From contig JAQXJC010000020.1 in assembly GCA_029008115.1 (NCBI GenBank), forward strand, positions 1-64,000: a stretch of 64,000 bases of DNA. Direction: 5' to 3'. The stretch comes from Desulfovibrionaceae bacterium. GTDB taxonomy: Bacteria > Desulfobacterota > Desulfovibrionia > Desulfovibrionales > Desulfovibrionaceae. A program made the position numbers and the translations under genes. Positions 1 to 64,000 of the stretch are shown here, one piece after another (the stretch's first letter is position 1; each line of letters starts with the position of its first letter). The notes under the pieces were generated by a model. That model worked only from the letters and a program-made list of their open reading frames with translations. It did no database searches and had not been told where the DNA came from.

Positions 1-1
1 T

Positions 2-451
2 GCCAGCGTGCTGACGCCGGACGGCTGGCTGCACAGCGGCGATTTGGGCGTGATGGACGAGAGGGGCTATGTTACCGTGACGGGGCGCATCAAGGATATG
101 ATCCTGCGCGGCGGGGAAAACGTGTATCCCCGCGAGGTGGAGGAATTCCTCATGGGTATGCCCGGCGTGCTGGATGTGCAGGTGGTGGCCGTGCCCAGCC
201 GCAAGTACGGCGAGGAGGTGGGAGCCTTCATCATCCCCAAGCCGGGTATGACGATACTCCAGGAAGACGTGCTGGATTTTTGCCGGGGAAAGGTGGCATG
301 GTACAAGGTGCCGCGCTACATCGCCACGGTGGATTCCTTTCCCCTGACGGGAAGCGGCAAGATACAGAAATTCAAGCTGCGTGAAATGGCGGCAGAATAC
401 TGGCCGGAGGCCATGCAGGAGCGCAGCGTGAGGAAGCGCCGTCAGGTCTGA
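2..451 (+). CDS. AMP-dependent acyl-CoA synthetase, C-terminal fragment
   Basis: This is the 3' end of an ANL-superfamily adenylating enzyme; the gene begins outside the window and the frame is open from base 2. The fragment holds the A8 hinge region ([20 protein letters not shown]) and the catalytic-lysine region near the end ([15 protein letters not shown]), the two marks of the mobile C-terminal domain of fatty-acyl or aryl-CoA ligases. Such enzymes activate a carboxylic acid with ATP and join it to CoA. The substrate pocket lies in the missing part, so chain length cannot be read. The remaining C-terminal tail is short and basic (SVRKRRQV). Confidence 0.93.
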
Positions 452-531
452 TGCGCTGGTGTCCGAAGTGGATTCTGTCCGGTTGACGAGAGCTGTCCGG
501 CATGCACGGCCGGATGAAGGAAAGGTGAGCA

Positions 532-1098
532 ATGACGAAGAGCGCATCCATGGACGCAGTCAATGAGCTGATCATAGCCATCATTGAAAAGGAATATGCC
601 CTGCTGCTGGACGGCGTGAAGAGCGGCCGCTTGGAGCCGCAGAATGCCGAGGCATTCAAGATTACGCGCTGGCTGACGCATATCGTGCACGGCGAGGCCG
701 TGCTCCGCTCCTATCTCAATGATCTGGCGGAGGCGGACAAGGCGGGCCGCAATCTTGTGGTGGACAAGTTCGCCCGCGTGAACGATGCCATTCCCCGCCT
801 GACGCACAATCCCCGCGTGGAGGCCATCGCCCAGGCTGAAACGCAGTGGATGCGCGAGGCAGCGGAACGCTATCCGCATGTCATCAAGGCCGCGCCGGAG
901 GAAGCCTTCCGCAAGTATGTTTCCTCCGAGCTGGAGACGCTGTCGGACGCAACGCTGGAGCTGTACTTTGGCGAGGTGCAGGCCGCGCTGGTGGCGGGCC
1001 GGAATTTTGTCGAGATGCGCCACAGCGTGCTGTGCCGTCGCATGGGCACGACGCTGCGCGACAAGGAAGCCCTGCTGGCCCGGGCAGCGGAAAAGTAG
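532..1098 (+). CDS. Conserved protein of unknown function, 188 aa
   Basis: A soluble, mostly helical protein with no signal peptide or membrane segment. A good ribosome site (GGAAAGGTGAG) lies just before the ATG, 80 bp after the acyl-CoA synthetase on the same strand, so the two may be co-transcribed. It starts MTKSASMDAVNELIIAIIEK, ends in a charged helix, and shows no catalytic motif that I recognise. A remote link to the DUF4125-type proteins of sulfate reducers is possible from the N-terminal helix, but this is a weak guess. Codon use matches its neighbours, so it is probably a real gene. Confidence 0.75.
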   Translation: MTKSASMDAVNELIIAIIEKEYALLLDGVKSGRLEPQNAEAFKITRWLTHIVHGEAVLRSYLNDLAEADKAGRNLVVDKFARVNDAIPRLTHNPRVEAIAQAETQWMREAAERYPHVIKAAPEEAFRKYVSSELETLSDATLELYFGEVQAALVAGRNFVEMRHSVLCRRMGTTLRDKEALLARAAEK

Positions 1099-1168
1099 GC
1101 TGTGCCTGCACAGAAGAGGGGGAGAGAGGCGGTGCCGCCGGGCTTCTGGCGGTGCCGCCCCCCTGCTG

Positions 1169-2182
1169 TCAGAACTGATACAGAAAGGCCGGGGATGGGG
1201 CGCCGCCGTTCAGGCGGATGCCCAGCAGTCCCTCGGCCATCTCCTTCCAGAATTTGCCGCTTTCCGGGCGTTCCACAGGCTCCGTGTCTTCGGGCAGACC
1301 GGTCAGTTCGCGGAGCCTGGCCAGAGCCTCTTCCTGCCCGCCCAGCTGATCCACCAGTCCCAGCGTGAGGGCTTCCCGCCCGGTGAATATCTTGCCGTCG
1401 GCCAGAGCGGCCGCGCGCTTGCCGTCCATGCCTCGGCCTTCTGCCACGATGTCCACAAACTGCTGGTGCATGTCCTGCAATATGCCCGTAAAATATTTGC
1501 GATCCCCATCGTTCAGGGGACGCAGCGGCGATCCGGCATCCTTGTAGGGGGCGGTGGTCAGGGTCTCCTGCCACAGACCCAGCTTCTCCAGCAGCTTGTA
1601 GTACTGCGGGCGATCCATGCGCACGCCGATGGAGCCGGTGACCGTGGACGGATTGGCCACAATCCAGCGGGCCGCCATGCTGACCATCAGACCGCCGGAA
1701 GCCGCCGTGGACCCCAGGGAGGCCACGACCGGTTTCTTTTCATTCAGACGTTTCAGCGCGCCGTATATTTCCTGGGAAGCCCCCACGCCGCCGCCGGGAG
1801 AATCCACGCGCAGCAGCACGCCGCGCACGTTCTCATCCCGCTCTATCTGCCGTATCCATTTCAGCAGCCCCTTCTGCTCCATGATGGGCCCTTCCACACG
1901 TACCACGGCAAGGCCGGAGGAGGGGAGCAATCCCGTGTCCGTGCCGCCGGCAAGGATGCCGGCCGCCGCCAGCGCTGCCGCCAGCAGCAGCCCTCCCCAG
2001 AAGAGGATGGGGTGGCGTTTCCGGAAGGGTCTGGGCAGCAGTGCCTCCCAGATTTTCGGGGGAATGTGGTTGAAGGGACAGTCTGCCGCCGCACAGTTGC
2101 CGGGGGCGGTGAAGGTGAAGCCTGCTTCCGCGTCCTGTGCCTGGCCGCAGGTGCAGCCGCGGTTTCCGGATGTCTGATCCAT
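1169..2182 (-). CDS. sppA: Signal peptide peptidase SppA, S49 family, short form
   Basis: Membrane-anchored serine peptidase that degrades cleaved signal peptides. Residues about 58-79 form one membrane segment after a basic stretch (RPFRKRH). The catalytic domain follows, with VDSPGGGVGAS at about 126, the nucleophile Ser162 in STAASGG, and the general-base Lys214 in TTAPYKDAG, the Ser/Lys dyad of the short SppA form. A strong ribosome site (AAGGAGG) precedes the chosen ATG, which fixes a 50-residue cytoplasmic N-terminus holding four cysteines (10, 12, 30, 35). That cysteine-bearing tail is not part of the usual SppA fold. The gene converges with the gene upstream of it and lies beyond the terminator of gap-fba. 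Confidence 0.93.
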   Translation of the reverse strand: MDQTSGNRGCTCGQAQDAEAGFTFTAPGNCAAADCPFNHIPPKIWEALLPRPFRKRHPILFWGGLLLAAALAAAGILAGGTDTGLLPSSGLAVVRVEGPIMEQKGLLKWIRQIERDENVRGVLLRVDSPGGGVGASQEIYGALKRLNEKKPVVASLGSTAASGGLMVSMAARWIVANPSTVTGSIGVRMDRPQYYKLLEKLGLWQETLTTAPYKDAGSPLRPLNDGDRKYFTGILQDMHQQFVDIVAEGRGMDGKRAAALADGKIFTGREALTLGLVDQLGGQEEALARLRELTGLPEDTEPVERPESGKFWKEMAEGLLGIRLNGGAPSPAFLYQF

Positions 2183-2304
2183 GAAGGTCCTCCTTGGCGG
2201 CGGGCCGAACGGCGTCGCCTCCGCCTTCTGTAGCGGCCTTGCCGCATGCTGTCAAAGTGGAGCGGCCTTTCTTCCGCATCCGTCTTTCCGCCCGCCGCGA
2301 CAGC

Positions 2305-2333
2305 AAAAAACTCCCCGCGCGGGGCGGGGAGTT
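2305..2333 (-). terminator. Rho-independent terminator of fba-gap
   Basis: On the minus strand a GC-rich hairpin (AACTCCCCGC pairing with the matching 3' arm) is followed directly by a run of T residues. It lies about 28 bases past the gap stop codon and separates gap-fba from sppA. Confidence 0.85.
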
Positions 2334-2360
2334 GCGAAGCTGAGGCGTATCAGGAAAAGG

Positions 2361-3359
2361 CTACTGCCTGCCCACAAGTCGCAGCAGGCGGACAAGCTGG
2401 TTGGTGAAGCCTGCCTCGTTGTCATACCAGATAATGAGCTTGGCCATGGTGCCGTTGAAGACCTGCGTGCTCATGGCGTCGACGACGCCGCCGTAGGTGC
2501 TGCCCTTGTAGTCGATGGACACCAGCGGCTCTTCGCAGAAGCCCATGTTCTCCTTCAGGGGACCTTCCGAGGCGGCCTTCAGCGCAGCGTTCAGCGCGGC
2601 CGTGTCCGTGGGCCTGTCCAGCTCGCAGGTCAGGTCAACCAGAGAAACCGTGGGCGTGGGCACGCGCACGGCCATGCCGTCCAGCTTGCCCTTGAGGGCG
2701 GGGATGACCAGCGCGGTGGCCTTGGCCGCGCCGGTGGAGGTGGGGATCATGGAGACGCAGGCGGCGCGCGCCCGGCGGGGGTCCTTGTGGGAGCCGTCCA
2801 GAATGCGCTGGCTCATGGTGTAGGAATGGATGGTGGTCATGAGGCCGTGGCGGATGCCGAAAGTGTCATTGATGACCTTGGCGGCCGGGGCCAGACAGTT
2901 GGTGGTGCAGGAGGCGGCGGAGATGACTTCGTGCGCGGCAGGATCATAGACATCCTGATTCACGCCCATGACGATGGTGGCGTCCGCATCCTTGCAGGGA
3001 GCGCTGATGACGACCTTGCGCGCACCGCAGGCCAGGTGCTGGGCCAGGGATGCCCTGTCCTTCAGCGTGCCCGTGGTCTCCACGGCAATGTCCACGCCCA
3101 GTTCCTTCCACTGCCATTCGCCCGCCTTGCAGCGCGTGACCCTGATGTGGCGGCCATTGATGATCAGGCCGTCGTCATCATGATCTACCGTTCCCTGAAA
3201 GATGCCGTAGCTGGAGTCGTATTTGAAGAGACGGGCCAGAGCGGCATTGTCCGCACGGGCGTTGATGGCGGTAACTTCCAGCTCGGGATCGGAAGCCAGC
3301 AGACGCACCAGATAGCGGCCGATGCGGCCAAAACCGTTAATGCCGAGTTTGACAGACAT
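2361..3359 (-). CDS. gap: Glyceraldehyde-3-phosphate dehydrogenase, type I
   Basis: Oxidises glyceraldehyde-3-phosphate to 1,3-bisphosphoglycerate. The Rossmann start is KLGINGFGRIGR, the catalytic cysteine sits in SAASCTTNCLAP and the substrate loop in PTSTGAAKA. I take the internal ATG preceded by GAAGGAGTG as the start (332 aa) rather than an upstream ATG without a ribosome site. Odd feature: the residue that normally binds the NAD ribose (Asp about 33, motif IND) is Ala34 (INARAD), and the usual LP pair before HKD is GS (ILDGSHKD). Both changes are those seen in NADP-using GAPDHs such as chloroplast GapA, so dual or NADP use is predicted. The gene follows fba by 36 bp in one operon. Confidence 0.97.
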   Translation of the reverse strand: MSVKLGINGFGRIGRYLVRLLASDPELEVTAINARADNAALARLFKYDSSYGIFQGTVDHDDDGLIINGRHIRVTRCKAGEWQWKELGVDIAVETTGTLKDRASLAQHLACGARKVVISAPCKDADATIVMGVNQDVYDPAAHEVISAASCTTNCLAPAAKVINDTFGIRHGLMTTIHSYTMSQRILDGSHKDPRRARAACVSMIPTSTGAAKATALVIPALKGKLDGMAVRVPTPTVSLVDLTCELDRPTDTAALNAALKAASEGPLKENMGFCEEPLVSIDYKGSTYGGVVDAMSTQVFNGTMAKLIIWYDNEAGFTNQLVRLLRLVGRQ

Positions 3360-3395
3360 ATTCACTCCTTCTTGATGTCGTGGCACAGAGGGGGG

Positions 3396-4322
3396 CTAGA
3401 AGCTGTTGCCGGAGCCCATGACGTTGCGGATTTTGTGCGCGACCATGTTCTTCACGGCTTCGCGCGCGGGCTTCAGGTAGCTACGCGGGTCGAAAGCTTC
3501 TGGATGTTCGCTCAGATACTGGCGGATGGACGCCGTGAGCGCCAGACGGATGTCCGTGTCCACATTGATTTTGCATACGGCCATGCCGGCAGCCTGCCGC
3601 AGCATGTCTTCGGGCACGCCTCTGGCGCCGCCCACATTGCCGCCGAATGCGTTGCACATATCCACAAATTCCTGCGGCACGGAGGATGCGCCATGCAGCA
3701 CCAGCGGATAGCCGGGCAGTTTTTTGCCTATGGCTTCCAGCCGTTCGAAATCCAGCCTGGCTTCTCCCTTGAACTTGTAGGCGCCGTGGCTGGTGCCGAT
3801 GGCGATGGCCAGCGAATCGCAGCCGGAGCGCTCCACAAATTCCACAGCTTCGTCAGGATCGGTGTATACATGCTCGGCGGAGGAAACGTGCTCTTCCACG
3901 CCGGCCAGCTTGCCCAGCTCTGCCTCCACCCACACGCCGCGCTCGTGCGCATAGTCAGCCACCTTGCGGGTGACGGCGATATTCTCTTCAAAGGGCAGGT
4001 GCGAGCCGTCAATCATGACGGAGGTGAAGCCCCCGTCGATGCAGTCTTTGCACAGCTCGAAGCTGGCACCGTGGTCCAGATGCAGCACGCAGGGGACGTC
4101 CGGGCTTTCGGCCAGGGCGGCTTCCACCAGCTTGACGATGTAGCCCTGTCCCGCGTACTTGCGTGCGCCGGCGGAAACCTGGAGAATCACGGCGGACCTT
4201 TCCTGCATGGCCGCGCTCATGATGCCTTGAATGATTTCCATGTTGTTGACGTTGAATGCGCCGATGGCATAGCCGCCGGCGTAGGCCTTGGCGAACATTT
4301 CCTTGGGACTGGTCAGGGGCAT
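3396..4322 (-). CDS. fba: Fructose-1,6-bisphosphate aldolase, class II
   Basis: Zinc-dependent aldolase that interconverts fructose-1,6-bisphosphate with the two triose phosphates. Class II marks are HLDHGASFE (zinc His and catalytic Asp), the EAELG segment, AIGTSHGAYKF (second zinc His and phosphate loop) and VLHGASSVP (third zinc His). Start chosen at MPLTSPKEMF because CCAAGGAG lies eight bases upstream, giving 308 aa; the longer frame has no ribosome site. First gene of a two-gene operon with gap, which handles the product of this reaction. Confidence 0.96.
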   Translation of the reverse strand: MPLTSPKEMFAKAYAGGYAIGAFNVNNMEIIQGIMSAAMQERSAVILQVSAGARKYAGQGYIVKLVEAALAESPDVPCVLHLDHGASFELCKDCIDGGFTSVMIDGSHLPFEENIAVTRKVADYAHERGVWVEAELGKLAGVEEHVSSAEHVYTDPDEAVEFVERSGCDSLAIAIGTSHGAYKFKGEARLDFERLEAIGKKLPGYPLVLHGASSVPQEFVDMCNAFGGNVGGARGVPEDMLRQAAGMAVCKINVDTDIRLALTASIRQYLSEHPEAFDPRSYLKPAREAVKNMVAHKIRNVMGSGNSF

Positions 4323-4515
4323 GGTCTGGACTCCTTGGAGAATGCGCGGAGAGCGTGCCGCAACAGGGCGGCATCTCCACAAAGGTTGCCTTCATGGCTG
4401 CGCGGTGCGCCGGCAGAAGCCTGCACGGGCGGAACGGCATCGCATGGCGGAAGACTCCGTCGCGCTGGGGCGCTTCCACGAAAGAAAAAAGTTTCGACCG
4501 CAGCGGAAAACCTTC

Positions 4516-4545
4516 GTTTTAGAAAAAATGCGGTTATTTTTTCAA
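4516..4545 (-). promoter_or_regulatory. Possible sigma70 promoter of fba-gap
   Basis: On the minus strand TTGAAA (4540-4545) and TAAAAC (4516-4521) are 18 bases apart in the only A/T-rich patch of this intergenic region. The predicted transcript would have a leader of about 190 bases before fba. Weak match. Confidence 0.35.
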
Positions 4546-4682
4546 GAGATAGGGGCAAAATGCCACAGCCGCAGAGAAAGTGCAATCTTCCACAGCGGGG
4601 AAAGGGGGCCGGACGGCAAGTTTCCGGTACGGAAGGGCATGGAAGCCCGCCGTGCCGAAGCCGTCCCCTTCAGTATTTCTCC

Positions 4683-4711
4683 TTGACAGGGGATGAAAAC
4701 TGATCTAAAGA
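4683..4711 (+). promoter_or_regulatory. Sigma70 promoter of the rpsL-rpsG-fusA operon
   Basis: A perfect -35 TTGACA (4683-4688), a 17-base spacer and -10 TAAAGA (4706-4711) point toward rpsL. Transcription would start near 4718, leaving a leader of about 128 bases. Confidence 0.75.
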
Positions 4712-4845
4712 GTCGCCTCTTGACGGAGTCCGCGCGGCATGAGCGGTGCGGACAGCCCGGTGGAAACGCGGTTCCGCCGGATGCCGCAGGCCGGACTGTC
4801 CGGCCGTCACTCTCTCCGCGTCGCAACAGGCATCAGGAGGAAACC

Positions 4846-5217
4846 ATGCCTACTATTAACCAGCTTATCCGTACGGGTCGGCAGGTTGTGCGCAAAAGCA
4901 AGAAGACCCCCGCGTTGCAGTCCTGCCCGCAGCGCCGCGGCGTTTGCACCCGCGTGTACACCACCACCCCCAAGAAGCCTAACTCCGCTCTGCGTAAGGT
5001 TGCCCGTGTGCGCCTGACCAACGGCATCGAAGTGACCGCCTACATCCCCGGTGAAGGCCACAACCTGCAGGAACACTCCGTCGTCATGATCCGTGGCGGC
5101 CGCGTGAAAGACTTGCCCGGTGTCCGTTACCACATCGTTCGCGGCACGCTCGACACCTCCGGTGTGGCCGATCGCCGCAAGAGCCGTTCCAAGTACGGCG
5201 CCAAGCGTCCCAAGTAG
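4846..5217 (+). CDS. rpsL: 30S ribosomal protein S12
   Basis: 123-residue S12 of the decoding centre. The start is fixed by CAGGAGG before [12 protein letters not shown]. The streptomycin-relevant loops are wild type: [12 protein letters not shown] (both lysines present) and [11 protein letters not shown], whose Asp is the usual methylthiolation site. The C-terminus SKYGAKRPK is typical. First gene of the str-type cluster with rpsG and fusA. Confidence 0.99.
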
Positions 5218-5298
5218 TTGGGAAAGTTCGTATACACGGCGTACGTCATGCGTCAGGCGCTGGCTGCCCAGTGCGCCGCCCCGACGCGGGGCTGGTGA

Positions 5299-5796
<498 letters not shown>

Positions 5797-5833
5797 GCCG
5801 GGGGCGTTCCCGCTGGCCATCATCATGTGAGAC

Positions 5834-5866
5834 TGAACACCGTGCCACCTTCTGGCACGGTGTTCA
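5834..5866 (+). promoter_or_regulatory. Strong stem-loop between rpsG and fusA
   Basis: A perfect 14-bp stem (TGAACACCGTGCCA with its complement) closes a five-base loop CCTTC. It begins 38 bases after the rpsG stop and is not followed by a T run, so it does not look like a simple terminator. It may be an RNA processing or stability element, or a partial attenuator setting the ratio of EF-G to S7. Confidence 0.6.
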
Positions 5867-6017
5867 TGATTCTAGGAAAAGATTCGAAGGATTGCCGTAA
5901 TCTGTTGGAATAACAGGCAGTATTAGGAAGGAGACGCGCCGTTCCGGCATGGACGGCGGCGGACTGCGCGGCGGTTCTGTTCAACAGCAGTACTCAGCTC
6001 TGAGCTGGAGGTTCAAC

Positions 6018-8093
6018 GTGTCTGTACCCGTAGAGAAACAGCGCAATATCGGCATTATGGCGCACATCGACGCCGGCAAAACCACCACCACTGAACGCAT
6101 TCTGTTCTACACCGGCGTGAACCACAAGATTGGGGAAACCCATGACGGCGGCGCCACCATGGACTGGATGGAACAGGAACAGGAACGCGGCATCACCATT
6201 ACCTCCGCAGCCACCACCTGCTTCTGGAAGGACTGCCGCATCAACATTATCGACACTCCCGGCCACGTGGACTTCACCATCGAAGTGGAACGCTCCCTCC
6301 GCGTGCTCGACGGCGCCATCTGCGTGTTCGACTCCGTGGCCGGCGTGGAACCGCAGTCCGAAACCGTGTGGCGCCAGGCTGACAACTACAATGTTCCCCG
6401 CATCTGCTTTGTGAACAAGATGGACCGTATTGGCGCCAACTTCTTCCGCTGCGTGGACATGATTCACACCCGTCTGGGCGCCAAGCCCGTGCCGCTGCAG
6501 ATTCCCATTGGCGCCGAGGACAAGTTCGAAGGCGTGGTCGACCTCATCGAAGGCCATGCCATCGTGTTTGACAAGGCCTCCAAGGGCGCGAAGTTCAACA
6601 TCATCGACGTTCCCGCCGAGCTGAAGGACCTGTTTGACGAAAAGCGCCATGAAATGCTGGAAGCCGTGGCCGAAGAGGACGAGGAACTGCTGGACAAGTA
6701 CCTGGGCGGCGAGGAGCTGACCACTGAGGAAATCCGCTCCTGCATCCGCAAGGCCACCATCAACCGCAACATCGTGCCCGTCATGTGCGGCTCCGCGTTC
6801 CGCAACATGGGCGTGCAGCCTCTGCTGGACGCCGTGGTGGACTACCTGCCCTCGCCCAACGACATCCCGCCCATGACCGGCCACGACGTCACCGACGAGA
6901 GCAAGATCATCGAATGCCACTGCGATGAAAAGGAACCGCTGGCCGGCCTGGTCTTCAAGCTGTTCTCCGACCCCTTCATCGGGCATCTGGCCTTCTTCCG
7001 TCTGTACTCCGGCTTTGTTGAAGCCGGCCAGACCGTGTACAACTCCAAGACCGGCAAGAAGGAGCGCGTGGGCCGCATTGTGAAGATGCACGCCAACAAG
7101 CGCGAGGAAATCAAGCGCGCCACCGCCGGCGACATCGTGGCTCTGGTGGGCCTGAAGCAGGCCTCCACGGGCGATACCCTGTGCGATGAAAAGCGCGAAC
7201 TGGTGCTGGAATCCCTGCACATTCCCGAGCCGGTCATCGAAGTGGCCATCGAGCCCAAGTCCAAGGCCGACCGCGACGCCCTTTCCGCCGCGCTGAACAA
7301 GCTGGCCAAGGAAGACCCCTCCTTCCGCGTGAAGGGCGACGAGGAAACCAACCAGACCCTCATCGCCGGTATGGGTGAACTGCATCTGGACATCATCGTT
7401 GACCGTCTGACCCGCGAATTCAACGTGAATGCCAACGTGGGCAAGCCGCAGGTGGCCTATCGCGAAACCATTTCCAAGCCCGGCAAGTCTGACCTGAAGT
7501 ACGCCAAGCAGTCCGGCGGCCGCGGCCAGTACGGCCACGTGGTTATCGAGGTCGAACCCAATCCCGAAAAGGGCTATGAGTTCGTCAACTCCATCACCGG
7601 CGGCGTCATCCCCAAGGAATACATTCCCGCCATCGACAAGGGCATCAAGGACGCCCTGAAGTCCGGCGTGCTGGCCGGCTTCCCCGTGGTGGACGTGAAG
7701 GTCAACCTGGTGTTCGGTTCCTACCATGAAGTGGACTCCTCCGAACAGGCCTTCTATGTGGCCGGCTCCATGGCAATCAAGGACGCCATGGGCAAGTGCG
7801 GCCCGGCGCTGCTGGAACCCTACATGGACGTGGAAGTGGTCACGCCTGAAGAATACCTCGGCGACGTGATGGGCGACCTGAACAGCCGCCGCGGCCGCGT
7901 GCAGAGCATGGAGGCCCGCGCCGGCGGCTCCCAGAGCATCCGCGCCCAGGTGCCCCTGTCCTCCATGTTCGGCTATGCCACGGACCTGCGTTCCAAGACC
8001 CAGGGCCGCGCCACCTTCACCATGCAGTTCCACCACTACGAACGCGTGCCTCAGGCCATCGCGGACGAAGTGCAGAAGTCCCGTCAGGGCTAG
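6018..8093 (+). CDS. fusA: Translation elongation factor G
   Basis: 691-residue GTPase that drives translocation of tRNA and mRNA on the ribosome. G1 [11 protein letters not shown]2/G3 GITITSAA and DTPGHVDF, and G4 NKMD are intact; domains II-V follow ([27 protein letters not shown]). I choose the GTG at 6018, with GGAGG seven bases upstream, because the protein then starts [16 protein letters not shown] as in other EF-Gs; the ATG at 5949 would add 23 unrelated residues. Third gene of the ribosomal operon; the usual tuf/rpsJ genes do not follow, argJ does. Confidence 0.98.
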
Positions 8094-8170
8094 TTGATAT
8101 TGAATGGCGGGGGAGACTGTCCCCCGCCCGCTCCGGCGCGGATGCATGCCGCCGGATGCGTCTTGCACCG

Positions 8171-8198
8171 AAGGGCATCGGCAACGATGCCCTTTTTT
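8171..8198 (+). terminator. Rho-independent terminator after fusA
   Basis: AAGGGCATCG, loop GCAA, and the complementary arm run into six T residues. A second GC hairpin without T run (GGCGGGGGA stem, 8106-8128) lies just after the fusA stop. Confidence 0.88.
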
Positions 8199-8235
8199 CA
8201 TACACATGCCTTCTTTTCAGATGGAGCATACGCCA

Positions 8236-9420
8236 ATGAACGATCTGCCCAGAGGATACAAAGTCGGGACTGCCGCCGCCGGATTCAAGAAGGCGGGGCG
8301 CGACGATCTTGGTGTGATACTTTCGGAAGTTCCCGCGGTGTGCGCGGGCATGTTTACCACGAATGCCTTCAAGGCCGCCCCGGTGCTGGTCTGTCAGGAG
8401 ACGCTGGACCTGGGCGGCCCCGTGCGCGCCGTCATGGCCAATTCCGGGCTGGCCAATGCCTGCACGGGCGATGAAGGCATGGCCAACTGCCGCCGCTCCC
8501 GCGAAATGGTGGCGGATGTTCTGGGCGTGTTCCACGGGCAGGTGCTGCCCATGTCCACGGGCGTCATCGGTGCGCAGTTCGACATGGCGGCATGGGAGAG
8601 GGCCGTGCCGCAGATTGGCGCCAGCCTTGGTTCCAAAGGCGCCGAGGATTTTGTGCGCGCCTTCATGACGACGGATGCCTTCCCCAAGCTGCTGAGCCGT
8701 GACGTGCGGCTTTCGGGCGGCACAATCCGCCTCACGGGCATGGCCAAGGGGGCGGGCATGATTTGTCCCAACATGGCCACCATGCTGTCCGTGGTGCTCA
8801 CGGATGCCGCCGTGGACGGCCGGGCATGGCAGGACATGTTCCATCGCGCGGTGTCGCTGACCTTCAACCGCGTCAGCGTGGATGGCGATACTTCCACCAA
8901 CGACACCATTCTCGGGCTGGCCAACGGCGCGTCGGGAGTGTCCGCCGTCCGTCAGGAGGATGTGATTCTCCTGCAGCAGGCGCTCACGGAAGTGCTGGGA
9001 ACGCTGGCGCACATGCTGGTCATGGATGGTGAAGGCGCGACCAAGGTCATGCACATTGCGGTAACCGGCGCGAAGAATGATGCCGATGCCGAGAAGGTGG
9101 CCCGCACCGTGGGGCATTCGCAGCTGGTGAAGACGGCCATGTACGGCCGGGACGCCAACTGGGGCCGCATTGTGGCCGCCGTCGGCCGCAGCGGCGCATC
9201 CTTCCGCCCGCAGGACGTGCGCGTCAGCCTGTGCGGCGTGGAGCTTTTCCGCAACGGGCAGCCCCTGGCCGGCGACTTTGACGAGCAGCTACGGGAACCG
9301 CTGGAAAAGCAGGACATTTATATGGAAATCAGTCTGGGCGGCGGCGACGGCTGCTACACGCTTCAGGCATCTGATTTGAGCCATGACTATGTGAGCCTGA
9401 ATGCGGACTACCGCTCGTAG
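8236..9420 (+). CDS. argJ: Bifunctional ornithine acetyltransferase / N-acetylglutamate synthase
   Basis: ArgJ moves the acetyl group from N-acetylornithine to glutamate in the cyclic arginine pathway and may also acetylate glutamate from acetyl-CoA. The self-cleavage site is seen in KGAGMICPNMATML, where the Thr after NMA becomes the N-terminal nucleophile of the beta chain. Other marks are MFTTNAFKAAPV, ANSGLANACTG and YGRDANWGRI. I start at MNDLPRGYK, nine bases after GGAG; a Met 15 bases upstream is possible. 394 aa, usual length. Stand-alone gene after the fusA terminator. Confidence 0.95.
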   Translation: MNDLPRGYKVGTAAAGFKKAGRDDLGVILSEVPAVCAGMFTTNAFKAAPVLVCQETLDLGGPVRAVMANSGLANACTGDEGMANCRRSREMVADVLGVFHGQVLPMSTGVIGAQFDMAAWERAVPQIGASLGSKGAEDFVRAFMTTDAFPKLLSRDVRLSGGTIRLTGMAKGAGMICPNMATMLSVVLTDAAVDGRAWQDMFHRAVSLTFNRVSVDGDTSTNDTILGLANGASGVSAVRQEDVILLQQALTEVLGTLAHMLVMDGEGATKVMHIAVTGAKNDADAEKVARTVGHSQLVKTAMYGRDANWGRIVAAVGRSGASFRPQDVRVSLCGVELFRNGQPLAGDFDEQLREPLEKQDIYMEISLGGGDGCYTLQASDLSHDYVSLNADYRS

Positions 9421-9518
9421 ATTCTGCACACGGCCGCAGAGGGCAGGGCGGCCCGCCCGGGGAAAATATTTTTCCGCAACCTGCTGTATTTCATGATGAT
9501 AGCATGGTGCGGACAAAA

Positions 9519-9564
9519 AAAATTCCTCACGGGTGTTGACTTTTTGTTCGAATATTCACAAGAT
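9519..9564 (+). promoter_or_regulatory. Promoter of sat copy 1 with A-tract
   Basis: AAAATTC (9519-9525), ten bases, then -35 TTGACT (9536-9541), a 17-base spacer and -10 CAAGAT (9559-9564). The same block with the same spacing precedes sat copy 2, which is the main evidence that it is functional. The leader to the ATG is about 87 bases. Confidence 0.75.
9544..9561 (+). promoter_or_regulatory. Rex-like operator of sat copy 1
   Basis: TTGTTCGAATATTCACAA, an 18-base site with TTGT/ACAA ends and one TTGTGAA half-site, matches the Rex form TTGTGA-N6-TCACAA. It fills the spacer between -35 and -10, where a bound repressor would block polymerase. Rex senses NADH/NAD, and in D. vulgaris it is reported as a repressor of sat (from memory). 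Confidence 0.7.
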
Positions 9565-9657
9565 GCCCTTCAGGAAGGTTACGGAGGGCCGAAATCTCTC
9601 GGGGTTTCTGTCCGCGTCACATATGAAAATTTGCAAACATCTTTGGAGGAATTTGCA

Positions 9658-10929
9658 ATGGCCAATCTCGTCCCCCCGCATGGTGGTAAGGGTCTCGTTT
9701 GTTGTCTGCTCGAAGGCGCTGAACTGGCTGCTGAACAGGAAAAGGCGAAGGGCCTGAAGCAGATCGAGATCTCCTCCCGCGCCAAGGGCGACCTCATCAT
9801 GATGGGTATCGGCGGCTTCTCTCCGCTGAACGGCTTCATGAAGAAGGCCGACTGGAAGAGCGTCGTTGAAAAAATGACCCTCGCCGACGGCACCTTCTGG
9901 CCCGTACCGGTGACGCTGGACGTGGACGCCGCCACCGCCAAGTCCCTGACCGTGGGCGAAGAAGTCGCCCTGGTTCGCAATGGCACCGTGATGGCTACCA
10001 TGAAGGTCGAAGACGTCTATGAAATGACGGAAGCCGACAAGAAGTGGGAATGCGAGCTGGTCTTCAAGGGCGAAGGCCCGGACTCCGAAAAGTTCTGGGA
10101 AATCGCTGAAGCCGACCATCCCGGCGTGAAGATGGTCATGGCGCAGAAGGAATACAACATCGGCGGCACGGTGAAGGTCCTCTCTCAGGGCGACTTCCCC
10201 GAAAAGTTCCCCGGCGTGTACAAGACTCCCGCTCAGCTGCGTGCCGAAATGGAAGCCAAGGGCTGGAAGACGGTTGCCGCTCTGCAGCTCCGCAACCCCA
10301 TGCACCGTTCTCACGAATATCTGGCCAAGCTGGCCTGCGAAGTGTGCGACGGCGTGGTCATCCACTCTCTGGTGGGCGCTCTGAAACCCGGCGACATTCC
10401 GGCCGAAGTGCGCGTGAAATGCATCGACGTGCTGGTTGACAAATACTTTGTGAAGGAAAACGTCATCCAGGCCGGCTATCCTCTGGACATGCGCTATGCT
10501 GGCCCGCGTGAAGCTCTGCTGCACGCCACCTTCCGCCAGAACTACGGCATCAACAACCAGATCGTCGGCCGCGACCACGCTGGTGTGGGTGACTTCTACG
10601 GCATGTTCGAAGCTCAGGAAATCTTCGACAAGATTCCCGTCAGCGAAGACGAAGGCAAGAACCTGCTCTGCAAGCCCATGAAGATCGACTGGACCTTCTA
10701 CTGCAAGAAGTGCGACGGCATGGCTTCCATGCGCACCTGCCCCCACAGCAAGGAAGACCGCGTCATCCTGTCCGGCACCAAGCTGCGCAAGGCCCTCTCC
10801 GAAGGCGCCGACGTGCCGGATCATTTCGGTCGCGACGAAGTGCTGGCCATCCTGCGCGAATACTACAGCGGCCTGACTGAAAAGGTCGAAGTGAAGATGC
10901 AGCGCGCCGCTTCCGGCTCCGCCATGTAA
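9658..10929 (+). CDS. sat: Sulfate adenylyltransferase (ATP sulfurylase), copy 1
   Basis: Activates sulfate with ATP to adenosine 5'-phosphosulfate, the first step of dissimilatory sulfate reduction, in the cytoplasm. 423 aa. The nucleotide-binding motif [13 protein letters not shown] and the [12 protein letters not shown] loop are intact; four cysteines in [19 protein letters not shown] form the zinc site of the bacterial dissimilatory type. Start at [13 protein letters not shown] after TTGGAGGAA; an upstream Met in frame has no ribosome site. A second gene 50 kb away encodes a protein with about 53 differences over 423 positions. This copy stands beside rpsL-rpsG-fusA. Confidence 0.98.
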
Positions 10930-11257
10930 TCTTCCCAACGAGCTGATATGACGGGGGAGTCGCCGCAAGGTGCCTCCCCCGTTTTTTTCGCCCCTGCTCC
11001 TCCGGAGCGCAAAAAAATTTTTCCCGCGCATCCTCCCGGTTTCGCTGAAATACATACATTTTTTTGTGGAATATATCCCTCCGTATTGGCAGACCTTTCT
11101 TGCCAGCCTGCATGCGGGAGTGTACAGTTTGGAGAAAGAGGCGCATGACCTTCCGCGGAAGGCTGCGCCAGCTTTCCCGGCCCGGACTTCCGGCATGTGC
11201 CGGCGGTTTCGGCACTCTGTTCCCTGTGTTCACAGTTCCGCACTGGAGGAAACGTAT
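10930..11257. other. Intergenic region after sat copy 1 (328 bp)
   Basis: Holds the sat terminator, then an A/T-rich patch (about 11010-11075) and a GC-rich stretch leading to the next start. No supported gene. A TGGCA/TGCCA repeat near 11090 resembles a sigma54 site but has the wrong spacing. Confidence 0.6.
10951..10988 (+). terminator. Rho-independent terminator of sat copy 1
   Basis: ACGGGGGAG starts a 14-base stem (two mismatches) around a GCAA loop, followed by seven T residues. Confidence 0.9.
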
Positions 11258-12967
11258 ATGAAGATTCTTGTCATCGGCGGCGTGGCGCTCGGCCCCAAGG
11301 CCGCCTGCCGCTGCAAGCGGCTCATGCCTGATGCCGACATCACCCTTGTGGATGAAAATGTCTTTATCTCCTACGGGGGCTGCGGGCTGCCGTACTATAT
11401 TTCCGGCGAAATCCAGAATCTGGATGATCTGCGCTCCACGCCCTACCATACGCTGCGCGATCCGCGGTTCTTTGCCGAAATGAAGGGGCTGAAGGTACGG
11501 ACGCAGACCCGCGCCATGAAAATTGACCGTGCGGCCAAGACCGTGCTGGTGCGAGACGTGGTGACGGGCGCGGAAGAGCATCTTCCCTATGACAAGCTGG
11601 TCATTGCCACGGGGGCGACGCCGCGCATGCCTCCCGTGCCGGGGAACGATCTTCAGGGCGTGCACAGCGTGACGCGCCTGGAAGCTGCGGGCGTCATCCG
11701 CAAGGCCTGCCAGGAAGGCAAGGTGGAGAAAGCCGTCATCGTGGGCGCTGGCTTCATCGGCCTTGAAGTGGCCGTGGCGCTGGCCGACATGTGGGGCGTG
11801 GAATGCTCCGTGGTGGAGATGATGGATCAGGCCCTGCCCGGCGTGCTTTCCGGCACGCTCGGCCTCATGGCCGCGCAGGATTTGGACAGCCATGACGTGC
11901 ATCTGTATGCCTCTGAAAAGGTGCTGCGACTGGAAGGGGAAGACGGTCGCGTGACCAGAGTTGTTACCGACAAGCGCGAGCTGGACGCCCAGCTGGTCAT
12001 CTTTGCCGCCGGCTTCCTGCCCAACGGACAGCTGGCCAGGGATGCCGGCCTGGACGTGGCTCCCTTCGGCGCCATTGTGGTGGACGAGGAAATGCGCACG
12101 TCTGACCCGGACATCTACGCCGGGGGCGACTGCGTGGCCATTCCCAACCTTGTCACGGGCAAGACCGGCTATCTGCCGCTGGGCTCCATGGCTAACCGGC
12201 AGGGCCGTGTCATCGGCACCAATCTGGCCGGAGGGCATGCCACCTTCCCCGGCTATGTGGGCACATGGGCGGTAAAGCTGTTCGACATGAGCTTCTGCGG
12301 CGTGGGCCTGACTGTGGAGCGCGCCCGCCGTGAAGGCTATGACGCCGTTTCCGTCTGCGTGGAACAGCTGGATCGCGCTCATTTCTATCCCGAAAAGAAC
12401 ATGATGAGCCTGGAGCTGGTGGTGGAAAAGGGGACGCGCAGAGTGCTGGGCATGCAGGGAGCCTGCACTGCCGGGGATGCGCTGAAGGCCCGCGTTGACG
12501 CCGTGGCCGCCGCGTTGCAGTATGCCAAGCCCACGCTGGACGACATTTCCAATCTGGAAGTCTGCTATGCGCCGCCCTTTGCTTCCGCCATGGATGTGGT
12601 GAATGCCGTGGCCAATGTGGCGGACAATGTGCTGGCCGGCCGCATGCACCCCGTTACCGGCGCCGAGTTCATGGAGCTCTGGCAGAACCGCAGGGAAAAC
12701 AGGGTGTTCTTCATTGACGCGCGTCCCACCGCTGGCAGCAGGACGCTGGAAGAGCGGTTCCCCGGCGAGTGGCACGGCATTTCTCTGGAAGACCTGGCGG
12801 CCGGCCGGCTGCCAGACGTGCCGAAGGATGCGCCTGTGGCCCTGATCTGCAATACGGGCCTGCGCGCCTATGACAGCGAGCTGATCCTGCACCGTCATGG
12901 ATTCACCAACGTGCGGAACAGCATGGGCGGCATGCAGGCCGTGATGAAGATGGGCCTGAAGCCGTAG
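11258..12967 (+). CDS. FAD-dependent CoA-disulfide/persulfide reductase with C-terminal rhodanese domain
   Basis: 569 aa. N-terminal pyridine nucleotide-disulfide oxidoreductase domain: FAD motif LVIGGVALGPKAA, redox Cys42 in SYGGCGLPYY, NAD(P)H motif VIVGAGFIGLEVA (about 160) and the FAD motif IYAGGDC (about 285). The last 110 residues are a rhodanese domain with an active-site loop CNTGLRAYDS. The layout is that of CoA-disulfide reductases fused to rhodanese, of which some reduce CoA-persulfide or polysulfide with NADH (Npsr type). In a sulfidogen this fits sulfane-sulfur handling. Start after GGAGG at 11246; the gene lies downstream of sat but behind its terminator. Confidence 0.88.
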   Translation: MKILVIGGVALGPKAACRCKRLMPDADITLVDENVFISYGGCGLPYYISGEIQNLDDLRSTPYHTLRDPRFFAEMKGLKVRTQTRAMKIDRAAKTVLVRDVVTGAEEHLPYDKLVIATGATPRMPPVPGNDLQGVHSVTRLEAAGVIRKACQEGKVEKAVIVGAGFIGLEVAVALADMWGVECSVVEMMDQALPGVLSGTLGLMAAQDLDSHDVHLYASEKVLRLEGEDGRVTRVVTDKRELDAQLVIFAAGFLPNGQLARDAGLDVAPFGAIVVDEEMRTSDPDIYAGGDCVAIPNLVTGKTGYLPLGSMANRQGRVIGTNLAGGHATFPGYVGTWAVKLFDMSFCGVGLTVERARREGYDAVSVCVEQLDRAHFYPEKNMMSLELVVEKGTRRVLGMQGACTAGDALKARVDAVAAALQYAKPTLDDISNLEVCYAPPFASAMDVVNAVANVADNVLAGRMHPVTGAEFMELWQNRRENRVFFIDARPTAGSRTLEERFPGEWHGISLEDLAAGRLPDVPKDAPVALICNTGLRAYDSELILHRHGFTNVRNSMGGMQAVMKMGLKP

Positions 12968-12984
12968 CCTGCGGCCTCTGAAGG

Positions 12985-13025
12985 AAAAAAACAGGCGGCC
13001 TCCTGAAGGGGGCCGCCTTTCTTTT
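12985..13025. terminator. Bidirectional terminator between convergent genes
   Basis: AGGCGGCC (12993-13000) pairs with GGCCGCCT (13011-13018); an A run lies on the left and a T-rich run on the right, so the hairpin can end transcription from both sides. Confidence 0.82.
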
Positions 13026-13042
13026 GTCATGCCGCTGCCGGG

Positions 13043-14395
13043 CTACTTTTCATAGAAGCGTTCCGCTTCCGCCTCGCGGGCCATTTTGAAGACCACGGGG
13101 CTGAGCAGCAGTACGCCGATGAGGTTGGGCGCGGCCATGAGTGCGTTGAAAACGTCCGCCAGCATCCACACAAGGTCCAGCTGGGTCAGCGCGCCCAGCG
13201 GGACAACGATGGTATAGAGAACACGGAAGGGCCGCAGTATCTTGTCCCCAAACAGATAGATGGCGCAGCGCTCGCCATATACGCACCAGCCCAGAATGGT
13301 GGTGAAGGCAAAAAGAACCAGAGAAAGGGCGACAATGAGGGCGCCCACGCCGGGCAGCGCGCTCTCAAAGGCCTGCGCGGTGAGAGAAGCGCCCTGAATG
13401 CCCGCTTCCGTCCACTGCCCGGTGACAAGAATGGCGAAGCCGGTCATGGAGCAGACAATCATGGTGGTGACAAAGACGTCCAGCATGCCAATGGTGGCCT
13501 GACGGACGGGCGTTGCCGTGGCTGTGGCGTGCGCGATGGGGCCGCTGCCAAGGCCGGCCTCGTTGGCAAAGACGCCGCGTGCCATGCCGTAGCGGATGGC
13601 CATCATGACCGATGCGCCGGCAAAGCCCCCTGTGGCGGCGGTGGGGGTAAAGGCCTGCTTGACCACCAGGGCGATCATGGCAGGCACATGGCCGATGTTC
13701 AGGGCCAGGATGACAAGAGCCGCCACGATGTACACAAAGACCATGACGGGCACGATGCGGCCGGCCACGTTGCCTATGCGGCGGATGCCCCCCAGAATGA
13801 CGGCGGCCACCAGCAGGAACAGCACGACGGCCGTCATCCACGCGGGGATGTGCAGCGCCTCCTGAAGCACGCCGGAGATGGCATTAGCCTGCACGGCATT
13901 CCCCGTACCGAAGCAGGTGATGGCCGTGAAGCAGGCAAAGGCCGTGCCCAGCCACTGCCAGCGCCGGCCCAGTCCGTTGCGGATGAAGTACATGGCCCCG
14001 CCCACGATATTCCCCGTGGGGGTCACTTCGCGGAAATGTACGGCCAGCAGGATTTCCGCAAATTTGGTGGCCATGCCCACCAGCGCGGTGCACCACATCC
14101 AGAACAGGGCGCCGGGCCCGCCGGCCATGATGGCCGTGGCCACGCCCACAATGCTTCCTGTGCCTATGGTGCCGGCCAGCGCCGTCATCAGCGCGTTGAA
14201 GGGGGAAAGCTCGCCCTTCTCCGCCGAGGAAGCGCAGCCCCGCTTCAGCATGCGGAAGGCTGTGAAGATGTGCCGGAAGGTGAAGAAGCGGAGGCCGATG
14301 GTGAGGTAGACGCCCGTGCCGATGAGCAGCACAAGCATGGCCGGGCCCCAGACAATGTTGCTGACTGTCTGGAGAAAGTTCATGAAGACGTCCAT
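13043..14395 (-). CDS. Sodium:alanine/glycine symporter, AGCS family
   Basis: 450-residue inner-membrane carrier with about ten hydrophobic segments. The AGCS marks are ALAGTIGTGSIVGVATAI near residue 70, ANEAGLGSGPIAHATA near 275 and a helix rich in small residues in between. Members import alanine or glycine with Na+ or H+. The first ATG has AAAGGAAC about ten bases upstream; the second, four codons later, lies too far away. Single gene between two hairpin regions; alanine can be oxidised by several sulfate reducers, but the substrate is not proven by sequence. Confidence 0.92.
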   Translation of the reverse strand: MDVFMNFLQTVSNIVWGPAMLVLLIGTGVYLTIGLRFFTFRHIFTAFRMLKRGCASSAEKGELSPFNALMTALAGTIGTGSIVGVATAIMAGGPGALFWMWCTALVGMATKFAEILLAVHFREVTPTGNIVGGAMYFIRNGLGRRWQWLGTAFACFTAITCFGTGNAVQANAISGVLQEALHIPAWMTAVVLFLLVAAVILGGIRRIGNVAGRIVPVMVFVYIVAALVILALNIGHVPAMIALVVKQAFTPTAATGGFAGASVMMAIRYGMARGVFANEAGLGSGPIAHATATATPVRQATIGMLDVFVTTMIVCSMTGFAILVTGQWTEAGIQGASLTAQAFESALPGVGALIVALSLVLFAFTTILGWCVYGERCAIYLFGDKILRPFRVLYTIVVPLGALTQLDLVWMLADVFNALMAAPNLIGVLLLSPVVFKMAREAEAERFYEK

Positions 14396-14584
14396 GTGGA
14401 GATGTTCCTTTGAGGTGGTGTCGGGCTGTCCTGCCGCCCGCGCGCAGTGTGTGGCAAGGGTATAGCCGAACAGCGTGGCACGTGCAATGCGCGGAAGGAA
14501 TTTTTATGCGGGGAGAGCCTGGTACAGGGAGGGAGCGGTCGCGCCGATGCGCCGCGCGGAACGGCGCGACCGTGCGGCGCTGCT

Positions 14585-15340
14585 TCAGCTCTCCAGCATG
14601 TGCTCCAGCGCCGTCATGGTATCGCGGTCGGTGAAGTCGAACTTAAGCGGCGTGACGGTGATGTATCCCTGATCCAGCAGGTGCTTGTCGGAGCCGGCGT
14701 TCACCGTGTGCGGGGGGATTTCTCCTGTCAGCCACCAGTACAGGCCGCCGTGGGGGTCGCGGCGCTCCTCGTAGCCATTGACCCAGACAGCCGAGGTCTG
14801 CGGGCAGACACGTATGCCTTTGGCCTGCTCCAGCGGGCCGGCGGGATAGTTCACATTGATGACGCGGCGGGGAGGGATGCGGCTCCAGTCCAGCCGTCCG
14901 GCCAGCGCCACCACATGCCGGGCCTGCGCGTCCAGATTTTCCGGCGCCGTCTGGCAGCAGGAAACGGCCATGGTGGGAATGCCCTCGTGCGCCGCCTCCG
15001 TGGCCGCGCCTACGGTGCCTGAATACAGAATGTCCGGCCCGACGTTGGGGCCGGCGTTGATGCCGCTGATGACCATGTCCGGGCGGCGATCCAGAAGGGA
15101 GGCCAGCCCCAGCTTCACGCAGTCCGTGGGCGTGCCGAAGAGGCCTGTGCCGGAGAAGCCCGGTTCCTCTATCCGCTGCACGCGCAGAGGCGTAAATACG
15201 GTGAGGGAGTGCCCCACGCCGGACTGCTGGTTCATGGGAGCGATGACGCGCACGTCATGTCCGGCGGCCACAAGAGCCGCGTACAGGCTGCGCAGTCCGA
15301 CGGCCCGGATGCCATCGTCATTGGTGAGCAAAACAAACAT
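14585..15340 (-). CDS. surE: 5'/3'-nucleotidase SurE
   Basis: 251-residue metal-dependent phosphatase acting on nucleoside monophosphates. Metal ligands are seen in LLTNDDG at the start, in NQQSGVGHS (Ser about 44) and in SGINAGPNVG (Asn about 97), followed by DILYSGTVGAA. Start at MFVLLTNDDG after AAAAGGAAAG; the track-length start 15 codons earlier has no ribosome site. It is divergent from the OB-HD nuclease gene, with a 216-bp shared upstream region. A hairpin (GGTCGCGCC arms, 14536-14571) lies downstream without a T run. Confidence 0.95.
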   Translation of the reverse strand: MFVLLTNDDGIRAVGLRSLYAALVAAGHDVRVIAPMNQQSGVGHSLTVFTPLRVQRIEEPGFSGTGLFGTPTDCVKLGLASLLDRRPDMVISGINAGPNVGPDILYSGTVGAATEAAHEGIPTMAVSCCQTAPENLDAQARHVVALAGRLDWSRIPPRRVINVNYPAGPLEQAKGIRVCPQTSAVWVNGYEERRDPHGGLYWWLTGEIPPHTVNAGSDKHLLDQGYITVTPLKFDFTDRDTMTALEHMLES

Positions 15341-15556
15341 GGGCTTTCCTTTTGCGCGCCCCAGCGCGGCGAATGTACTATACAAAGGGCGCGGCTTTGT
15401 TTACCATTGCGGCAGATTTGTTCAGGCTTCCGCCGGCAGGTTCGGCGGGCGTTGGCAACGATGTCGCCGCGTGCTGCGCGGCCGTGGCCGCCGGCGCAAT
15501 CTTTCTGCGCCAGCCACGGGGCTGGCGGTCTGGCGGCTCCGCAGGGCAAGATATAT

Positions 15557-16597
15557 ATGGAAAAAGGTCAGTTCGTCAAAAACATAGGCCCGGCTGATGC
15601 CGTGGAGGGCCTGTTTCTTCTTGAAGAGGCCAGCCTGCAGCAGGCAAAAAACGGCCCGTTCTGGCGGCTGTCCCTGCGGGATGCCACGGGCGCGGCCTCT
15701 GCAAAAATATGGAGTCCGCTCAGTCAGGAATTTCCCGCGCTGGAAGCGGGATGCCTGGTGCGCGTCAGGGGCCGGGCAGGCATGTTCCGCGAGCAGATGC
15801 AGATCACAGTGGAAGCGCTGGAGGTACTTCCCCCGGCGGCAATGGCGGCAGTGAATCTGGCGGACTTCATGCCGGCCAGTCCCTTTTCCCCCGATGCCAT
15901 GTGGGAGGAGCTGCTGACGATCTGCCGGCAGGAATTTTCCTACAGGCCGTGGCGTGCGCTGGCGCTGGCCGTGTTCGGCGACAGGAACATAGGCCCCCGC
16001 TTCAGGATGATGCCCGCCGCCAAGGGCGTGCATCATGCCTATGCCGCCGGTCTGCTGGAGCATACTCTGGGTGTGGCGCGCATGGCGTTGAGCATGGCTG
16101 ACCGCTATCCACAGCTGGACAGGCAGACGCTGCTGGCCGGCGCTCTGTTCCACGATCTGGGCAAGATTGAGGAGTTTTCCGGCGGACTGGCCAATGACTA
16201 TACGGATGCCGGCCGGCTGCTGGGGCATATGGAGCTGGGGCTGGAGCTGCTGGCGCCCCATCTGGCGAAGTCCAATCTGGAGCCGGAACTGATCCGGCAT
16301 CTTAAGCATCTTGTGCTCAGCCATCACGGCACGCCTGAATTCGGCGCCGCCCGCCTGCCGCAGACGGCGGAGGCGCTGGCCCTGCATTACGCAGACAATA
16401 TTGACGCCAAGATGGCGCAGTGCCGGGGACTGTTCGAGGAAATGCCGGCCGGGGAAGAGGGCTGGACGCCCTACCAGCCCACGCTCGGGCGCTTCATGCA
16501 CAGGGCTGCGCGAACGCCCGAATCGCCTCCGAAGGCAGAAAAAGCGCGTCCGCGCAAGGTGGTGGAAGCGACATGTTTATCACTTTTGAAGGTATAG
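15557..16597 (+). CDS. OB-fold/HD-domain 3'-5' exoribonuclease, YhaM type
   Basis: 346 aa. Residues 1-95 look like an OB-fold nucleic-acid-binding domain (VKNIGPADAVEGLFLL; RVRGRAGMFREQMQITV). The HD phosphohydrolase domain runs from about 150 to 300: HHAYAAGLLEHTLGVAR, HDLGKIEEF and HHGTPEFGA carry the metal ligands. This domain order is that of YhaM/CbfI exonucleases, which trim RNA and single-stranded DNA. The ribosome site is weak (GGGCAAG). The 3' end overlaps tmk by 25 bases, so the two are translated from one message. Confidence 0.85.
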   Translation: MEKGQFVKNIGPADAVEGLFLLEEASLQQAKNGPFWRLSLRDATGAASAKIWSPLSQEFPALEAGCLVRVRGRAGMFREQMQITVEALEVLPPAAMAAVNLADFMPASPFSPDAMWEELLTICRQEFSYRPWRALALAVFGDRNIGPRFRMMPAAKGVHHAYAAGLLEHTLGVARMALSMADRYPQLDRQTLLAGALFHDLGKIEEFSGGLANDYTDAGRLLGHMELGLELLAPHLAKSNLEPELIRHLKHLVLSHHGTPEFGAARLPQTAEALALHYADNIDAKMAQCRGLFEEMPAGEEGWTPYQPTLGRFMHRAARTPESPPKAEKARPRKVVEATCLSLLKV

Positions 16598-17223
16598 AAG
16601 GCTCTGGAAAGTCCACGGCGCTGGAACTGCTGGCCGCGCATCTGGAGAGCAGGGGGCTTTCCGTCTGCCGTACCAGAGAGCCGGGCGGCTGCCAGCTCGG
16701 GCAGGCGCTGCGGCATCTGCTGCTGGATGCCCGCACCGTTTCGCTGGCCAGCCGGGCGGAGCTCTTCCTGTTTCTGGCTGACCGCGCGCAGCATGTGGCG
16801 GAAGTCATTCTGCCGTCGCTGGAAGAGGGCGAGATTGTTCTCTGTGATCGCTACATGGATTCCACCCTTGTCTATCAGGGAGCCGGGCGCGGCATGGACC
16901 CCGACCGCCTGCGCATGCTGAACGAGCAGGCCGCCTGCGGCATGATTCCCGACATGACCCTGCTCTTTGATCTGCCTGTTTCCGAGGGGTTGGCCCGTGC
17001 CGGCCGCCGCAACAGGGAGGAGGGAACCATCATTTCAGAAGGACGCTTCGAGGCCGAGAGCATGGCCTTCCACCACCGCGTGCGCGAGGGCTATCTGGCG
17101 CTTGCCGCGGAAGAACCGGACAGGATATTCCTTGTGGATGCCTCGCAGCATCCTGATGATGTGCTTCTGCAATGCGTCTCCGTGGTGGAGCGCAAACTTC
17201 AGGAATACGGGAGGCTGGCCTGA
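16573..17223 (+). CDS. tmk: Thymidylate kinase
   Basis: 216-residue dTMP kinase making dTDP. P-loop FEGIEGSGKST, the DR motif in LCDRYMDSTLVYQGAGRG, and the lid RAGRRNREEG. The arginine-rich lid with RTREPGG at about residue 34 agrees with the family. The start codon lies inside the end of the preceding nuclease gene; the protein begins MFITFEGIEG, as expected for tmk. Followed 28 bp later by a small gene of unknown function. Confidence 0.96.
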   Translation: MFITFEGIEGSGKSTALELLAAHLESRGLSVCRTREPGGCQLGQALRHLLLDARTVSLASRAELFLFLADRAQHVAEVILPSLEEGEIVLCDRYMDSTLVYQGAGRGMDPDRLRMLNEQAACGMIPDMTLLFDLPVSEGLARAGRRNREEGTIISEGRFEAESMAFHHRVREGYLALAAEEPDRIFLVDASQHPDDVLLQCVSVVERKLQEYGRLA

Positions 17224-17251
17224 CGCCGCCTTTGCAGTAAAGGAGATGACC

Positions 17252-17590
17252 ATGACTGAACTCTATACAGCCATATATGGCCCGGAAGGGCTGCGCTTCT
17301 CTCCCCGCGAGGATCGGGCCCTGCTGACCGCTCTGGATGAGGACGCCGTGCCCGGCTATGCCGTGCAGGCCGCGCTGGGAGATGAGGAGCTGCTGCACTG
17401 CCTTGTGCTGCGCCGGGAGGAAGGCCCGGGCGGTCTGTTTATTCTGGAAGACGACATGGACACCCTGCTGGCGGTGGTGGCGGAAAGCAATCTGGCCTAT
17501 GCCGAAAGCCTGAACCACTTTGCCGAAATGGTGGCGCAGGCCCGGTATGCGGCCGACATCTACGAAAGCAAGGACGAGGACGGGGAATAG
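17252..17590 (+). CDS. Small acidic protein of unknown function, 112 aa
   Basis: Begins MTELYTAIYGPEGLRF after a strong AAAGGAG site and ends in a very acidic tail (YESKDEDGE). No cysteines form a metal site, and no membrane or signal segment is visible. It lies between tmk and the deacetylase-like gene with gaps of 28 and 15 bp, so it belongs to that operon. I do not recognise the family. Confidence 0.75.
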   Translation: MTELYTAIYGPEGLRFSPREDRALLTALDEDAVPGYAVQAALGDEELLHCLVLRREEGPGGLFILEDDMDTLLAVVAESNLAYAESLNHFAEMVAQARYAADIYESKDEDGE

Positions 17591-17605
17591 CCCCGGAAGG
17601 TGAGC

Positions 17606-18934
17606 ATGTTCAACGCGCGCAATTCGCTGGGAGTCGTCTTTTTTCCGGCATTTGACTGGGCCATCTCGCCCACGCACCCGGAACGCGAGGAGCGTCTGCT
17701 CTACACGCGCGACCAGCTGCTGGAAGAGGGCCTGTTCGACATCCCGGGCATCACGGAATACCGTCCCGAGCTGGCATCCTACGAACACGTGGAGCGCGTC
17801 CACTTCTGCCTGCCGTCCACGCGGCATGTGTGTTCCCCCTCGCATCTGGCCTCTGCCGGCGGGGCCATCCGTGCGGCGCGTCTGGTCATGGACGGCATGG
17901 CGGACAAGGCCTTTGCCCTGGTGCGCCCGCCGGGGCATCACGCCATGCGTGTGACGCACGGCAACCGCGGCTTCTGCAATGTGAACATGGAAGCCGTGAT
18001 GATTGAATACATCCGCGATCACTATCCCAAGGCGGACGGCACGCCCCTGAAGGTAGCCGTGGTGGATACGGACTGCCACCACGGCGACGGCTCACAGGAT
18101 ATTTTCTGGAACGATCCGCACACGCTGTTCATTTCCCTGCATCAGGATGGACGCACCCTGTATCCCGGCACGGGCTTTCCTGAAGAATGCGGCGGTCCGG
18201 CGGCGCTGGGACGCACCATCAACATCCCCCTGCCGCCGGAAACGTCCGATGCCGGCTATCTGTATGCCGTTGAGCATGCCGTGCTGCCCCTGCTGGAGGA
18301 ATTCAGGCCGGATGTTGTGATCAACTCCGCCGGACAGGACAATCACTTCACGGATCCGCTGGCGAACATGCGGCTTTCCGCGCAGGGCTACGCCGCACTC
18401 AATGCCGCCATCAATCCCGATATCTGCGTGCTGGAAGGCGGCTATTCCATCCGGGGGGCGCTGCCCTACGTAAATCTGGCCATCTGCCTCGCTCTGGCCG
18501 GCCTGCCGGCTTCGGACGTGCGCGAGCCGGCATGGACGCCGGCTTCCACGCGGGACGGCGCCAGAGTCATGCAGAAGATCGCCCGGCTTTGCGACGAGGT
18601 GGTGGAGGTGTACCGCCATCCGCCTGCCGCTCCCACGGAAGGGCGCGAGGAAGGCGGCTGGTGGGTATCTGAAAAGCAGATATTCTATGATACGGACATG
18701 CTGCGCGAAAGCCGGCAGGACGCATGGAAGCTGTGTCCGCACTGCGCCGGGCTGGGGCGCATCCAGACAGTGAGCGATCGCACGGCCGTGTCCTTCTGTC
18801 TGCTGCTGCCGCGTGGGGCCTGCGAGCACTGCCGCGCGGAGGCAGAGGCCTATGCCGCCGCCGCACGGAAAAAGGGCTGCTTTGCCCATGTGCTGCTGCT
18901 GGACGGAGACAGAATTGCCCCGCCGCAGGGCTAG
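17606..18934 (+). CDS. Histone deacetylase superfamily protein with C-terminal zinc-ribbon-like tail
   Basis: 442 aa. The arginase/deacetylase fold marks are complete: VRPPGHHA (catalytic His pair), DTDCHHGDGSQDIF (zinc Asp/His), HQDGRTLYPGTG, NSAGQDNH (second zinc Asp region) and LEGGYS. Bacterial members deacetylate acetyl-polyamines, acetyl-lysine or acetoin-related substrates. After the catalytic domain, about 60 residues hold two CxxC pairs (CPHC and CEHC) that look like a zinc ribbon. Start at ATG 17606, seven bases after GAAGG, rather than the GTG two codons earlier. The two polyamine genes lie close downstream, which makes acetyl-polyamine a reasonable substrate guess. Confidence 0.88.
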   Translation: MFNARNSLGVVFFPAFDWAISPTHPEREERLLYTRDQLLEEGLFDIPGITEYRPELASYEHVERVHFCLPSTRHVCSPSHLASAGGAIRAARLVMDGMADKAFALVRPPGHHAMRVTHGNRGFCNVNMEAVMIEYIRDHYPKADGTPLKVAVVDTDCHHGDGSQDIFWNDPHTLFISLHQDGRTLYPGTGFPEECGGPAALGRTINIPLPPETSDAGYLYAVEHAVLPLLEEFRPDVVINSAGQDNHFTDPLANMRLSAQGYAALNAAINPDICVLEGGYSIRGALPYVNLAICLALAGLPASDVREPAWTPASTRDGARVMQKIARLCDEVVEVYRHPPAAPTEGREEGGWWVSEKQIFYDTDMLRESRQDAWKLCPHCAGLGRIQTVSDRTAVSFCLLLPRGACEHCRAEAEAYAAAARKKGCFAHVLLLDGDRIAPPQG

Positions 18935-19037
18935 GGGGCGTCCCGTTTCCGACCTGCCGGCGGCGCGATGCCGTGCCGGTGCGCACCGGAATATCCCGGA
19001 TTCATCATTACAACTGCCGTGATGGCGGAGGCTTTGT

Positions 19038-19385
19038 ATGAAGCATACGATTTTGCCGGCCTGCGCGCTGCTGCTGGCCTGCGCCGGGCCTGCGCTGGGC
19101 GCGGGCATGGACCTTGCCGGAAGAAGTTCGGAACTGTTGCAGGGCCAGCGTCCGCTGGATGCGGACATGGGCTGGAAGACAACGCTGGATGGCAGCGGCA
19201 GAGCCTCACTGTCCGATGAGCTGGGGGCGGAGCCCTTCAATCATCGGGATGCGGCGGAAGAACTGTACCAGACCTATATGCTGGAAGAGCGCGAAGAGCT
19301 GGACAGGCGGCTGGGATCGAGCGGCGACATGAATCGCGGCGGCAGCTGGCCGCTGAATTCTCCGGCGCTTCGTCAGGGGCGCTAG
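19038..19385 (+). CDS. Exported protein of unknown function, 115 aa
   Basis: N-terminal signal peptide (MKHTILPACALLLACAGPAL) with a likely cleavage at ALG-A; the LLAC motif could alternatively be read as a lipobox. The mature part is short, polar and rich in Asp, Glu and Arg, with a helix EELYQTYMLEEREELDRR. Good GGAGG site nine bases upstream. No family recognised; placed between the deacetylase and the polyamine genes. Confidence 0.7.
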   Translation: MKHTILPACALLLACAGPALGAGMDLAGRSSELLQGQRPLDADMGWKTTLDGSGRASLSDELGAEPFNHRDAAEELYQTYMLEEREELDRRLGSSGDMNRGGSWPLNSPALRQGR

Positions 19386-19518
19386 CACGCAAATACCATT
19401 TGCTCCCCGCGGTGAAAACAGCTATGTTTCCCGCGAGATTTTTTATGGGCAGGCCGCGAGGCTTCTTTTGTGCGGGCTTCGCGCGTGGCGGAGCATGTAA
19501 CCTTTCTGGTGGAGAACT

Positions 19519-20712
19519 ATGGCCAATATCCTGATTATCGGTGCTGGCGGCGTGGGAAGCGTCGTGGCGCACAAGTGCGCGCAGGTGGCGGAGACCTTTT
19601 CGCAAATCACGCTGGCAAGCCGCACGCTGTCCCGTTGCGAGGCCATTGCCGACAGCGTCAGACAGCGCACGGGCCGCACTCTGGACACCGCCCGGGTGGA
19701 CGCCGACAACGTGCCGGAGCTGTGCCAGCTCATTCGCGCTGTCAAGCCGGACATGGTGCTGAACATCGCGCTTCCGTATCAGGATTTGCATATCATGGAC
19801 GCCTGCCTCGAATGCGGCGTGCATTATCTGGACACGGCCAACTATGAGCCTCTGGACACGGCCAAGTTCGAATACAAATGGCAGTGGGCCTATCAGGAGC
19901 GCTTCCAGCAGGCGGGGCTCATGGCGCTGCTCGGCTCCGGCTTTGATCCCGGCGTGACCAACGTGTTCGCCGCATGGGTCATGAAGCATCAGCTTGACGA
20001 AGTGGAAGTGCTGGACATCATTGACTGCAATGCCGGCGATCACGGCCAGCCCTTTGCCACCAACTTCAATCCCGAAATCAATATCCGTGAAGTCACTGCG
20101 CGCGGCCGGTACTGGGAGCGCGGCGAATGGGTGGAGACGGACCCGCTCTCCTGGTCCATGAAGTATGACTTCCCTGCGGGCATTGGCGCCAAGAAGTGCT
20201 TCCTCATGTACCATGAGGAGCTGGAGTCGCTGGTGCGCAACCTGAAGGGCATCCGCCGCGCCCGCTTCTGGATGACGTTCTCCGAAAACTATCTGAACCA
20301 TCTGAAGGTGCTGGGCAACGTGGGCATGACCCGCATCGATCCCGTGCGCTTCAATGGTCAGGATATTGTGCCCATTCAGTTCCTGAAGGCGCTGCTGCCC
20401 GATCCGGCCTCTCTCGGCCCGCTGACCAGGGGCAAGACCTGCATTGGCAATGTCATGCGCGGCGTCAAGGACGGCGTGAAGAAGGCCGTCTATATTTACA
20501 ACGTCTGCGATCATGAGGAATGCTACAAGGAAGTGGGCTCGCAGGCCATTTCCTATACCACGGGCGTGCCGGCCATGATCGGCGCCAAGATGATGGTGGA
20601 AGGCAAGTGGATGAAGCCCGGCGTCTGGAACATGGAGCAGATGGACCCCGATCCCTTCATGGCGGATTTGAATGCCTACGGCCTGCCGTGGCAGTGCGTG
20701 GATGTAGAGTAG
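19519..20712 (+). CDS. Carboxynorspermidine/carboxyspermidine dehydrogenase
   Basis: 397-residue saccharopine-dehydrogenase-type enzyme that joins aspartate semialdehyde with diaminopropane or putrescine, giving carboxynorspermidine or carboxyspermidine. NADP motif ILIIGAGGVGSVVAHKCAQ at the start; the middle part DTANYEP, GFDPGVTNVFAAW, DCNAGDHG and SWSMKYDFP and the C-terminal AISYTTGVPAMIGAKMM are characteristic. Ribosome site GGTGGAG. The decarboxylase gene nspC follows 115 bp later behind a hairpin, making a two-step polyamine route that does not need S-adenosylmethionine decarboxylase. Confidence 0.94.
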   Translation: MANILIIGAGGVGSVVAHKCAQVAETFSQITLASRTLSRCEAIADSVRQRTGRTLDTARVDADNVPELCQLIRAVKPDMVLNIALPYQDLHIMDACLECGVHYLDTANYEPLDTAKFEYKWQWAYQERFQQAGLMALLGSGFDPGVTNVFAAWVMKHQLDEVEVLDIIDCNAGDHGQPFATNFNPEINIREVTARGRYWERGEWVETDPLSWSMKYDFPAGIGAKKCFLMYHEELESLVRNLKGIRRARFWMTFSENYLNHLKVLGNVGMTRIDPVRFNGQDIVPIQFLKALLPDPASLGPLTRGKTCIGNVMRGVKDGVKKAVYIYNVCDHEECYKEVGSQAISYTTGVPAMIGAKMMVEGKWMKPGVWNMEQMDPDPFMADLNAYGLPWQCVDVE

Positions 20713-20760
20713 TCTGCCGTGCGGAGGGCGGCGCGCCGCTCCCCGTCCGCCGAAGCTGAA

Positions 20761-20795
20761 AAAGCGCGTCCGGCTGTGCCTGCCGGGCGCGTTTT
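20761..20795 (+). terminator. Hairpin terminator between the two polyamine genes
   Basis: GCGCGTCCGGC pairs with GCCGGGCGCG around a seven-base loop, followed by TTTT. It should separate or attenuate transcription into nspC. Confidence 0.65.
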
Positions 20796-20827
20796 CCGTA
20801 TCAACCTTTGCAATATGGACATGCCCT

Positions 20828-21997
20828 ATGCTGACCTACAGTGACGTGCTGAAGAACCCCGCCCGCGTGCCCTCCCCCTGCTTTGTGGTGGATGAAGAGC
20901 TGCTGGAGCGGAATGCCGCTGTGCTGGACACCGTGCAGCGCCGTACCGGCGCAAAGGTGATGCTGGCCCTGAAGGGCTTCGCCATGTGGAGCACCTTTCC
21001 TCTGCTGTCCCGCGCCATGAACGGTCCCCTGTACGGCGTGTGTGCCTCCTCGCCGGACGAGGCCCGCCTGGGGCGCGAGGAATTCAGAGGTGAAGTGCAT
21101 GCCTTTGCCGCCGCATGGTCGGAAGAGGAGCTGCGCGAAACCCTGCGCTGGGCCGACCATGTGGTCTTCAACTCCTTTGCCCAGTGGCGGCGCTTCCGTG
21201 CCCTGACGGAATCCTGCGGACATCCCGTGGAATGCGGCCTGCGCGTGAATCCCGAACATTCCGAAGGAGCGGTGGACATCTACAATCCCTGCTCCGCCGG
21301 CTCCCGCCTCGGCATCCGGGAGCGGCATTTCGAGCCTGACGCGCTGGAGGGGATTGCCGGCCTGCATTTCCATACCCTGTGCGAACAGGGGGCGGACGCC
21401 CTTGCCCGCACGCTGGACGTGGTGGAAAAGAAATTCGGGCGGTACCTGCATGGCATGCGCTGGCTGAATTTCGGCGGCGGGCATCACATTACTCGCCCCG
21501 GCTATGATCTTGATCTGCTGTGCTCCTGCATCGACCGTGTACGCGATCGCTACGGCGTGCAGGTCTATCTGGAGCCGGGGGAGGCCGTGGCCCTGAATGC
21601 GGGCTGGCTGGTGGCCACCGTGCTGGATGTGGTGGAGGCGGACATGCCCATCGCCATTCTGGATACCTCCGCCAGCACCCACATGCCTGACGTGCTGGAA
21701 ATGCCCTACCGCCCCATGATCGTGGGCTCCGGCCTCCGGGGGGAAAAGGCGCACAGCTACCGCCTTGCCGGCAAATCGTGCCTTGCCGGGGATGTCATCG
21801 GCGAGTATTCCTTTGATGCGCCGCTCGCTGCGGGCGAGCGTCTGATCTTTACGGATATGGCCATCTACAGCATGGTGAAGACCACGACCTTCAACGGACT
21901 GCGCCTGCCGTCCATTGCATCCTACCGGCCTTCCACGGACGATCTGCGCATTGTCCGCCAGTTTGGCTACGAGGATTTCAAAACGCGCCTTTCCTGA
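20828..21997 (+). CDS. nspC: Carboxynorspermidine decarboxylase
   Basis: 389-residue PLP enzyme of the alanine-racemase fold that removes the carboxyl group from carboxy(nor)spermidine. The PLP lysine is in VMLALKGFAMWS (about residue 48); HFHTLCEQ, LNFGGGHHITR and the EPGEAVALNAG segment are typical of NspC, as is DVLEMPYRP near the C-terminus. Cys in the SCLAGDVIG motif is the expected active-site residue from the other subunit. It works on the product of the preceding gene. Confidence 0.95.
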   Translation: MLTYSDVLKNPARVPSPCFVVDEELLERNAAVLDTVQRRTGAKVMLALKGFAMWSTFPLLSRAMNGPLYGVCASSPDEARLGREEFRGEVHAFAAAWSEEELRETLRWADHVVFNSFAQWRRFRALTESCGHPVECGLRVNPEHSEGAVDIYNPCSAGSRLGIRERHFEPDALEGIAGLHFHTLCEQGADALARTLDVVEKKFGRYLHGMRWLNFGGGHHITRPGYDLDLLCSCIDRVRDRYGVQVYLEPGEAVALNAGWLVATVLDVVEADMPIAILDTSASTHMPDVLEMPYRPMIVGSGLRGEKAHSYRLAGKSCLAGDVIGEYSFDAPLAAGERLIFTDMAIYSMVKTTTFNGLRLPSIASYRPSTDDLRIVRQFGYEDFKTRLS

Positions 21998-22088
21998 CGG
22001 TGGCGGCAGGCGGGAAAGAAAGAGCGGGTCGCCCCGCGCATGGCATGGGGCGGCCCGCATTGCGTCCGTGGCAGGGGTGGCAGGAAGG

Positions 22089-23633
22089 CTACAGGGACGG
22101 CAGCCCCAGTACCATGCGCGTGGAGACCGTGACCTGCATCAGCACCTGCGAGATGTCCTTGATGATCTGCATGCTCTTGGACTGTACGCGCGGCAGCACC
22201 AGCACCTGATCGCCGGGCAGGATGTCGTCCCCGTCGCGGGCCACGGCGCCGTTCTGGCGCAGAATCAGCACATTGCCTTCGTCCGCGCGGGCCGTGTAGC
22301 CGCCGGCTCCCCGCACATAGTCGCTCAAATCCTTCTTTCCGCTCCAGACCAGAGCCTGCGGCACCATGACCTCGCCGCTGACCAGTACCACGTCGCTTTT
22401 CTCGGGAATGACGATGACGTCTCCGTCTTCCAGCGCAATATTGGCCTCGCCTTCCAGCACGACGATACCTTCAGGCTCCGCGGACTTGGCACGCTCCACG
22501 AACCTGGCGATCATCTCCGCTTCCTTCGCCCGGATGCTGGATTCTTCCGTGCTGCCGGACGAGGCCGTCAGGGATGCCTCCTCCAGCCGGCGCAGGGAAT
22601 CCGCAATGGCGCGTTTCTGCCGCGCAGCCACGGAAGCGCGCTTGAGATGCAGGGCCTCCAGATTGGCGCGATCCGGCTCAACGGCGACGTAGGCGAGCAC
22701 ATCGCGCAGGCGTGCGCCGCGCCGCACGGGGAAGCGGGATGCGCCGCGCGCCGCCCCTTCCACCGAGATCATGATGGTGTCCCCCGTTTTGTCAGCCAGG
22801 AAGTTCACGCTGTCGCCGTCGGCAAGCGTCAGGCCGCGCAGCTCCTGCACGGGCAGATAGGTGCTGTAGGGGGCGCCGTTGCGCGTCCCCCGCAGAGCCG
22901 CATGCGAGGCGCGGCTTTCCGGCTCCGCCAACTCAAGCAGGGCCGCGCCCGTGGCCTTGCCCTGCGGAAATTCAAAGCGGGCCGGGGTGCGCACGGCGCC
23001 GCTGGCCGTTACGCAGGGGCCGCGCTCGCCCACGACCAGCGTGTCGCCGTCGCGCAGGCGGGCCTGCGGCAGAGTACCCTTGCGGGCAAAGGGATACAGA
23101 TCAAAGCGCTCCACCACCGCACCGTTACGCACCAGCGTGATGTTGCGATAGCTGCCGCGCGCCGCGTCAATGCCGCCGGCCCTGTCCAGAAAGCCCAGCA
23201 CGGGATCGGTGGGCGTGCCGCTGTACCGGCCGGGTTTTCTCACGCCCCCGGTGACAAACACAGAGACGGAACGGCCGTCCAGCGGCGCCACATAGACCTG
23301 GGAATCCGGGTGGCCGGCGGCGGCCAGCTTGCTTTTCAGGCTGTCCACCAGTGTGTCGCGGGCAATACCGGCCACGGGCACACTGCCCAGTTCAGGAAGG
23401 GCGATGTTGCCGGCGCTGTCTACGGTCATGGTGTCGTCCACCTGAAGGCCACCGCCCCACAGGCGCACCAGCACGCGGTCGCCGGGGATGAGGGCCGCGG
23501 TATCGCCGGCATCCTTGCCGGCAAAGTTGCCCTGAAAGAGATTGGCGGCAAAGGGAGCGGGGGCATCCGCCGCGCGGACGGGCAGAGCGGTCAGCAGAGC
23601 GGCCAGCAGAGCCGCAAGAAAGCATGCCTTCAT
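22089..23633 (-). CDS. Wza/SLBB-like outer-membrane export protein
   Basis: 514 aa with a signal peptide (MKACFLAALLAALLTALPVR, cut near ARA-AD). An N-terminal polysaccharide-export domain (IPGDRVLVRLWGG) is followed by soluble ligand-binding beta-grasp repeats (VFVTGGVRKPGRYSG near 130; VVLVSGEVMVPQALV near 425). The last 30 residues (SKSMQIIKDISQVLMQVTVS) could form the amphipathic helix that makes the outer-membrane pore in Wza. There is no lipobox Cys, unlike Wza. The region 335-400 is helical and charged. I start at the ATG preceded by CAGGA. No tyrosine kinase, flippase or glycosyltransferase is nearby; its partners are two lipoproteins and a small protein upstream. Confidence 0.82.
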   Translation of the reverse strand: MKACFLAALLAALLTALPVRAADAPAPFAANLFQGNFAGKDAGDTAALIPGDRVLVRLWGGGLQVDDTMTVDSAGNIALPELGSVPVAGIARDTLVDSLKSKLAAAGHPDSQVYVAPLDGRSVSVFVTGGVRKPGRYSGTPTDPVLGFLDRAGGIDAARGSYRNITLVRNGAVVERFDLYPFARKGTLPQARLRDGDTLVVGERGPCVTASGAVRTPARFEFPQGKATGAALLELAEPESRASHAALRGTRNGAPYSTYLPVQELRGLTLADGDSVNFLADKTGDTIMISVEGAARGASRFPVRRGARLRDVLAYVAVEPDRANLEALHLKRASVAARQKRAIADSLRRLEEASLTASSGSTEESSIRAKEAEMIARFVERAKSAEPEGIVVLEGEANIALEDGDVIVIPEKSDVVLVSGEVMVPQALVWSGKKDLSDYVRGAGGYTARADEGNVLILRQNGAVARDGDDILPGDQVLVLPRVQSKSMQIIKDISQVLMQVTVSTRMVLGLPSL

Positions 23634-23678
23634 ATCATAATCCTGCATGGTTGGCGGGACGCGGGACTGCGTGCCGCA

Positions 23679-24032
23679 TTACCTGATGCCCTGTCCCCAG
23701 ATGCGCGCCCCCATGACCCAGCGCCCGCCCTCTTTGCGGCAGATGACGGCCATTTCCGCTTCCTGCTGGCGGGATACCAGCGAGGCGCGCCGGCATTCCT
23801 CACCCGTGGCAGAGATGAACGTTTCCTGCATGGTGACCTGAACGTCGCCGCCGTAGTCGGGATCATGGACGGTGGCGGTATCCCCCGGCTCGTGGGCGAT
23901 CATGAAGGCCGCGAGCGGCGTGGGCGGCGTTTCCGGTTCCGGCTGCGGGGGAGAAGCGAACATGCAGCCGGCGAGCGCAAGCGTACAGAGGAGCGCCGGC
24001 AGGCGGATGATGCGGAAGACAGGGTGCGGCAT
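23679..24032 (-). CDS. Small lipoprotein of unknown function, 117 aa
   Basis: Starts MPHPVFRIIRLPALLCTLAL with a lipobox LAGC and a proline-rich linker after it (PPQPEPETPPTP), then a small globular part with TMQETFISATGEECRRAS and ICRKEGGRWVMGAR. The shape resembles short 17-kDa-antigen-type outer-membrane lipoproteins. Start chosen for the GAGG site; the longer reading has no ribosome site. Third gene of the four-gene envelope operon, 45 bp before the SLBB protein. Confidence 0.78.
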   Translation of the reverse strand: MPHPVFRIIRLPALLCTLALAGCMFASPPQPEPETPPTPLAAFMIAHEPGDTATVHDPDYGGDVQVTMQETFISATGEECRRASLVSRQQEAEMAVICRKEGGRWVMGARIWGQGIR

Positions 24033-24107
24033 GGCAGACCTCAGAAAAGCGCGGGGGCGTGGCCGCCGCGGGAACAGGGTTTCGCAGGGGCGCGGCACAG
24101 CCCCGTG

Positions 24108-24455
24108 CTAGTGGCCGGAATAGTCCAGCACATGATTGAGCGACGCGGAGGACGTGGTCACGCCCTCTCCGGCAAAGACATGGCGCGTCAGCGTCCAGGC
24201 ATCCAGGTCCAGCACGTCCAGCTTGCCCTTGCTGGCCGTATTCAGGTGGCGGCGGATAACCTCCAGAACTTCGTCCACAGGAAAGAAGTTTCCCTCGAAG
24301 CTGATGCGCACCAGGTCTCCTTCCAGCTCGAACAGCGGAATGTCGCTATCGGCACGGCCCAGAATCTGGCCGGACAGCGCCTCCAGCGCATGCAGCAGCT
24401 CCCTGTCCGCCGGCCACAGATGACCGTAGACTTTCAGCAGGACGTTTTCCCGCAT
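24108..24455 (-). CDS. Small cytoplasmic protein of an envelope operon, 115 aa
   Basis: Begins MRENVLLKVYGHLWPADREL; no signal peptide, so it is the only predicted cytoplasmic member of the operon. It looks like a compact alpha/beta protein, with VRISFEGNFFPVDEVLEVIR in the middle and a polar end. The start lies two bases after the stop of the upstream lipoprotein gene, which shows tight coupling. No known family recognised. Confidence 0.75.
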   Translation of the reverse strand: MRENVLLKVYGHLWPADRELLHALEALSGQILGRADSDIPLFELEGDLVRISFEGNFFPVDEVLEVIRRHLNTASKGKLDVLDLDAWTLTRHVFAGEGVTTSSASLNHVLDYSGH

Positions 24456-24457
24456 GG

Positions 24458-25027
24458 CTACTTTACCGCGCGGCGGATTTTTTCCACCATCACGTCACAG
24501 AAATCGCTCATGGTGCTGTCAATCAGTGTGCTGGCGGCCGAGGAGCTGAACAGTACGTTGGTGCTTTCGCGCTCGGTGCGCACCATTTCCCTGCTCACAT
24601 TCTGATCGCCGTGGGCCAGCGTGAAGTGCGCGCGGATTCTGGCGGACATGTTGGTGCGGGAGCTTTCCGTGATCCACAGCTCGTCCAGGCTGCCGGTCAG
24701 GATGTAGGCGGGATTGTGGTGCACGGCCTCGGCGACGCTGCGGACATAGATGACGTGCATGCCGGCCCTGTTCAGGCCGTCGGCCAGCGTCTTGCTGAAC
24801 CATTCGTCCACAGGATCGGCGGCAAAGAAGTGGCTTTTGTCTGCGCGCACGCCCAGCGTGTTCTTGCCGCGCTGATCCTCAAAGCGCACCAGCGCGATGC
24901 CGGGCTGCGCCGTATTGGCGGGGCTGATTTCCGCAGGGGCGGCAAGCATGACGGTATTGCTGGGGCCGCAGGCGGCAAGCAGGGCGCAGCACAGCGCGGC
25001 AAGCAGGGTGAGGCAGTAGTGCTTCAT
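24458..25027 (-). CDS. YajG-like lipoprotein, 189 aa
   Basis: Signal peptide with lipobox LLAAC (Cys20). The mature part contains GIALVRFEDQRGKNTLGVRA, then a GLNRAGMHVIYV helix-strand and YILTGSLDELWI, the pattern of YajG/LptE-like outer-membrane lipoproteins. A strong AAGGAG site precedes the ATG. First gene of a four-gene operon that ends with the SLBB protein; divergent from serS. Confidence 0.8.
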   Translation of the reverse strand: MKHYCLTLLAALCCALLAACGPSNTVMLAAPAEISPANTAQPGIALVRFEDQRGKNTLGVRADKSHFFAADPVDEWFSKTLADGLNRAGMHVIYVRSVAEAVHHNPAYILTGSLDELWITESSRTNMSARIRAHFTLAHGDQNVSREMVRTERESTNVLFSSSAASTLIDSTMSDFCDVMVEKIRRAVK

Positions 25028-25171
25028 GGTGGTGTTCTCCTTTCGGGGAGGTGTGTTTCCGGGCGGATGGCTGTGCGCGTGCCCGTTCTCCCCGCAGGCA
25101 TGATAGCATCCCTTCCGGTTTTCTCAAGAGTCCGCCTGCCTCCTTCCGCCGCCGGAAGGGAGCGGCGGGGT

Positions 25172-25200
25172 TTGCCTTTGCACGGGTTCAGTTGTATACT
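25172..25200 (+). promoter_or_regulatory. Sigma70 promoter of serS
   Basis: TTGCCT (25172-25177), a 17-base spacer and TATACT (25195-25200), ending 26 bases before the serS ATG. The leader would be short, about 20 bases. Confidence 0.6.
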
Positions 25201-25226
25201 TTCCTCCCACTTGCAAGGAGAACCCC

Positions 25227-26504
25227 ATGATTGATCTCAAACTGGTGCAGAAAACCCCGGAAGTGCTGGCCAGAGCGCTGGCCAACCGCCATTCTTCCAT
25301 AGACGTTGCTGAATTTGCCGAGCTGGATGCCCGCCGCCGCAGCCTGCTGGCCGAGGTGGAAACCTTGAAGGGGCAGCGGAATGCGGCCTCGCAGGAAGTG
25401 GCAAAGCTGAAGCGTGCCGGCGGCAGTGCCGACCACATGATGGAAGAGCTTGGCCGGCTCTCTGCCCGCATCAAGGAACTGGATGCGGAAGCCGAAGCCG
25501 CCAAGGCTGCGGTGGAAGCCTGGCTGATGGCCGTGCCGAACATTCCCGACGCCTCCGTGCCCGTGGGCCGGGACGAGACCGAAAATGTGGAAGTGCGCCG
25601 CCACGGCGAGCCGCGCGTCTTTGACTTCCCCGTGCGCGAGCATTTCGATGTGGGCGGCGCGCTGGGCGGTCTGGACTTTGAGCGCGCCGGGCGTCTGGCC
25701 GGCAGCCGCTTTGTGGTGCTGCGCGGCTGGGCGGCACGGCTGGAACGGGCTCTTGTGAATTTCTATCTGGATACGCACACGCAGGAAGAGGACTATGTGG
25801 AGATAAATCCTCCCTTCATGGTCAACCGCGCCACCATGACCGGCACGGGCCAGCTTCCCAAGTTCGAGGAAGACCTCTTCAAGCTGCGTTCGTGGGAATA
25901 TTATTTGATCCCCACGGCGGAGGTGCCCCTGACCAATCTGCATGCCGGCGAAGTGCTGGAGGAAAGCCAGCTCCCCGTGGCCTACTGCGCGGCCACGCCC
26001 TGCTTCCGCTCCGAGGCCGGCTCCTATGGCAAGGATACCAAGGGCCTTATCCGCCAGCATCAGTTCATCAAGGTGGAGATGGTGCGCTTCGCGCATCCCG
26101 ATGACTCCTTCCACCAGCTCGACATCATGGTGCGCAGCGCGGAAAGCCTGCTGGAAAAGCTGGGCCTGCCCTACCGCACCATCACCCTGTGTACCGGCGA
26201 CATGGGCTTCAGCTCCGCCAAGACCTTTGATGTCGAAGTCTGGCTGCCGGGACAGAATACCTACCGTGAAATCTCGTCCTGCTCCAACTGCTGGGACTTT
26301 CAGGCGCGCCGTGCCGGCATCCGTTTCCGCCCCAAGGGCGGCAAGCCGCAGTTCGTGCACACCCTGAACGGCTCCGGTCTGCCCACGGGGCGCACCCTTG
26401 CCGCCATTTTGGAGAATTACCAGCAAAAGGACGGATCGCTGGTCATTCCCGACGTCCTGCGGCCCTATATGGGCGGTGTGGAAGTCATCGAACCGCAGCG
26501 TTAG
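25227..26504 (+). CDS. serS: Seryl-tRNA synthetase
   Basis: 425-residue class II synthetase. The N-terminal coiled-coil arm (residues about 28-105) binds the long variable arm of tRNA-Ser. Motif 2 [20 protein letters not shown] and motif 3 [18 protein letters not shown] are complete, and TAEVPLTN gives the serine pocket. Ribosome site AAGGAG eight bases before the ATG. Monocistronic by position. Confidence 0.98.
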
Positions 26505-26897
26505 CAGCTCTGTCGCGCCGTCGTTCCTCCTGCGGACGGCGGCGCGCCGTCTTCCCCCCCTCTTGATCAAGGCTCTCCCTTGCCCTCGCGCATCCTTCCT
26601 GGCCAGTCTGCGCTGTATGCGGGACAGGTTATGGCGATATGTGTTCTGTCTGTTCCTTTCAGGCGCCATGCCGCCAAGAGGCCATGCGGCACATGCGGCA
26701 TGGATGGCAATGCCGCGGCGAGCTTCTCGCATAGTCTGGAATCCCAGGCGGCACACGGCAATTGCAGGCAGAGATCGCTCAGGATGGCACTGATTCCGCA
26801 TGATACCCGTGCCGAGGCGCTGAAAGAGCCGGAGTCTCCTTGACGGAAAGTCTGCCGCTCCGCGGACGGGTACGCGGGGCTGCGACGGTTGGCGGCA
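26505..26897. other. Intergenic region between convergent serS and mutL (393 bp)
   Basis: No gene is supported. A GC hairpin just past serS (CGCGCCGTC pairing with GACGGCGGCGCG, about 26516-26557) ends in a pyrimidine-rich run and may be the serS terminator. Open frames of up to 130 codons cross the region on both strands but lack ribosome sites and known motifs; a decayed gene cannot be excluded. Confidence 0.55.
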
Positions 26898-28961
26898 TCA
26901 CTGCCGCCGCTTGAACATCTTTTCCAGCGTGACGGCATCAAGACGCAGCATGCAGGGGCGGCCGTGCGGGCAGTGTTCCCGTTCCGGCGTATCCAGCCAT
27001 TGCCGTACCAGTCCGGCGGCCTCATCCCGCGTCAGCCGCTGGCCGGCCTTGATGGCAGCCTTGCAGGACATGGAAATGAAGAGCGCCGCCAGGTCATCCC
27101 TGCGTCCGGACAGGGCCTCGCGCAGAAAGGACTGGGCTTCGCCACGCTCCAGCAGGGGCGGCAGGGCGCGGACTTCCAGCGCGCCCCGGCTGGTGCGCAG
27201 GACAAAGCCCAGCGATTCCAGCACGTCCCGCAGGGACAGCAGACGTTCTTCCTCGCTGGGATGCAGCGCCAGCGTCAGAGGCAGGGCCAGCAGCTGGCCC
27301 GCGCCGGAAAAGCCGCGTGCCCGGATGCGATGATACAGCACCCGTTCATGCGCTGCGTGCTGATCCAGCAGAATCAGTGCGCCCGCGGCATCCCGCAGCA
27401 CAAGATAGGTGTCCGCCACCTGTCCCAGATAGGAGTACGAACCGATCCGGGCCGCATCTGTGTTCCGGGCGTCACGGCCGCCGGCATTGGGGACGGACAT
27501 CGCCGGGGCGGATGACAGGGACGGTTCATCGTCCCGAGGCGTCTCCGGCTGTGCCGCAGCGGGAGCTATGCCGGAATATTCGTTGCAGTCCGGGGCGCAG
27601 TCCGGCGAGGCTTCGTACCGTGCGCAGGCGTCTTCAGCAAGCCCCTGACAGCGTCCCGGCAGAGATTCCAGCCTCCAGCCTCCCTTGTCCGCAGGCCGTT
27701 CGGAAGGGCTGCCGCGCAGAATGGGCGCGGCGTCCGCCATGCCCCAGAAGCCCTGCGGATGCCGCCGCATGCCGGAGCGGTCACGGGCTGTCGCGTGCTC
27801 TATCTCCTGTGGGATGATGAGTGGCTCCTGAGGTGCGCAGGCTGTGTCCGCTCCATGTGGTATGGGGGCTGTCGCGGCTTCCGGCGTGGGCAGCGGCAGG
27901 GACTGCGGAGAGGGCGCCGCGGCGTCGTCTTGTCCGGTGGCAGCGAGGCCGTCCGCATCCAGCGCACTGCGCACGGCAGCCAGGACGGCGGAAAACACGG
28001 CGGATTCATCGCGGAAGCGCACTTCGGACTTGGCGGGATGGACGTTCACATCCACATCTTCCGGCGGCATATCCACGAACAGGACAATCTGCGGGCAGTC
28101 CCGCGTGGTCAGGCGTCCCCTGTAGGCTTCGCGCACAGCGGCGGAGAGGCGCCTGTCCGTAACGGCGCGGCCGTTGACATAGAAATATTGCCTGTCCGGG
28201 CGCGGCTGGCTGACATGCGGCAGCGCGGCCAGTCCGTGAACGCGGATGCCGTGGCGCGTGGCGTCAAAGGGAGCCAGCGCATCCATGACAAGAGGGGGCC
28301 ATAGTCTGGCAAGGCGCGCGGACAGCGTCTGCCCGGCGGGAAAGTTGAGTGCTTCGCGTTCGCCCGCATGCAGCGTAAAGCCTGCATCCGGCCTTGCCAG
28401 CGCCAGCCGGGCCAGCCATTCCTGCGCACGCTTGAATTCCGTGGCCGGCGTCTTGAGAAACTTGAGCCGGGCGGGGATGGTGGCAAACAGATCGCAAACT
28501 TCCACCACCGTGCCCGTGTGCAGCGCATCGGGGCCGCTTCCGACCAGCACGCCATGCTCCACGGCCACATAGCGGGCCTCTCCTGTGCCGCCTTCCGGCT
28601 GGCGCGGCGCGGAGGCCATGCGGAAGCGCGACACGGAGGCAATGCTGGGCAGGGCCTCTCCCCGGAAGCCGAAGGTGCGGACGTGTTCCAGATCATCCAT
28701 GCAGGCAATCTTGCTGGTGGCGTGGCGGGTGATGGCCAGCTCCAGCTCGTCCGCCGGCACGCCCAGCCCGTCATCCTGCACGCGGATGCGCGTCTGCCCG
28801 CCGTTTTCCAGCAGGACGCGGATATGCCTTGCCCCGGCGTCGAGGCTGTTTTCCACCAGTTCCTTGACCACGCTGGAAGGACGTTCCACCACCTCGCCGG
28901 CGGCAATCTGATTGCGCAGTTCCGGCGGGAGCAGCATGATGTGCGGCTTTGTCGTATTCAT
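26898..28961 (-). CDS. mutL: DNA mismatch repair protein MutL
   Basis: 687 aa. N-terminal GHKL ATPase: NQIAAGEVVERPSSVVKE, NSLDAGA, DDGLGVP, RHATSKI and TFGFRGEALPSIASV. A long low-complexity linker (about 350-490) leads to the C-terminal dimerisation domain. It has the motifs of nicking MutLs: DQHAAHERVLYH, SCKAAIKAG and CPHGRP. However, the last Glu of the canonical DQHA-x2-E-x4-E is His here. No clear ribosome site is seen before the chosen ATG, but the N-terminus starts exactly where MutL proteins do. Convergent with serS. A Dam methylase lies 4.5 kb away. Confidence 0.96.
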   Translation of the reverse strand: MNTTKPHIMLLPPELRNQIAAGEVVERPSSVVKELVENSLDAGARHIRVLLENGGQTRIRVQDDGLGVPADELELAITRHATSKIACMDDLEHVRTFGFRGEALPSIASVSRFRMASAPRQPEGGTGEARYVAVEHGVLVGSGPDALHTGTVVEVCDLFATIPARLKFLKTPATEFKRAQEWLARLALARPDAGFTLHAGEREALNFPAGQTLSARLARLWPPLVMDALAPFDATRHGIRVHGLAALPHVSQPRPDRQYFYVNGRAVTDRRLSAAVREAYRGRLTTRDCPQIVLFVDMPPEDVDVNVHPAKSEVRFRDESAVFSAVLAAVRSALDADGLAATGQDDAAAPSPQSLPLPTPEAATAPIPHGADTACAPQEPLIIPQEIEHATARDRSGMRRHPQGFWGMADAAPILRGSPSERPADKGGWRLESLPGRCQGLAEDACARYEASPDCAPDCNEYSGIAPAAAQPETPRDDEPSLSSAPAMSVPNAGGRDARNTDAARIGSYSYLGQVADTYLVLRDAAGALILLDQHAAHERVLYHRIRARGFSGAGQLLALPLTLALHPSEEERLLSLRDVLESLGFVLRTSRGALEVRALPPLLERGEAQSFLREALSGRRDDLAALFISMSCKAAIKAGQRLTRDEAAGLVRQWLDTPEREHCPHGRPCMLRLDAVTLEKMFKRRQ

Positions 28962-29204
28962 GAGGGCAGTGTATGCATTGGCGAGACCGGAGGCAAGCGC
29001 CGGCGCGGGGAGGCAGGTCGGATTCCCGCGTGCAGGGCCCGCATGTCCGGTACGTTCCGCCGGGCCCCGGTGCCTGACGGCCTTGACAAAGGGAGGGACG
29101 CCGCTTACTTGCGGGACATCTGCATGGGCGCGCGCAGCCTGTGGCCGTCCGGGGCATGCCTGCGGAGCGTGCGCGGAGGCGGCTGCCGCGATGGAGGAAG
29201 AACT

Positions 29205-29513
29205 ATGGAAAAAAGGGTGGATGCCTTTGCCGCCGGCCTGTTGCCCGGCACCCTGAGGCGGGGCTTTGATCCCGAGCTGCTGTTTGTGGAATGCGGACAA
29301 TGTGGCGCGCCTGTCATCTGGGAGCCAGGGCAGGCTACGCAGGTGCTGGAGTCCGCCGGCGTTGATCCGCTGGAGCTGGACGCCTCCTGCCTGCTGATCA
29401 GCGAGGGCTGTCCGCTCTGCGGCAAGGCGGACAGGCAGTTCACGGTGCAGGTATGCCGTGTGGAGAGTCCGGGCGGCCGCCACCGGGGCGGCCCGCAGTC
29501 CGGGCATGCCTAG
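29205..29513 (+). CDS. Small zinc-ribbon-like protein, 102 aa
   Basis: Holds two CxxC pairs, ECGQCGAPVIW (about residue 30) and EGCPLCGKADRQF (about 68), which should bind one zinc ion. Excellent ribosome site GGAGGAAG. No catalytic domain; such proteins often bind nucleic acid or other proteins. Divergent from mutL and followed by its own terminator. Confidence 0.75.
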   Translation: MEKRVDAFAAGLLPGTLRRGFDPELLFVECGQCGAPVIWEPGQATQVLESAGVDPLELDASCLLISEGCPLCGKADRQFTVQVCRVESPGGRHRGGPQSGHA

Positions 29514-29533
29514 CGCGGAACAGCAGGAATGAC

Positions 29534-29569
29534 GCGGGACGGACTTCTCCTGAGGCCCGTCCCGCTTTT
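29534..29569 (+). terminator. Rho-independent terminator of the small zinc protein gene
   Basis: GCGGGACGG pairs with CCGTCCCGC around a 14-base loop, followed by TTTT. Confidence 0.8.
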
Positions 29570-29585
29570 CTGTGCAAAGGGTGCG

Positions 29586-30875
29586 TCAGCGCAGGTCTGT
29601 AACGCGCTTGGACTTGCTGAAGGTACGCGGCAGGGTGACAGGGTCCACCACGGCCACGTCAATGCGCGCAAGAATGCTTTTGTGCAGGCGTTCGGCCAGC
29701 TGTGCGGCCAGCGCGGCATCGCCGCCGGCGCTGTATCCCTGCTGGCGCTCCACAGTGAGCTTCATGTGATCCAGCGCGCGTTCGTCGCGTGTCAGCTCCA
29801 CGTGGTATTCCCCGCCCAGCTCGGGGAATGCGCCGATGACTTCCATGAGCTGTCCGGGATAGATATTCACGCCCCGGAAGATGATCATGTCGTCGGATCG
29901 TCCCAGGATGCGGTCGTGGCGCGGCATGGCATAGCCGCAGGGACAGACGCCGGGCAGCAGGCGGGAAATATCGTGCGTGCGATAGCGTATGAGCGGCACG
30001 GCCTCCTTGCACAGCGTGGTGACGACCATTTCCCCCGTCTCGCCGGGGGCCACAGGCTCCAGCGTCTCGGGGTTGAGAATTTCGATAAGGAACATGTCGG
30101 CCCAGTAGTGCAGTCCCTCGTGCGCGTCGCAGTCGATGGCCGTGCCGGGGCCGTACATTTCCGTCATGCCGGCAATATCGTAGCTGCTTTCAAGGCCCAG
30201 CTTCTCCTCAATGGCCAGCCGCATTTTTTCGCTGCGCGTTTCCGAACCGCAGATGACCTTGCGCAGCCTGATGCGATCGCCCAGGCCGTGGCGCTCCACT
30301 TCTTCCGCCAGCAGCAGAGCCATGGAGGCCGTGGCGCCTATGCAGGTTGCGCCCATGTCCTCCAGCAGCTGGAGCTGCATTTCCAGATTGCCCGGCCCCA
30401 GCGGAATGGTGAGCATGCCCAGCAGCTCGCTGCCCAGCTGGAAGCTTGCGCCCGCCGTCCACAGGCCGTAGCCCACGGCCACCTGCATGCGGTCGTCCGG
30501 GGTCAGGCCGGCCATTTCATAGCAGCGGGCCATTTGCAGGGCCTGCATTTCCACATCCTTCTGCGAATAGGCCAGTATCTTGCGCTTGCCCGTCGTGCCG
30601 GAAGAAGCGTGCATGCGGACGATCTGCGTATCCGGCACGCACAGCAGCGGCAGGGGATAGCCCGCGCGCAGGTCCTCCACATCCGTGGTGGGTAGGCGGC
30701 GCACGTCGGCCATGCTTTTGATGTCCTCCGGCTGGACGCCGCAGGCAGCCAGTTTTGCACGGTACTGCGGAGAGCGCATGGCCTGCCGCAGCGTCCAGCG
30801 CACGCCGGCGAGCTGCTGTTCTTCCAGCGTATCCGGGTTCACATGGGGCAGAAAGCGGTAGTGACGCTGATTCAT
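29586..30875 (-). CDS. paaK: Phenylacetate-CoA ligase family protein
   Basis: 429-residue adenylate-forming enzyme. A-motifs: MHASSGTTGKRKI (ATP loop), YDIAGMTEMYGPG, RYRTHDISRL and RSDDMIIFRGVNIYPGQ; C-terminal lysine in TFSKSKRVTDL. It would activate phenylacetate or a related aryl acid (for example indoleacetate) to its CoA ester. No aromatic oxidation genes lie nearby, so a role in reductive arylacetate or amino-acid breakdown is only inferred. Ribosome site GGGAGG before MNQRHYRF. Confidence 0.93.
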   Translation of the reverse strand: MNQRHYRFLPHVNPDTLEEQQLAGVRWTLRQAMRSPQYRAKLAACGVQPEDIKSMADVRRLPTTDVEDLRAGYPLPLLCVPDTQIVRMHASSGTTGKRKILAYSQKDVEMQALQMARCYEMAGLTPDDRMQVAVGYGLWTAGASFQLGSELLGMLTIPLGPGNLEMQLQLLEDMGATCIGATASMALLLAEEVERHGLGDRIRLRKVICGSETRSEKMRLAIEEKLGLESSYDIAGMTEMYGPGTAIDCDAHEGLHYWADMFLIEILNPETLEPVAPGETGEMVVTTLCKEAVPLIRYRTHDISRLLPGVCPCGYAMPRHDRILGRSDDMIIFRGVNIYPGQLMEVIGAFPELGGEYHVELTRDERALDHMKLTVERQQGYSAGGDAALAAQLAERLHKSILARIDVAVVDPVTLPRTFSKSKRVTDLR

Positions 30876-31079
30876 TGAAAATCCTCCCTTTGGCGCTGGC
30901 CGTGGCGGGCAAGGGCGCCGGTGTGGCGGCTCTATTGCCTTTTGCGGTGCAAGCGGCTAGAAATTCGTATCAGGCTTTGTCCCGGAGGAAAAGCCCCGCA
31001 GGGCAGAAAATGGTATCCGCCGGTCTTCCCTCCTGCCGGAGCGGCGGGCGCGGCGCAGCGCAACATGCAAGGAGTTTCC

Positions 31080-32372
31080 GTGCGTATTTTTGTCATAGGT
31101 TCCGGGGGGCGAGAGCATGCCCTCGTGTGGAAATTGCGTCAGAGTCCCCAGGTGGATCGGATTTTCGTGGCCCCCGGCAACGGCGGCACAGCCCAGGAGG
31201 CGAAAACGGAGAATGTGGCCATAGGCGCGGGCGACATCCCCGCGCTGGTGGCCTTTGCCAGAGAAAAGGCCGTAGACCTGGTCGTTCCCGGGCCGGAGCT
31301 GCCGCTTACCGAGGGCATTGTTGATGCCATGCGGGAGGCGGGCATTCCCTGCTTCGGCCCGGACAGATACTGCGCCCGGCTGGAAGGCAGTAAGTCCTTT
31401 GCCAAGGATGTGATGCGCCGGGGCGGCGTGCCCACGGCGGCCAGCGAGGTCTTTACGGACTATGCCGCGGCCCGTGCCTATGTGGCGCGGGTGGGCGGGC
31501 CGCTGGTGGTGAAGGCCGATGGGCTGGCCGCGGGCAAGGGCGTGGTGGTGGCTGCCACCACGGAGGAAGCCCTTGCCGCCGTGGACGATATTATGCGTGA
31601 CCACGCCCACGGCGCCGCCGGGGACAAGGTGGTCATCGAGGAGTTTCTCGAAGGCGAGGAAGCCTCGTTCCTCTGCTTCTGCGATGGTGAACACGCCGTG
31701 CCCCTGCCCAGCGCGCAGGATCACAAGGCTGCCTGGGACGGCGACAAGGGTCCCAATACGGGTGGCATGGGCGCCTACAGCCCCGCTCCCGTCCTGCCGT
31801 ACGCCCAGGCCGCATCCACCATGGAGACTGTCATTCTGCCCGTACTGCGGGTGCTGGCAGCCGATGGACATCCGTTCAGGGGCGTGCTCTATGCCGGCCT
31901 GATGATGACTTCCTCCGGCCCCAAGGTGCTGGAATACAACACCCGCTTCGGCGATCCGGAGTGCCAGCCGCTGCTCATGCGTCTGGAGAGCGATCTGGTG
32001 GACATCATGCGCGCCTGCGTGAACGGCACGCTGGATCAGACGCCTGTGCGCTATGACAGCCGGACTGCCCTGGGCGTGGTGCTGGCAGCGCGTGGCTATC
32101 CCAGCTCCTATCCCAGGGGCATGGAAATTGCCGGCATCCCCGCGGCGGACGCCCTGCCGGGCGTGAAGGTATTCCACAGCGGCACGCGCGTGGAGGATGG
32201 CAGAACGCTGGCTTCCGGCGGGCGTGTGCTGTGCGTCACCGCGCTGGGAAATGATCTGGCGGACGCCCAGCGCGCCGCCTATGCCGCGCTTGAGCGCATC
32301 ACCATGCCGGACAGCCAGTGCCGCACGGATATCGGCGCCAAGGGCATCCGGCGCTTGCAGGAGGGCAGATAG
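31080..32372 (+). CDS. purD: Phosphoribosylamine-glycine ligase
   Basis: Second step of purine synthesis: ATP-dependent joining of glycine to phosphoribosylamine. 430 aa with ATP-grasp marks: [61 protein letters not shown] and [15 protein letters not shown] choose the GTG start because AAGGAG lies exactly before it (protein [10 protein letters not shown]); the ATG 15 bases upstream overlaps that site. It is followed by purE with one base between them. Confidence 0.97.
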
Positions 32373-32373
32373 C

Positions 32374-32874
32374 ATGCCGCAGGTGGCAATCTTCATGGGC
32401 TCCCTTTCCGATGAGGAAAAGGTGGCCCCGTGCGCGCAGGTGCTGCGCGATTTGGGCATTTCCTTCACTTTCACCATCACATCCGCGCACCGCACGCCGG
32501 AGCGCACCGTGCAGCTCATGGAAGAATGTGAGGCCGGCGGGGTGCAGGTATATATCTGCGCGGCGGGCATGGCGGCGCATCTGGCGGGAGCCGTGGCGGC
32601 CCGCACCATCAGGCCCGTCATCGGCATTCCCATTGCCGGGAATGCTCTGGCGGGCATGGACGCGCTGTTCTCCACGGTGCAGATGCCTCCCGGCTTCCCC
32701 GTGGGCACGGTGGCGACGGATAAGGCCGGCGCGAAGAACGCCGCGTGGATGGCGGCGCAGATTCTGGCGCTGAACGATGCCGCGCTGGCTGAAAAGCTCC
32801 GCGCCGCCCGCGCCGCATTCAAGGCGGACGTGGACAAAGCTGCCGCGTCCCTGCACGATAAATACGGCGCATAG
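32374..32874 (+). CDS. purE: N5-carboxyaminoimidazole ribonucleotide mutase
   Basis: 166 aa. Marks: [23 protein letters not shown] (phosphate and substrate loop) and the [20 protein letters not shown] segment, closest to class I PurE, which needs CO2 delivered as N5-CAIR by PurK. No purK is next to it. The usual GAGGAAHLPG is [11 protein letters not shown] here. Its ATG follows the purD stop by one base, and a ribosome site (GCAGGAGG) lies inside purD. Confidence 0.94.
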
Positions 32875-32903
32875 CCGTCGGCGGCGGTATGGCGCATGCA
32901 CAG

Positions 32904-32930
32904 GGAGGCTCCGGCAGGGGCCTCCTTTAT
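32904..32930 (+). terminator. Terminator after purDE
   Basis: GGAGGCTC and GGGCCTCC arms form an imperfect hairpin followed by TTTATTATAT. Confidence 0.6.
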
Positions 32931-33004
32931 TATATGGTGCTGTCGAATGTCTGCGGCAGACGGGCGGGCATGCGGGGAAGGGCCGCTGTTGCGGCGATGT
33001 CGGA

Positions 33005-33484
33005 TCAGCGCAGGGCTGCGTTGGCCCAGGCCACGAACTGCCCCATGTTCATGACATCCACACGCTTGGCATTGCCAGCCGCATAGCGCCGCTGGGCCAC
33101 GGCCTGTTCCAGCCAGTGCAGCGCCGCCGGACGGTAGCCGCCGCCGTCAATGAGAATAATGACGTGCGGCTCGGGCATGGCTTCCATGCAGTTCAGGTAC
33201 AGATAGGGGAATTTTTCATCCACACTGCCGGAAGACTGCTGCCACTTGCATTCAATGCGGAGGTTCAGCCCCAGGCGCGGCGAGCGGGCCGCAAATTCCG
33301 TGCGGCTGGTACTGCCATAGATATTGGTGAAGGGAACATTCTTCAGCAGAACATCGCCGCCATCATAGGGACTTTTCTGAAACTGCGCGTGCGACATACT
33401 GCGGAAGCCATGCTGAAGGAAGGTATATTCCACCAGATTTTCCAGGATTTTGCCCTGGGCAGTCGCCAGATTGCCCTGCGTCAT
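33005..33484 (-). CDS. Small PD-(D/E)xK nuclease, likely partner of Dam
   Basis: 159 aa. An N-terminal helix with conserved-looking Glu (KILENLVEYTFLQHGF) leads to GGDVLLKNVPFTN, TSRTEFAA (Glu63) and RIECKWQQSSGSVDEKFPYL (Glu78-x-Lys80), the arrangement of a PD-(D/E)xK active site. The following strand (PHVIILIDG) fits the fold. Its ATG overlaps the TGA of the Dam gene (ATGA), so the two are translationally coupled. I infer a type II restriction enzyme or a modification-linked nuclease; the family is not identified with certainty. No membrane or signal segment. Confidence 0.72.
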   Translation of the reverse strand: MTQGNLATAQGKILENLVEYTFLQHGFRSMSHAQFQKSPYDGGDVLLKNVPFTNIYGSTSRTEFAARSPRLGLNLRIECKWQQSSGSVDEKFPYLYLNCMEAMPEPHVIILIDGGGYRPAALHWLEQAVAQRRYAAGNAKRVDVMNMGQFVAWANAALR

Positions 33485-34293
33485 GAAAATACCGCCAGAA
33501 GTTCGGCGGCATCTCCGCGTGCCGCACCGTTGCAGCTGATGGAGCGCCGCACGGGGAAGGACAGCAGCGCCGCGCCTGCGTACAGCCGTCGCGTATCCGC
33601 AGTATCGTGATTGCTGAGGATGACGGGGATGCCCCGCGCCGCCGCCTGCCGCGCCGCTTCCGCCAGTGCGCACTGCTGCTCCATGCCGAAGTCCAGCCCG
33701 GCGTAGGCCGTGAAGCTGGCTGTGCGTGACAGCGGCACGTAGGGCGGATCGGCATAGACCACGTCGCCGGTGCGGAGCCGGGCAAAGGTGGCGGAGAAGT
33801 CCTGCGCGGCGAATTCCACGGCGCAGGAACGGCATTTTGCGCTGAAGGCGCGCATCTCCGCCTCTGGAAAATGGGGAGCGGCATAGCGGCCGAAAGGCAC
33901 GTTGTAGCCGCCCTGTGCGTTGTAGCGCACAAGGCCGTTGTAGCCATGACGGTTGCAGTAGATGAACAGGGCCGCCCGCTCGCGCAGGGATGAGGCGTTG
34001 TTAAAGGCGGCACGCAGTTCGTAGTAGCGTTCCGCCGTGTTGCTGGCAGGTGTGAACAGGGCTTTGCACCGCCGGATGAAGGCCTCCGGCTCTCTGCGCA
34101 GCAGCCGGAAGACGCCGATGAGGTCCGGGTTGGCATCGCAGAGCAGATATTCGCGGTAGTCCGTGTTCAGAAAGACCGTGCCGGAGCCGACAAAGGGCTC
34201 GACGAACCGGGCGCCCCGTGGGAATGCCGCCAGAAGGCGGGGGAGCGCCCGGTATTTGCCGCCGGGCCATTTCAGGAATGATTTCTGATACAT
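33481..34293 (-). CDS. dam: DNA adenine methylase, Dam type
   Basis: 270-residue adenine-N6 methylase. It follows E. coli Dam closely through its length: FLKWPGGK (SAM motif I), VEPFVGSGTVFLNTDYREYL, NRHGYNGLVRYN, NVPFGRY, DPPYVPLS (catalytic motif IV) and ISNHDT. The target is therefore most likely GATC. Start chosen at MYQKSFLKWPGGK. It lies 23 bp after an ahb gene at the end of the heme operon and overlaps the nuclease gene. It could protect DNA from that nuclease, or serve mismatch repair or gene control. Confidence 0.93.
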   Translation of the reverse strand: MYQKSFLKWPGGKYRALPRLLAAFPRGARFVEPFVGSGTVFLNTDYREYLLCDANPDLIGVFRLLRREPEAFIRRCKALFTPASNTAERYYELRAAFNNASSLRERAALFIYCNRHGYNGLVRYNAQGGYNVPFGRYAAPHFPEAEMRAFSAKCRSCAVEFAAQDFSATFARLRTGDVVYADPPYVPLSRTASFTAYAGLDFGMEQQCALAEAARQAAARGIPVILSNHDTADTRRLYAGAALLSFPVRRSISCNGAARGDAAELLAVFS

Positions 34294-34316
34294 GCGTGGC
34301 GCGTCACCGGGGGGGG

Positions 34317-34772
34317 CTATCCGCCCATCTGGAAGTCCACGCGGACTTTGTACAGCCTGGTTGCGGGCAGATTGAGAATTTCTATGCCCGTCCGCGCCGT
34401 GATGTCCGCCAGTGTGGCGCACACGCTTTCCCACGAGGGGCCGATGAGCGTGAACCAGATATTGTAGGCATGACGGCGCAGATAGTTGTGGGTCACGCCG
34501 GGGCAGGCATTCACAGCCTCGATGAAGGCATCCATCTTGTCATCCGGTACCTTGGCGGCGCAGAGGGTGGAGCGGAAGCCCAGCTTGGCGGACTGGAAGT
34601 TTGCGCCCAGCCGGCGGATGATCTTGCTGTCCCGCATGGCCCGCACGTGGGCCAGCGCCTCGTCTTCCGTGATGCCCAGCCGCCGTCCCAGTTCCGCATA
34701 GGGACGGGGACAGAGCGGGAAGTCCGTCTGGATGATGTCCAGCAGCTGCTTGTCTATGCTGTCGAGTTCCAT
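34317..34772 (-). CDS. Siroheme decarboxylase subunit (AhbA/AhbB family)
   Basis: 151-residue Lrp/AsnC-like protein. The N-terminal helix-turn-helix (DKQLLDIIQTDFPLCPRPYA; ELGRRLGITEDEAL) is retained, as in AhbA/AhbB, which are enzymes rather than regulators. HAYNIWFTLIGPSWE and LNLPATRLYKVRVDF match the active-site domain. With its partner it removes two acetate carboxyls from siroheme to give didecarboxysiroheme. Only one of the two subunits is present in this cluster. AAAAGGAC ribosome site; ten bp after ahbD. Confidence 0.88.
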   Translation of the reverse strand: MELDSIDKQLLDIIQTDFPLCPRPYAELGRRLGITEDEALAHVRAMRDSKIIRRLGANFQSAKLGFRSTLCAAKVPDDKMDAFIEAVNACPGVTHNYLRRHAYNIWFTLIGPSWESVCATLADITARTGIEILNLPATRLYKVRVDFQMGG

Positions 34773-34782
34773 GTGCGTCCTT

Positions 34783-35964
34783 TTATCTGCGGAGTTTCTG
34801 CGGGACGTAGGTGCACAGCGGTTCCTCGCCCATGTGATTGCCGTGCATGCTGTAGGCACGGGCGCGGCAGCCGCCGCATACCTTGTGATATTCGCAGGCG
34901 CCGCATTTTCCCTCATAGCAGTCCTGCGTGCGGAACTGCTGGAAGTATTTGCTCTTCTTCCAGATTTCCGGGAAGGGCGTCTCACGCACGTTGCCGCAGT
35001 TCAGCTCCAGATAGCCGCAGGGCTGTACCTGCCCCACGTGGCTGATGAAGCAGAAGCCCGTGCCGCCAAGGCAGCCCCGGGTAAGGGCATCCATGCCGAA
35101 GGTGGCCGGCGTGACGCTCACTCCTTCTTCATGGGCGCGCTGGCGCATGATGCGGTAGTAGTGCGGAGCGCAGGTAGCCTTGAGGTGCATGCTGGTGGTC
35201 TTGCGGAAATCGTAGAGCCAGTGCAGCACATCCTCGTATTCTTCCGCGCTGATGACCTGATCCGCCAGGCCGGAGGCGCGGCCCATGGGCACCAGCAGGA
35301 AGATATGCCACGCCGCCGCGCCGATGCGTTCGCACAGGTGGAAGATGTCCTTGAAGCTGGACAGGTTATTGCGGGTGACAGTGGTGTTGATCTGGAAGGG
35401 CACGCCGGCTGCCTTGAGATGCTCAATGCCGCGCATGGAGGCCTCGAAGGCGCCGGGCACGCCCCGGAAGGCGTCATGGCTGGCGGCGTCCGGCCCGTCG
35501 ATGGAGATGGAGCAGCGCTCCACGCCCGCCGCGCGGATTTTTGCGGCGCTTTCCGCGTCAATGAGTGTTCCGTTGGGGGAAAAGGCGCAGTGCAGTCCCT
35601 TGCCGTGGGCATAGGCCACCAGCTCATACACATCGGGGCGCATCATGGGATCGCCGCCGGTGAAGATGATGATGGGATTGCCCACTTGGGGGAAGGTGTC
35701 GATGAGCGCCTTTGCCTCTTCCGTGGAAAGCTCGCCTTCATAGGGCTCCAGGTGCGCCTCGGCCCGGCAGTGCCGGCAGGCCAGATTGCAGGAGCGGGTC
35801 ACCTCCCACGCGATGAGCTTGCAGACGGGGCTGCCGTCCTCCAGCGTGCGGGGGCCGCCCATGCCGGGATGTCCCATGCCTGCCGCATGCGCCTGCATGG
35901 GATCGGCGCCGGGATGGCCATGCGGGATGCCGCCCTGCCCGTGTTGTGCGGTATGGCCGGCCAT
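34783..35964 (-). CDS. ahbD: Heme synthase AhbD, radical SAM (Fe-coproporphyrin decarboxylase)
   Basis: 393 aa. Radical SAM cluster CNLACRHC (Cys59, 63, 66), the GGDP segment (IIIFTGGDPMMR), and a C-terminal SPASM-type region with cysteines in CLGGTGFCF, CGYLELNCG and CYEGKCGACEYHKVCGGC. It would convert the two propionates of Fe-coproporphyrin III to vinyls, the last step to heme b. The first 37 residues form an extra tail rich in His, Met and Gly (six His), without counterpart in the core fold. Start one base after the hemB stop. Confidence 0.9.
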   Translation of the reverse strand: MAGHTAQHGQGGIPHGHPGADPMQAHAAGMGHPGMGGPRTLEDGSPVCKLIAWEVTRSCNLACRHCRAEAHLEPYEGELSTEEAKALIDTFPQVGNPIIIFTGGDPMMRPDVYELVAYAHGKGLHCAFSPNGTLIDAESAAKIRAAGVERCSISIDGPDAASHDAFRGVPGAFEASMRGIEHLKAAGVPFQINTTVTRNNLSSFKDIFHLCERIGAAAWHIFLLVPMGRASGLADQVISAEEYEDVLHWLYDFRKTTSMHLKATCAPHYYRIMRQRAHEEGVSVTPATFGMDALTRGCLGGTGFCFISHVGQVQPCGYLELNCGNVRETPFPEIWKKSKYFQQFRTQDCYEGKCGACEYHKVCGGCRARAYSMHGNHMGEEPLCTYVPQKLRR

Positions 35965-35965
35965 A

Positions 35966-36955
35966 TCAGCGCACCAGCCCTTTTTCCAGCAGATATTCGG
36001 CAAAGTAGGTGATGATCATCTTGGCCCCGGCGCGGCGCATGCCGGTGAGGGATTCCATGATCACGGCGTCCTCGTTGATCCAGCCGTTGAGCCCGGCGGC
36101 GCGGATCATGGAATATTCGCCGCTCACCTGATAGGCGCAGACGGGCAGATCAAAGTTGTCGTAGACCTGCCGCATGACATCCAGATATGGCCCGGCAGGC
36201 TTGACGATGATGCAGTCCGCACCTTCCTCAATGTCTGCCAGCGCTTCGCGCATAGCCTCGCGGGTGTTGGCGGGGTCCATCTGGTAGGCCTTGCGGTCAC
36301 CGCAGGCGGGGGCGGATTCGGCAGCCTCGCGGAAGGGCCCGTAGAAGGCGGAAGCGTATTTCACGGCGTAGGACATGATGGGAACCTGCGTGAAGCCGGC
36401 GGCGTCCAGCGCGCCGCGTATGGCGGCCACGCGCCCGTCCATCATGTCGGAAGGGGCCACCATGTCCGCGCCGGCGCGGGCGTGGCTGACGGCGGTCTGG
36501 GCCAGCAGATCCAGCGTGGGATCGTTCTGGACTTCGCCTTCGGGAGTCAGCATGCCGCAGTGCCCGTGGGAGGTATATTCGCAGAGGCACACGTCCGTGA
36601 TCACATAGAGCTCCGGCCACGCGCTCTTGAGCATGCGCACGGCCATCTGCACGATGCCGTTGGGATTGTACGCCTCGCTGGCCAGCGCGTCCTTCTTCGC
36701 CGGAATGCCGAACAGGATGACGGCCTTGAGCCCGTTTGCCACTGCCGCGCCCACCTTTTCCTTCAGGGACTGGAGCGACAGCTGATATTGGCCGGGCATG
36801 GCGCCGATTTCCTTGCGGAAGCCCGCATCTTCGGTCTCCACAACGAAATAGGGCATGATCAGGTCGGCGGCGGCAAGAGCCGGAGTTTCGCGCACCATAG
36901 CGCGGATGGTGGGGGTGCGGCGCAGACGGCGGCCGCGGAAGAAAGCGTTGCTCAT
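35966..36955 (-). CDS. hemB: Delta-aminolevulinic acid dehydratase (porphobilinogen synthase)
   Basis: 329-residue TIM-barrel enzyme joining two 5-aminolevulinate molecules to porphobilinogen. Metal cysteines are seen in [14 protein letters not shown], and the Schiff-base lysines in [15 protein letters not shown] and [10 protein letters not shown]. Start [10 protein letters not shown] after GAGGAGC; the GTG five codons earlier overlaps that site. Located between ahbC and ahbD, so the early and the late steps of heme synthesis share an operon. Confidence 0.97.
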
Positions 36956-37068
36956 TTGGATGCTCCTCACAGTCAGCAGGCGGCCCTGCGGCCGCCCGTC
37001 TTCAGAGTGCCCCGGAGGGAGATGGTGGCGGGGGCGGGAGGTTCTGGAAGAACGCCGCCGCCTCTCGC

Positions 37069-38247
37069 CTAGCTGATTTCGTCGTCGGTCAGGTAGCAGG
37101 CAGGGTCCTGTGCCCAGATGTCGCCATAGTAGGCTTCAGCGCGGGCACGGAAGTTGCCGCCGCAGATGTTCAGGTAGCGGCAGCGGGCGCAGCGGCCCTT
37201 CACGTGGGCTTTCTTGTCCTTCATCTTGTGCAGCAGTTCGATGTTGGGGTCATCCCATATCTGGGAGAAGGGGCGCTCCAGCACATTGCCGAAGGTGTGG
37301 TTGCGCCAGAACTGGTCGGCATGCACCTGCCCGTCCCATGAAATGCAGCCGATGCCGCGTCCGCTGTTGTTGCCCTCGTTGAACTGAAGCAGCTCAAAGA
37401 CTTCCTCGGCGCGCCTGGGGTCTTCGCGCTTCAGGCGTTCCCAGACATAGGGGCCGTCCGCGTGATTGTCCACGGTGAGGATTTCCTTGGGCTTGCCCGC
37501 TTCGAAGCAGGCGCGGGTCTCGTCCATGATCAGGTCGACCACGGCGCGGGTTTCAGCATGGTCAAGGTCTTCCTTGATCAGCTCGGAGCCGCGCCCGGAG
37601 TACACCAGATGGTAGAAGCAGGCGCGGGGCACTTCCAGATCGCGTAGCAGGGTGAAAATGCCGGGAATTTCAGCCGCATTGCGCTTGTTGATGGTAAAGC
37701 GCAGGCCCACCTTGAGACCTTCGGCCTGACAGTTGGCAATGCCTTCCAGCGCCTTTCTGAAGGCGCCCTTCACGCCGCGGAACTTGTCGTGCACCTCTTC
37801 CATGCCATCCAGCGAGATGCCCACGTAGGAAAGGCCCACTTCCTTGAGTTCCTTGGCCTTTTCCTTGGTAATCAGCGTACCGTTGGTAGAGATGACCGCG
37901 CGCATGCCCTTTTCCGTGGCGTGCTTGGCCAGCTCCACAAGGTCCTTGCGCACCAGCGGTTCGCCGCCGGAAAAGAGCATGACCGGCGCGCCATAGGCGG
38001 CGAGGTCGTTGATCATTTCCTTGGCCTGCGCCGTGGAAATCTGATCCTGCCCGTCCTCGTTCTGCGCCTGCGCGTAGCAGTGCACGCACTTCAGGTTGCA
38101 GCGGCGGGTGGAGTTCCAGACCACCACGGGTTTCTTGTCCTTGGAGAATTGCAGGAGGTGCGAGGGAAGCTGGCCGGACTGGCGTCCATAGCGCAGCGCG
38201 TCGGAAGGCTCGACCTGCCCGCAGTACAGTTTTGAAATGCCGATCAT
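37069..38247 (-). CDS. ahbC: 12,18-didecarboxysiroheme deacetylase AhbC, radical SAM
   Basis: 392 aa. Radical SAM motif CNLKCVHC (Cys50, 54, 57), [18 protein letters not shown] and VGISLDG; a C-terminal cluster region [19 protein letters not shown]. AhbC removes two acetate side chains to give Fe-coproporphyrin III. Ribosome site GGAGAAC before [10 protein letters not shown]. First gene of the operon ahbC-hemB-ahbD-ahbA/B. Confidence 0.93.
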
Positions 38248-38282
38248 ATATGTTCTCCGTAGCAATGTTTCTGGTATGCGTC

Positions 38283-38313
38283 CGTGCGCCGCCCCGCATC
38301 AGCGCGGCGCACG
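38283..38313 (-). terminator. Hairpin after alaS, without T run
   Basis: A perfect 10-bp inverted repeat (CGTGCGCCGC) closes an 11-base loop between the alaS stop and ahbC. The T run of a classical terminator is missing, so it may only slow or partly end transcription. Confidence 0.4.
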
Positions 38314-38333
38314 GGACTCCCCGCGGCGGAATG

Positions 38334-40994
38334 CTAGATTCTGCTCTTCAGCAGGGCAAAAGCCTCTTCGATTGCCTCCGGCCTGTCGCCGCCGCCCTGA
38401 GCCTGATCGGGACGGCCGCCGCCCTTGCCGCCCACCACGGGGGCAATCTCCCTGAAGAGCGCGGGGGCGGTGTATCTGTCATGCAGGTCTTTGGAGACAT
38501 ACAGGATCATGCTGACCTTGCCTTCTTCCGCAGCGGCAAGGCAGGCAATGCCGGAAGGCATCTTTGAGCGGACATCATCCATGACGGAGCGCAGGGCGTT
38601 CATGTTCATTCCGCCCACGGAGGCGCACAGCACCTTCACGCCGTTGATGTCGGTCTGTCCGGCCATGATGTCGCCGCTGCCGTGAGCGGCGGCCTTTTCA
38701 ATATCCTTGCGGAGTTTTTTCACTTCAGCATGCAGGGCCTCCACGCGGGCCGCCAGTTCCCCGGGCTTGGCCTTGAGCAGGGCGGACAGTGCGGACAGCT
38801 CGCTGCGCTGCGCATCGCACAGGCCGAGGGCGTTCCAGCCGGTGACGGCCTCGATGCGGCGCGTGCCGGCAGCCACGCCGGATTCGGAGACTATACGGAA
38901 GCTGCCGGCCTGCCCGGTGGCGGAAAGATGCGTGCCGCCGCAGAGCTCGACAGATTCCTTGCAGTCGCCTTCGCCCACGGAGACCACGCGCACCCTGTCG
39001 CCGTACTTTTCACCAAAGAGGGCCATGGCTCCTGTGCGCATGGCTTCGTCATGATCCATTTCTGCCGTGGCGACGGGCAGATTGGCCATGATCACGCGGT
39101 TCACGTCGCGCTCGACGGCGGCCAGCTCGTCAGGCGTCAGCGCGGCAATATGGCTGAAGTCGAAGCGCAGGCGATCCGGGCCGACCAGCGAGCCGGCCTG
39201 CTTCACGTGCGTGCCCAGCACGCGGCGCAGGGCGGCGTGCAGCAGATGGGTGCAGGTATGGTTGCGGGCGGAGGCCAGACGATCGTTTTCGGCAACCTGC
39301 ATGTCCACGGCCTGATCTGCCAGCAGCTCGCCTTCCGTCACCTTCACGCGGTGCACGGTGAGATTCTGGGCAGCCTTCAGCGTATAAACAACATCGGCCC
39401 TGGCGGAAGCGGTGGACACGGTGCCGGTATCGCCCAGCTGGCCGCCGCATTCGCCATAGAAGGGCGTATGGCTGGTCACCACATAGCCTTCCGCGCCCGT
39501 GGCAAGCGCGTCGGCGGAAAGACCGTCCGCATCCAGCAGGGCCGTGATGCGGGAAGCGCAGGCGAGGCGTGTGTAGCCCACAAACTCGCTGCTCATGCCC
39601 TCATCCGTAAGCGCCTTGAACATGTCGGCGGCAGACTTGCCGCCCTGCCCCAGCAGACCGCCCTGCTTCTGGGCAGCGCGGGCGCGGGCCTTCTGTTCGG
39701 CCATTTCCTTGGTGAAGCCGGCTTCGTCCACGCGGAAGCCGCGCTTTTCGGCCACGTCGTTCACAATGTCCAGCGGGAAGCCGTAGGTATCGTAGAGCTT
39801 GAAGCAGAAGTCGCCGGGCACCACGTCCGCGCCGGCATCTTTGAGGGACTTCAGCTCGTCTTCCAGCAGGGCAAGGCCCTTTTCCAGCGTCAGGGAGAAG
39901 CGTTCCTCCTCTTCGCGCACCACGCGGGTGATGAAGTCGGCGGATTCCCTGAGCTCGGGATAGTCATCGCCCATGACGTCCACAACCTTGCGGGCGCTCC
40001 TGTACAGGAAGGGCTCGTGCACACCCATGAGAGTGGCGAAGCGCAGGGCGCGGCGCAGCAGGCGGCGCAGGACGTAGCCCCGGCCCTCGTTGGAGGGCAG
40101 GCAGCCGTCCGCGATGAGGAAGGCGGCGGCGCGGCTGTGGTCGGCGATGACGCGCAGGGCCGTGTCCACGTCGTTGGTGTCCGGCGCGCTGAAGCTGTAG
40201 GTCACGCCCGCCAGCTCGGCGGCGTACTGGATGATCTCCTGGAACAGATCGCAGTCGAAGTTGGAATGCTTGCCCTGGCACACGGCGGCGATGCGCTCAA
40301 GGCCCATGCCGGTATCGATATTGGGATTGGCCAGGTTCAGGCGGGTACCGTCCGGCTGCTGATCGAACTGCGTGAACACAAGGTTCCAGATTTCAAGGAA
40401 GCGGTCGCAGTCGCACTTGCCTATGCCGCAGTCGGGGCCGCAGCTCATGTCCTCGCCCTGGTCGATGTAGATTTCCGAGCAGGGGCCGCAGGGGCCGGTG
40501 TCGCCCATGGTCCAGAAGTTATCCTTTTCGCCCATGCGCACGATGCGTTCCGCGGGCAGCCCGGCAATCTCCTGCCAGAGGGCGAAGGCTTCGTCGTCAT
40601 CGCGAAACACAGTGACCCACAGCCTGTCCTTGGGCAGTTCCAGCTCCTGGGTCACGAAGGTCCAGGCCCAGGTGATGGCTTCGCGCTTGAAATAGTCGCC
40701 GAAGGAGAAGTTCCCCAGCATTTCGAAGAACGTGTGGTGACGGGCGGTGCGGCCCACGTTTTCAAGGTCATTGTGCTTGCCGGACACGCGCAGGCATTTC
40801 TGTGAGGTGGTGGCGCGGGAATAGCCGCGGTCCTCTTCGCCGGTAAAGCATTTCTTGAACTGCACCATGCCCGCGTTGGTGAACAGCAGGGTGGGGTCGT
40901 TCTGGGGAATGAGGGAGTCTGACGCGACAACGGCATGCCCGTGTTTGCGGAAGAACTCCAGATAGCGGCGGCGTATTTCTTTGGCGGTCAACAT
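38334..40994 (-). CDS. alaS: Alanyl-tRNA synthetase
   Basis: 886 aa. The class II core reads [28 protein letters not shown], then RYSR-type motif positions up to GLERIAAV. The editing domain has [17 protein letters not shown] and [11 protein letters not shown] (zinc ligands that clear Ser- and Gly-tRNA-Ala). The C-terminal C-Ala/DHHA1 domain ends [15 protein letters not shown]. Ribosome site GGAGAAC; recA lies upstream by 66 bp on the same strand. Confidence 0.98.
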
Positions 40995-41060
40995 GATAAT
41001 GCGTTCTCCAGATGGATGCGGCGCGGCATCCGGGCCTTGCGGGGCCCGGCGCCCGTCGCG

Positions 41061-42149
41061 CTATTCGTAATCGGTCGGAGGCAGTTCGCCGTCCGCGGCG
41101 TCCGTTTCTGCGGCCACGGACGCAAAATCCTGCGGGAACATGCCGAGATGCTCCATGAGCTTGTCTTCAATGGCCCTGGACAGTTCGGGCGTTTCTTCCA
41201 GAAGGGCGCGCACCTTCTCGCGTCCCTGCCCCAGCTTTTCACTGCCGAAGGCAAACCATGAGCCGCTCTGCTCGATGATGCGGGCCTCGATGCCCATGTC
41301 CAGCAGCTCTCCGGCGCGGGAAATGCCCGTGCCGTACAGAATGTCGAACTGGGCCACGCGGAAGGGCGGCGCGACCTTGTTCTTGACCACCTTTACCCGG
41401 GTGCGGGAGCCGATGGCCTCCTCCTTGTCCTTGATGGTCTGGATGCGGCGGATGTCCAGCCGGATGGAGGAGTAGAACTTCAGAGCGTTGCCGCCGGTGG
41501 TGGTCTCCGGGCTGCCGTATCCGGTAACGCCGATCTTCATGCGTATCTGGTTGATGAAGATGACGGAAGTGCGGGACTTGTGGATGGTGCCGGTGAGCTT
41601 GCGCATGGCGTGGGACATGAGGCGTGCGTGTCCGCCCACCTGGCTTTCCCCCATGACGCCTTCCAGCTCGGCCTGCGGAATGAGCGCGGCCACGGAGTCC
41701 ACCACCACAAGGTCCACGGCATTGGAGCGCACCAGCATGTCGGCAATATCCAGGGCCTGCTCGCCATAATCCGGCTGCGAGATGAGCAGCTCGTCCGTGT
41801 TCACGCCCAGGCGCCGGGCGTAGGCCGTGTCCAGTGCGTGTTCCGCGTCCACAAAGGCGCAGGTGCCGCCCATTTTCTGGCACTGGGCGATGACGTGCAG
41901 GGTCAACGTGGTCTTGCCCGAAGATTCGGGACCGAAAATTTCGGTGATGCGGCCGCGCGGGATGCCGCCCACGCCAAGCGCCAGGTCAAGTCCTATTGAA
42001 CCAGTGGGAATAACAGGAATTTTTACATGAGCATCGTCGGAAAGTTTCATGACGGCGCCCTTTCCGTACTTGCGCTCAATGGTGGAAAGGGCCGTTTGCA
42101 ACGCTTCGGCGCGCGCTTCTTCCGGCGTCAGAGCTGTTTTCTTTGCCAT
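41061..42149 (-). CDS. recA: Recombinase RecA
   Basis: 362 aa. Walker [10 protein letters not shown], the segment [11 protein letters not shown], Walker [13 protein letters not shown], loop L1 [19 protein letters not shown] and loop L2 [20 protein letters not shown]. The acidic C-terminal tail ([17 protein letters not shown]) is present. Start [11 protein letters not shown] with GGAG ten bases upstream; the longer frame upstream is a readthrough of the non-coding side. I see no clear LexA box in the 126-bp divergent region. Confidence 0.98.
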
Positions 42150-42275
42150 ACGGCTGTGCTCCAAAAATAAATTTTTCAGGCGTGAAAAGATAACAGAAGG
42201 CAGAAGCGGCGGCAAGTCCCGCATCCTGGCAAATTCCCCTTGCCTGTCGGCGGCGCGCACGTTATTCCCTCCCGC

Positions 42276-43355
42276 ATGAGCAACCAATACGACATCATCA
42301 TGCTGTTCTCCGGCGGGCTGGACAGCATACTGGCCGCCAGACTGCTGGAAGAGCAGGGCTTGCGCGTGAAATGCCTGCATTTCCACTCCCCCTTCTTCGG
42401 GCATCCCCGGCGGGTGGCGCGCTGGCGCGCGGTGTACGGGCTGGACATTGAAAGCGTGGACATCGGCCCCGAATTTGTGGAGATGCTCGTCCAGCGGCCT
42501 GCCCACGGCTTTGGCAAGGTGCTGAATCCCTGCGTGGACTGCAAGATTCTGCTGGCCGGCCGGGCCCGTGAGCTGATGGCCTCCTACGGCGCTTCCTGCG
42601 TTGCCAGCGGCGAGGTGCTGGGCCAGCGCCCCATGAGCCAGCGCCGCGACACTCTGAACATCATCAAGAGGGATGCGGGACTGGGGAACAGTCTGCTGCG
42701 CCCCCTGAGCGCCCTGCATCTGGACCCCACGGAGGCCGAGCTTTCCGGACTGGTGGATCGTTCCCGCCTGCTGGGCATCACCGGGCGCGGGCGCAAGGAG
42801 CAGATGGAACTGGCGAAGAAGTACGGGCTGCGGGAGATTCCCAGCCCGGCGGGCGGCTGCCGCCTGACGGAACGGGAAAATGCCATGCGCTACTGGAAGG
42901 TGCTGCAATCCCTGCCCCATCCCTGCGCGCAGGATTTTTATCTGGCCAACACCGGCCGGCAATACTGGCGTTCCATGGACGGGCATCCGTACTGGCTGTG
43001 CATAGGCCGCCACAGGGATGACAATCTGGCGCTGCTGGCCTGCCTTTCGCCGGAAGACCTGTCGTTCAAGCTGGCGGAGTTTCCCGGGCCTCTGGCGGTG
43101 GGGCGGCAGTGGGCGCGCTGGCCTGATGCGGCCGTGCGCGAAGCCGCCGCCTTTGTCGCCTCCTTTTCGCCGCGTGCCGTGCGGCAGGGAGGGGAGGTGG
43201 CCGTTTCCGTGCGCTGCGGCGGCATCGATCGCATGGTGCGGGTCGTGCCGCATCGCGATGCCGCCTGGAACGACGACTCGTGGGAGAGCGTGCGGGAGGA
43301 AATACGCGCCGAGCAGAAGGAACGCCTGCACGGCGCCGCATCGGCTCTGCGCTAG
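42276..43355 (+). CDS. PP-loop ATPase, tRNA-thiolation-like, with C-terminal extension
   Basis: 359 aa. N-type PP-loop [15 protein letters not shown] at residue 10, NPCVDCK at about 86 and [11 protein letters not shown] at about 190; together these resemble the MnmA/ThiI-type sulfur-transfer enzymes that activate tRNA with ATP and bring in sulfur at cysteines. The last 130 residues form a separate domain related in pattern to DUF814/NFACT-R ([16 protein letters not shown]). The tRNA position is unknown. No ribosome site is visible before the ATG, which is unusual here. Divergent from recA. Confidence 0.78.
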
Positions 43356-43411
43356 CAGGCCGTCCGGCCTTTCCGCATCCTGCTGCCTGCCGGGAGGGCT
43401 GCCGCGGCATC

Positions 43412-43440
43412 TTTACTTTCTGCCTGAAGCAGGATATAAA
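43412..43440 (+). promoter_or_regulatory. Sigma70 promoter of dksA
   Basis: TTTACT (43412-43417), a 17-base spacer and TATAAA (43435-43440) in an otherwise GC-rich region; the ATG lies 80 bases downstream. Confidence 0.7.
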
Positions 43441-43519
43441 TATCAGCTGTCATATAGGTCAGAGAAGCACACCATCGGCGCCGGCCAGCCGGCGGAATCT
43501 CTCATCCGGGGGAAATTTC

Positions 43520-43882
43520 ATGGATCAGCGTGATTTAGAGTATTTCCACAGGCTTCTGAGCCATATGCTGGAAGACGCCAAGCAAAAGGGCGATTCCACC
43601 ATCGAGGAGCTGACGGACAGCAATGAACTGTTTGCCGATCCGGCGGACAGGGCCACGGCAGAGTCCGACCGATCCTTCACGCTCCGAATCCGCGACCGGG
43701 AACGCCGTCTGATTCGCAAGATTCAGAGTGCCCTCCAGCGTATTGAGGACGGCACCTACGGCGTTTGCGAGGAATGTGGCGAGGACATTGGCGTGGCGCG
43801 CCTGAAGGCCCGTCCCGTCACCCGTTTGTGCATCAACTGCAAGAGCAAGCAGGAAGAGGACGAGCATCTCCGCAGCGAATAG
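43520..43882 (+). CDS. dksA: DksA/TraR family RNA polymerase-binding factor
   Basis: 120 aa. An N-terminal helical coiled coil (DLEYFHRLLSHMLEDAKQKG) and a C-terminal zinc finger CEECG with CINCK. In E. coli DksA works with ppGpp in the secondary channel of RNA polymerase. The coiled-coil tip Asp pair appears as DPADRATAESD. Ribosome site GGGGGAA. Its own promoter precedes it. Confidence 0.95.
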   Translation: MDQRDLEYFHRLLSHMLEDAKQKGDSTIEELTDSNELFADPADRATAESDRSFTLRIRDRERRLIRKIQSALQRIEDGTYGVCEECGEDIGVARLKARPVTRLCINCKSKQEEDEHLRSE

Positions 43883-43966
43883 CCTGCGGATGCATCATGT
43901 TGACATGCCGCCGTGCCCGCCGGTTTTTCGGAAGGGGCGCGGCGGCTTCCTTTTCAGGAGGCCGCT

Positions 43967-45652
43967 ATGGATGCCCATGTATTTCGACGGTGCTGCGAGG
44001 CGCTCGTCCCCCTGCTGACCGGAGCCAGACTGGAGAAAATCCAGTCTCCCGCGCCGGACGTGCATGTGTTCACGCTGTTCGCGCAGGGACGCAAGCAGTA
44101 TCTCTATCTGCGTGCGGGCCGCCAGCATCCCTTTCTCTTTCTGTCTTCCTGCAAGAGCTCCACGGGGGCGCAGCCTTCCGCGCAGGTCATGCGTCTGCGC
44201 AAATATGTCGGTGGCAGGCGCGTGACCGCCTGTGTGCCGGACTGGGCCGCGCGTCGTCTAAGCCTGCTGTGCGGCATGGTTGCCGAAGGCGCGCATGCCG
44301 GGGAGGAATGCTGGCTGGTGCTGGATTTGCGTGAAGGCCCGTCGCTCTGGATGGGCTGGGCCTATGGCCGCCCCGTGCCTGCGGCAGAGGAAGATGCGGC
44401 GCCGGAATCCTGTGAAGAGAAGGGAGGCATTGTGCCTCCCGCGGTGCGCTGGCCTGCGCCGGATCAGCTGGAGGAAGCCTGCGCCGGCTGGCGTTCCTGG
44501 CCGGTAATCACGCCTGCCCTGCGGCGTACCCTGCCGCATCTGGACAGGCTGGATCAGCTGGCCCTGCTGGCGGATTTGGAATACGGCGGCGGCGATCTCT
44601 TCTGCTATGCGGAGGATGGCGTGACGGATGCGGCAATGGAGATTTCCGCCTGGCCACTGCCGGCGGCCCTGCGCAGAGGCCGGGTGGAAAGCGTGCGCGA
44701 AGATGTGCTGGCCGCCGTAGCCGAAGTCGCTTCCGCGCACGTGCTGGGCGAGCTGACCAGAGCGGCACGCGCCAGTGCCGCCGTGCCTCTGGAGAAGGAG
44801 GCCGCCCGTCTTGGACGCATTCTGGAAAAGCAATGCGCCGAAGAGGCACGGCTGACAGCCATGTGTGCCGCGCAGGAGGATGCGCTGGCCTTGCAGGCCG
44901 TGCTCTGGCAGTTCCCGGCAGACATGAAGGCTGCGGTGCTGGATGTACCGCCGGCGGAGGCGGCGGCGCCCGGCGTACCCCTGCCCGCGGCCGGCGGAGA
45001 GCTGCCGCCACCGGAGACTGGCTGGCGGCGGCTGCGGCTGGACCCGCGCCTGACGCTGCGCGGCAATATGGAGGCGCTGTTTCACAGGGCCCGGCGCGGC
45101 AGACGCGGTCTTGCCTTTGTGGCGGAACGGCGTGCGCAGGTGCAGCGGGAGAGGGATGCCGCGCTGGAAGCCGCCGCCCGCGCCCGCATGGGACTGACGC
45201 CGGCCCTTGCGCCGCGCAAGGCCGCCGCGCCGGAAGCCGGGGCTGCGCTGGCGCGCGCCCTGCCCAGGGGAGTGCAGGGTTTTGTCTCCTCGGATGGCTT
45301 TGCCATTCTGCGCGGGCGTGATGTGAAGGGAAATCTTGCCGTCCTGCGCCTTGCCAGTCCGCATGACGTGTGGCTGCATGTGGAAGGCGGCCCGGGAGCG
45401 CATGCCGTGATCCGGCGCGGCTTTGCGGGGCAGGAGGTGCCGGAGCGCACCCTGCTGGAGGCCGGAGCGCTGGTGGCCTGCAAGAGCTGGCAGCGGGACA
45501 GCGACCGGGCCGCCGTACTCTATGCTGAAGCGCGACATGTCAAGCCCATGCGCAATGCCGCGCCGGGCAAGGTACGCATTGACAAGGTGCTGACTACCCG
45601 CGTGGTTCCCGCCGATCCGGATGCGGAGAAACGGCTGTCCCTGCCGGGATAA
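43967..45652 (+). CDS. NFACT family protein (RqcH/Rqc2 homolog, FbpA type)
   Basis: 561 aa. An N-terminal NFACT-N domain (MDAHVFRRCCEALVPLLTGA; RLEKIQSPAPDV), a middle helical region (about 230-330), and a C-terminal NFACT-R domain (GFVSSDGFAILRGRDVKGN; DVWLHVEGGPGAHAVIRR). RqcH binds stalled 50S subunits and adds C-terminal alanine tails. The Asp-Arg pair needed for tailing in other species appears to be replaced around VPDWAARRL, judged by eye. Ribosome site CAGGAGG. Follows dksA by 84 bp. Confidence 0.88.
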   Translation: MDAHVFRRCCEALVPLLTGARLEKIQSPAPDVHVFTLFAQGRKQYLYLRAGRQHPFLFLSSCKSSTGAQPSAQVMRLRKYVGGRRVTACVPDWAARRLSLLCGMVAEGAHAGEECWLVLDLREGPSLWMGWAYGRPVPAAEEDAAPESCEEKGGIVPPAVRWPAPDQLEEACAGWRSWPVITPALRRTLPHLDRLDQLALLADLEYGGGDLFCYAEDGVTDAAMEISAWPLPAALRRGRVESVREDVLAAVAEVASAHVLGELTRAARASAAVPLEKEAARLGRILEKQCAEEARLTAMCAAQEDALALQAVLWQFPADMKAAVLDVPPAEAAAPGVPLPAAGGELPPPETGWRRLRLDPRLTLRGNMEALFHRARRGRRGLAFVAERRAQVQRERDAALEAAARARMGLTPALAPRKAAAPEAGAALARALPRGVQGFVSSDGFAILRGRDVKGNLAVLRLASPHDVWLHVEGGPGAHAVIRRGFAGQEVPERTLLEAGALVACKSWQRDSDRAAVLYAEARHVKPMRNAAPGKVRIDKVLTTRVVPADPDAEKRLSLPG

Positions 45653-45677
45653 TGCGCATGCCTGCATCATTTATGAA

Positions 45678-45708
45678 AAAGGGGACGTGCCCGCAGGCAG
45701 TCCCCTTT
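45678..45708. terminator. Bidirectional terminator between NFACT and aconitase genes
   Basis: AAAGGGGAC pairs with GTCCCCTTT around a 13-base loop, with A residues on the left and T residues on the right; it can serve both convergent genes. Confidence 0.8.
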
Positions 45709-45758
45709 CTGTATGTATGCCCATGCGCACGGTGGTCTGCGCCACCGGCGGCAGGGTT

Positions 45759-47672
45759 TTACTGCTTCACGTAGTTCAGCAGGCCGCCGGCCCTGATGAT
45801 GTCCAGTTCCTGCGCGCTGAGGTCATTCCGTACCAGCACCTCGCCCACGCCGGCGATGCTCACGGGCATGACGCCGCCGGCAGCCAGCTTTGTGGTATCG
45901 ATGCGCACGGCGGCATCGGCGGGGATGCGGGCGTAGTCCGCAGGATTGTCGAACGTCAGGGGCAGGATGCCGAAGTTCACCAGATTGGCGCGGTGGATGC
46001 GGGCCAGCGAGCAGGCCAGCACGGCGCGGATGCCGAGGTGGCGCGGCGCCAGCGCGGCATGCTCGCGGCTGGAGCCCTGTCCGTAGTTCTCGCGGGCCAC
46101 GATGACGCCATTGCCGGCGGCGCGGGCGCGCTGCACAAAGCCGGCATCCACACGTTCAAAGACGTGTTCGGCAATGGCCGGCACGTTGGAGCGCAGGGCC
46201 GTGATGGCCGCGCCGGCAGGCATGATATGGTCGGTGGTGATATTGTCCTCCACCTTCAGCACCACCTGCGCGTCCAGCGTATCTGGCAGGGGCGGGAACT
46301 TTTCCAGCGGCACGATGTTGGGGCCGCGCAGGATTTCCACGTCTTCGCCTTCCGGTGCGGGCTGGACGAAGAGATGCCTGATGGAAGGCACGTCGTCCGG
46401 CAGGGAAGGCTGCACGGGCGCTTCGCCCCAGGTGGCCGGATCGGAGAATTCCCCGCGCAGGGCTACCATGGCGGCAGTAAGCGGGCTGACCAGATAGACT
46501 CTGGCGTCCTTGGTGCCGCTGCGGCCTTCGAAGTTCCGGTTGAAGGTGCGCACGCTCACTCCGGCGGAGACGGGCGAGCCGCCCATGCCGATGCAGGGGC
46601 CGCAGGAGCATTCCAGCAGGCGCGCGCCGGAGAGCAGAATGTCGCCCAGGGCGCCTTCCATGGCCAGCATGTCCAGCACCTGCTTGGAGCCGGGCGAGAT
46701 GCAGGTGTCCGTGCTTTCACACAGGCGATGTCCGGCCACGATGTCCGCCACCTGCCGCAGGTCGGCATAGCTGGAGTTGGTGCAGGAGCCTATGGCCACC
46801 TGATTAACCTTCAGCCCGGCGAGCTGGGCCACGGGCACGACCAGATCGGGCATGTGCGGCTGAGCGGCCAGCGGTTCCAGCTCGCTCAGATTGATGGTGA
46901 TTTCCTCGTCATAGACGGCGTCCGCATCGGCGGTCAGTTCTTGCCAGTCCTGTTCGCGCCCCTGCGCCCGGAGGAAGGCGCGGGTGGTTTCGTCGCTGGG
47001 GAAGATGGAGGTGGTGGCGCCCAGCTCCGCACCCATGTTGGTAATGGTGGCGCGGTCGGGCACTGTGAGCGCCGCCACGCCGGGGCCGGCGTATTCAAAG
47101 ACCTTGCCCACGCCGCCCTTCACGGTAAGCCTGCCCAGCAGGTGCAGGATGATGTCCTTGGCTGCCGCCCAGCCGGTGAGCCGGCCGGTCAGCCAGACGC
47201 GCACAACCCTGGGCATGGGAATGGTATAGGGCTTGCCCGCCATGGCCAGCGCCACGGAAAGGCCGCCCGCGCCCATGGCCAGCGCGCCCATGCCGCCGCC
47301 CGTGGGGGTGTGGCTGTCGGAACCTACCAGAGTGACGCCGGGCTTGACGAAGTTTTCCAGATGGAGCTGATGGCAGATGCCCGTGCCGGGCGCGGAAAAG
47401 ACAGCGCCGAACTTGCGGGCCGTGGTGCGCAGGAATTGATGGTCATCCGGATTGCGGAAGCCCATTTGCAGGGTGTTGTGATCCACGTAGCTGACGGAGA
47501 GATCGGTCTTCACGCGGGGCACGTCCATGGCTTCAAACTGAAGCCAGGCCATGGTGCCGGTGGCGTCCTGCGTCAGGGTCTGGTCAATGCGCAGGTCCAC
47601 GGCCTTGCCGGGTTCCATGCTGCCTCCCACCATGTGGGCGGCGATGATCTTGTGTGTGATGCTCTGTCCCAT
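45759..47672 (-). CDS. acn: Aconitate hydratase
   Basis: 637 aa, the short bacterial form. [4Fe-4S] cysteines: IGSCTNSS and ECSCGPCIG. Others: GSDSHTPTGGGMGALAMGAG, NITTDHIMPAG and ENYGQGSSREHAAL (the C-terminal swivel domain). It interconverts citrate and isocitrate. Start MGQSITHKIIAAH after AAGGGAA. Third gene of the operon citrate synthase candidate - icd - acn, in the order of use apart from the last two. Confidence 0.95.
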   Translation of the reverse strand: MGQSITHKIIAAHMVGGSMEPGKAVDLRIDQTLTQDATGTMAWLQFEAMDVPRVKTDLSVSYVDHNTLQMGFRNPDDHQFLRTTARKFGAVFSAPGTGICHQLHLENFVKPGVTLVGSDSHTPTGGGMGALAMGAGGLSVALAMAGKPYTIPMPRVVRVWLTGRLTGWAAAKDIILHLLGRLTVKGGVGKVFEYAGPGVAALTVPDRATITNMGAELGATTSIFPSDETTRAFLRAQGREQDWQELTADADAVYDEEITINLSELEPLAAQPHMPDLVVPVAQLAGLKVNQVAIGSCTNSSYADLRQVADIVAGHRLCESTDTCISPGSKQVLDMLAMEGALGDILLSGARLLECSCGPCIGMGGSPVSAGVSVRTFNRNFEGRSGTKDARVYLVSPLTAAMVALRGEFSDPATWGEAPVQPSLPDDVPSIRHLFVQPAPEGEDVEILRGPNIVPLEKFPPLPDTLDAQVVLKVEDNITTDHIMPAGAAITALRSNVPAIAEHVFERVDAGFVQRARAAGNGVIVARENYGQGSSREHAALAPRHLGIRAVLACSLARIHRANLVNFGILPLTFDNPADYARIPADAAVRIDTTKLAAGGVMPVSIAGVGEVLVRNDLSAQELDIIRAGGLLNYVKQ

Positions 47673-47772
47673 GTTGTTTTCCCTTGGGGCGAACCGTTCG
47701 TTCGCCGCGCGATCGTGCGGAATGAAGTCTGCGGGGGCCGGGCGCATGCGTGGCGCTGCCCCCGGCAGTATG

Positions 47773-48912
47773 TTACAGACCGGCCAGAACCAGCTCGCCG
47801 AACTGCGTACAGCCTACGGTGGTGGAGCCGGCAATCTGTCCGGCAAGGTCGCAGGTCACGGTTTTGGCGGCGATGGCCTTGTTCACGGCGGCGCGGATGC
47901 GCGTGGCCGCGCCATGCCAGCCCACATGATCCAGCATCAGCGCGCCGCAGAGGATGAGACTTCCGGGATTGGCCTTGTCTTGTCCGGCAATGGTGGGCGC
48001 GGTGCCGTGCGTGGCTTCAAAGAAGGCCAGCGTGTCGGACATGTTGACCCCCGGGGCGAGGCCGAGGCCGCCCACCTGTGCGGCCAGCGCGTCGGAAAGA
48101 TAGTCGCCGTTGAGATTGGGCGTGGCAATAATCTGGTACTGTTCGGGATGGAGCAGGGCTTCCTGGAACATGGCGTCGGCAATGCGATCCTTGATGATCA
48201 GCTTGCCGTCCTGCGGTTCCTTTTCGGTGCAGGTCAGGTCGCCAAATTCCTGCGCGGCTACGTCATAGCCCCACTGGCGGAAGGCCCCTTCCGTGTACTT
48301 CATGATGTTGCCCTTGTGCACCAGCGTCACGGAGGCGCGCTTCTGATCCAGCGCGAAGCGGATGGCGCGGCGCACCAGCCGCTTGGAACCGCCTTCCGTC
48401 ATGGGCTTGAGACCGATGGCCGCATCCGGAGCGACCTTGGCGCCCAGGGATTCCAGCAGTTCCACCAGCTTTCTGGCTTCGGGGGTGTTGGCGGCATATT
48501 CGATGCCGGCATAGACGTCTTCCGTGTTTTCGCGGAAGATGACCATGTTCACGCGCTCGGGATGCTTCACCGGCGTTTCCAGCCCATCAAAGTACTGGAT
48601 GGGGCGGATGCAGGCATAGAGGTCCAGCGTGCGGCGCAGGGCCACGTTCAGGCTGCGGATGCCGTGGCCCACGGGCGTGCCCAGCGGGCCTTTCATGGCC
48701 AGTTCGGCATGGGCCAGCGTGTCCAGCGTTTCCTGCGGCAGCGGAGTGCCGGTTTCCTGCACGGCCTTTTCGCCGGCCAGCAGTTCCACCCATTCAAAAC
48801 TGTGTTCCTGACCATATTCCTTGGCCACGGCCGCGTCGATGACGGGGCGTGCCGCCTTCCAGCATTCCGCGCCGATGCCGTCGCCCTGAATCCAGTAAAC
48901 TCGCTTCTGCAT
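47773..48912 (-). CDS. icd: Isocitrate dehydrogenase
   Basis: 379 aa, shorter at the N-terminus than E. coli Icd. Marks: GIRSLNVALRRTLDLYACIR (substrate Ser and Arg residues), YAGIEYAA, LVHKGNIMKYTEGAF and DAMFQEALLHP. It decarboxylates isocitrate to 2-oxoglutarate. The coenzyme loop reads THGTAPTIAGQDKANPGS: the Lys-Tyr pair that binds the NADP phosphate in E. coli is Thr-Ile here, so NADP preference cannot be assumed. Lies between acn and the citrate-synthase-like gene. Confidence 0.95.
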   Translation of the reverse strand: MQKRVYWIQGDGIGAECWKAARPVIDAAVAKEYGQEHSFEWVELLAGEKAVQETGTPLPQETLDTLAHAELAMKGPLGTPVGHGIRSLNVALRRTLDLYACIRPIQYFDGLETPVKHPERVNMVIFRENTEDVYAGIEYAANTPEARKLVELLESLGAKVAPDAAIGLKPMTEGGSKRLVRRAIRFALDQKRASVTLVHKGNIMKYTEGAFRQWGYDVAAQEFGDLTCTEKEPQDGKLIIKDRIADAMFQEALLHPEQYQIIATPNLNGDYLSDALAAQVGGLGLAPGVNMSDTLAFFEATHGTAPTIAGQDKANPGSLILCGALMLDHVGWHGAATRIRAAVNKAIAAKTVTCDLAGQIAGSTTVGCTQFGELVLAGL

Positions 48913-48990
48913 GATGCTATCCTTCCTTGTGGTGGAGCCGGAGCCGGCTGGAGCCGGGCGGCGTGGTGTGCGTGAAGGGCCGGGGCCCGC

Positions 48991-50826
48991 CTATTCCTCG
49001 ATATCCGCGCTGTTGTGCGCTTCGTCGCGCAGCGCCTTGGCCCGCTGGAGCAGCTGTTCCAGCTGGATGTCCGCGCCGATGACGCCCACGATGTTGTCCT
49101 GCCCGTCCGTGACCGCGCAGGAAACGGTGATGATCAGCTTCCCCGTAAACTGGGACTGGTAGACATCCATGATGTGCAGGTCGCCGGAGTGCATGGGTTC
49201 CCTGAACCATTCGCGCTGGGAGAAGTCGTAGCCCAGCGGCAGGGCCTCGTAGCGCTCCCTGTAGGCCGGATCGGTAATGGCGGAGCAGGCCAGCTTGCCT
49301 TCGGTGTCCGTGAGATAGATGTACTGGATGAAGGGATAGTCCCGCACAAACTGATCGAGGCAGGGACAGGCTGTGGAGCCGCCGGCCAGCACGCGGGGGT
49401 CCTTCACCAGCGTGACGATGAGATAGGCTGCCAGCTCGCCGGCCAGGTTCTTCATGCGGTCGAAGTCCGTCACGAAGAGCTCCGGCATGTAGCGCTGCAC
49501 CAGAGCGGACATTTCATCATGCGAGAACGAGGTCGTGCGCCCTGTTTCCTCGTAGATGGCCATGATGCGGTCGTATATCTGCCCCACGGAGGGATGCTTC
49601 TTGGAGATGCGCTTTTCTTCGGGCAGGTTGAAGGTATTGTTGATCCAGTAGGCCACGCCGGCCCGGCCGGACTTGTCGGTAATGATGATGGGGACGGGGC
49701 GTCCGAGCAGGTTCTTGGTATCGAAGATATTGTAGATTTCTTCGTTCTTGGCCAGACCGTCCACGTGCACGCCGGCGCTGGTGGCGTTGAAGTCGCGGCC
49801 CACGAAGGGATAGTTGTGCGGGATGCTGTAATCCAGCTCCTTCTGGAAGTATTCGGCGATTTCATTGATGACGGTGGTGTCCGCCGCGAGATCGTCGCCC
49901 GTGAGGGAAATATACTCCACGGCCAGGGCCTCCAGCGGGGTGTTGCCCGTGCGCTCGCCAAAGCCCAGCAGCGTGCCGTTGACCGCGCCGCAGCCATTGA
50001 GCCAGGCCGTGACGCCATTGACCAGAACCTTGTGGAAGTCGTTGTGGCCGTGCCATTCCAGCTGGGCCGGAGGTACCTCGGCTTCATCCACGAAAGCGCG
50101 CACCACGCGCTGTACGGAGCGGGGCAGGGCCGCGCCCGCATAGGGCACACCGTAGCCCATGGTATCGCAGAGACGTATCTTCACCGGCATGCCGCTTTCC
50201 TGCGAAAGACGCATGAGCTCCTGCGCCAGCGGCAGGCAGAAGCCATAGATGTCGGCGCGGGTCACATCCTCGAAGTGGCAGCGGGGGACAATGCCCCATT
50301 CCAGAGCCTGCCGGGCCATGTCCAGATACATCTGCATGGCCTCGGCGCGGGTTTTGCCCAGTTTCAGAAAGATATGGTAGTCCGACACGCTGGTGAGCAT
50401 GCCCACTTCCTTGAATTCCATATCGCGGGCCAGCTGGAGGTCATTCTTATTGGCGCGAATCCATGCGGTGATCTGCGGAAAGCGGTAGCCCTTGGCGCGG
50501 CAGACTTCGATGGCCTTGCGATCCTTGGGGGAATAGATGAAGAATTCCGAGGCACTGATCAGGCCGGATTTGCCGCCGAGGCGGTAAAGCAGGTCGAAAA
50601 TTTTGGAAATCTGCTTTACGCTGTAGGGCGGGCGGGCCTGCTGGCCGTCGCGGAAGGTGGTGTCCGTGATGCGCATGACTTCAGCCGGGCGGGGCGCCAG
50701 CAGCACATCGTCAAACGTCGTGCGGCAGACTGACGTATAGGGAAACAGCTCGCGGTAGAGCTGTGGCTTGTCAGGGTTTTCCAGCGGGAGCCGGGGAGAG
50801 GGGATTTTGTTATGCAGCAGGGCCAT
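48991..50826 (-). CDS. Re-citrate synthase candidate (HMGL/isopropylmalate synthase fold) fused to a Cache-type domain
   Basis: 611 aa. Residues about 45-330 form a TIM barrel of the homocitrate/isopropylmalate synthase family: DTTFRDGQQARPPY (metal Asp), RLCDTMGYG, EWHGHNDFHKVLVNGV (metal His pair) and GFGERTGNTPLE. With icd and acn downstream, the likely product is citrate by Re-stereospecific synthesis, as known for Desulfovibrio. The C-terminal 150 residues (DYPFIQYIYLTDTEGKLACS; LPLGYDFSQREWFREPM; DIQLEQLL) look like a Cache sensory domain, with no membrane segment, in place of the LeuA regulatory domain. Ribosome site GGAG; start MALLHNKIPS. Confidence 0.82.
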   Translation of the reverse strand: MALLHNKIPSPRLPLENPDKPQLYRELFPYTSVCRTTFDDVLLAPRPAEVMRITDTTFRDGQQARPPYSVKQISKIFDLLYRLGGKSGLISASEFFIYSPKDRKAIEVCRAKGYRFPQITAWIRANKNDLQLARDMEFKEVGMLTSVSDYHIFLKLGKTRAEAMQMYLDMARQALEWGIVPRCHFEDVTRADIYGFCLPLAQELMRLSQESGMPVKIRLCDTMGYGVPYAGAALPRSVQRVVRAFVDEAEVPPAQLEWHGHNDFHKVLVNGVTAWLNGCGAVNGTLLGFGERTGNTPLEALAVEYISLTGDDLAADTTVINEIAEYFQKELDYSIPHNYPFVGRDFNATSAGVHVDGLAKNEEIYNIFDTKNLLGRPVPIIITDKSGRAGVAYWINNTFNLPEEKRISKKHPSVGQIYDRIMAIYEETGRTTSFSHDEMSALVQRYMPELFVTDFDRMKNLAGELAAYLIVTLVKDPRVLAGGSTACPCLDQFVRDYPFIQYIYLTDTEGKLACSAITDPAYRERYEALPLGYDFSQREWFREPMHSGDLHIMDVYQSQFTGKLIITVSCAVTDGQDNIVGVIGADIQLEQLLQRAKALRDEAHNSADIEE

Positions 50827-51042
50827 GACAGACTCCGGGTAAAATGAAGGGTATTCGGGCAGTATAGCCCGCAATGAGCCGGCAGTCCAGAGGTTGCTCG
50901 CCGGCCGGGCACGGAGCTTTCTCTTGCCATGCCTTTTGAAATTGCGGATACTGCTTCTCCCGGCGCGGCTGTGCGCCGGCGTATTTTTCTGTCCGGCGGG
51001 CGTCCTGCTGCGCAGGCATGCCGGAGCATGCAAGGAGGCATG

Positions 51043-53124
51043 ATGGCGGATTTGGTGCGATATCCCGGTGCGGGCTGCGTGGTGGAATACATGGAAGGAA
51101 ATGCGCCGCAGATTGCGCTGGTCATGGAGGAGCAGGCCGGGCGTCTGCGCCTGCTGCTGCCCAACAGGCGGGAAACGCGCCTGAACGCCGGGCGTCTGCT
51201 GCCCTGGGCGGGGCCGTCCTGTGGCAGCGGCATGAGCCGCGATGCCGCCATCAGAATGCTGGAGGAGCACCGCCGGCGGCGCGAGGAGCGCGCTGCCGCC
51301 ATTGATGTGCTGGCATTGTGGGAAATGGCGCAGGGAGAGCTGGAGCGCGCCGGAGCCGACTGGTTTGCCGAGCTTATGGAGGATGCCCCGGATGCGGATG
51401 CCGTGGCCGCCTACGGCCGCGCGCTGCTGGCCTGCAAAAGCCACTTCAAGTTCCAGCCGCCGGAATTTGAAATATATTCCGCCGAAACGGTGGAAAAGCG
51501 TCTGGCGGAACAGCAGGCGGCCCGCGAGCGCGAGGCCCTGATCATGGGCGGCGCGGAATTTTTCCGCGTGCTGTGGGAAGTGCACAGCCGCAAGCGCACC
51601 CTGCCGCTGGAAGGGGCGCCGGAATGGCCCGCTCCGGAGATTCAGGAGCGCTTGAAGGGCCTGATCATGGGACGCATTGCCGATCCCGAGACGCAGGTGG
51701 ACGATGTGCTGTGGCGCACGCTCACCCGCTCCCTGCCCGATGTGCAGCATCTTGCCCTGCATCTGGCCGAGGCGTGGGGGCTGGTGCCGCCGCATTACAA
51801 TTTCTGGCTGGATCGCGCGGACTACGCGCGCGGTGACAGCTGGTGGGAATCGTGCGCTGCGGATGTGGAGGCGGTGATGGCGCGTGTGGATGCCCTGAAG
51901 GCGGACTGTGCCACGCCCTTCCTCAGCATAGACAGTTCCACCACGCGGGACGTGGACGACGCCTTTTTTCTTGAAGAGCGGCCTGAAGGCGGCTGGCGCG
52001 TGACAGTGGCGCTGGCCTGTCCCCCGGCCTGCTGGGAATTCGGTTCCGCGCTGGACAGGCTCGTTGCGCGGCGCGGCACCAGCATCTATCTCCCGGAGGG
52101 AACGCTGCACATGATGCCCGAGGTGCTGGGCACGGACGCGCTTTCCCTGCTGGCCGGCAGGGTTCGTCCCTCGCTGTGCGTGACCTGCGATGTCGATGCG
52201 GATGGGGCCGTGCTTTCCTGCGCGCCTTCGCTGCGCGTGGTCAGTCTGGCCGCCAATCTGTGCTACACGGACTGCGAGGCCGTGCTGGAAGGGACTGCGG
52301 ACAATGCCGCCAGCCCCTATGCCGGGCAGATACGCATGGGCCACGCGCTTGCGGAAGCCCGGCGGCAGGCGCGCATTGCGGCAGGCGCCGTGATTATGGA
52401 GCGTCCCGATCCGCATCTGGCGCTGGAGGGAGAGGGCGCGGACGTGCGCGTGCTTTTGGAGGAAGACAGGCCCGCCGCCCGTGCGCAGGACCTGGTGGCC
52501 GAGATGATGATCCTGGCCAGCGCCGCCATTGCGGACTGGGCCGTGGAGCGTGACATTCCCATGCTGTTCCGCACGCAGGATGTGGCCCTGCCCAGGGAAT
52601 ACGCCGGCGTCTGGAAGGAACCCCACGAAATGGCGCGCATCATGCGCGCGCTGGTTCCCTCCAGTCTGGACGTGCTGCCGCGCCGCCACGCCGCGCTGGC
52701 CGTGAACCGCTATGCGCCTGTGACATCCCCCCTGCGCCGGTATCCGGATTTGATCAATGCCGCGCAAATCGTCTCCTTTCTGCACGGCGGCACGCCCCGG
52801 CTGGATGCTGATGCCATGAGCAGTTTGCTCATGTCGCTGAATATCCGGCTGGATGCCGCCGGACAGGTGCAGCGTTTCCGTCCCCGCTACTGGAAGCTGC
52901 TCTATTTTCGCCAGCAGGGCGACAAGATGTGGTGGGATGCCGTCATCACGGAGGAAAACGACATGTGGGCCACGGTTTCCCTGCCGCGCGAGCAGCTGTT
53001 TGTGCGTGGCAGGCGTCACATTTTTGGGGAGCGGGCCTGCCCCGGGCAGGCTGTGCAGGTGCGGATTGGCAAGGCCAACCCGCTGTACAACGAAGTGCAG
53101 CTTCTGGAAGTGCGGGAGGCCTAA
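51043..53124 (+). CDS. RNase II/R family exoribonuclease
   Basis: 693 aa. The RNB domain (about 285-600) has the metal Asp cluster FLSIDSSTTRDVDDAFF and the late motif RYAPVTSPLRRYPDL. The N-terminal 280 residues are helical and unlike the cold-shock domains of E. coli RNase II; a short OB-like end (FVRGRRHIFGERACPGQ) may replace the S1 domain. It would degrade single-stranded RNA 3' to 5'. The second of two adjacent ATGs is chosen because AGGAGG lies four bases upstream of it. Confidence 0.87.
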   Translation: MADLVRYPGAGCVVEYMEGNAPQIALVMEEQAGRLRLLLPNRRETRLNAGRLLPWAGPSCGSGMSRDAAIRMLEEHRRRREERAAAIDVLALWEMAQGELERAGADWFAELMEDAPDADAVAAYGRALLACKSHFKFQPPEFEIYSAETVEKRLAEQQAAREREALIMGGAEFFRVLWEVHSRKRTLPLEGAPEWPAPEIQERLKGLIMGRIADPETQVDDVLWRTLTRSLPDVQHLALHLAEAWGLVPPHYNFWLDRADYARGDSWWESCAADVEAVMARVDALKADCATPFLSIDSSTTRDVDDAFFLEERPEGGWRVTVALACPPACWEFGSALDRLVARRGTSIYLPEGTLHMMPEVLGTDALSLLAGRVRPSLCVTCDVDADGAVLSCAPSLRVVSLAANLCYTDCEAVLEGTADNAASPYAGQIRMGHALAEARRQARIAAGAVIMERPDPHLALEGEGADVRVLLEEDRPAARAQDLVAEMMILASAAIADWAVERDIPMLFRTQDVALPREYAGVWKEPHEMARIMRALVPSSLDVLPRRHAALAVNRYAPVTSPLRRYPDLINAAQIVSFLHGGTPRLDADAMSSLLMSLNIRLDAAGQVQRFRPRYWKLLYFRQQGDKMWWDAVITEENDMWATVSLPREQLFVRGRRHIFGERACPGQAVQVRIGKANPLYNEVQLLEVREA

Positions 53125-53162
53125 CGCTCCTGCCCCGGCAATGCGGATATTCCCGCAATGAA

Positions 53163-53192
53163 AAAGCCCCGGCCATGCCGGGGCTTTCATTT
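53163..53192. terminator. Bidirectional terminator between the RNase gene and dsrP
   Basis: AAAGCCCCGGC pairs with GCCGGGGCTTT around CAT; A and T runs flank the stem. It ends both the RNase gene and the dsr operon. Confidence 0.88.
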
Positions 53193-53217
53193 TCAGCGGA
53201 AGCTGACGGTATTCGGG

Positions 53218-54387
53218 CTAGTCGCCGAAATGCCCGCTTTCCTTCTTCACATCGAGGGCGATCTTCCAGAGCAGGGAGAGCACCAGCGCGCCGATGGCAT
53301 AGACGCCGAGGGCCACGACGACTTCAGCGCAGGTGGGCGCATAGGGCGTCACGGCTTCATACATGTTCGGCGTGAAGCCACCGATGAGCAGGCCGAGGCC
53401 CTTGTCGATCCAGCTGGCGAGCACCAGCATGCCGAGGGCGTAGGGCAGGAGCTTCATGTTGTCGCGCAGGCTGGGCGGAATGAGCATGGCCAGCGAGGCG
53501 AAGGCCATGATCACGGCGGCCCACATCCAGTAGGTCACCCATGCCACGTGGCCGTCATGCCCGGAGAACAGGAAGACCAGGGGTTCCATGTGGCCGGGGA
53601 TGTTGCTGTAGAAGGCGGTGAAGAGTTCCAGGCAGTAGAAGAACACGTTGATGCACATGGCATACGTGATGATCTTCGTCAGGGTCTTGACCGCATCTTC
53701 ACCGGGATTGAAGCCGGTGAGGCGCTTCAGCAGGAAGACCAGCAGCAGCAGGATGGCGGGACCGGAGCAGAACGCCGAGGACAGGAAGCGGGCGGCCATG
53801 ATAGCGGTCAGCCAGTAGTGGCGGCCCGGAACGCCGGCGTACAGGAAGGCGGTCACGGTGTGGATGGAGAAGGCCCAGATGACGGACAGGTACACGAAGA
53901 ACTTGATCCACTTGGGCGGCTCCACGCCCAGGCGCTCGGCTTCCAGCGTGACCCAGCCGATGAGGGCATTGAGGCACAGGTAGCCGATGAGCACGATCAT
54001 GTCATAGAACATGACGGAGTTGGGCGTGGGGTGCAGCAGCACGTTGGCCATGCGCTGGGGCTGGCCAAGGTCCACGACGATGAACAGGGCGCACATGATC
54101 ACGGCGGAGATTGCCATGAATTCGCCGAAGATGATCATGCGCTTGAACTTCTTGTAGTGATGGAAGTAGGCCGGCAGCACCAGCATGACGGCCGAGGCCG
54201 CCACACCCACAAAGTAGGTGAACTGCGAGATGTACAGGCCCCAGGAGACGTCGCGGTTCATGCCCGTGATGCCCAGTCCCTGCTGGAGCTGCTGCCAGTA
54301 GACGCAGAGACAGCCGAGGATGACCACGCACAGGAAGGCGAGCCACATGTAGTAGCGTTTGGAGCCGGTCAGAAGTCTTTCTACCAT
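53218..54387 (-). CDS. dsrP: DsrP, NrfD-like membrane subunit of the DsrMKJOP complex
   Basis: 389 aa with about ten membrane helices. NrfD/PsrC-type quinone-interacting protein; it passes electrons between menaquinone and the periplasmic DsrO/DsrJ module. Typical segments are LVLPAYFHHYKKFKRMIIFG, DLGQPQRMANVLLHPTPNSV and FCSGPAILLLLVFLLK. Last gene of the operon, 12 bp after dsrO, and followed by the terminator. Confidence 0.96.
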   Translation of the reverse strand: MVERLLTGSKRYYMWLAFLCVVILGCLCVYWQQLQQGLGITGMNRDVSWGLYISQFTYFVGVAASAVMLVLPAYFHHYKKFKRMIIFGEFMAISAVIMCALFIVVDLGQPQRMANVLLHPTPNSVMFYDMIVLIGYLCLNALIGWVTLEAERLGVEPPKWIKFFVYLSVIWAFSIHTVTAFLYAGVPGRHYWLTAIMAARFLSSAFCSGPAILLLLVFLLKRLTGFNPGEDAVKTLTKIITYAMCINVFFYCLELFTAFYSNIPGHMEPLVFLFSGHDGHVAWVTYWMWAAVIMAFASLAMLIPPSLRDNMKLLPYALGMLVLASWIDKGLGLLIGGFTPNMYEAVTPYAPTCAEVVVALGVYAIGALVLSLLWKIALDVKKESGHFGD

Positions 54388-54399
54388 GGCGTGTTCTCC

Positions 54400-55167
54400 C
54401 TAGATGAGGTAGTAGACGCCGGGTTGCGTGCCCAGCGAAGGCTTGCGGCGGATGCTGAAGTTTTCGGCCAGAGCCTTGCGCACCACGGAGTTCGGGTCTT
54501 CAAGGTCGCCGAAGAGCACGGCGCCGTTGGAGGCTTCCACGCAGGCGGGCAGCTGGCCCTTGGCCAGACGCTCGGCACAGAAGGTGCACTTTTCCACAAC
54601 GCCGATCATGCGCGTGGGATAGGCGGGATTCGGCACGGGATCGGCCAGATGCTTGCGCGGGTCGACGAAGTTGAAGGAACGCGCGCCGTAGGGGCAGCCG
54701 GCCATGCAGAAGCGGCAGCCGATGCAGCGGTGGTAGTCCATGGCCACGATGCCGTCGGCCATCTTGTAGGTGGCCTGCGTGGGGCACACGCGCACGCACG
54801 GAGGATTGGTGCAGTGGTTGCACAGCAGGGGGAACATGCCCTTCTTGAATTTTTCGGGCAGCTGGGCGTTCATGTCGTCGGTGAAGACGCGGTCATATTT
54901 GTCCAGCCACATCCACTTGATATTCTGGTTGCCGGGCACGTCGGGCACGTTGTGCGCCTTGTGGCAGGCTTCGATGAGGGGCTTGTAGTCCTCGGCGCTG
55001 GTGAACTTGCGCGTATCGATGACCATGGCCCAGCGCTTGGCCTTCAGGCCCTGCGCGTTGGGCTCGTAGGAGCCTGCCTGGGCCTGGGCGACTCCGGCCA
55101 GGCCGGCGCTCAGGGCGCAGGCGGAGATGCCCGCGACTTTCAGGAAGTGTCTTCTGCTGTTGTTCAT
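54400..55167 (-). CDS. dsrO: DsrO, periplasmic iron-sulfur subunit
   Basis: 255 aa with a twin-arginine signal (NNSRRHFLKVAGISACAL), so it is exported folded. Clusters: CNHCTNPPCVRVCP, CIGCRFCMAGCPYGA and CTFCAERLAKGQLPACVEA, which would hold up to four [4Fe-4S] centres together with a fourth set. It links DsrJ and DsrP. Its ATG overlaps the dsrJ stop by one base. Confidence 0.96.
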   Translation of the reverse strand: MNNSRRHFLKVAGISACALSAGLAGVAQAQAGSYEPNAQGLKAKRWAMVIDTRKFTSAEDYKPLIEACHKAHNVPDVPGNQNIKWMWLDKYDRVFTDDMNAQLPEKFKKGMFPLLCNHCTNPPCVRVCPTQATYKMADGIVAMDYHRCIGCRFCMAGCPYGARSFNFVDPRKHLADPVPNPAYPTRMIGVVEKCTFCAERLAKGQLPACVEASNGAVLFGDLEDPNSVVRKALAENFSIRRKPSLGTQPGVYYLI

Positions 55168-55547
55168 TACTTCTTCCCCTTGGGCTCAATATGGCAAGTC
55201 CAGCAGTAGGGATACACGCTGTTGGTGATGTGACACTTGTCGCAGAATTCTGCGGGCTGGTTGTGGCACTTCAGGCAGGTGTTCTGGAGGCTGATCTCCC
55301 ATTTCTTGCCATTGGAAGCGACGTAGGTGCGGTTTTCGTTGCGCAGAGCCTGGTCGCGCCATTCGTTGAGCAGCTGCATGTGCTCGGCACGCATGAATGC
55401 CGCGGGCTCGATGCACTCCTTCTCGCCCTGGGGCAGGACGAGCTCGGGCCGCTGGTAGCTGCCGCTGAGCATGCCGGCCCAGAAGGGCGTGGAGAACAGC
55501 GCCACGAAGACGATGATCCCGGCGATCACATACTTGGCGTTATACAT
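55167..55547 (-). CDS. dsrJ: DsrJ, triheme cytochrome c
   Basis: 126 aa. An uncleaved-looking N-terminal helix (YVIAGIIVFVALFSTPFW) anchors it on the periplasmic side. Three heme sites lie close together near the C-terminus: CLKCH, CDKCH and CWTCH. Cys45 in GEKECIEPAAFM is the conserved residue proposed as the unusual His/Cys heme ligand. One-base overlaps (TAATG) with dsrK before and dsrO after. Confidence 0.96.
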   Translation of the reverse strand: MYNAKYVIAGIIVFVALFSTPFWAGMLSGSYQRPELVLPQGEKECIEPAAFMRAEHMQLLNEWRDQALRNENRTYVASNGKKWEISLQNTCLKCHNQPAEFCDKCHITNSVYPYCWTCHIEPKGKK

Positions 55548-57160
55548 TATTCATCCTCCTGCACGCCGGGCAGGTCTTCCTGCCGCAGGTCCATGGTGCG
55601 CTTGCATTCGCCCTTCATGACAAGGGCGTTCGCGACAAGTTCATGCACGCCGCTCACGGTGACGCCCGGAGCCCAGTAGTTGGCCAGCGGGGGCAGGGTG
55701 GCGCGGTCGATGGCGCAGACACAGGCCATGTGGTTGACGCCGTACTTTTCCTGCACGTAGCGCAGGGCATTGCCGCGGGGCATGCCGGAGCGCATGCGCA
55801 GCTCCATGATTTCCTCGGTGTTCAGGCCGGAGCCGGCGCCACAGCAGAAGGTCTGCTCGCGGATGGTCTGCTCGGGCATTTCCACGAAGTTGTTGCACAC
55901 GGCCTTCAGGATGGCGCGCGGCTCTTCCAGCAGGCCCATGGCACGGGCGGGGTTGCAGGAATCGTGGAAGGTGGTGATGATGTGGTCGTTACGGCTGGGA
56001 TCAAGATTCAGCTTGTTATGCTTGATAAGGTCGGCCGTGAACTCCGTGATGTGCACCATCTTGGTGGACAGGGCGTTCTTGAACACCGTGCCCGTGATGG
56101 GGGAGACGGGCGTGCCCATGGTCTCCGGCGCGGGGCCGTTGTAGGTGTCCATGTACTGGTTGATCACGCGCCACATGTGGCCGCATTCGCCGCCCAGAAT
56201 CCACTTGGCGCCGAGGCGGCGTGCTTCGGCGTACATCTTGGCGTTCAGCTTCTTCGCCATGTTGAAGGTGGTGAAGGAGCCGAAGTTCCCACCTTCGGAA
56301 GCGTAGGTGGAGAAGGTGTAGTCTAGGTCCAGCTCGTGGAACAGCATCAGATAGCCCATGAAGGTATAGATGCCGGGGTCCGCGAACACGTCGCCGGAGG
56401 GGGTGATGAACAGAATTTCGTGGCCCTTCTCGTTGAAGGGGGTCTTGGGACGGATGCCGGTGATGGTTTCGCAGTCATCGGCCAGCATTTCCACGATTTC
56501 CACGAAGGAATGGGGCTGGATGCCGAGGTGGTTGCCCGTTACGTTGCAGTTCTTCACAGGGTCCATGATCCAGTGGATGCCCAGGCCCACTTCGTGCAGC
56601 AGTTCACGCACGATGGCCGTGATCTCGGCGGTGTCGATGCCGTAGGGGCAGAACAGGGAGCAGCGGCGGCATTCGGTGCACTGGTAGGCGTAGTAGAAGA
56701 GTTCCTTCACCACTTCCTTGTCCCAGCTGCGGGCGCCGGCGCGCTTGCCGAGGATCTTGCCCAGCTTGGTGTAGTCGCGGCGGTACAGGGAGCGCAGCAG
56801 CTCGGCACGCAGCACGGGCATGTTCTTGGGGTCGTTGGTGCCCAGGAAGAAGTGGCACTTGTCGGCGCAGGCGCCGCAGCGCACACAGATGTCCATGAAC
56901 AGCTTGAGGGAGCGGTGCTTCTGCAGGCGTTCCTCAAAGGCGTCACAGAGGATCTGTTCCCAGTTTTCGGGCAGGTTCCAGTCTTCGGCCGCCGGATCCC
57001 AATCGTGGGGATTGGGCATGTGCAGCAGCTCCATGGTTTCCTTCTTGGCCGGATAGCAGAAGCTGCCCGGCGCAAACTGGGGCTTGATGTCCAGCCAGGG
57101 TTCCGAGGGAAACTCGGGACGGCTGGCGATGAGTTCTTGTGGCGTAGGTAATTTAGCCAT
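55547..57160 (-). CDS. dsrK: DsrK, HdrD-like cytoplasmic iron-sulfur subunit
   Basis: 537 aa. Two [4Fe-4S] sets (CVRCGACADKC and CTECRRCSLFCPYGID) and CCG-type cysteines in HDSCNPARAMG and FCCGAGSG that hold the special cluster of HdrB/HdrD proteins. It is thought to receive electrons from DsrM and reduce the DsrC trisulfide, joining sulfite reduction to membrane energy conservation. Lies 12 bp after dsrM. Confidence 0.97.
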   Translation of the reverse strand: MAKLPTPQELIASRPEFPSEPWLDIKPQFAPGSFCYPAKKETMELLHMPNPHDWDPAAEDWNLPENWEQILCDAFEERLQKHRSLKLFMDICVRCGACADKCHFFLGTNDPKNMPVLRAELLRSLYRRDYTKLGKILGKRAGARSWDKEVVKELFYYAYQCTECRRCSLFCPYGIDTAEITAIVRELLHEVGLGIHWIMDPVKNCNVTGNHLGIQPHSFVEIVEMLADDCETITGIRPKTPFNEKGHEILFITPSGDVFADPGIYTFMGYLMLFHELDLDYTFSTYASEGGNFGSFTTFNMAKKLNAKMYAEARRLGAKWILGGECGHMWRVINQYMDTYNGPAPETMGTPVSPITGTVFKNALSTKMVHITEFTADLIKHNKLNLDPSRNDHIITTFHDSCNPARAMGLLEEPRAILKAVCNNFVEMPEQTIREQTFCCGAGSGLNTEEIMELRMRSGMPRGNALRYVQEKYGVNHMACVCAIDRATLPPLANYWAPGVTVSGVHELVANALVMKGECKRTMDLRQEDLPGVQEDE

Positions 57161-57172
57161 GATGTCAGCTCC

Positions 57173-58195
57173 TTACTCGGCGGCCTTGGAAGAGGGCTGC
57201 TTTTCCAGCGGCAGGCCGGCTTCGGCCATGGCATCGCGGTAAACGTCCTCATATTCGGCATAGGTGAAGTACTGCTTGGGCGGGTTCCATGGGTTCACGT
57301 GGCGCACTTCGCGGGTGTTGGTGGGAAGGTTGCGCGTGGGGCTGAAGAACACGCCAGGCATGTGCATGAGCTTGGAGAAGGGGAAGTACAGCAGCAGCAC
57401 GCTGACAAAGGCCAGATGCATGAAGAAGAGCGGGCTGATGCCGTCGGGGGCCACGGGCGAGAAGTGCACCAGACCCATGATGAAGACCTTGACCTGGGCG
57501 ATGTCGGTCTTATCGAAGTAGCGCATGCAGATACCGCTCAGAACGACGCCCAGGATGAGGAACAGGGGGAAGTAGTCGTTCATCAGGGAGATGTAACGCA
57601 GACGCTGGTTGAACAGACGACGGGCCAGCAGGAAGAGCACGGCCACCAGCAGCAGGCCACCGGTCCAGAAGAAGCGGGGGGCGCCGATCTGCATGATGCC
57701 GTCGATGCTTTCCATGAAGGTCAGCCAGCCGGGCACCGGATCCATGAAGAAACGGAAGTGGCGGATGAAGACCAGCAGGAAGCAGTAATGGAACAGCAGG
57801 GCGAAGAACCACAACCACTTGGAGGAGTAGTAGATGGTGCGGGGGCCCTTGGTCACAGGGTCGAATTCACGCACGTCGGCCGCGGTGTTGCGGAACAGCG
57901 AACGGAAGAAGCAGACTTCCAGGAACATGCGGACGACCACACCGAACTTGGTGTTGGGGCAGTCCCACTTTTCATGTTTGATGAAGTCCAGCGACTTTTC
58001 CTGACCCCCGGTCGTGGGGATGCTGAAAGGCACGGGCGATTTGGCCCAGTAAACCATGCGCCAGATGACGCCCAGGAAGAAGGTGACTACCGCCACATAG
58101 GGCAAAACCACGCCGAACAGGTACGACAGACCAATGGCCGAACCTGCCCAGGCAATGGCCCCGATGAGCGCCACCACCAGCAATGATGCGAACAT
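57173..58195 (-). CDS. dsrM: DsrM, membrane cytochrome b (NarI-like)
   Basis: 340 aa with an extra pair of N-terminal helices, then a NarI/HdrE-like five-helix domain. Candidate heme b His residues are in LLFHYCFLLVFIRHFRF and MGLVHFSPVAP. It takes electrons from menaquinol and hands them to DsrK. The C-terminal tail is cytoplasmic (NTREVRHVNPWNPPKQYF). No strong ribosome site except GGTAGG; 23 bp after the RsbRD gene. Confidence 0.96.
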   Translation of the reverse strand: MFASLLVVALIGAIAWAGSAIGLSYLFGVVLPYVAVVTFFLGVIWRMVYWAKSPVPFSIPTTGGQEKSLDFIKHEKWDCPNTKFGVVVRMFLEVCFFRSLFRNTAADVREFDPVTKGPRTIYYSSKWLWFFALLFHYCFLLVFIRHFRFFMDPVPGWLTFMESIDGIMQIGAPRFFWTGGLLLVAVLFLLARRLFNQRLRYISLMNDYFPLFLILGVVLSGICMRYFDKTDIAQVKVFIMGLVHFSPVAPDGISPLFFMHLAFVSVLLLYFPFSKLMHMPGVFFSPTRNLPTNTREVRHVNPWNPPKQYFTYAEYEDVYRDAMAEAGLPLEKQPSSKAAE

Positions 58196-58218
58196 TCCCT
58201 ACCTCGCTTCGAAGAGTG

Positions 58219-58746
58219 TTAGCTTTTGCCCGAAACCGGGCTGCCATCCACCGATTGCGCCCAGCGCACCAGCTGGGCATGCTGATTGCGTATTTCGGCG
58301 ATGCGCGTTTCCGCCAGGGTCTCGCGCGCGGCCGAATACAAATCGAAGGCCAGCAGCGTGACGCTGTCCAGCCGAGATTCCGCGTCCAGATACTCCGCCA
58401 GATCTTCCTTCTCCCGGCACAGGGGAAGGATGTGTTCGCGCAGCAGGGGCTTCATGAGGAAGAAGACCCCCAGGCCCTGACTGGGCGTATACTGCTGCAC
58501 GGCACGCAGCCGCACGAAGCGGTCCAGGGCGTGCTTGATCTTTTGCGGCGTCACATGTTCGCCGGCGATCACGTCGTAGATGAGGCCGGCGGCTTCCTTG
58601 GTCATATCCCCCACCGGATTGGTGAAAGGATCGTTCTTTGTGCGCAAAAAGCCAGTCGTTTGAAGGGGATAGGTCGAATAGACCGCATTGATCCACCCCT
58701 CGACGATGACAGCGCGCTGCTCACGGAAAATTTTTTGTACGTTCAT
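58219..58746 (-). CDS. RsbRD N-terminal domain protein, leader gene of the dsrMKJOP operon
   Basis: 175-residue all-helical protein. The start FREQRAVIVEGWINAVYST and the FLMKPLLREHILPL segment are typical of the RsbRD/globin-sensor-like N-terminal domain. No second domain. A gene of this type precedes dsrM in Desulfovibrio (from memory), suggesting a regulatory or assembly role for the Dsr complex. Transcription begins just upstream. Confidence 0.87.
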   Translation of the reverse strand: MNVQKIFREQRAVIVEGWINAVYSTYPLQTTGFLRTKNDPFTNPVGDMTKEAAGLIYDVIAGEHVTPQKIKHALDRFVRLRAVQQYTPSQGLGVFFLMKPLLREHILPLCREKEDLAEYLDAESRLDSVTLLAFDLYSAARETLAETRIAEIRNQHAQLVRWAQSVDGSPVSGKS

Positions 58747-58779
58747 GGCAGTACTTTGGCAAAAGGGTAAACGGGCATT

Positions 58780-58808
58780 CCTATAAAGTGCCCGGCTTTT
58801 CTCGTCAA
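58780..58808 (-). promoter_or_regulatory. Promoter of the dsrMKJOP operon, with inverted repeat
   Basis: On the minus strand: TTGACG (58803-58808), a 17-base spacer, TATAGG (58780-58785). The inverted repeat CGGGCA/TGCCCG (58772-58794) spans the -10 box and probable start site; it may be an operator, or part of the terminator of the gene upstream, as a TTT follows. Confidence 0.65.
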
Positions 58809-58833
58809 GTTTTTCATCGTCCGGCGACGGCGG

Positions 58834-59811
58834 CTACGGGCAGGGCGCAGGGCCGCCGCACTGTCCGGCCACCTGGGGTTCCAGGGGCAGGACGGCGTCC
58901 GGTAACGTCTGGCCACCGGCCGGTGAAAATTCGATGACCGGCTCCTGTGCACGGGCAGGGGCCGGAGGCTGGGCCTGTTTTTTGAGCATGGCCGGCAGGC
59001 CGTGATACTCGAAAAACGGTACCGTACGGGAACCGGCATTGAAAATATGGGCCCGGTTGCGCTGCAGGCGCAGGCGCAGGCCCCACTGCCCCGGATGCAG
59101 GAACGCCCAGGGGCCCGGCTCCTCCACGTTCTGGCAGGCGGCCACGGCTTCCTTGAGGGTCTTGCCTTCTTCCAGCAGGAGCAGCATGCGCTCCACGCGG
59201 GCCACATCGGCATCGTTCTCCGCCACCGGACAGAAAGCAACGTCCACGCTGCCCGACAGGATGCCGATGCCTTCGCGGCAGGCCGAGCAGGACGGCGAGA
59301 AGAACATGCGCACCGTGGCCTGGTCGGAGTTCTCGCTGATGCTCCAGACCTCGCCCTGCATGCGCACTACCTGGCCCGCATTGACCACGAACAGCACCAG
59401 CCAGGCGCAAAGCAGGAGCGAACGTTCCTGCGGGCGTCTGTCGTCCCGGTGCAGCGCACGGCGGAAGAGCCAGTAGGTCAGGGCAAAAAAACAGGCCACT
59501 ACCAGGCAGCTGACACAGGGGGAGGTCAGCGCCATGAGCAGCAGCAGACAAATATCGCCCAGCAGGGTCAGTCCCGCCAGGAAGTGCCCCGCCGGGACAG
59601 CGCCCAGCAGCGCAAGGCAGGCCAGCACGCCAAAAGCGGCCGTGCCGATCCACCACATGGAGAGACCGCCGATGACAAGGTCCTGGTACAGAGAGCAGCC
59701 CGCAGTGACGCAAAAGGCCACTTCGTTGCCCAATGCCGTCCAGATGCAGAAGAGCATACCCAGAAGGGCGGCCGCCAGTGCGCCGCCGGAGATGCCGTAG
59801 TCCTGTTTCAT
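58834..59811 (-). CDS. VKOR-like membrane thiol oxidoreductase with thioredoxin-like domain
   Basis: 325 aa. Four to five membrane helices with VKOR-type cysteines: Cys34/Cys39 in the first loop (FCVTAGCSLYQD) and the CxxC at 99-102 (SPCVSCLV). A thioredoxin-like domain follows with FFSPSCSACREG (Cys175/178). This layout oxidises periplasmic thiols and passes electrons to quinone, making disulfides in secreted proteins. The C-terminal 60 residues are proline-rich with two more Cys. Start after AAGGAGAG; an own promoter lies upstream. Confidence 0.82.
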   Translation of the reverse strand: MKQDYGISGGALAAALLGMLFCIWTALGNEVAFCVTAGCSLYQDLVIGGLSMWWIGTAAFGVLACLALLGAVPAGHFLAGLTLLGDICLLLLMALTSPCVSCLVVACFFALTYWLFRRALHRDDRRPQERSLLLCAWLVLFVVNAGQVVRMQGEVWSISENSDQATVRMFFSPSCSACREGIGILSGSVDVAFCPVAENDADVARVERMLLLLEEGKTLKEAVAACQNVEEPGPWAFLHPGQWGLRLRLQRNRAHIFNAGSRTVPFFEYHGLPAMLKKQAQPPAPARAQEPVIEFSPAGGQTLPDAVLPLEPQVAGQCGGPAPCP

Positions 59812-59860
59812 GGCTCTCCTTGGTAAAGGAACTACGTCCGGCAGATGCAGACGCACACCC

Positions 59861-59906
59861 TGTATACTCCATAATCCCGGACAGGTAAAGGCATCTTGTC
59901 ATGCCT
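59861..59906 (-). promoter_or_regulatory. Promoter of the VKOR-like gene with dyad
   Basis: Minus strand TTTACC (59884-59889), 17-base spacer, TATACA (59861-59866). The dyad AGGCAT-N6-ATGCCT (59889-59906) begins at the edge of the -35 box and may be an operator. Confidence 0.6.
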
Positions 59907-60215
59907 GCCGGGAGTTGCGTTGTGTAATATGGCCATGATCTGGGCAAAGGGAAAAAATGGCTGTCTTGTTTCGGAAACAAACAGAGCTGACAAGGATATC
60001 CTTATGTAAGGAAAAGAGGAAAAAAGAAAAATTTTTTTCCATTGCTGAGCAAGAGAGCCAAGTTGCAGTCATGACGCTTTCCTAAAAAAAGAACTGCATC
60101 ATGGTGCGGGCGGCCTTCCTCGCAAGTCTTGCCTGATAAAGAACGGCCGTTGCATGAGGGAACATTGTGATTCCGTGCACGATGCCGGAAATACGAAAAG
60201 GCGGGCAGGCAGGGC

Positions 60216-60245
60216 AAAAAAAGGGGCGCCCCCGAAGGGGCGCCC
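60216..60245 (-). terminator. Rho-independent terminator of sat copy 2
   Basis: Minus strand: a perfect 9-bp stem GGGCGCCCC with a TTCG tetraloop, followed by seven T residues. Confidence 0.93.
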
Positions 60246-60280
60246 GCTATCAGGATTTCGCTGGGAAAACCCGGCGATGC

Positions 60281-61552
60281 TTACATGGTGGAACCGGAAG
60301 CAGCGCGCTGCATCTTGATTTCGACCTTTTCGGTCAGGCCGGAGTAGTATTCGCGCAGGATGGCGAGCACTTCTTCACGACCGAAATGATCCGGCACTTC
60401 AGCGCCTTCGGACAGCATCTTACGCAGCTTGGTACCGGACAGGATGACGCGGTCTTCCTTGCTGTGGGGGCAGGTACGCATGGAGGCCATGCCGTCGCAC
60501 TTCTTGCAGTAGAAGGTCCAGTCGATCTTCATGGGTTCGCAGAGCAGGCGCTTGCCTTCTTCGGCGGGAGTGGGGATCTTGTCGAAGATTTCCTGGGCTT
60601 CGAACATGCCGTAGAAGTCGCCCACACCGGCGTGGTCGCGGCCCACCAGCTGACGGTTGATACCGTAGTTCTGGCGGAAGGTGGCGTGCAGCAGGGCTTC
60701 ACGAGGACCGGCGTAACGCATGTCCAGAGGATAGCCGGCCTGGATCACATGCTCGGGCACGAAGTACTTCTGCACCAGGGTGTCGATGCATTTCACGCGG
60801 ACTTCGGCCGGGATGTCACCGGGTTTCAGGGCGCCCACCAGGGAGTGGATCACAACGCCGTCGCACACTTCCACGCCCAGCTTGGCCAGGTATTCGTGAG
60901 AGCGGTGCATGGGGTTACGCAGCTGCAGGGCGGCCACGTTCTTCCAGCCGCGTTCGTCCATCTTGGCACGCAGCTGAGCGGGGGTCATGTACACGCCGGG
61001 GAACTTTTCGGGGAATTCACCCTGGGACAGGACTTTCACGGGGCCGCCGATGTTGTATTCTTTCTGGCCCAGGACCATCTTCACGCCGGGATGGTCATTG
61101 GGGGCCACTTCCCAGAACTTTTCGGAGTCAGGACCGCAGCCCTTGAACACCAGTTCGCATTCCCACTTCTTGTCGGCTTCGGTCATTTCGTAGATGTCTT
61201 CCACCTTCATGGTGGCCATCACCTGACCCTTGCGGACCAGGGCGACTTCTTCGCCGACCTTCAGGGCCTTGGCGTCGTCAGCGGACACGTCCAGGGTCAC
61301 CGGCACGGGCCAGAAGGTACCGTCGGACAGCAGCATCTTTTCGCACACGCTCTTCCAGTCGGCCTTGTTCATGAAGCCGTTCAGGGGAGAGAAGCCACCG
61401 ATGCCCATCATGATCAGGTCGCCCTTGGCGCGAGAGGAGATCTCAATCTGCTTCAGGCCGGCAGCCTTTTTCAGTTCTTCTTCCAACGCCGCGCCTTCCA
61501 GAAGACAACACACCAGGCCCTTGCCGCCATGAGGGGGTACCAGTTTGGACAT
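60281..61552 (-). CDS. sat: Sulfate adenylyltransferase (ATP sulfurylase), copy 2
   Basis: 423 aa, the same length as copy 1. All catalytic and zinc motifs are kept ([38 protein letters not shown]), so both copies should be active. Differences gather in surface stretches such as residues 21-32 and 91-102 and in the segment before LLCEPMK. Start [13 protein letters not shown] after GGAGGA. The promoter block equals that of copy 1. This copy lies 2.1 kb from dsrMKJOP and on the same strand. Confidence 0.98.
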
Positions 61553-61627
61553 TGAGAAATCCTCCATTTGATTTGTTGCTATACCGTTGCGCAAGTGGCG
61601 CATCCGTAACGTCTCTTTGTGAGTTAC

Positions 61628-61673
61628 ATCTTGTGAATAATCTAACAAAAAGTCAACCACCTTTCCGAATTTT
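61628..61673 (-). promoter_or_regulatory. Promoter of sat copy 2 with A-tract
   Basis: Minus strand: AAAATTC, ten bases, TTGACT (61651-61656), 17-base spacer, CAAGAT (61628-61633). Same elements and spacing as at sat copy 1, while the ten-base gap differs, which points to selection on the elements. Confidence 0.78.
61631..61648 (-). promoter_or_regulatory. Rex-like operator of sat copy 2
   Basis: Read on the plus strand, TTGTGAATAATCTAACAA: one perfect TTGTGAA half-site and an AACAA end. It lies between -35 and -10, at the same place as in sat copy 1. Confidence 0.72.
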
Positions 61674-61994
61674 TCACGGAAACGACACGAAAAAGACGTA
61701 GCGGAAAACGGCTATCACATTGATTTACAACACAAAGAGTGCGAGAAAAATTTTATTGTGAAAATTGACGCGCACTCGGGCCCCATACCGTCCCGGCTGG
61801 CAGATCCCGGCACGATCATGGCCGGGGCTCCTGCCGGAGTTTGGGAGGAACATAGCATGGCCGCCAAAGCATGAAAAGGGGGCCTGCGGGCCTGCTGCTG
61901 TATCCTTTTCCCAGCCGTGCGGAAAACAAGGACAAATTCTTGCTGCCTCGTGCGCCCGCACACGGGGCGGGCGCCGTCCCGCCCCGCCGGACGC

Positions 61995-62026
61995 AAAAAA
62001 GGCCCGGCACCACAAGGTGCCGGGCC
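61995..62026 (-). terminator. Rho-independent terminator of the peroxidase gene
   Basis: Minus strand: a perfect 11-bp stem (GGCCCGGCACC) with loop TTGT and six T residues. Confidence 0.93.
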
Positions 62027-62060
62027 GGGGATGCTGCGGGTCGTATCCGGTCAGGTCAGT

Positions 62061-63422
62061 TTAGCGGGCCACGGCCTCGCCCTGCACGGGACGGCCTTCA
62101 TGCTGGCCGGTCAGGGTGCGCAGGAAGCCCACGATGAGGGCGCGGTCCTTCTGGGGCACGTCCAGGCCGGAGCAGTAGATGCCCATGATGCGCACGGCTT
62201 CGTCCAGAGTGGTCACGGTGCCGTCGTGCAGATAGGGATGGGTCAGCTCCACGTTGCGCAGGTTGGGCACCTTGAAGCGGTGCATGTCCTCTTCCTTGCC
62301 GCTGGCGTTGAAGCGGCCCTTGTCGGAACCCAGGGGCTTGCCGCCGCGGTCGGCGAAGTAGTCCTTCTTGAGGTCCAGATATTCGTAGGACTGGCCGCCC
62401 ATGCTCTTGCCCACGTGGCAGGAGGCGCAGCGGTAGGCCTTGAAGCGCTCGTAGCCTTCCACTTCGGCGGCGGTCAGGGCGCTCTTGTCGCCGCGCAGCC
62501 AGCGGTCGAAGCGGCTGTCGGGCGAGATGAGGGTCTTTTCGTATTCGGCGATGGCGTTCGTGATGTTCTTGCCGGACCAGCCGTCAGGATAGACGGCGCG
62601 GAACTTGGCGGTCAGTTCGGCATCGGCGGCCAGACGGGCCACGATCTCGTCCCAGTCCTTGCTGCCCATCTCGATGGGGTTCAGCGGCGGGCCACCGGCC
62701 TGTTCCTGCAGGTCGGCAGCGCGGCCGTCCCAGAACTGCACGAAGTTGAACACGGCATTGAAGGTGGTGGGGGCGTTCACATCGCCCAGCTGCTTGCGGA
62801 TGCCTTCGGAGAAGCGGGCGTTGTCCGTGCCGGCCTTGTCCATGGCATGGCAGGTGGCGCAGGCCACGGTGCTGTCGGCGGAGAGGCGGGCATCGTTGAA
62901 CAGGGTCTTGCCCAGGGCCACCTTGGCCTCGTCCATGGGCAGACGGTGGGGGATGGGCTGGATGGGCTCGTTGGCATGCTCGGGAGCGGCGTCCGTGGCG
63001 TAGTGGGCCTTGCGGGTCTGGGCCACCCAGGTCAGGATGTCCTTCTTGTCCTGGTCGGACAGGCGGCTGCCCCAGTGCACCACGGCGAACTTGGCGGGCG
63101 GCATGGTGTCATTGAGGATGACCCATTCCATCTTGGCCAGCACGGTCTCGCCCACGGGGCGATCCTTGCGCTGCACCAGCTCCTGGTTGAGATCCATGGC
63201 GCGGATGCCGTCCCTGTAGTCTTTTTCGATGATGGCGCTGATGCCGGGGACCTTGGCATAGAACGGCAGGTCATAGCCGCGGGAGTGACAGGCCATGCAC
63301 TTGTCCTGCACGATGCCAGAGACACTGGCGAACTTGTGCTTCACATCGTCCAGCCCCTGCGCCATGGCAGGGGTACAGGCCAGCAGCACGAGGGCCGCGG
63401 AAGCCAGCAGTTTTTCCTTCAT
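62061..63422 (-). CDS. Triheme cytochrome c peroxidase
   Basis: 453 aa. Signal peptide cut near AMA-QG; LLAC at residues 13-16 could alternatively act as a lipobox. An N-terminal heme-binding domain (CMACH at 42-46, then GISAIIEKDYRDGIRAMDLN) precedes the usual diheme peroxidase with CATCH and CASCH. The extra heme places it with YhjA-type quinol peroxidases rather than soluble diheme CcpA. It reduces H2O2 to water in the periplasm, protecting an anaerobe from oxidative stress. Ribosome site AGGAGGA. A PerR/Fur-like box lies upstream. Confidence 0.93.
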   Translation of the reverse strand: MKEKLLASAALVLLACTPAMAQGLDDVKHKFASVSGIVQDKCMACHSRGYDLPFYAKVPGISAIIEKDYRDGIRAMDLNQELVQRKDRPVGETVLAKMEWVILNDTMPPAKFAVVHWGSRLSDQDKKDILTWVAQTRKAHYATDAAPEHANEPIQPIPHRLPMDEAKVALGKTLFNDARLSADSTVACATCHAMDKAGTDNARFSEGIRKQLGDVNAPTTFNAVFNFVQFWDGRAADLQEQAGGPPLNPIEMGSKDWDEIVARLAADAELTAKFRAVYPDGWSGKNITNAIAEYEKTLISPDSRFDRWLRGDKSALTAAEVEGYERFKAYRCASCHVGKSMGGQSYEYLDLKKDYFADRGGKPLGSDKGRFNASGKEEDMHRFKVPNLRNVELTHPYLHDGTVTTLDEAVRIMGIYCSGLDVPQKDRALIVGFLRTLTGQHEGRPVQGEAVAR

Positions 63423-63594
63423 ATCGTCCTCCTTGGGGGGCGATGCCGGGTCGGCATCACGGGGTTTGCCGGTGGCAGCAGGAGCTTTTTTTCACAAGTA
63501 TTGCCGGAAGTCAACAGGAATTTTTACTATTAGATGGATAAGTTGTTATTTTCTGCATATTTTTTATGAAAGATTTTTGACTGTTCGTGCTGAT

Positions 63595-63609
63595 GGATAA
63601 TTATTCCAA
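63595..63609 (-). promoter_or_regulatory. PerR/Fur-like box upstream of the peroxidase
   Basis: GGATAATTATTCCAA contains the core ATAATTATT and matches the PerR consensus TTATAATNATTATAA at 11 of 14 defined positions. It lies about 170 bases before the ATG. Confidence 0.45.
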
Positions 63610-63740
63610 TTAGATAACTAATATTTTGCCATGGCCGTCTGCCCCGCCTGTCCCGCGTGCTCCGGAAAGGCCGCCTGCAGGGGATCCCGGCAAAAAAAGG
63701 GGGGAACAGGGGCTGTCCGGGCCTGGCGGTCGCCGGACAC

Positions 63741-63777
63741 AAAAAAAGCAGGGCGCTCCCCGTGAGGAACGCCCTGC
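63741..63777 (-). terminator. Rho-independent terminator of ssb
   Basis: Minus strand: GCAGGGCG arms around a 14-base loop, followed by seven T residues, 28 bases past the ssb stop. Confidence 0.88.
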
Positions 63778-63804
63778 CATATGCTCCAGATGCGGCATCC
63801 GTGC

Positions 63805-64000
63805 CTAGAAGGGCACTTCGTCCATGTTGGAAGCTTCGGAGGGGAAGGCGGGACCCAGATCGTCGTCGCGCTGCTGGGGCGCGGGACGGCGCGGGGCCTG
63901 GCGCTGGCCGCCGCCCATGTTGCCGCCGCGGGGAGCGCGGGGAGCGGGCGCAGGCGCACCATAGTCGTCTTCATAGCCGCCCATGTCGGCACGGGGGCCA
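63805..64000 (-). CDS. ssb: Single-stranded DNA-binding protein, C-terminal fragment
   Basis: The last 64 codons of an SSB whose OB-fold lies outside the window. What is seen is the Gly/Pro/Arg-rich linker (APRAPRGGNMGGGQRQ; APRRPAPQQ) and the acidic tip ending MDEVPF, the peptide that binds RecO, RecQ, PriA and other partners. Stop codon at 63805-63807. Confidence 0.93.
   Translation of the reverse strand, partial: GPRADMGGYEDDYGAPAPAPRAPRGGNMGGGQRQAPRRPAPQQRDDDLGPAFPSEASNMDEVPF

Follow-up and report, generated by a model that had tools for sequence, protein, structure and literature searches.

A chemoreceptor-type Cache domain on the tail of a Re-citrate-synthase-like enzyme suggests an intracellular amino-acid switch

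Syntrophus aciditrophicus and Clostridium kluyveri are named as having known Re-citrate synthases, and Desulfovibrio vulgaris is described as a user of such an enzyme (PMC12016533). The Syntrophus and C. kluyveri enzymes are HMGL-type citrate synthases from anaerobes without Si-citrate synthase, and the enzyme studied here appears to be of the same kind. No description of Re-citrate synthase regulation was found in the open-licence literature. LeuA and CimA are among the closest known systems; in them an HMGL barrel at the first step of a biosynthetic route is followed by a C-terminal regulatory module. In those enzymes the module is LeuA_dimer, whereas the present enzyme has a Cache domain in its place.

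In descriptions of prokaryotic signalling, Cache domains figure as the main sensors of the cell's outside, and the part of the 2016 survey of the superfamily consulted here gives signal-transduction outputs for nearly all families and does not mention metabolic enzymes (PMC4822843). The same part names YkuI_C and Diacid_rec as principally intracellular families. YkuI, an EAL barrel followed by YkuI_C, resembles our enzyme in that a TIM-barrel protein carries an intracellular domain of the Cache clan at its C-terminus, and YkuI_C matched 11 of 64 homologues of the present enzyme. It is, however, a signalling protein rather than a central metabolic enzyme, and its domain belongs to another Cache family. 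In the dCache_1AM proteins of Actinobacteria, too, a Cache domain has been turned to sensing inside the cell, which is described as a "rare example" (PMC10104139); they differ in standing alone beside a transcription factor and in having amines as ligand class. In the open-licence literature we found no paper in which Re-citrate, homocitrate or isopropylmalate synthase is connected with a Cache domain.

The window, a 64,000-nucleotide stretch of Desulfovibrionaceae DNA, encodes such a protein. The gene (cs) occupies 48991-50826 on the minus strand, stop codon included, and its 611-residue product is a Re-citrate-synthase-like enzyme with a C-terminal Cache module (ORF call, Pfam, AlphaFold2); the coordinates given in an earlier note on this DNA hold. 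An in-frame extension of the ORF to 53190 is spurious, as it overlaps an oppositely transcribed RNB gene, and a chimeric ORF or assembly artefact was ruled out by the same architecture in more than 70 other records. Downstream on the same strand lie icd, for an NADP-dependent isocitrate dehydrogenase (47773-48912; NCBIfam NF005425, 503 bits against a cut-off of 490), and acn, for an aconitate hydratase (45759-47747; NF005558, 920 bits against 612), with intergenic gaps of 78 and 25 bases. The earlier note was right that the TIM-barrel enzyme heads an operon with these genes, but the order is cs-icd-acn rather than acn-icd. No terminator-like site was found within the operon on its own strand. 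A possible sigma-70 promoter (TGGACT-17-TATACT, 50861-50889, minus strand) precedes the cs start codon by about 35 bases; it is a consensus match from a scan that gave 3 promoter-like sites against 1.0 expected. The upstream neighbour is a divergent gene for an RNB-domain exoribonuclease of the RNase II/R superfamily (50929-53124, plus strand), which scores well below the named-family cut-offs. The window further carries dsrP, dsrO, dsrJ and dsrK of the DsrMKJOP complex (53218-57160, minus strand), each above its NCBIfam cut-off, which makes sulfate or sulfite reduction likely in the source organism. A gene of the NFACT family (RqcH/FbpA-like; 43913-45652, plus strand) is matched weakly by curated models, and an Rfam search of the window gave no match.

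The catalytic part is an HMGL-like DRE-TIM barrel (residues 52-305, 49912-50673, minus strand; PF00682, E 8e-33), whose best Foldseek match was the homocitrate synthase 6ktq (E 4e-24). The segment R59-D60-G61-Q62-Q63 (50638-50652) is the region that holds the catalytic arginine and a metal ligand in Claisen condensing enzymes. Its aligned counterpart in 6ktq is REGEQ, and that of the metal-binding motif H259-G-H261 (50044-50052) is HAH; the segment and the motif are both invariant in 64 aligned homologues. In the same alignment R59, D60, Q63, E94, H259, H261 and H354 are invariant, and all of them except E94 have an aligned counterpart in 6ktq. From what is known of HMGL enzymes we take these residues to supply the catalytic Arg, the metal site and the catalytic His, so that the barrel has the complete set that a Re-citrate synthase should show. 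H354 lies in a post-barrel linker or subdomain (residues 306-447, 49486-49911) that is weakly HCS_D2-like (E 0.11; a match in 31 of 64 homologues). The nearest NCBIfam models, for homocitrate and isopropylmalate synthases, all score far short of their cut-offs, which places the enzyme outside these named families.

The C-terminal domain is virtually certain to be a Cache module, as the earlier note had proposed. It forms a single cytoplasmic Cache/PDC unit (residues 448-601, 49024-49485, minus strand), with helices at 454-474 and 483-496 followed by a PAS-like sheet. Pfam detected dCache_1 (PF02743) at residues 476-601 (E 1e-14, 55 bits against a cut-off of 45) and MCP-like_PDC_1 (PF22673) at residues 498-592 (44.9 bits against 27), and all 64 aligned homologues matched both. 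The dCache_1 match spans profile positions 57-164 of 240, which is the first module only, and the second PDC of a double Cache is missing. AlphaFold2, run on the 64-sequence alignment, gave a pLDDT of 90.2 for the full-length protein and of 89.2 for the isolated domain, with the long N-terminal helix of the Cache fold. Foldseek searches with the domain returned Cache/PDC sensors as best matches: the sporulation kinase KinD first (E 4e-9), then Tlp3, CtaA, PctA, PctC and Mlp24 among others. A truncated or chance domain is ruled out by the profile matches, the fold and the conservation throughout the family.

Hydropathy detected no membrane helix (maximum over 19 residues, 1.16), which supports the cytoplasmic location suggested before and rejects a membrane or periplasmic one. 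The usual but non-defining position of Cache domains, outside the cytoplasm between membrane helices, is thus not found here; since intracellular Cache families are described in the part of the survey consulted (PMC4822843), a soluble location is compatible with Cache membership. LeuA_dimer (PF08502) was absent by Pfam from all 64 aligned family members, which rejects a LeuA-type identity and bears out the idea that the Cache domain stands where the LeuA-type domain would be.

What such a domain may bind is suggested by the dCache_1AA sensors PctA, Tlp3, CtaA and Mlp24, which it resembles in fold and in having the Y/R/W/F/Y/D motif found in their membrane-distal module. It differs from them in being single, soluble and fused to a metabolic enzyme, and in that most of its family has another residue in place of the first Tyr. 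In dCache_1AA domains, docking and crystal structures show that the first Tyr, the Arg and the Trp contact the ligand carboxylate, while the second Tyr and the Asp contact the amino group (PMC10104139, PMC11237719). By alignment, the predicted pocket of our protein consists of Y533, R538, W540, F541, Y556 and D586 (49069-49230, minus strand), corresponding to PctA Y121, R126, W128, Y129, Y144 and D173, and all six positions of the motif are filled. W540 and D586 are invariant among the 64 homologues, and R538, F541 and Y556 are highly conserved. Position 533 is variable: most members have Glu, Ser, Thr, Asp or others, and an aromatic residue occurs nearly only in the order of the window organism. 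In a domain-profile alignment, five of the six positions were found in 76 of 86 family members and all six in 15 of 86, so the full motif does not hold across the family. Because the PctA Tyr121 position is replaced in most members, the pocket outside the window's relatives would be a non-canonical dCache_1AA pocket. For comparison, 34 ordinary dCache_1 proteins were collected from the order and from the organism's own genome; 12 were alignable over the six positions, and 7 of these 12 had the full motif.

From these residues a carboxylate ligand is likely, and we put an amino acid at about an even chance. The earlier note had suggested an organic acid or an amino acid; the sequence favours the latter over a plain organic acid because the amino-group aspartate D586 is invariant, yet R538 is common to the pyruvate sensor KinD. 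A fairly unlikely alternative is that the domain senses pyruvate, oxaloacetate or 2-oxoglutarate, 2-oxo acids through which precursor or product supply would activate or inhibit citrate formation. The KinD sensor, solved with pyruvate (4jgp), is the top Foldseek match and the second-best profile match, and R538 aligns with its carboxylate arginine Arg131, which is Ala in the R131A chain. However, KinD is an extracytoplasmic kinase sensor with no Asp counterpart of D586, the residue that would make the amino-group contact, and W540 and Y556 likewise follow the amino-acid sensors.

The Cache domain might also have ceased to bind any ligand and serve only oligomerisation or stability, which we consider unlikely. 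The C-terminal part evolves faster (mean column identity 49% versus 63% for the whole protein), and the domain is absent from all sampled Bacillota homologues. The candidate ligand contacts W540, D586, R538 and F541 are nevertheless among the most conserved residues, and mere dimerisation would not need them. A ligand-binding allosteric role for the Cache domain is the probable one in our judgement, short of being assured.

The distribution of the fusion argues against a recent event. A scan of genome contigs, many of them from metagenome bins, found relatives in Desulfobacterota, Nitrospirota, Spirochaetota, Lentisphaerota, Elusimicrobiota, Omnitrophota, Armatimonadota, Fibrobacterota, Auribacterota and others, nearly all of them Cache-fused; the fusion occurs in at least eight phyla besides Desulfobacterota. 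Within Desulfobacterota the enzyme was present in 97 of 198 genomes, and the match ran through the Cache domain in 93 of these, ended near residue 450 in two and was fragmentary in two. Unlike the window enzyme, the Bacillota homologues (in 32 of 299 genomes) end before the Cache domain, with 32 of 32 matches stopping at or before about residue 464. The Cache-less Bacillota rows are nested within Cache-fused rows of the barrel tree, a tree whose root is unsafe, with very long outgroup branches, and in which one paralogue (L119) is doubtfully labelled Cache-bearing. This nesting favours an old fusion with later losses, and together with the phyletic spread it rejects a recent local fusion. The earlier note had missed this wide spread and the probable age of the fusion. 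On plasmids just two relatives turned up, both from Deinococcus, with 37-38% identity and a match that ends before the Cache domain.

The Syntrophaceae and Bacillota homologues share about 47-61% identity and fall in one tree with the window enzyme. The Syntrophaceae homologues are Cache-fused proteins of 71.2-71.9 kDa. The Re-citrate synthase subunit of Syntrophus aciditrophicus, in work by Kim et al. in 2013, reportedly measured about 72.9 kDa with its tag. Since the two sizes are close, that enzyme probably carries the same Cache domain, and its purification may already have yielded an active Re-citrate synthase with the fusion.

We regard it as highly probable that the enzyme is a Re-citrate synthase, in line with the citrate-synthase role that the earlier note had proposed. 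Si-citrate synthase (PF00285) was not found in the organism's own genome, which is rated 99.9% complete, and the two other HMGL enzymes of this genome pass the cut-offs for 2-isopropylmalate synthase (LeuA) and citramalate synthase (CimA), both with a LeuA_dimer domain. Among 198 Desulfobacterota genomes, 13 had both this enzyme and Si-citrate synthase, 84 this enzyme alone, 74 the Si type alone and 27 neither (Fisher p 3e-18), and among 59 nearer relatives the respective numbers were 1, 31, 20 and 7 (p 6e-9); these tests of mutual avoidance used gene presence and absence only and counted genomes without correction for phylogeny. Genes of the aconitase family and for isocitrate dehydrogenase adjoin the enzyme in Syntrophorhabdales and Elusimicrobia too, and an aconitase gene does so in Bacillota. 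Citrate would be the product because of the operon with icd and acn, the missing Si-citrate synthase, the separate LeuA and CimA, and the mutual avoidance. Homocitrate, citramalate or a related 2-hydroxy acid as product is very improbable: the NCBIfam models and the 13 genomes with both enzymes speak for it, but the evidence just given and the description of D. vulgaris as a Re-citrate synthase user (PMC12016533) speak against it.

In those 13 Desulfobacterota genomes, and in one further genome (G053), the co-occurrence of both enzyme types could reflect a division of labour. Two diverged paralogues (L118, 3136-4485; L119, about 2350-4326, minus strand) occur in other gene contexts in Desulfovibrionaceae genomes with Si-citrate synthase. 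The first has no Cache domain, and the tail of the second could be a decayed one.

Taken as a whole, a Re-citrate synthase with an amino-acid-sensing allosteric Cache domain is our best explanation, with a probability of roughly 45%. The Re-type barrel would condense acetyl-CoA and oxaloacetate by metal-dependent HMGL chemistry. The aconitase and NADP-isocitrate dehydrogenase of the operon would then turn citrate into 2-oxoglutarate, from which glutamate is made; the genome has genes of the GDH family and for glutamate synthase. The Cache domain, in the cytoplasm and at the site where LeuA has its allosteric domain, would hold an amino acid by its alpha-carboxylate and alpha-amino group. The effector would most plausibly be glutamate or another end product of the citrate-to-glutamate route, and glutamate itself as the physiological effector is put forward only tentatively. 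By analogy with LeuA, ligand binding might be signalled to the barrel via the linker region 306-447, and the effect would then be feedback control.

A chemoreceptor-type sensor on the tail of a citrate enzyme thus suggests that an intracellular amino acid switches the enzyme. In about half of the sampled Desulfobacterota, and in other phyla, the enzyme that commits carbon to glutamate synthesis would thus bear a Cache domain. If the domain is an amino-acid feedback site, it would account for the regulation of Re-citrate synthase, and Cache would join LeuA_dimer and RAM in a recurring pattern, in which HMGL enzymes exchange the regulatory domain at their C-terminus. The predicted solubility of the domain makes this directly testable.

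The closest non-enzyme relatives of the domain that we found are the C-terminal Cache domains of methyl-accepting chemotaxis proteins (MCPs) in Desulfovibrionales (L121, L122, L123, L187 and L189-L192). They differ from the enzyme's domain in having chemotaxis signalling as output. Against a profile of the enzyme Cache domain they scored 91-114 bits, versus 30 or less for ordinary receptor Cache domains. They are placed after the signalling domain and are apparently cytoplasmic, and two of the proteins, L189 and L190, seem on reading to have no membrane helices at the N-terminus. These similarities point to a branch of soluble C-terminal Cache domains that would have two outputs, enzyme and chemotaxis. 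It is a speculative and rather doubtful extension that the whole branch reads one intracellular amino acid, perhaps glutamate, for citrate synthase feedback in many phyla and for chemoreceptor signalling in Desulfovibrionales. If it were true, a domain class known for extracellular sensing would gauge the cell's own anabolic state. In the Cache tree, six ordinary receptor domains with long branches were also placed, doubtfully, among the Desulfovibrionaceae enzymes.
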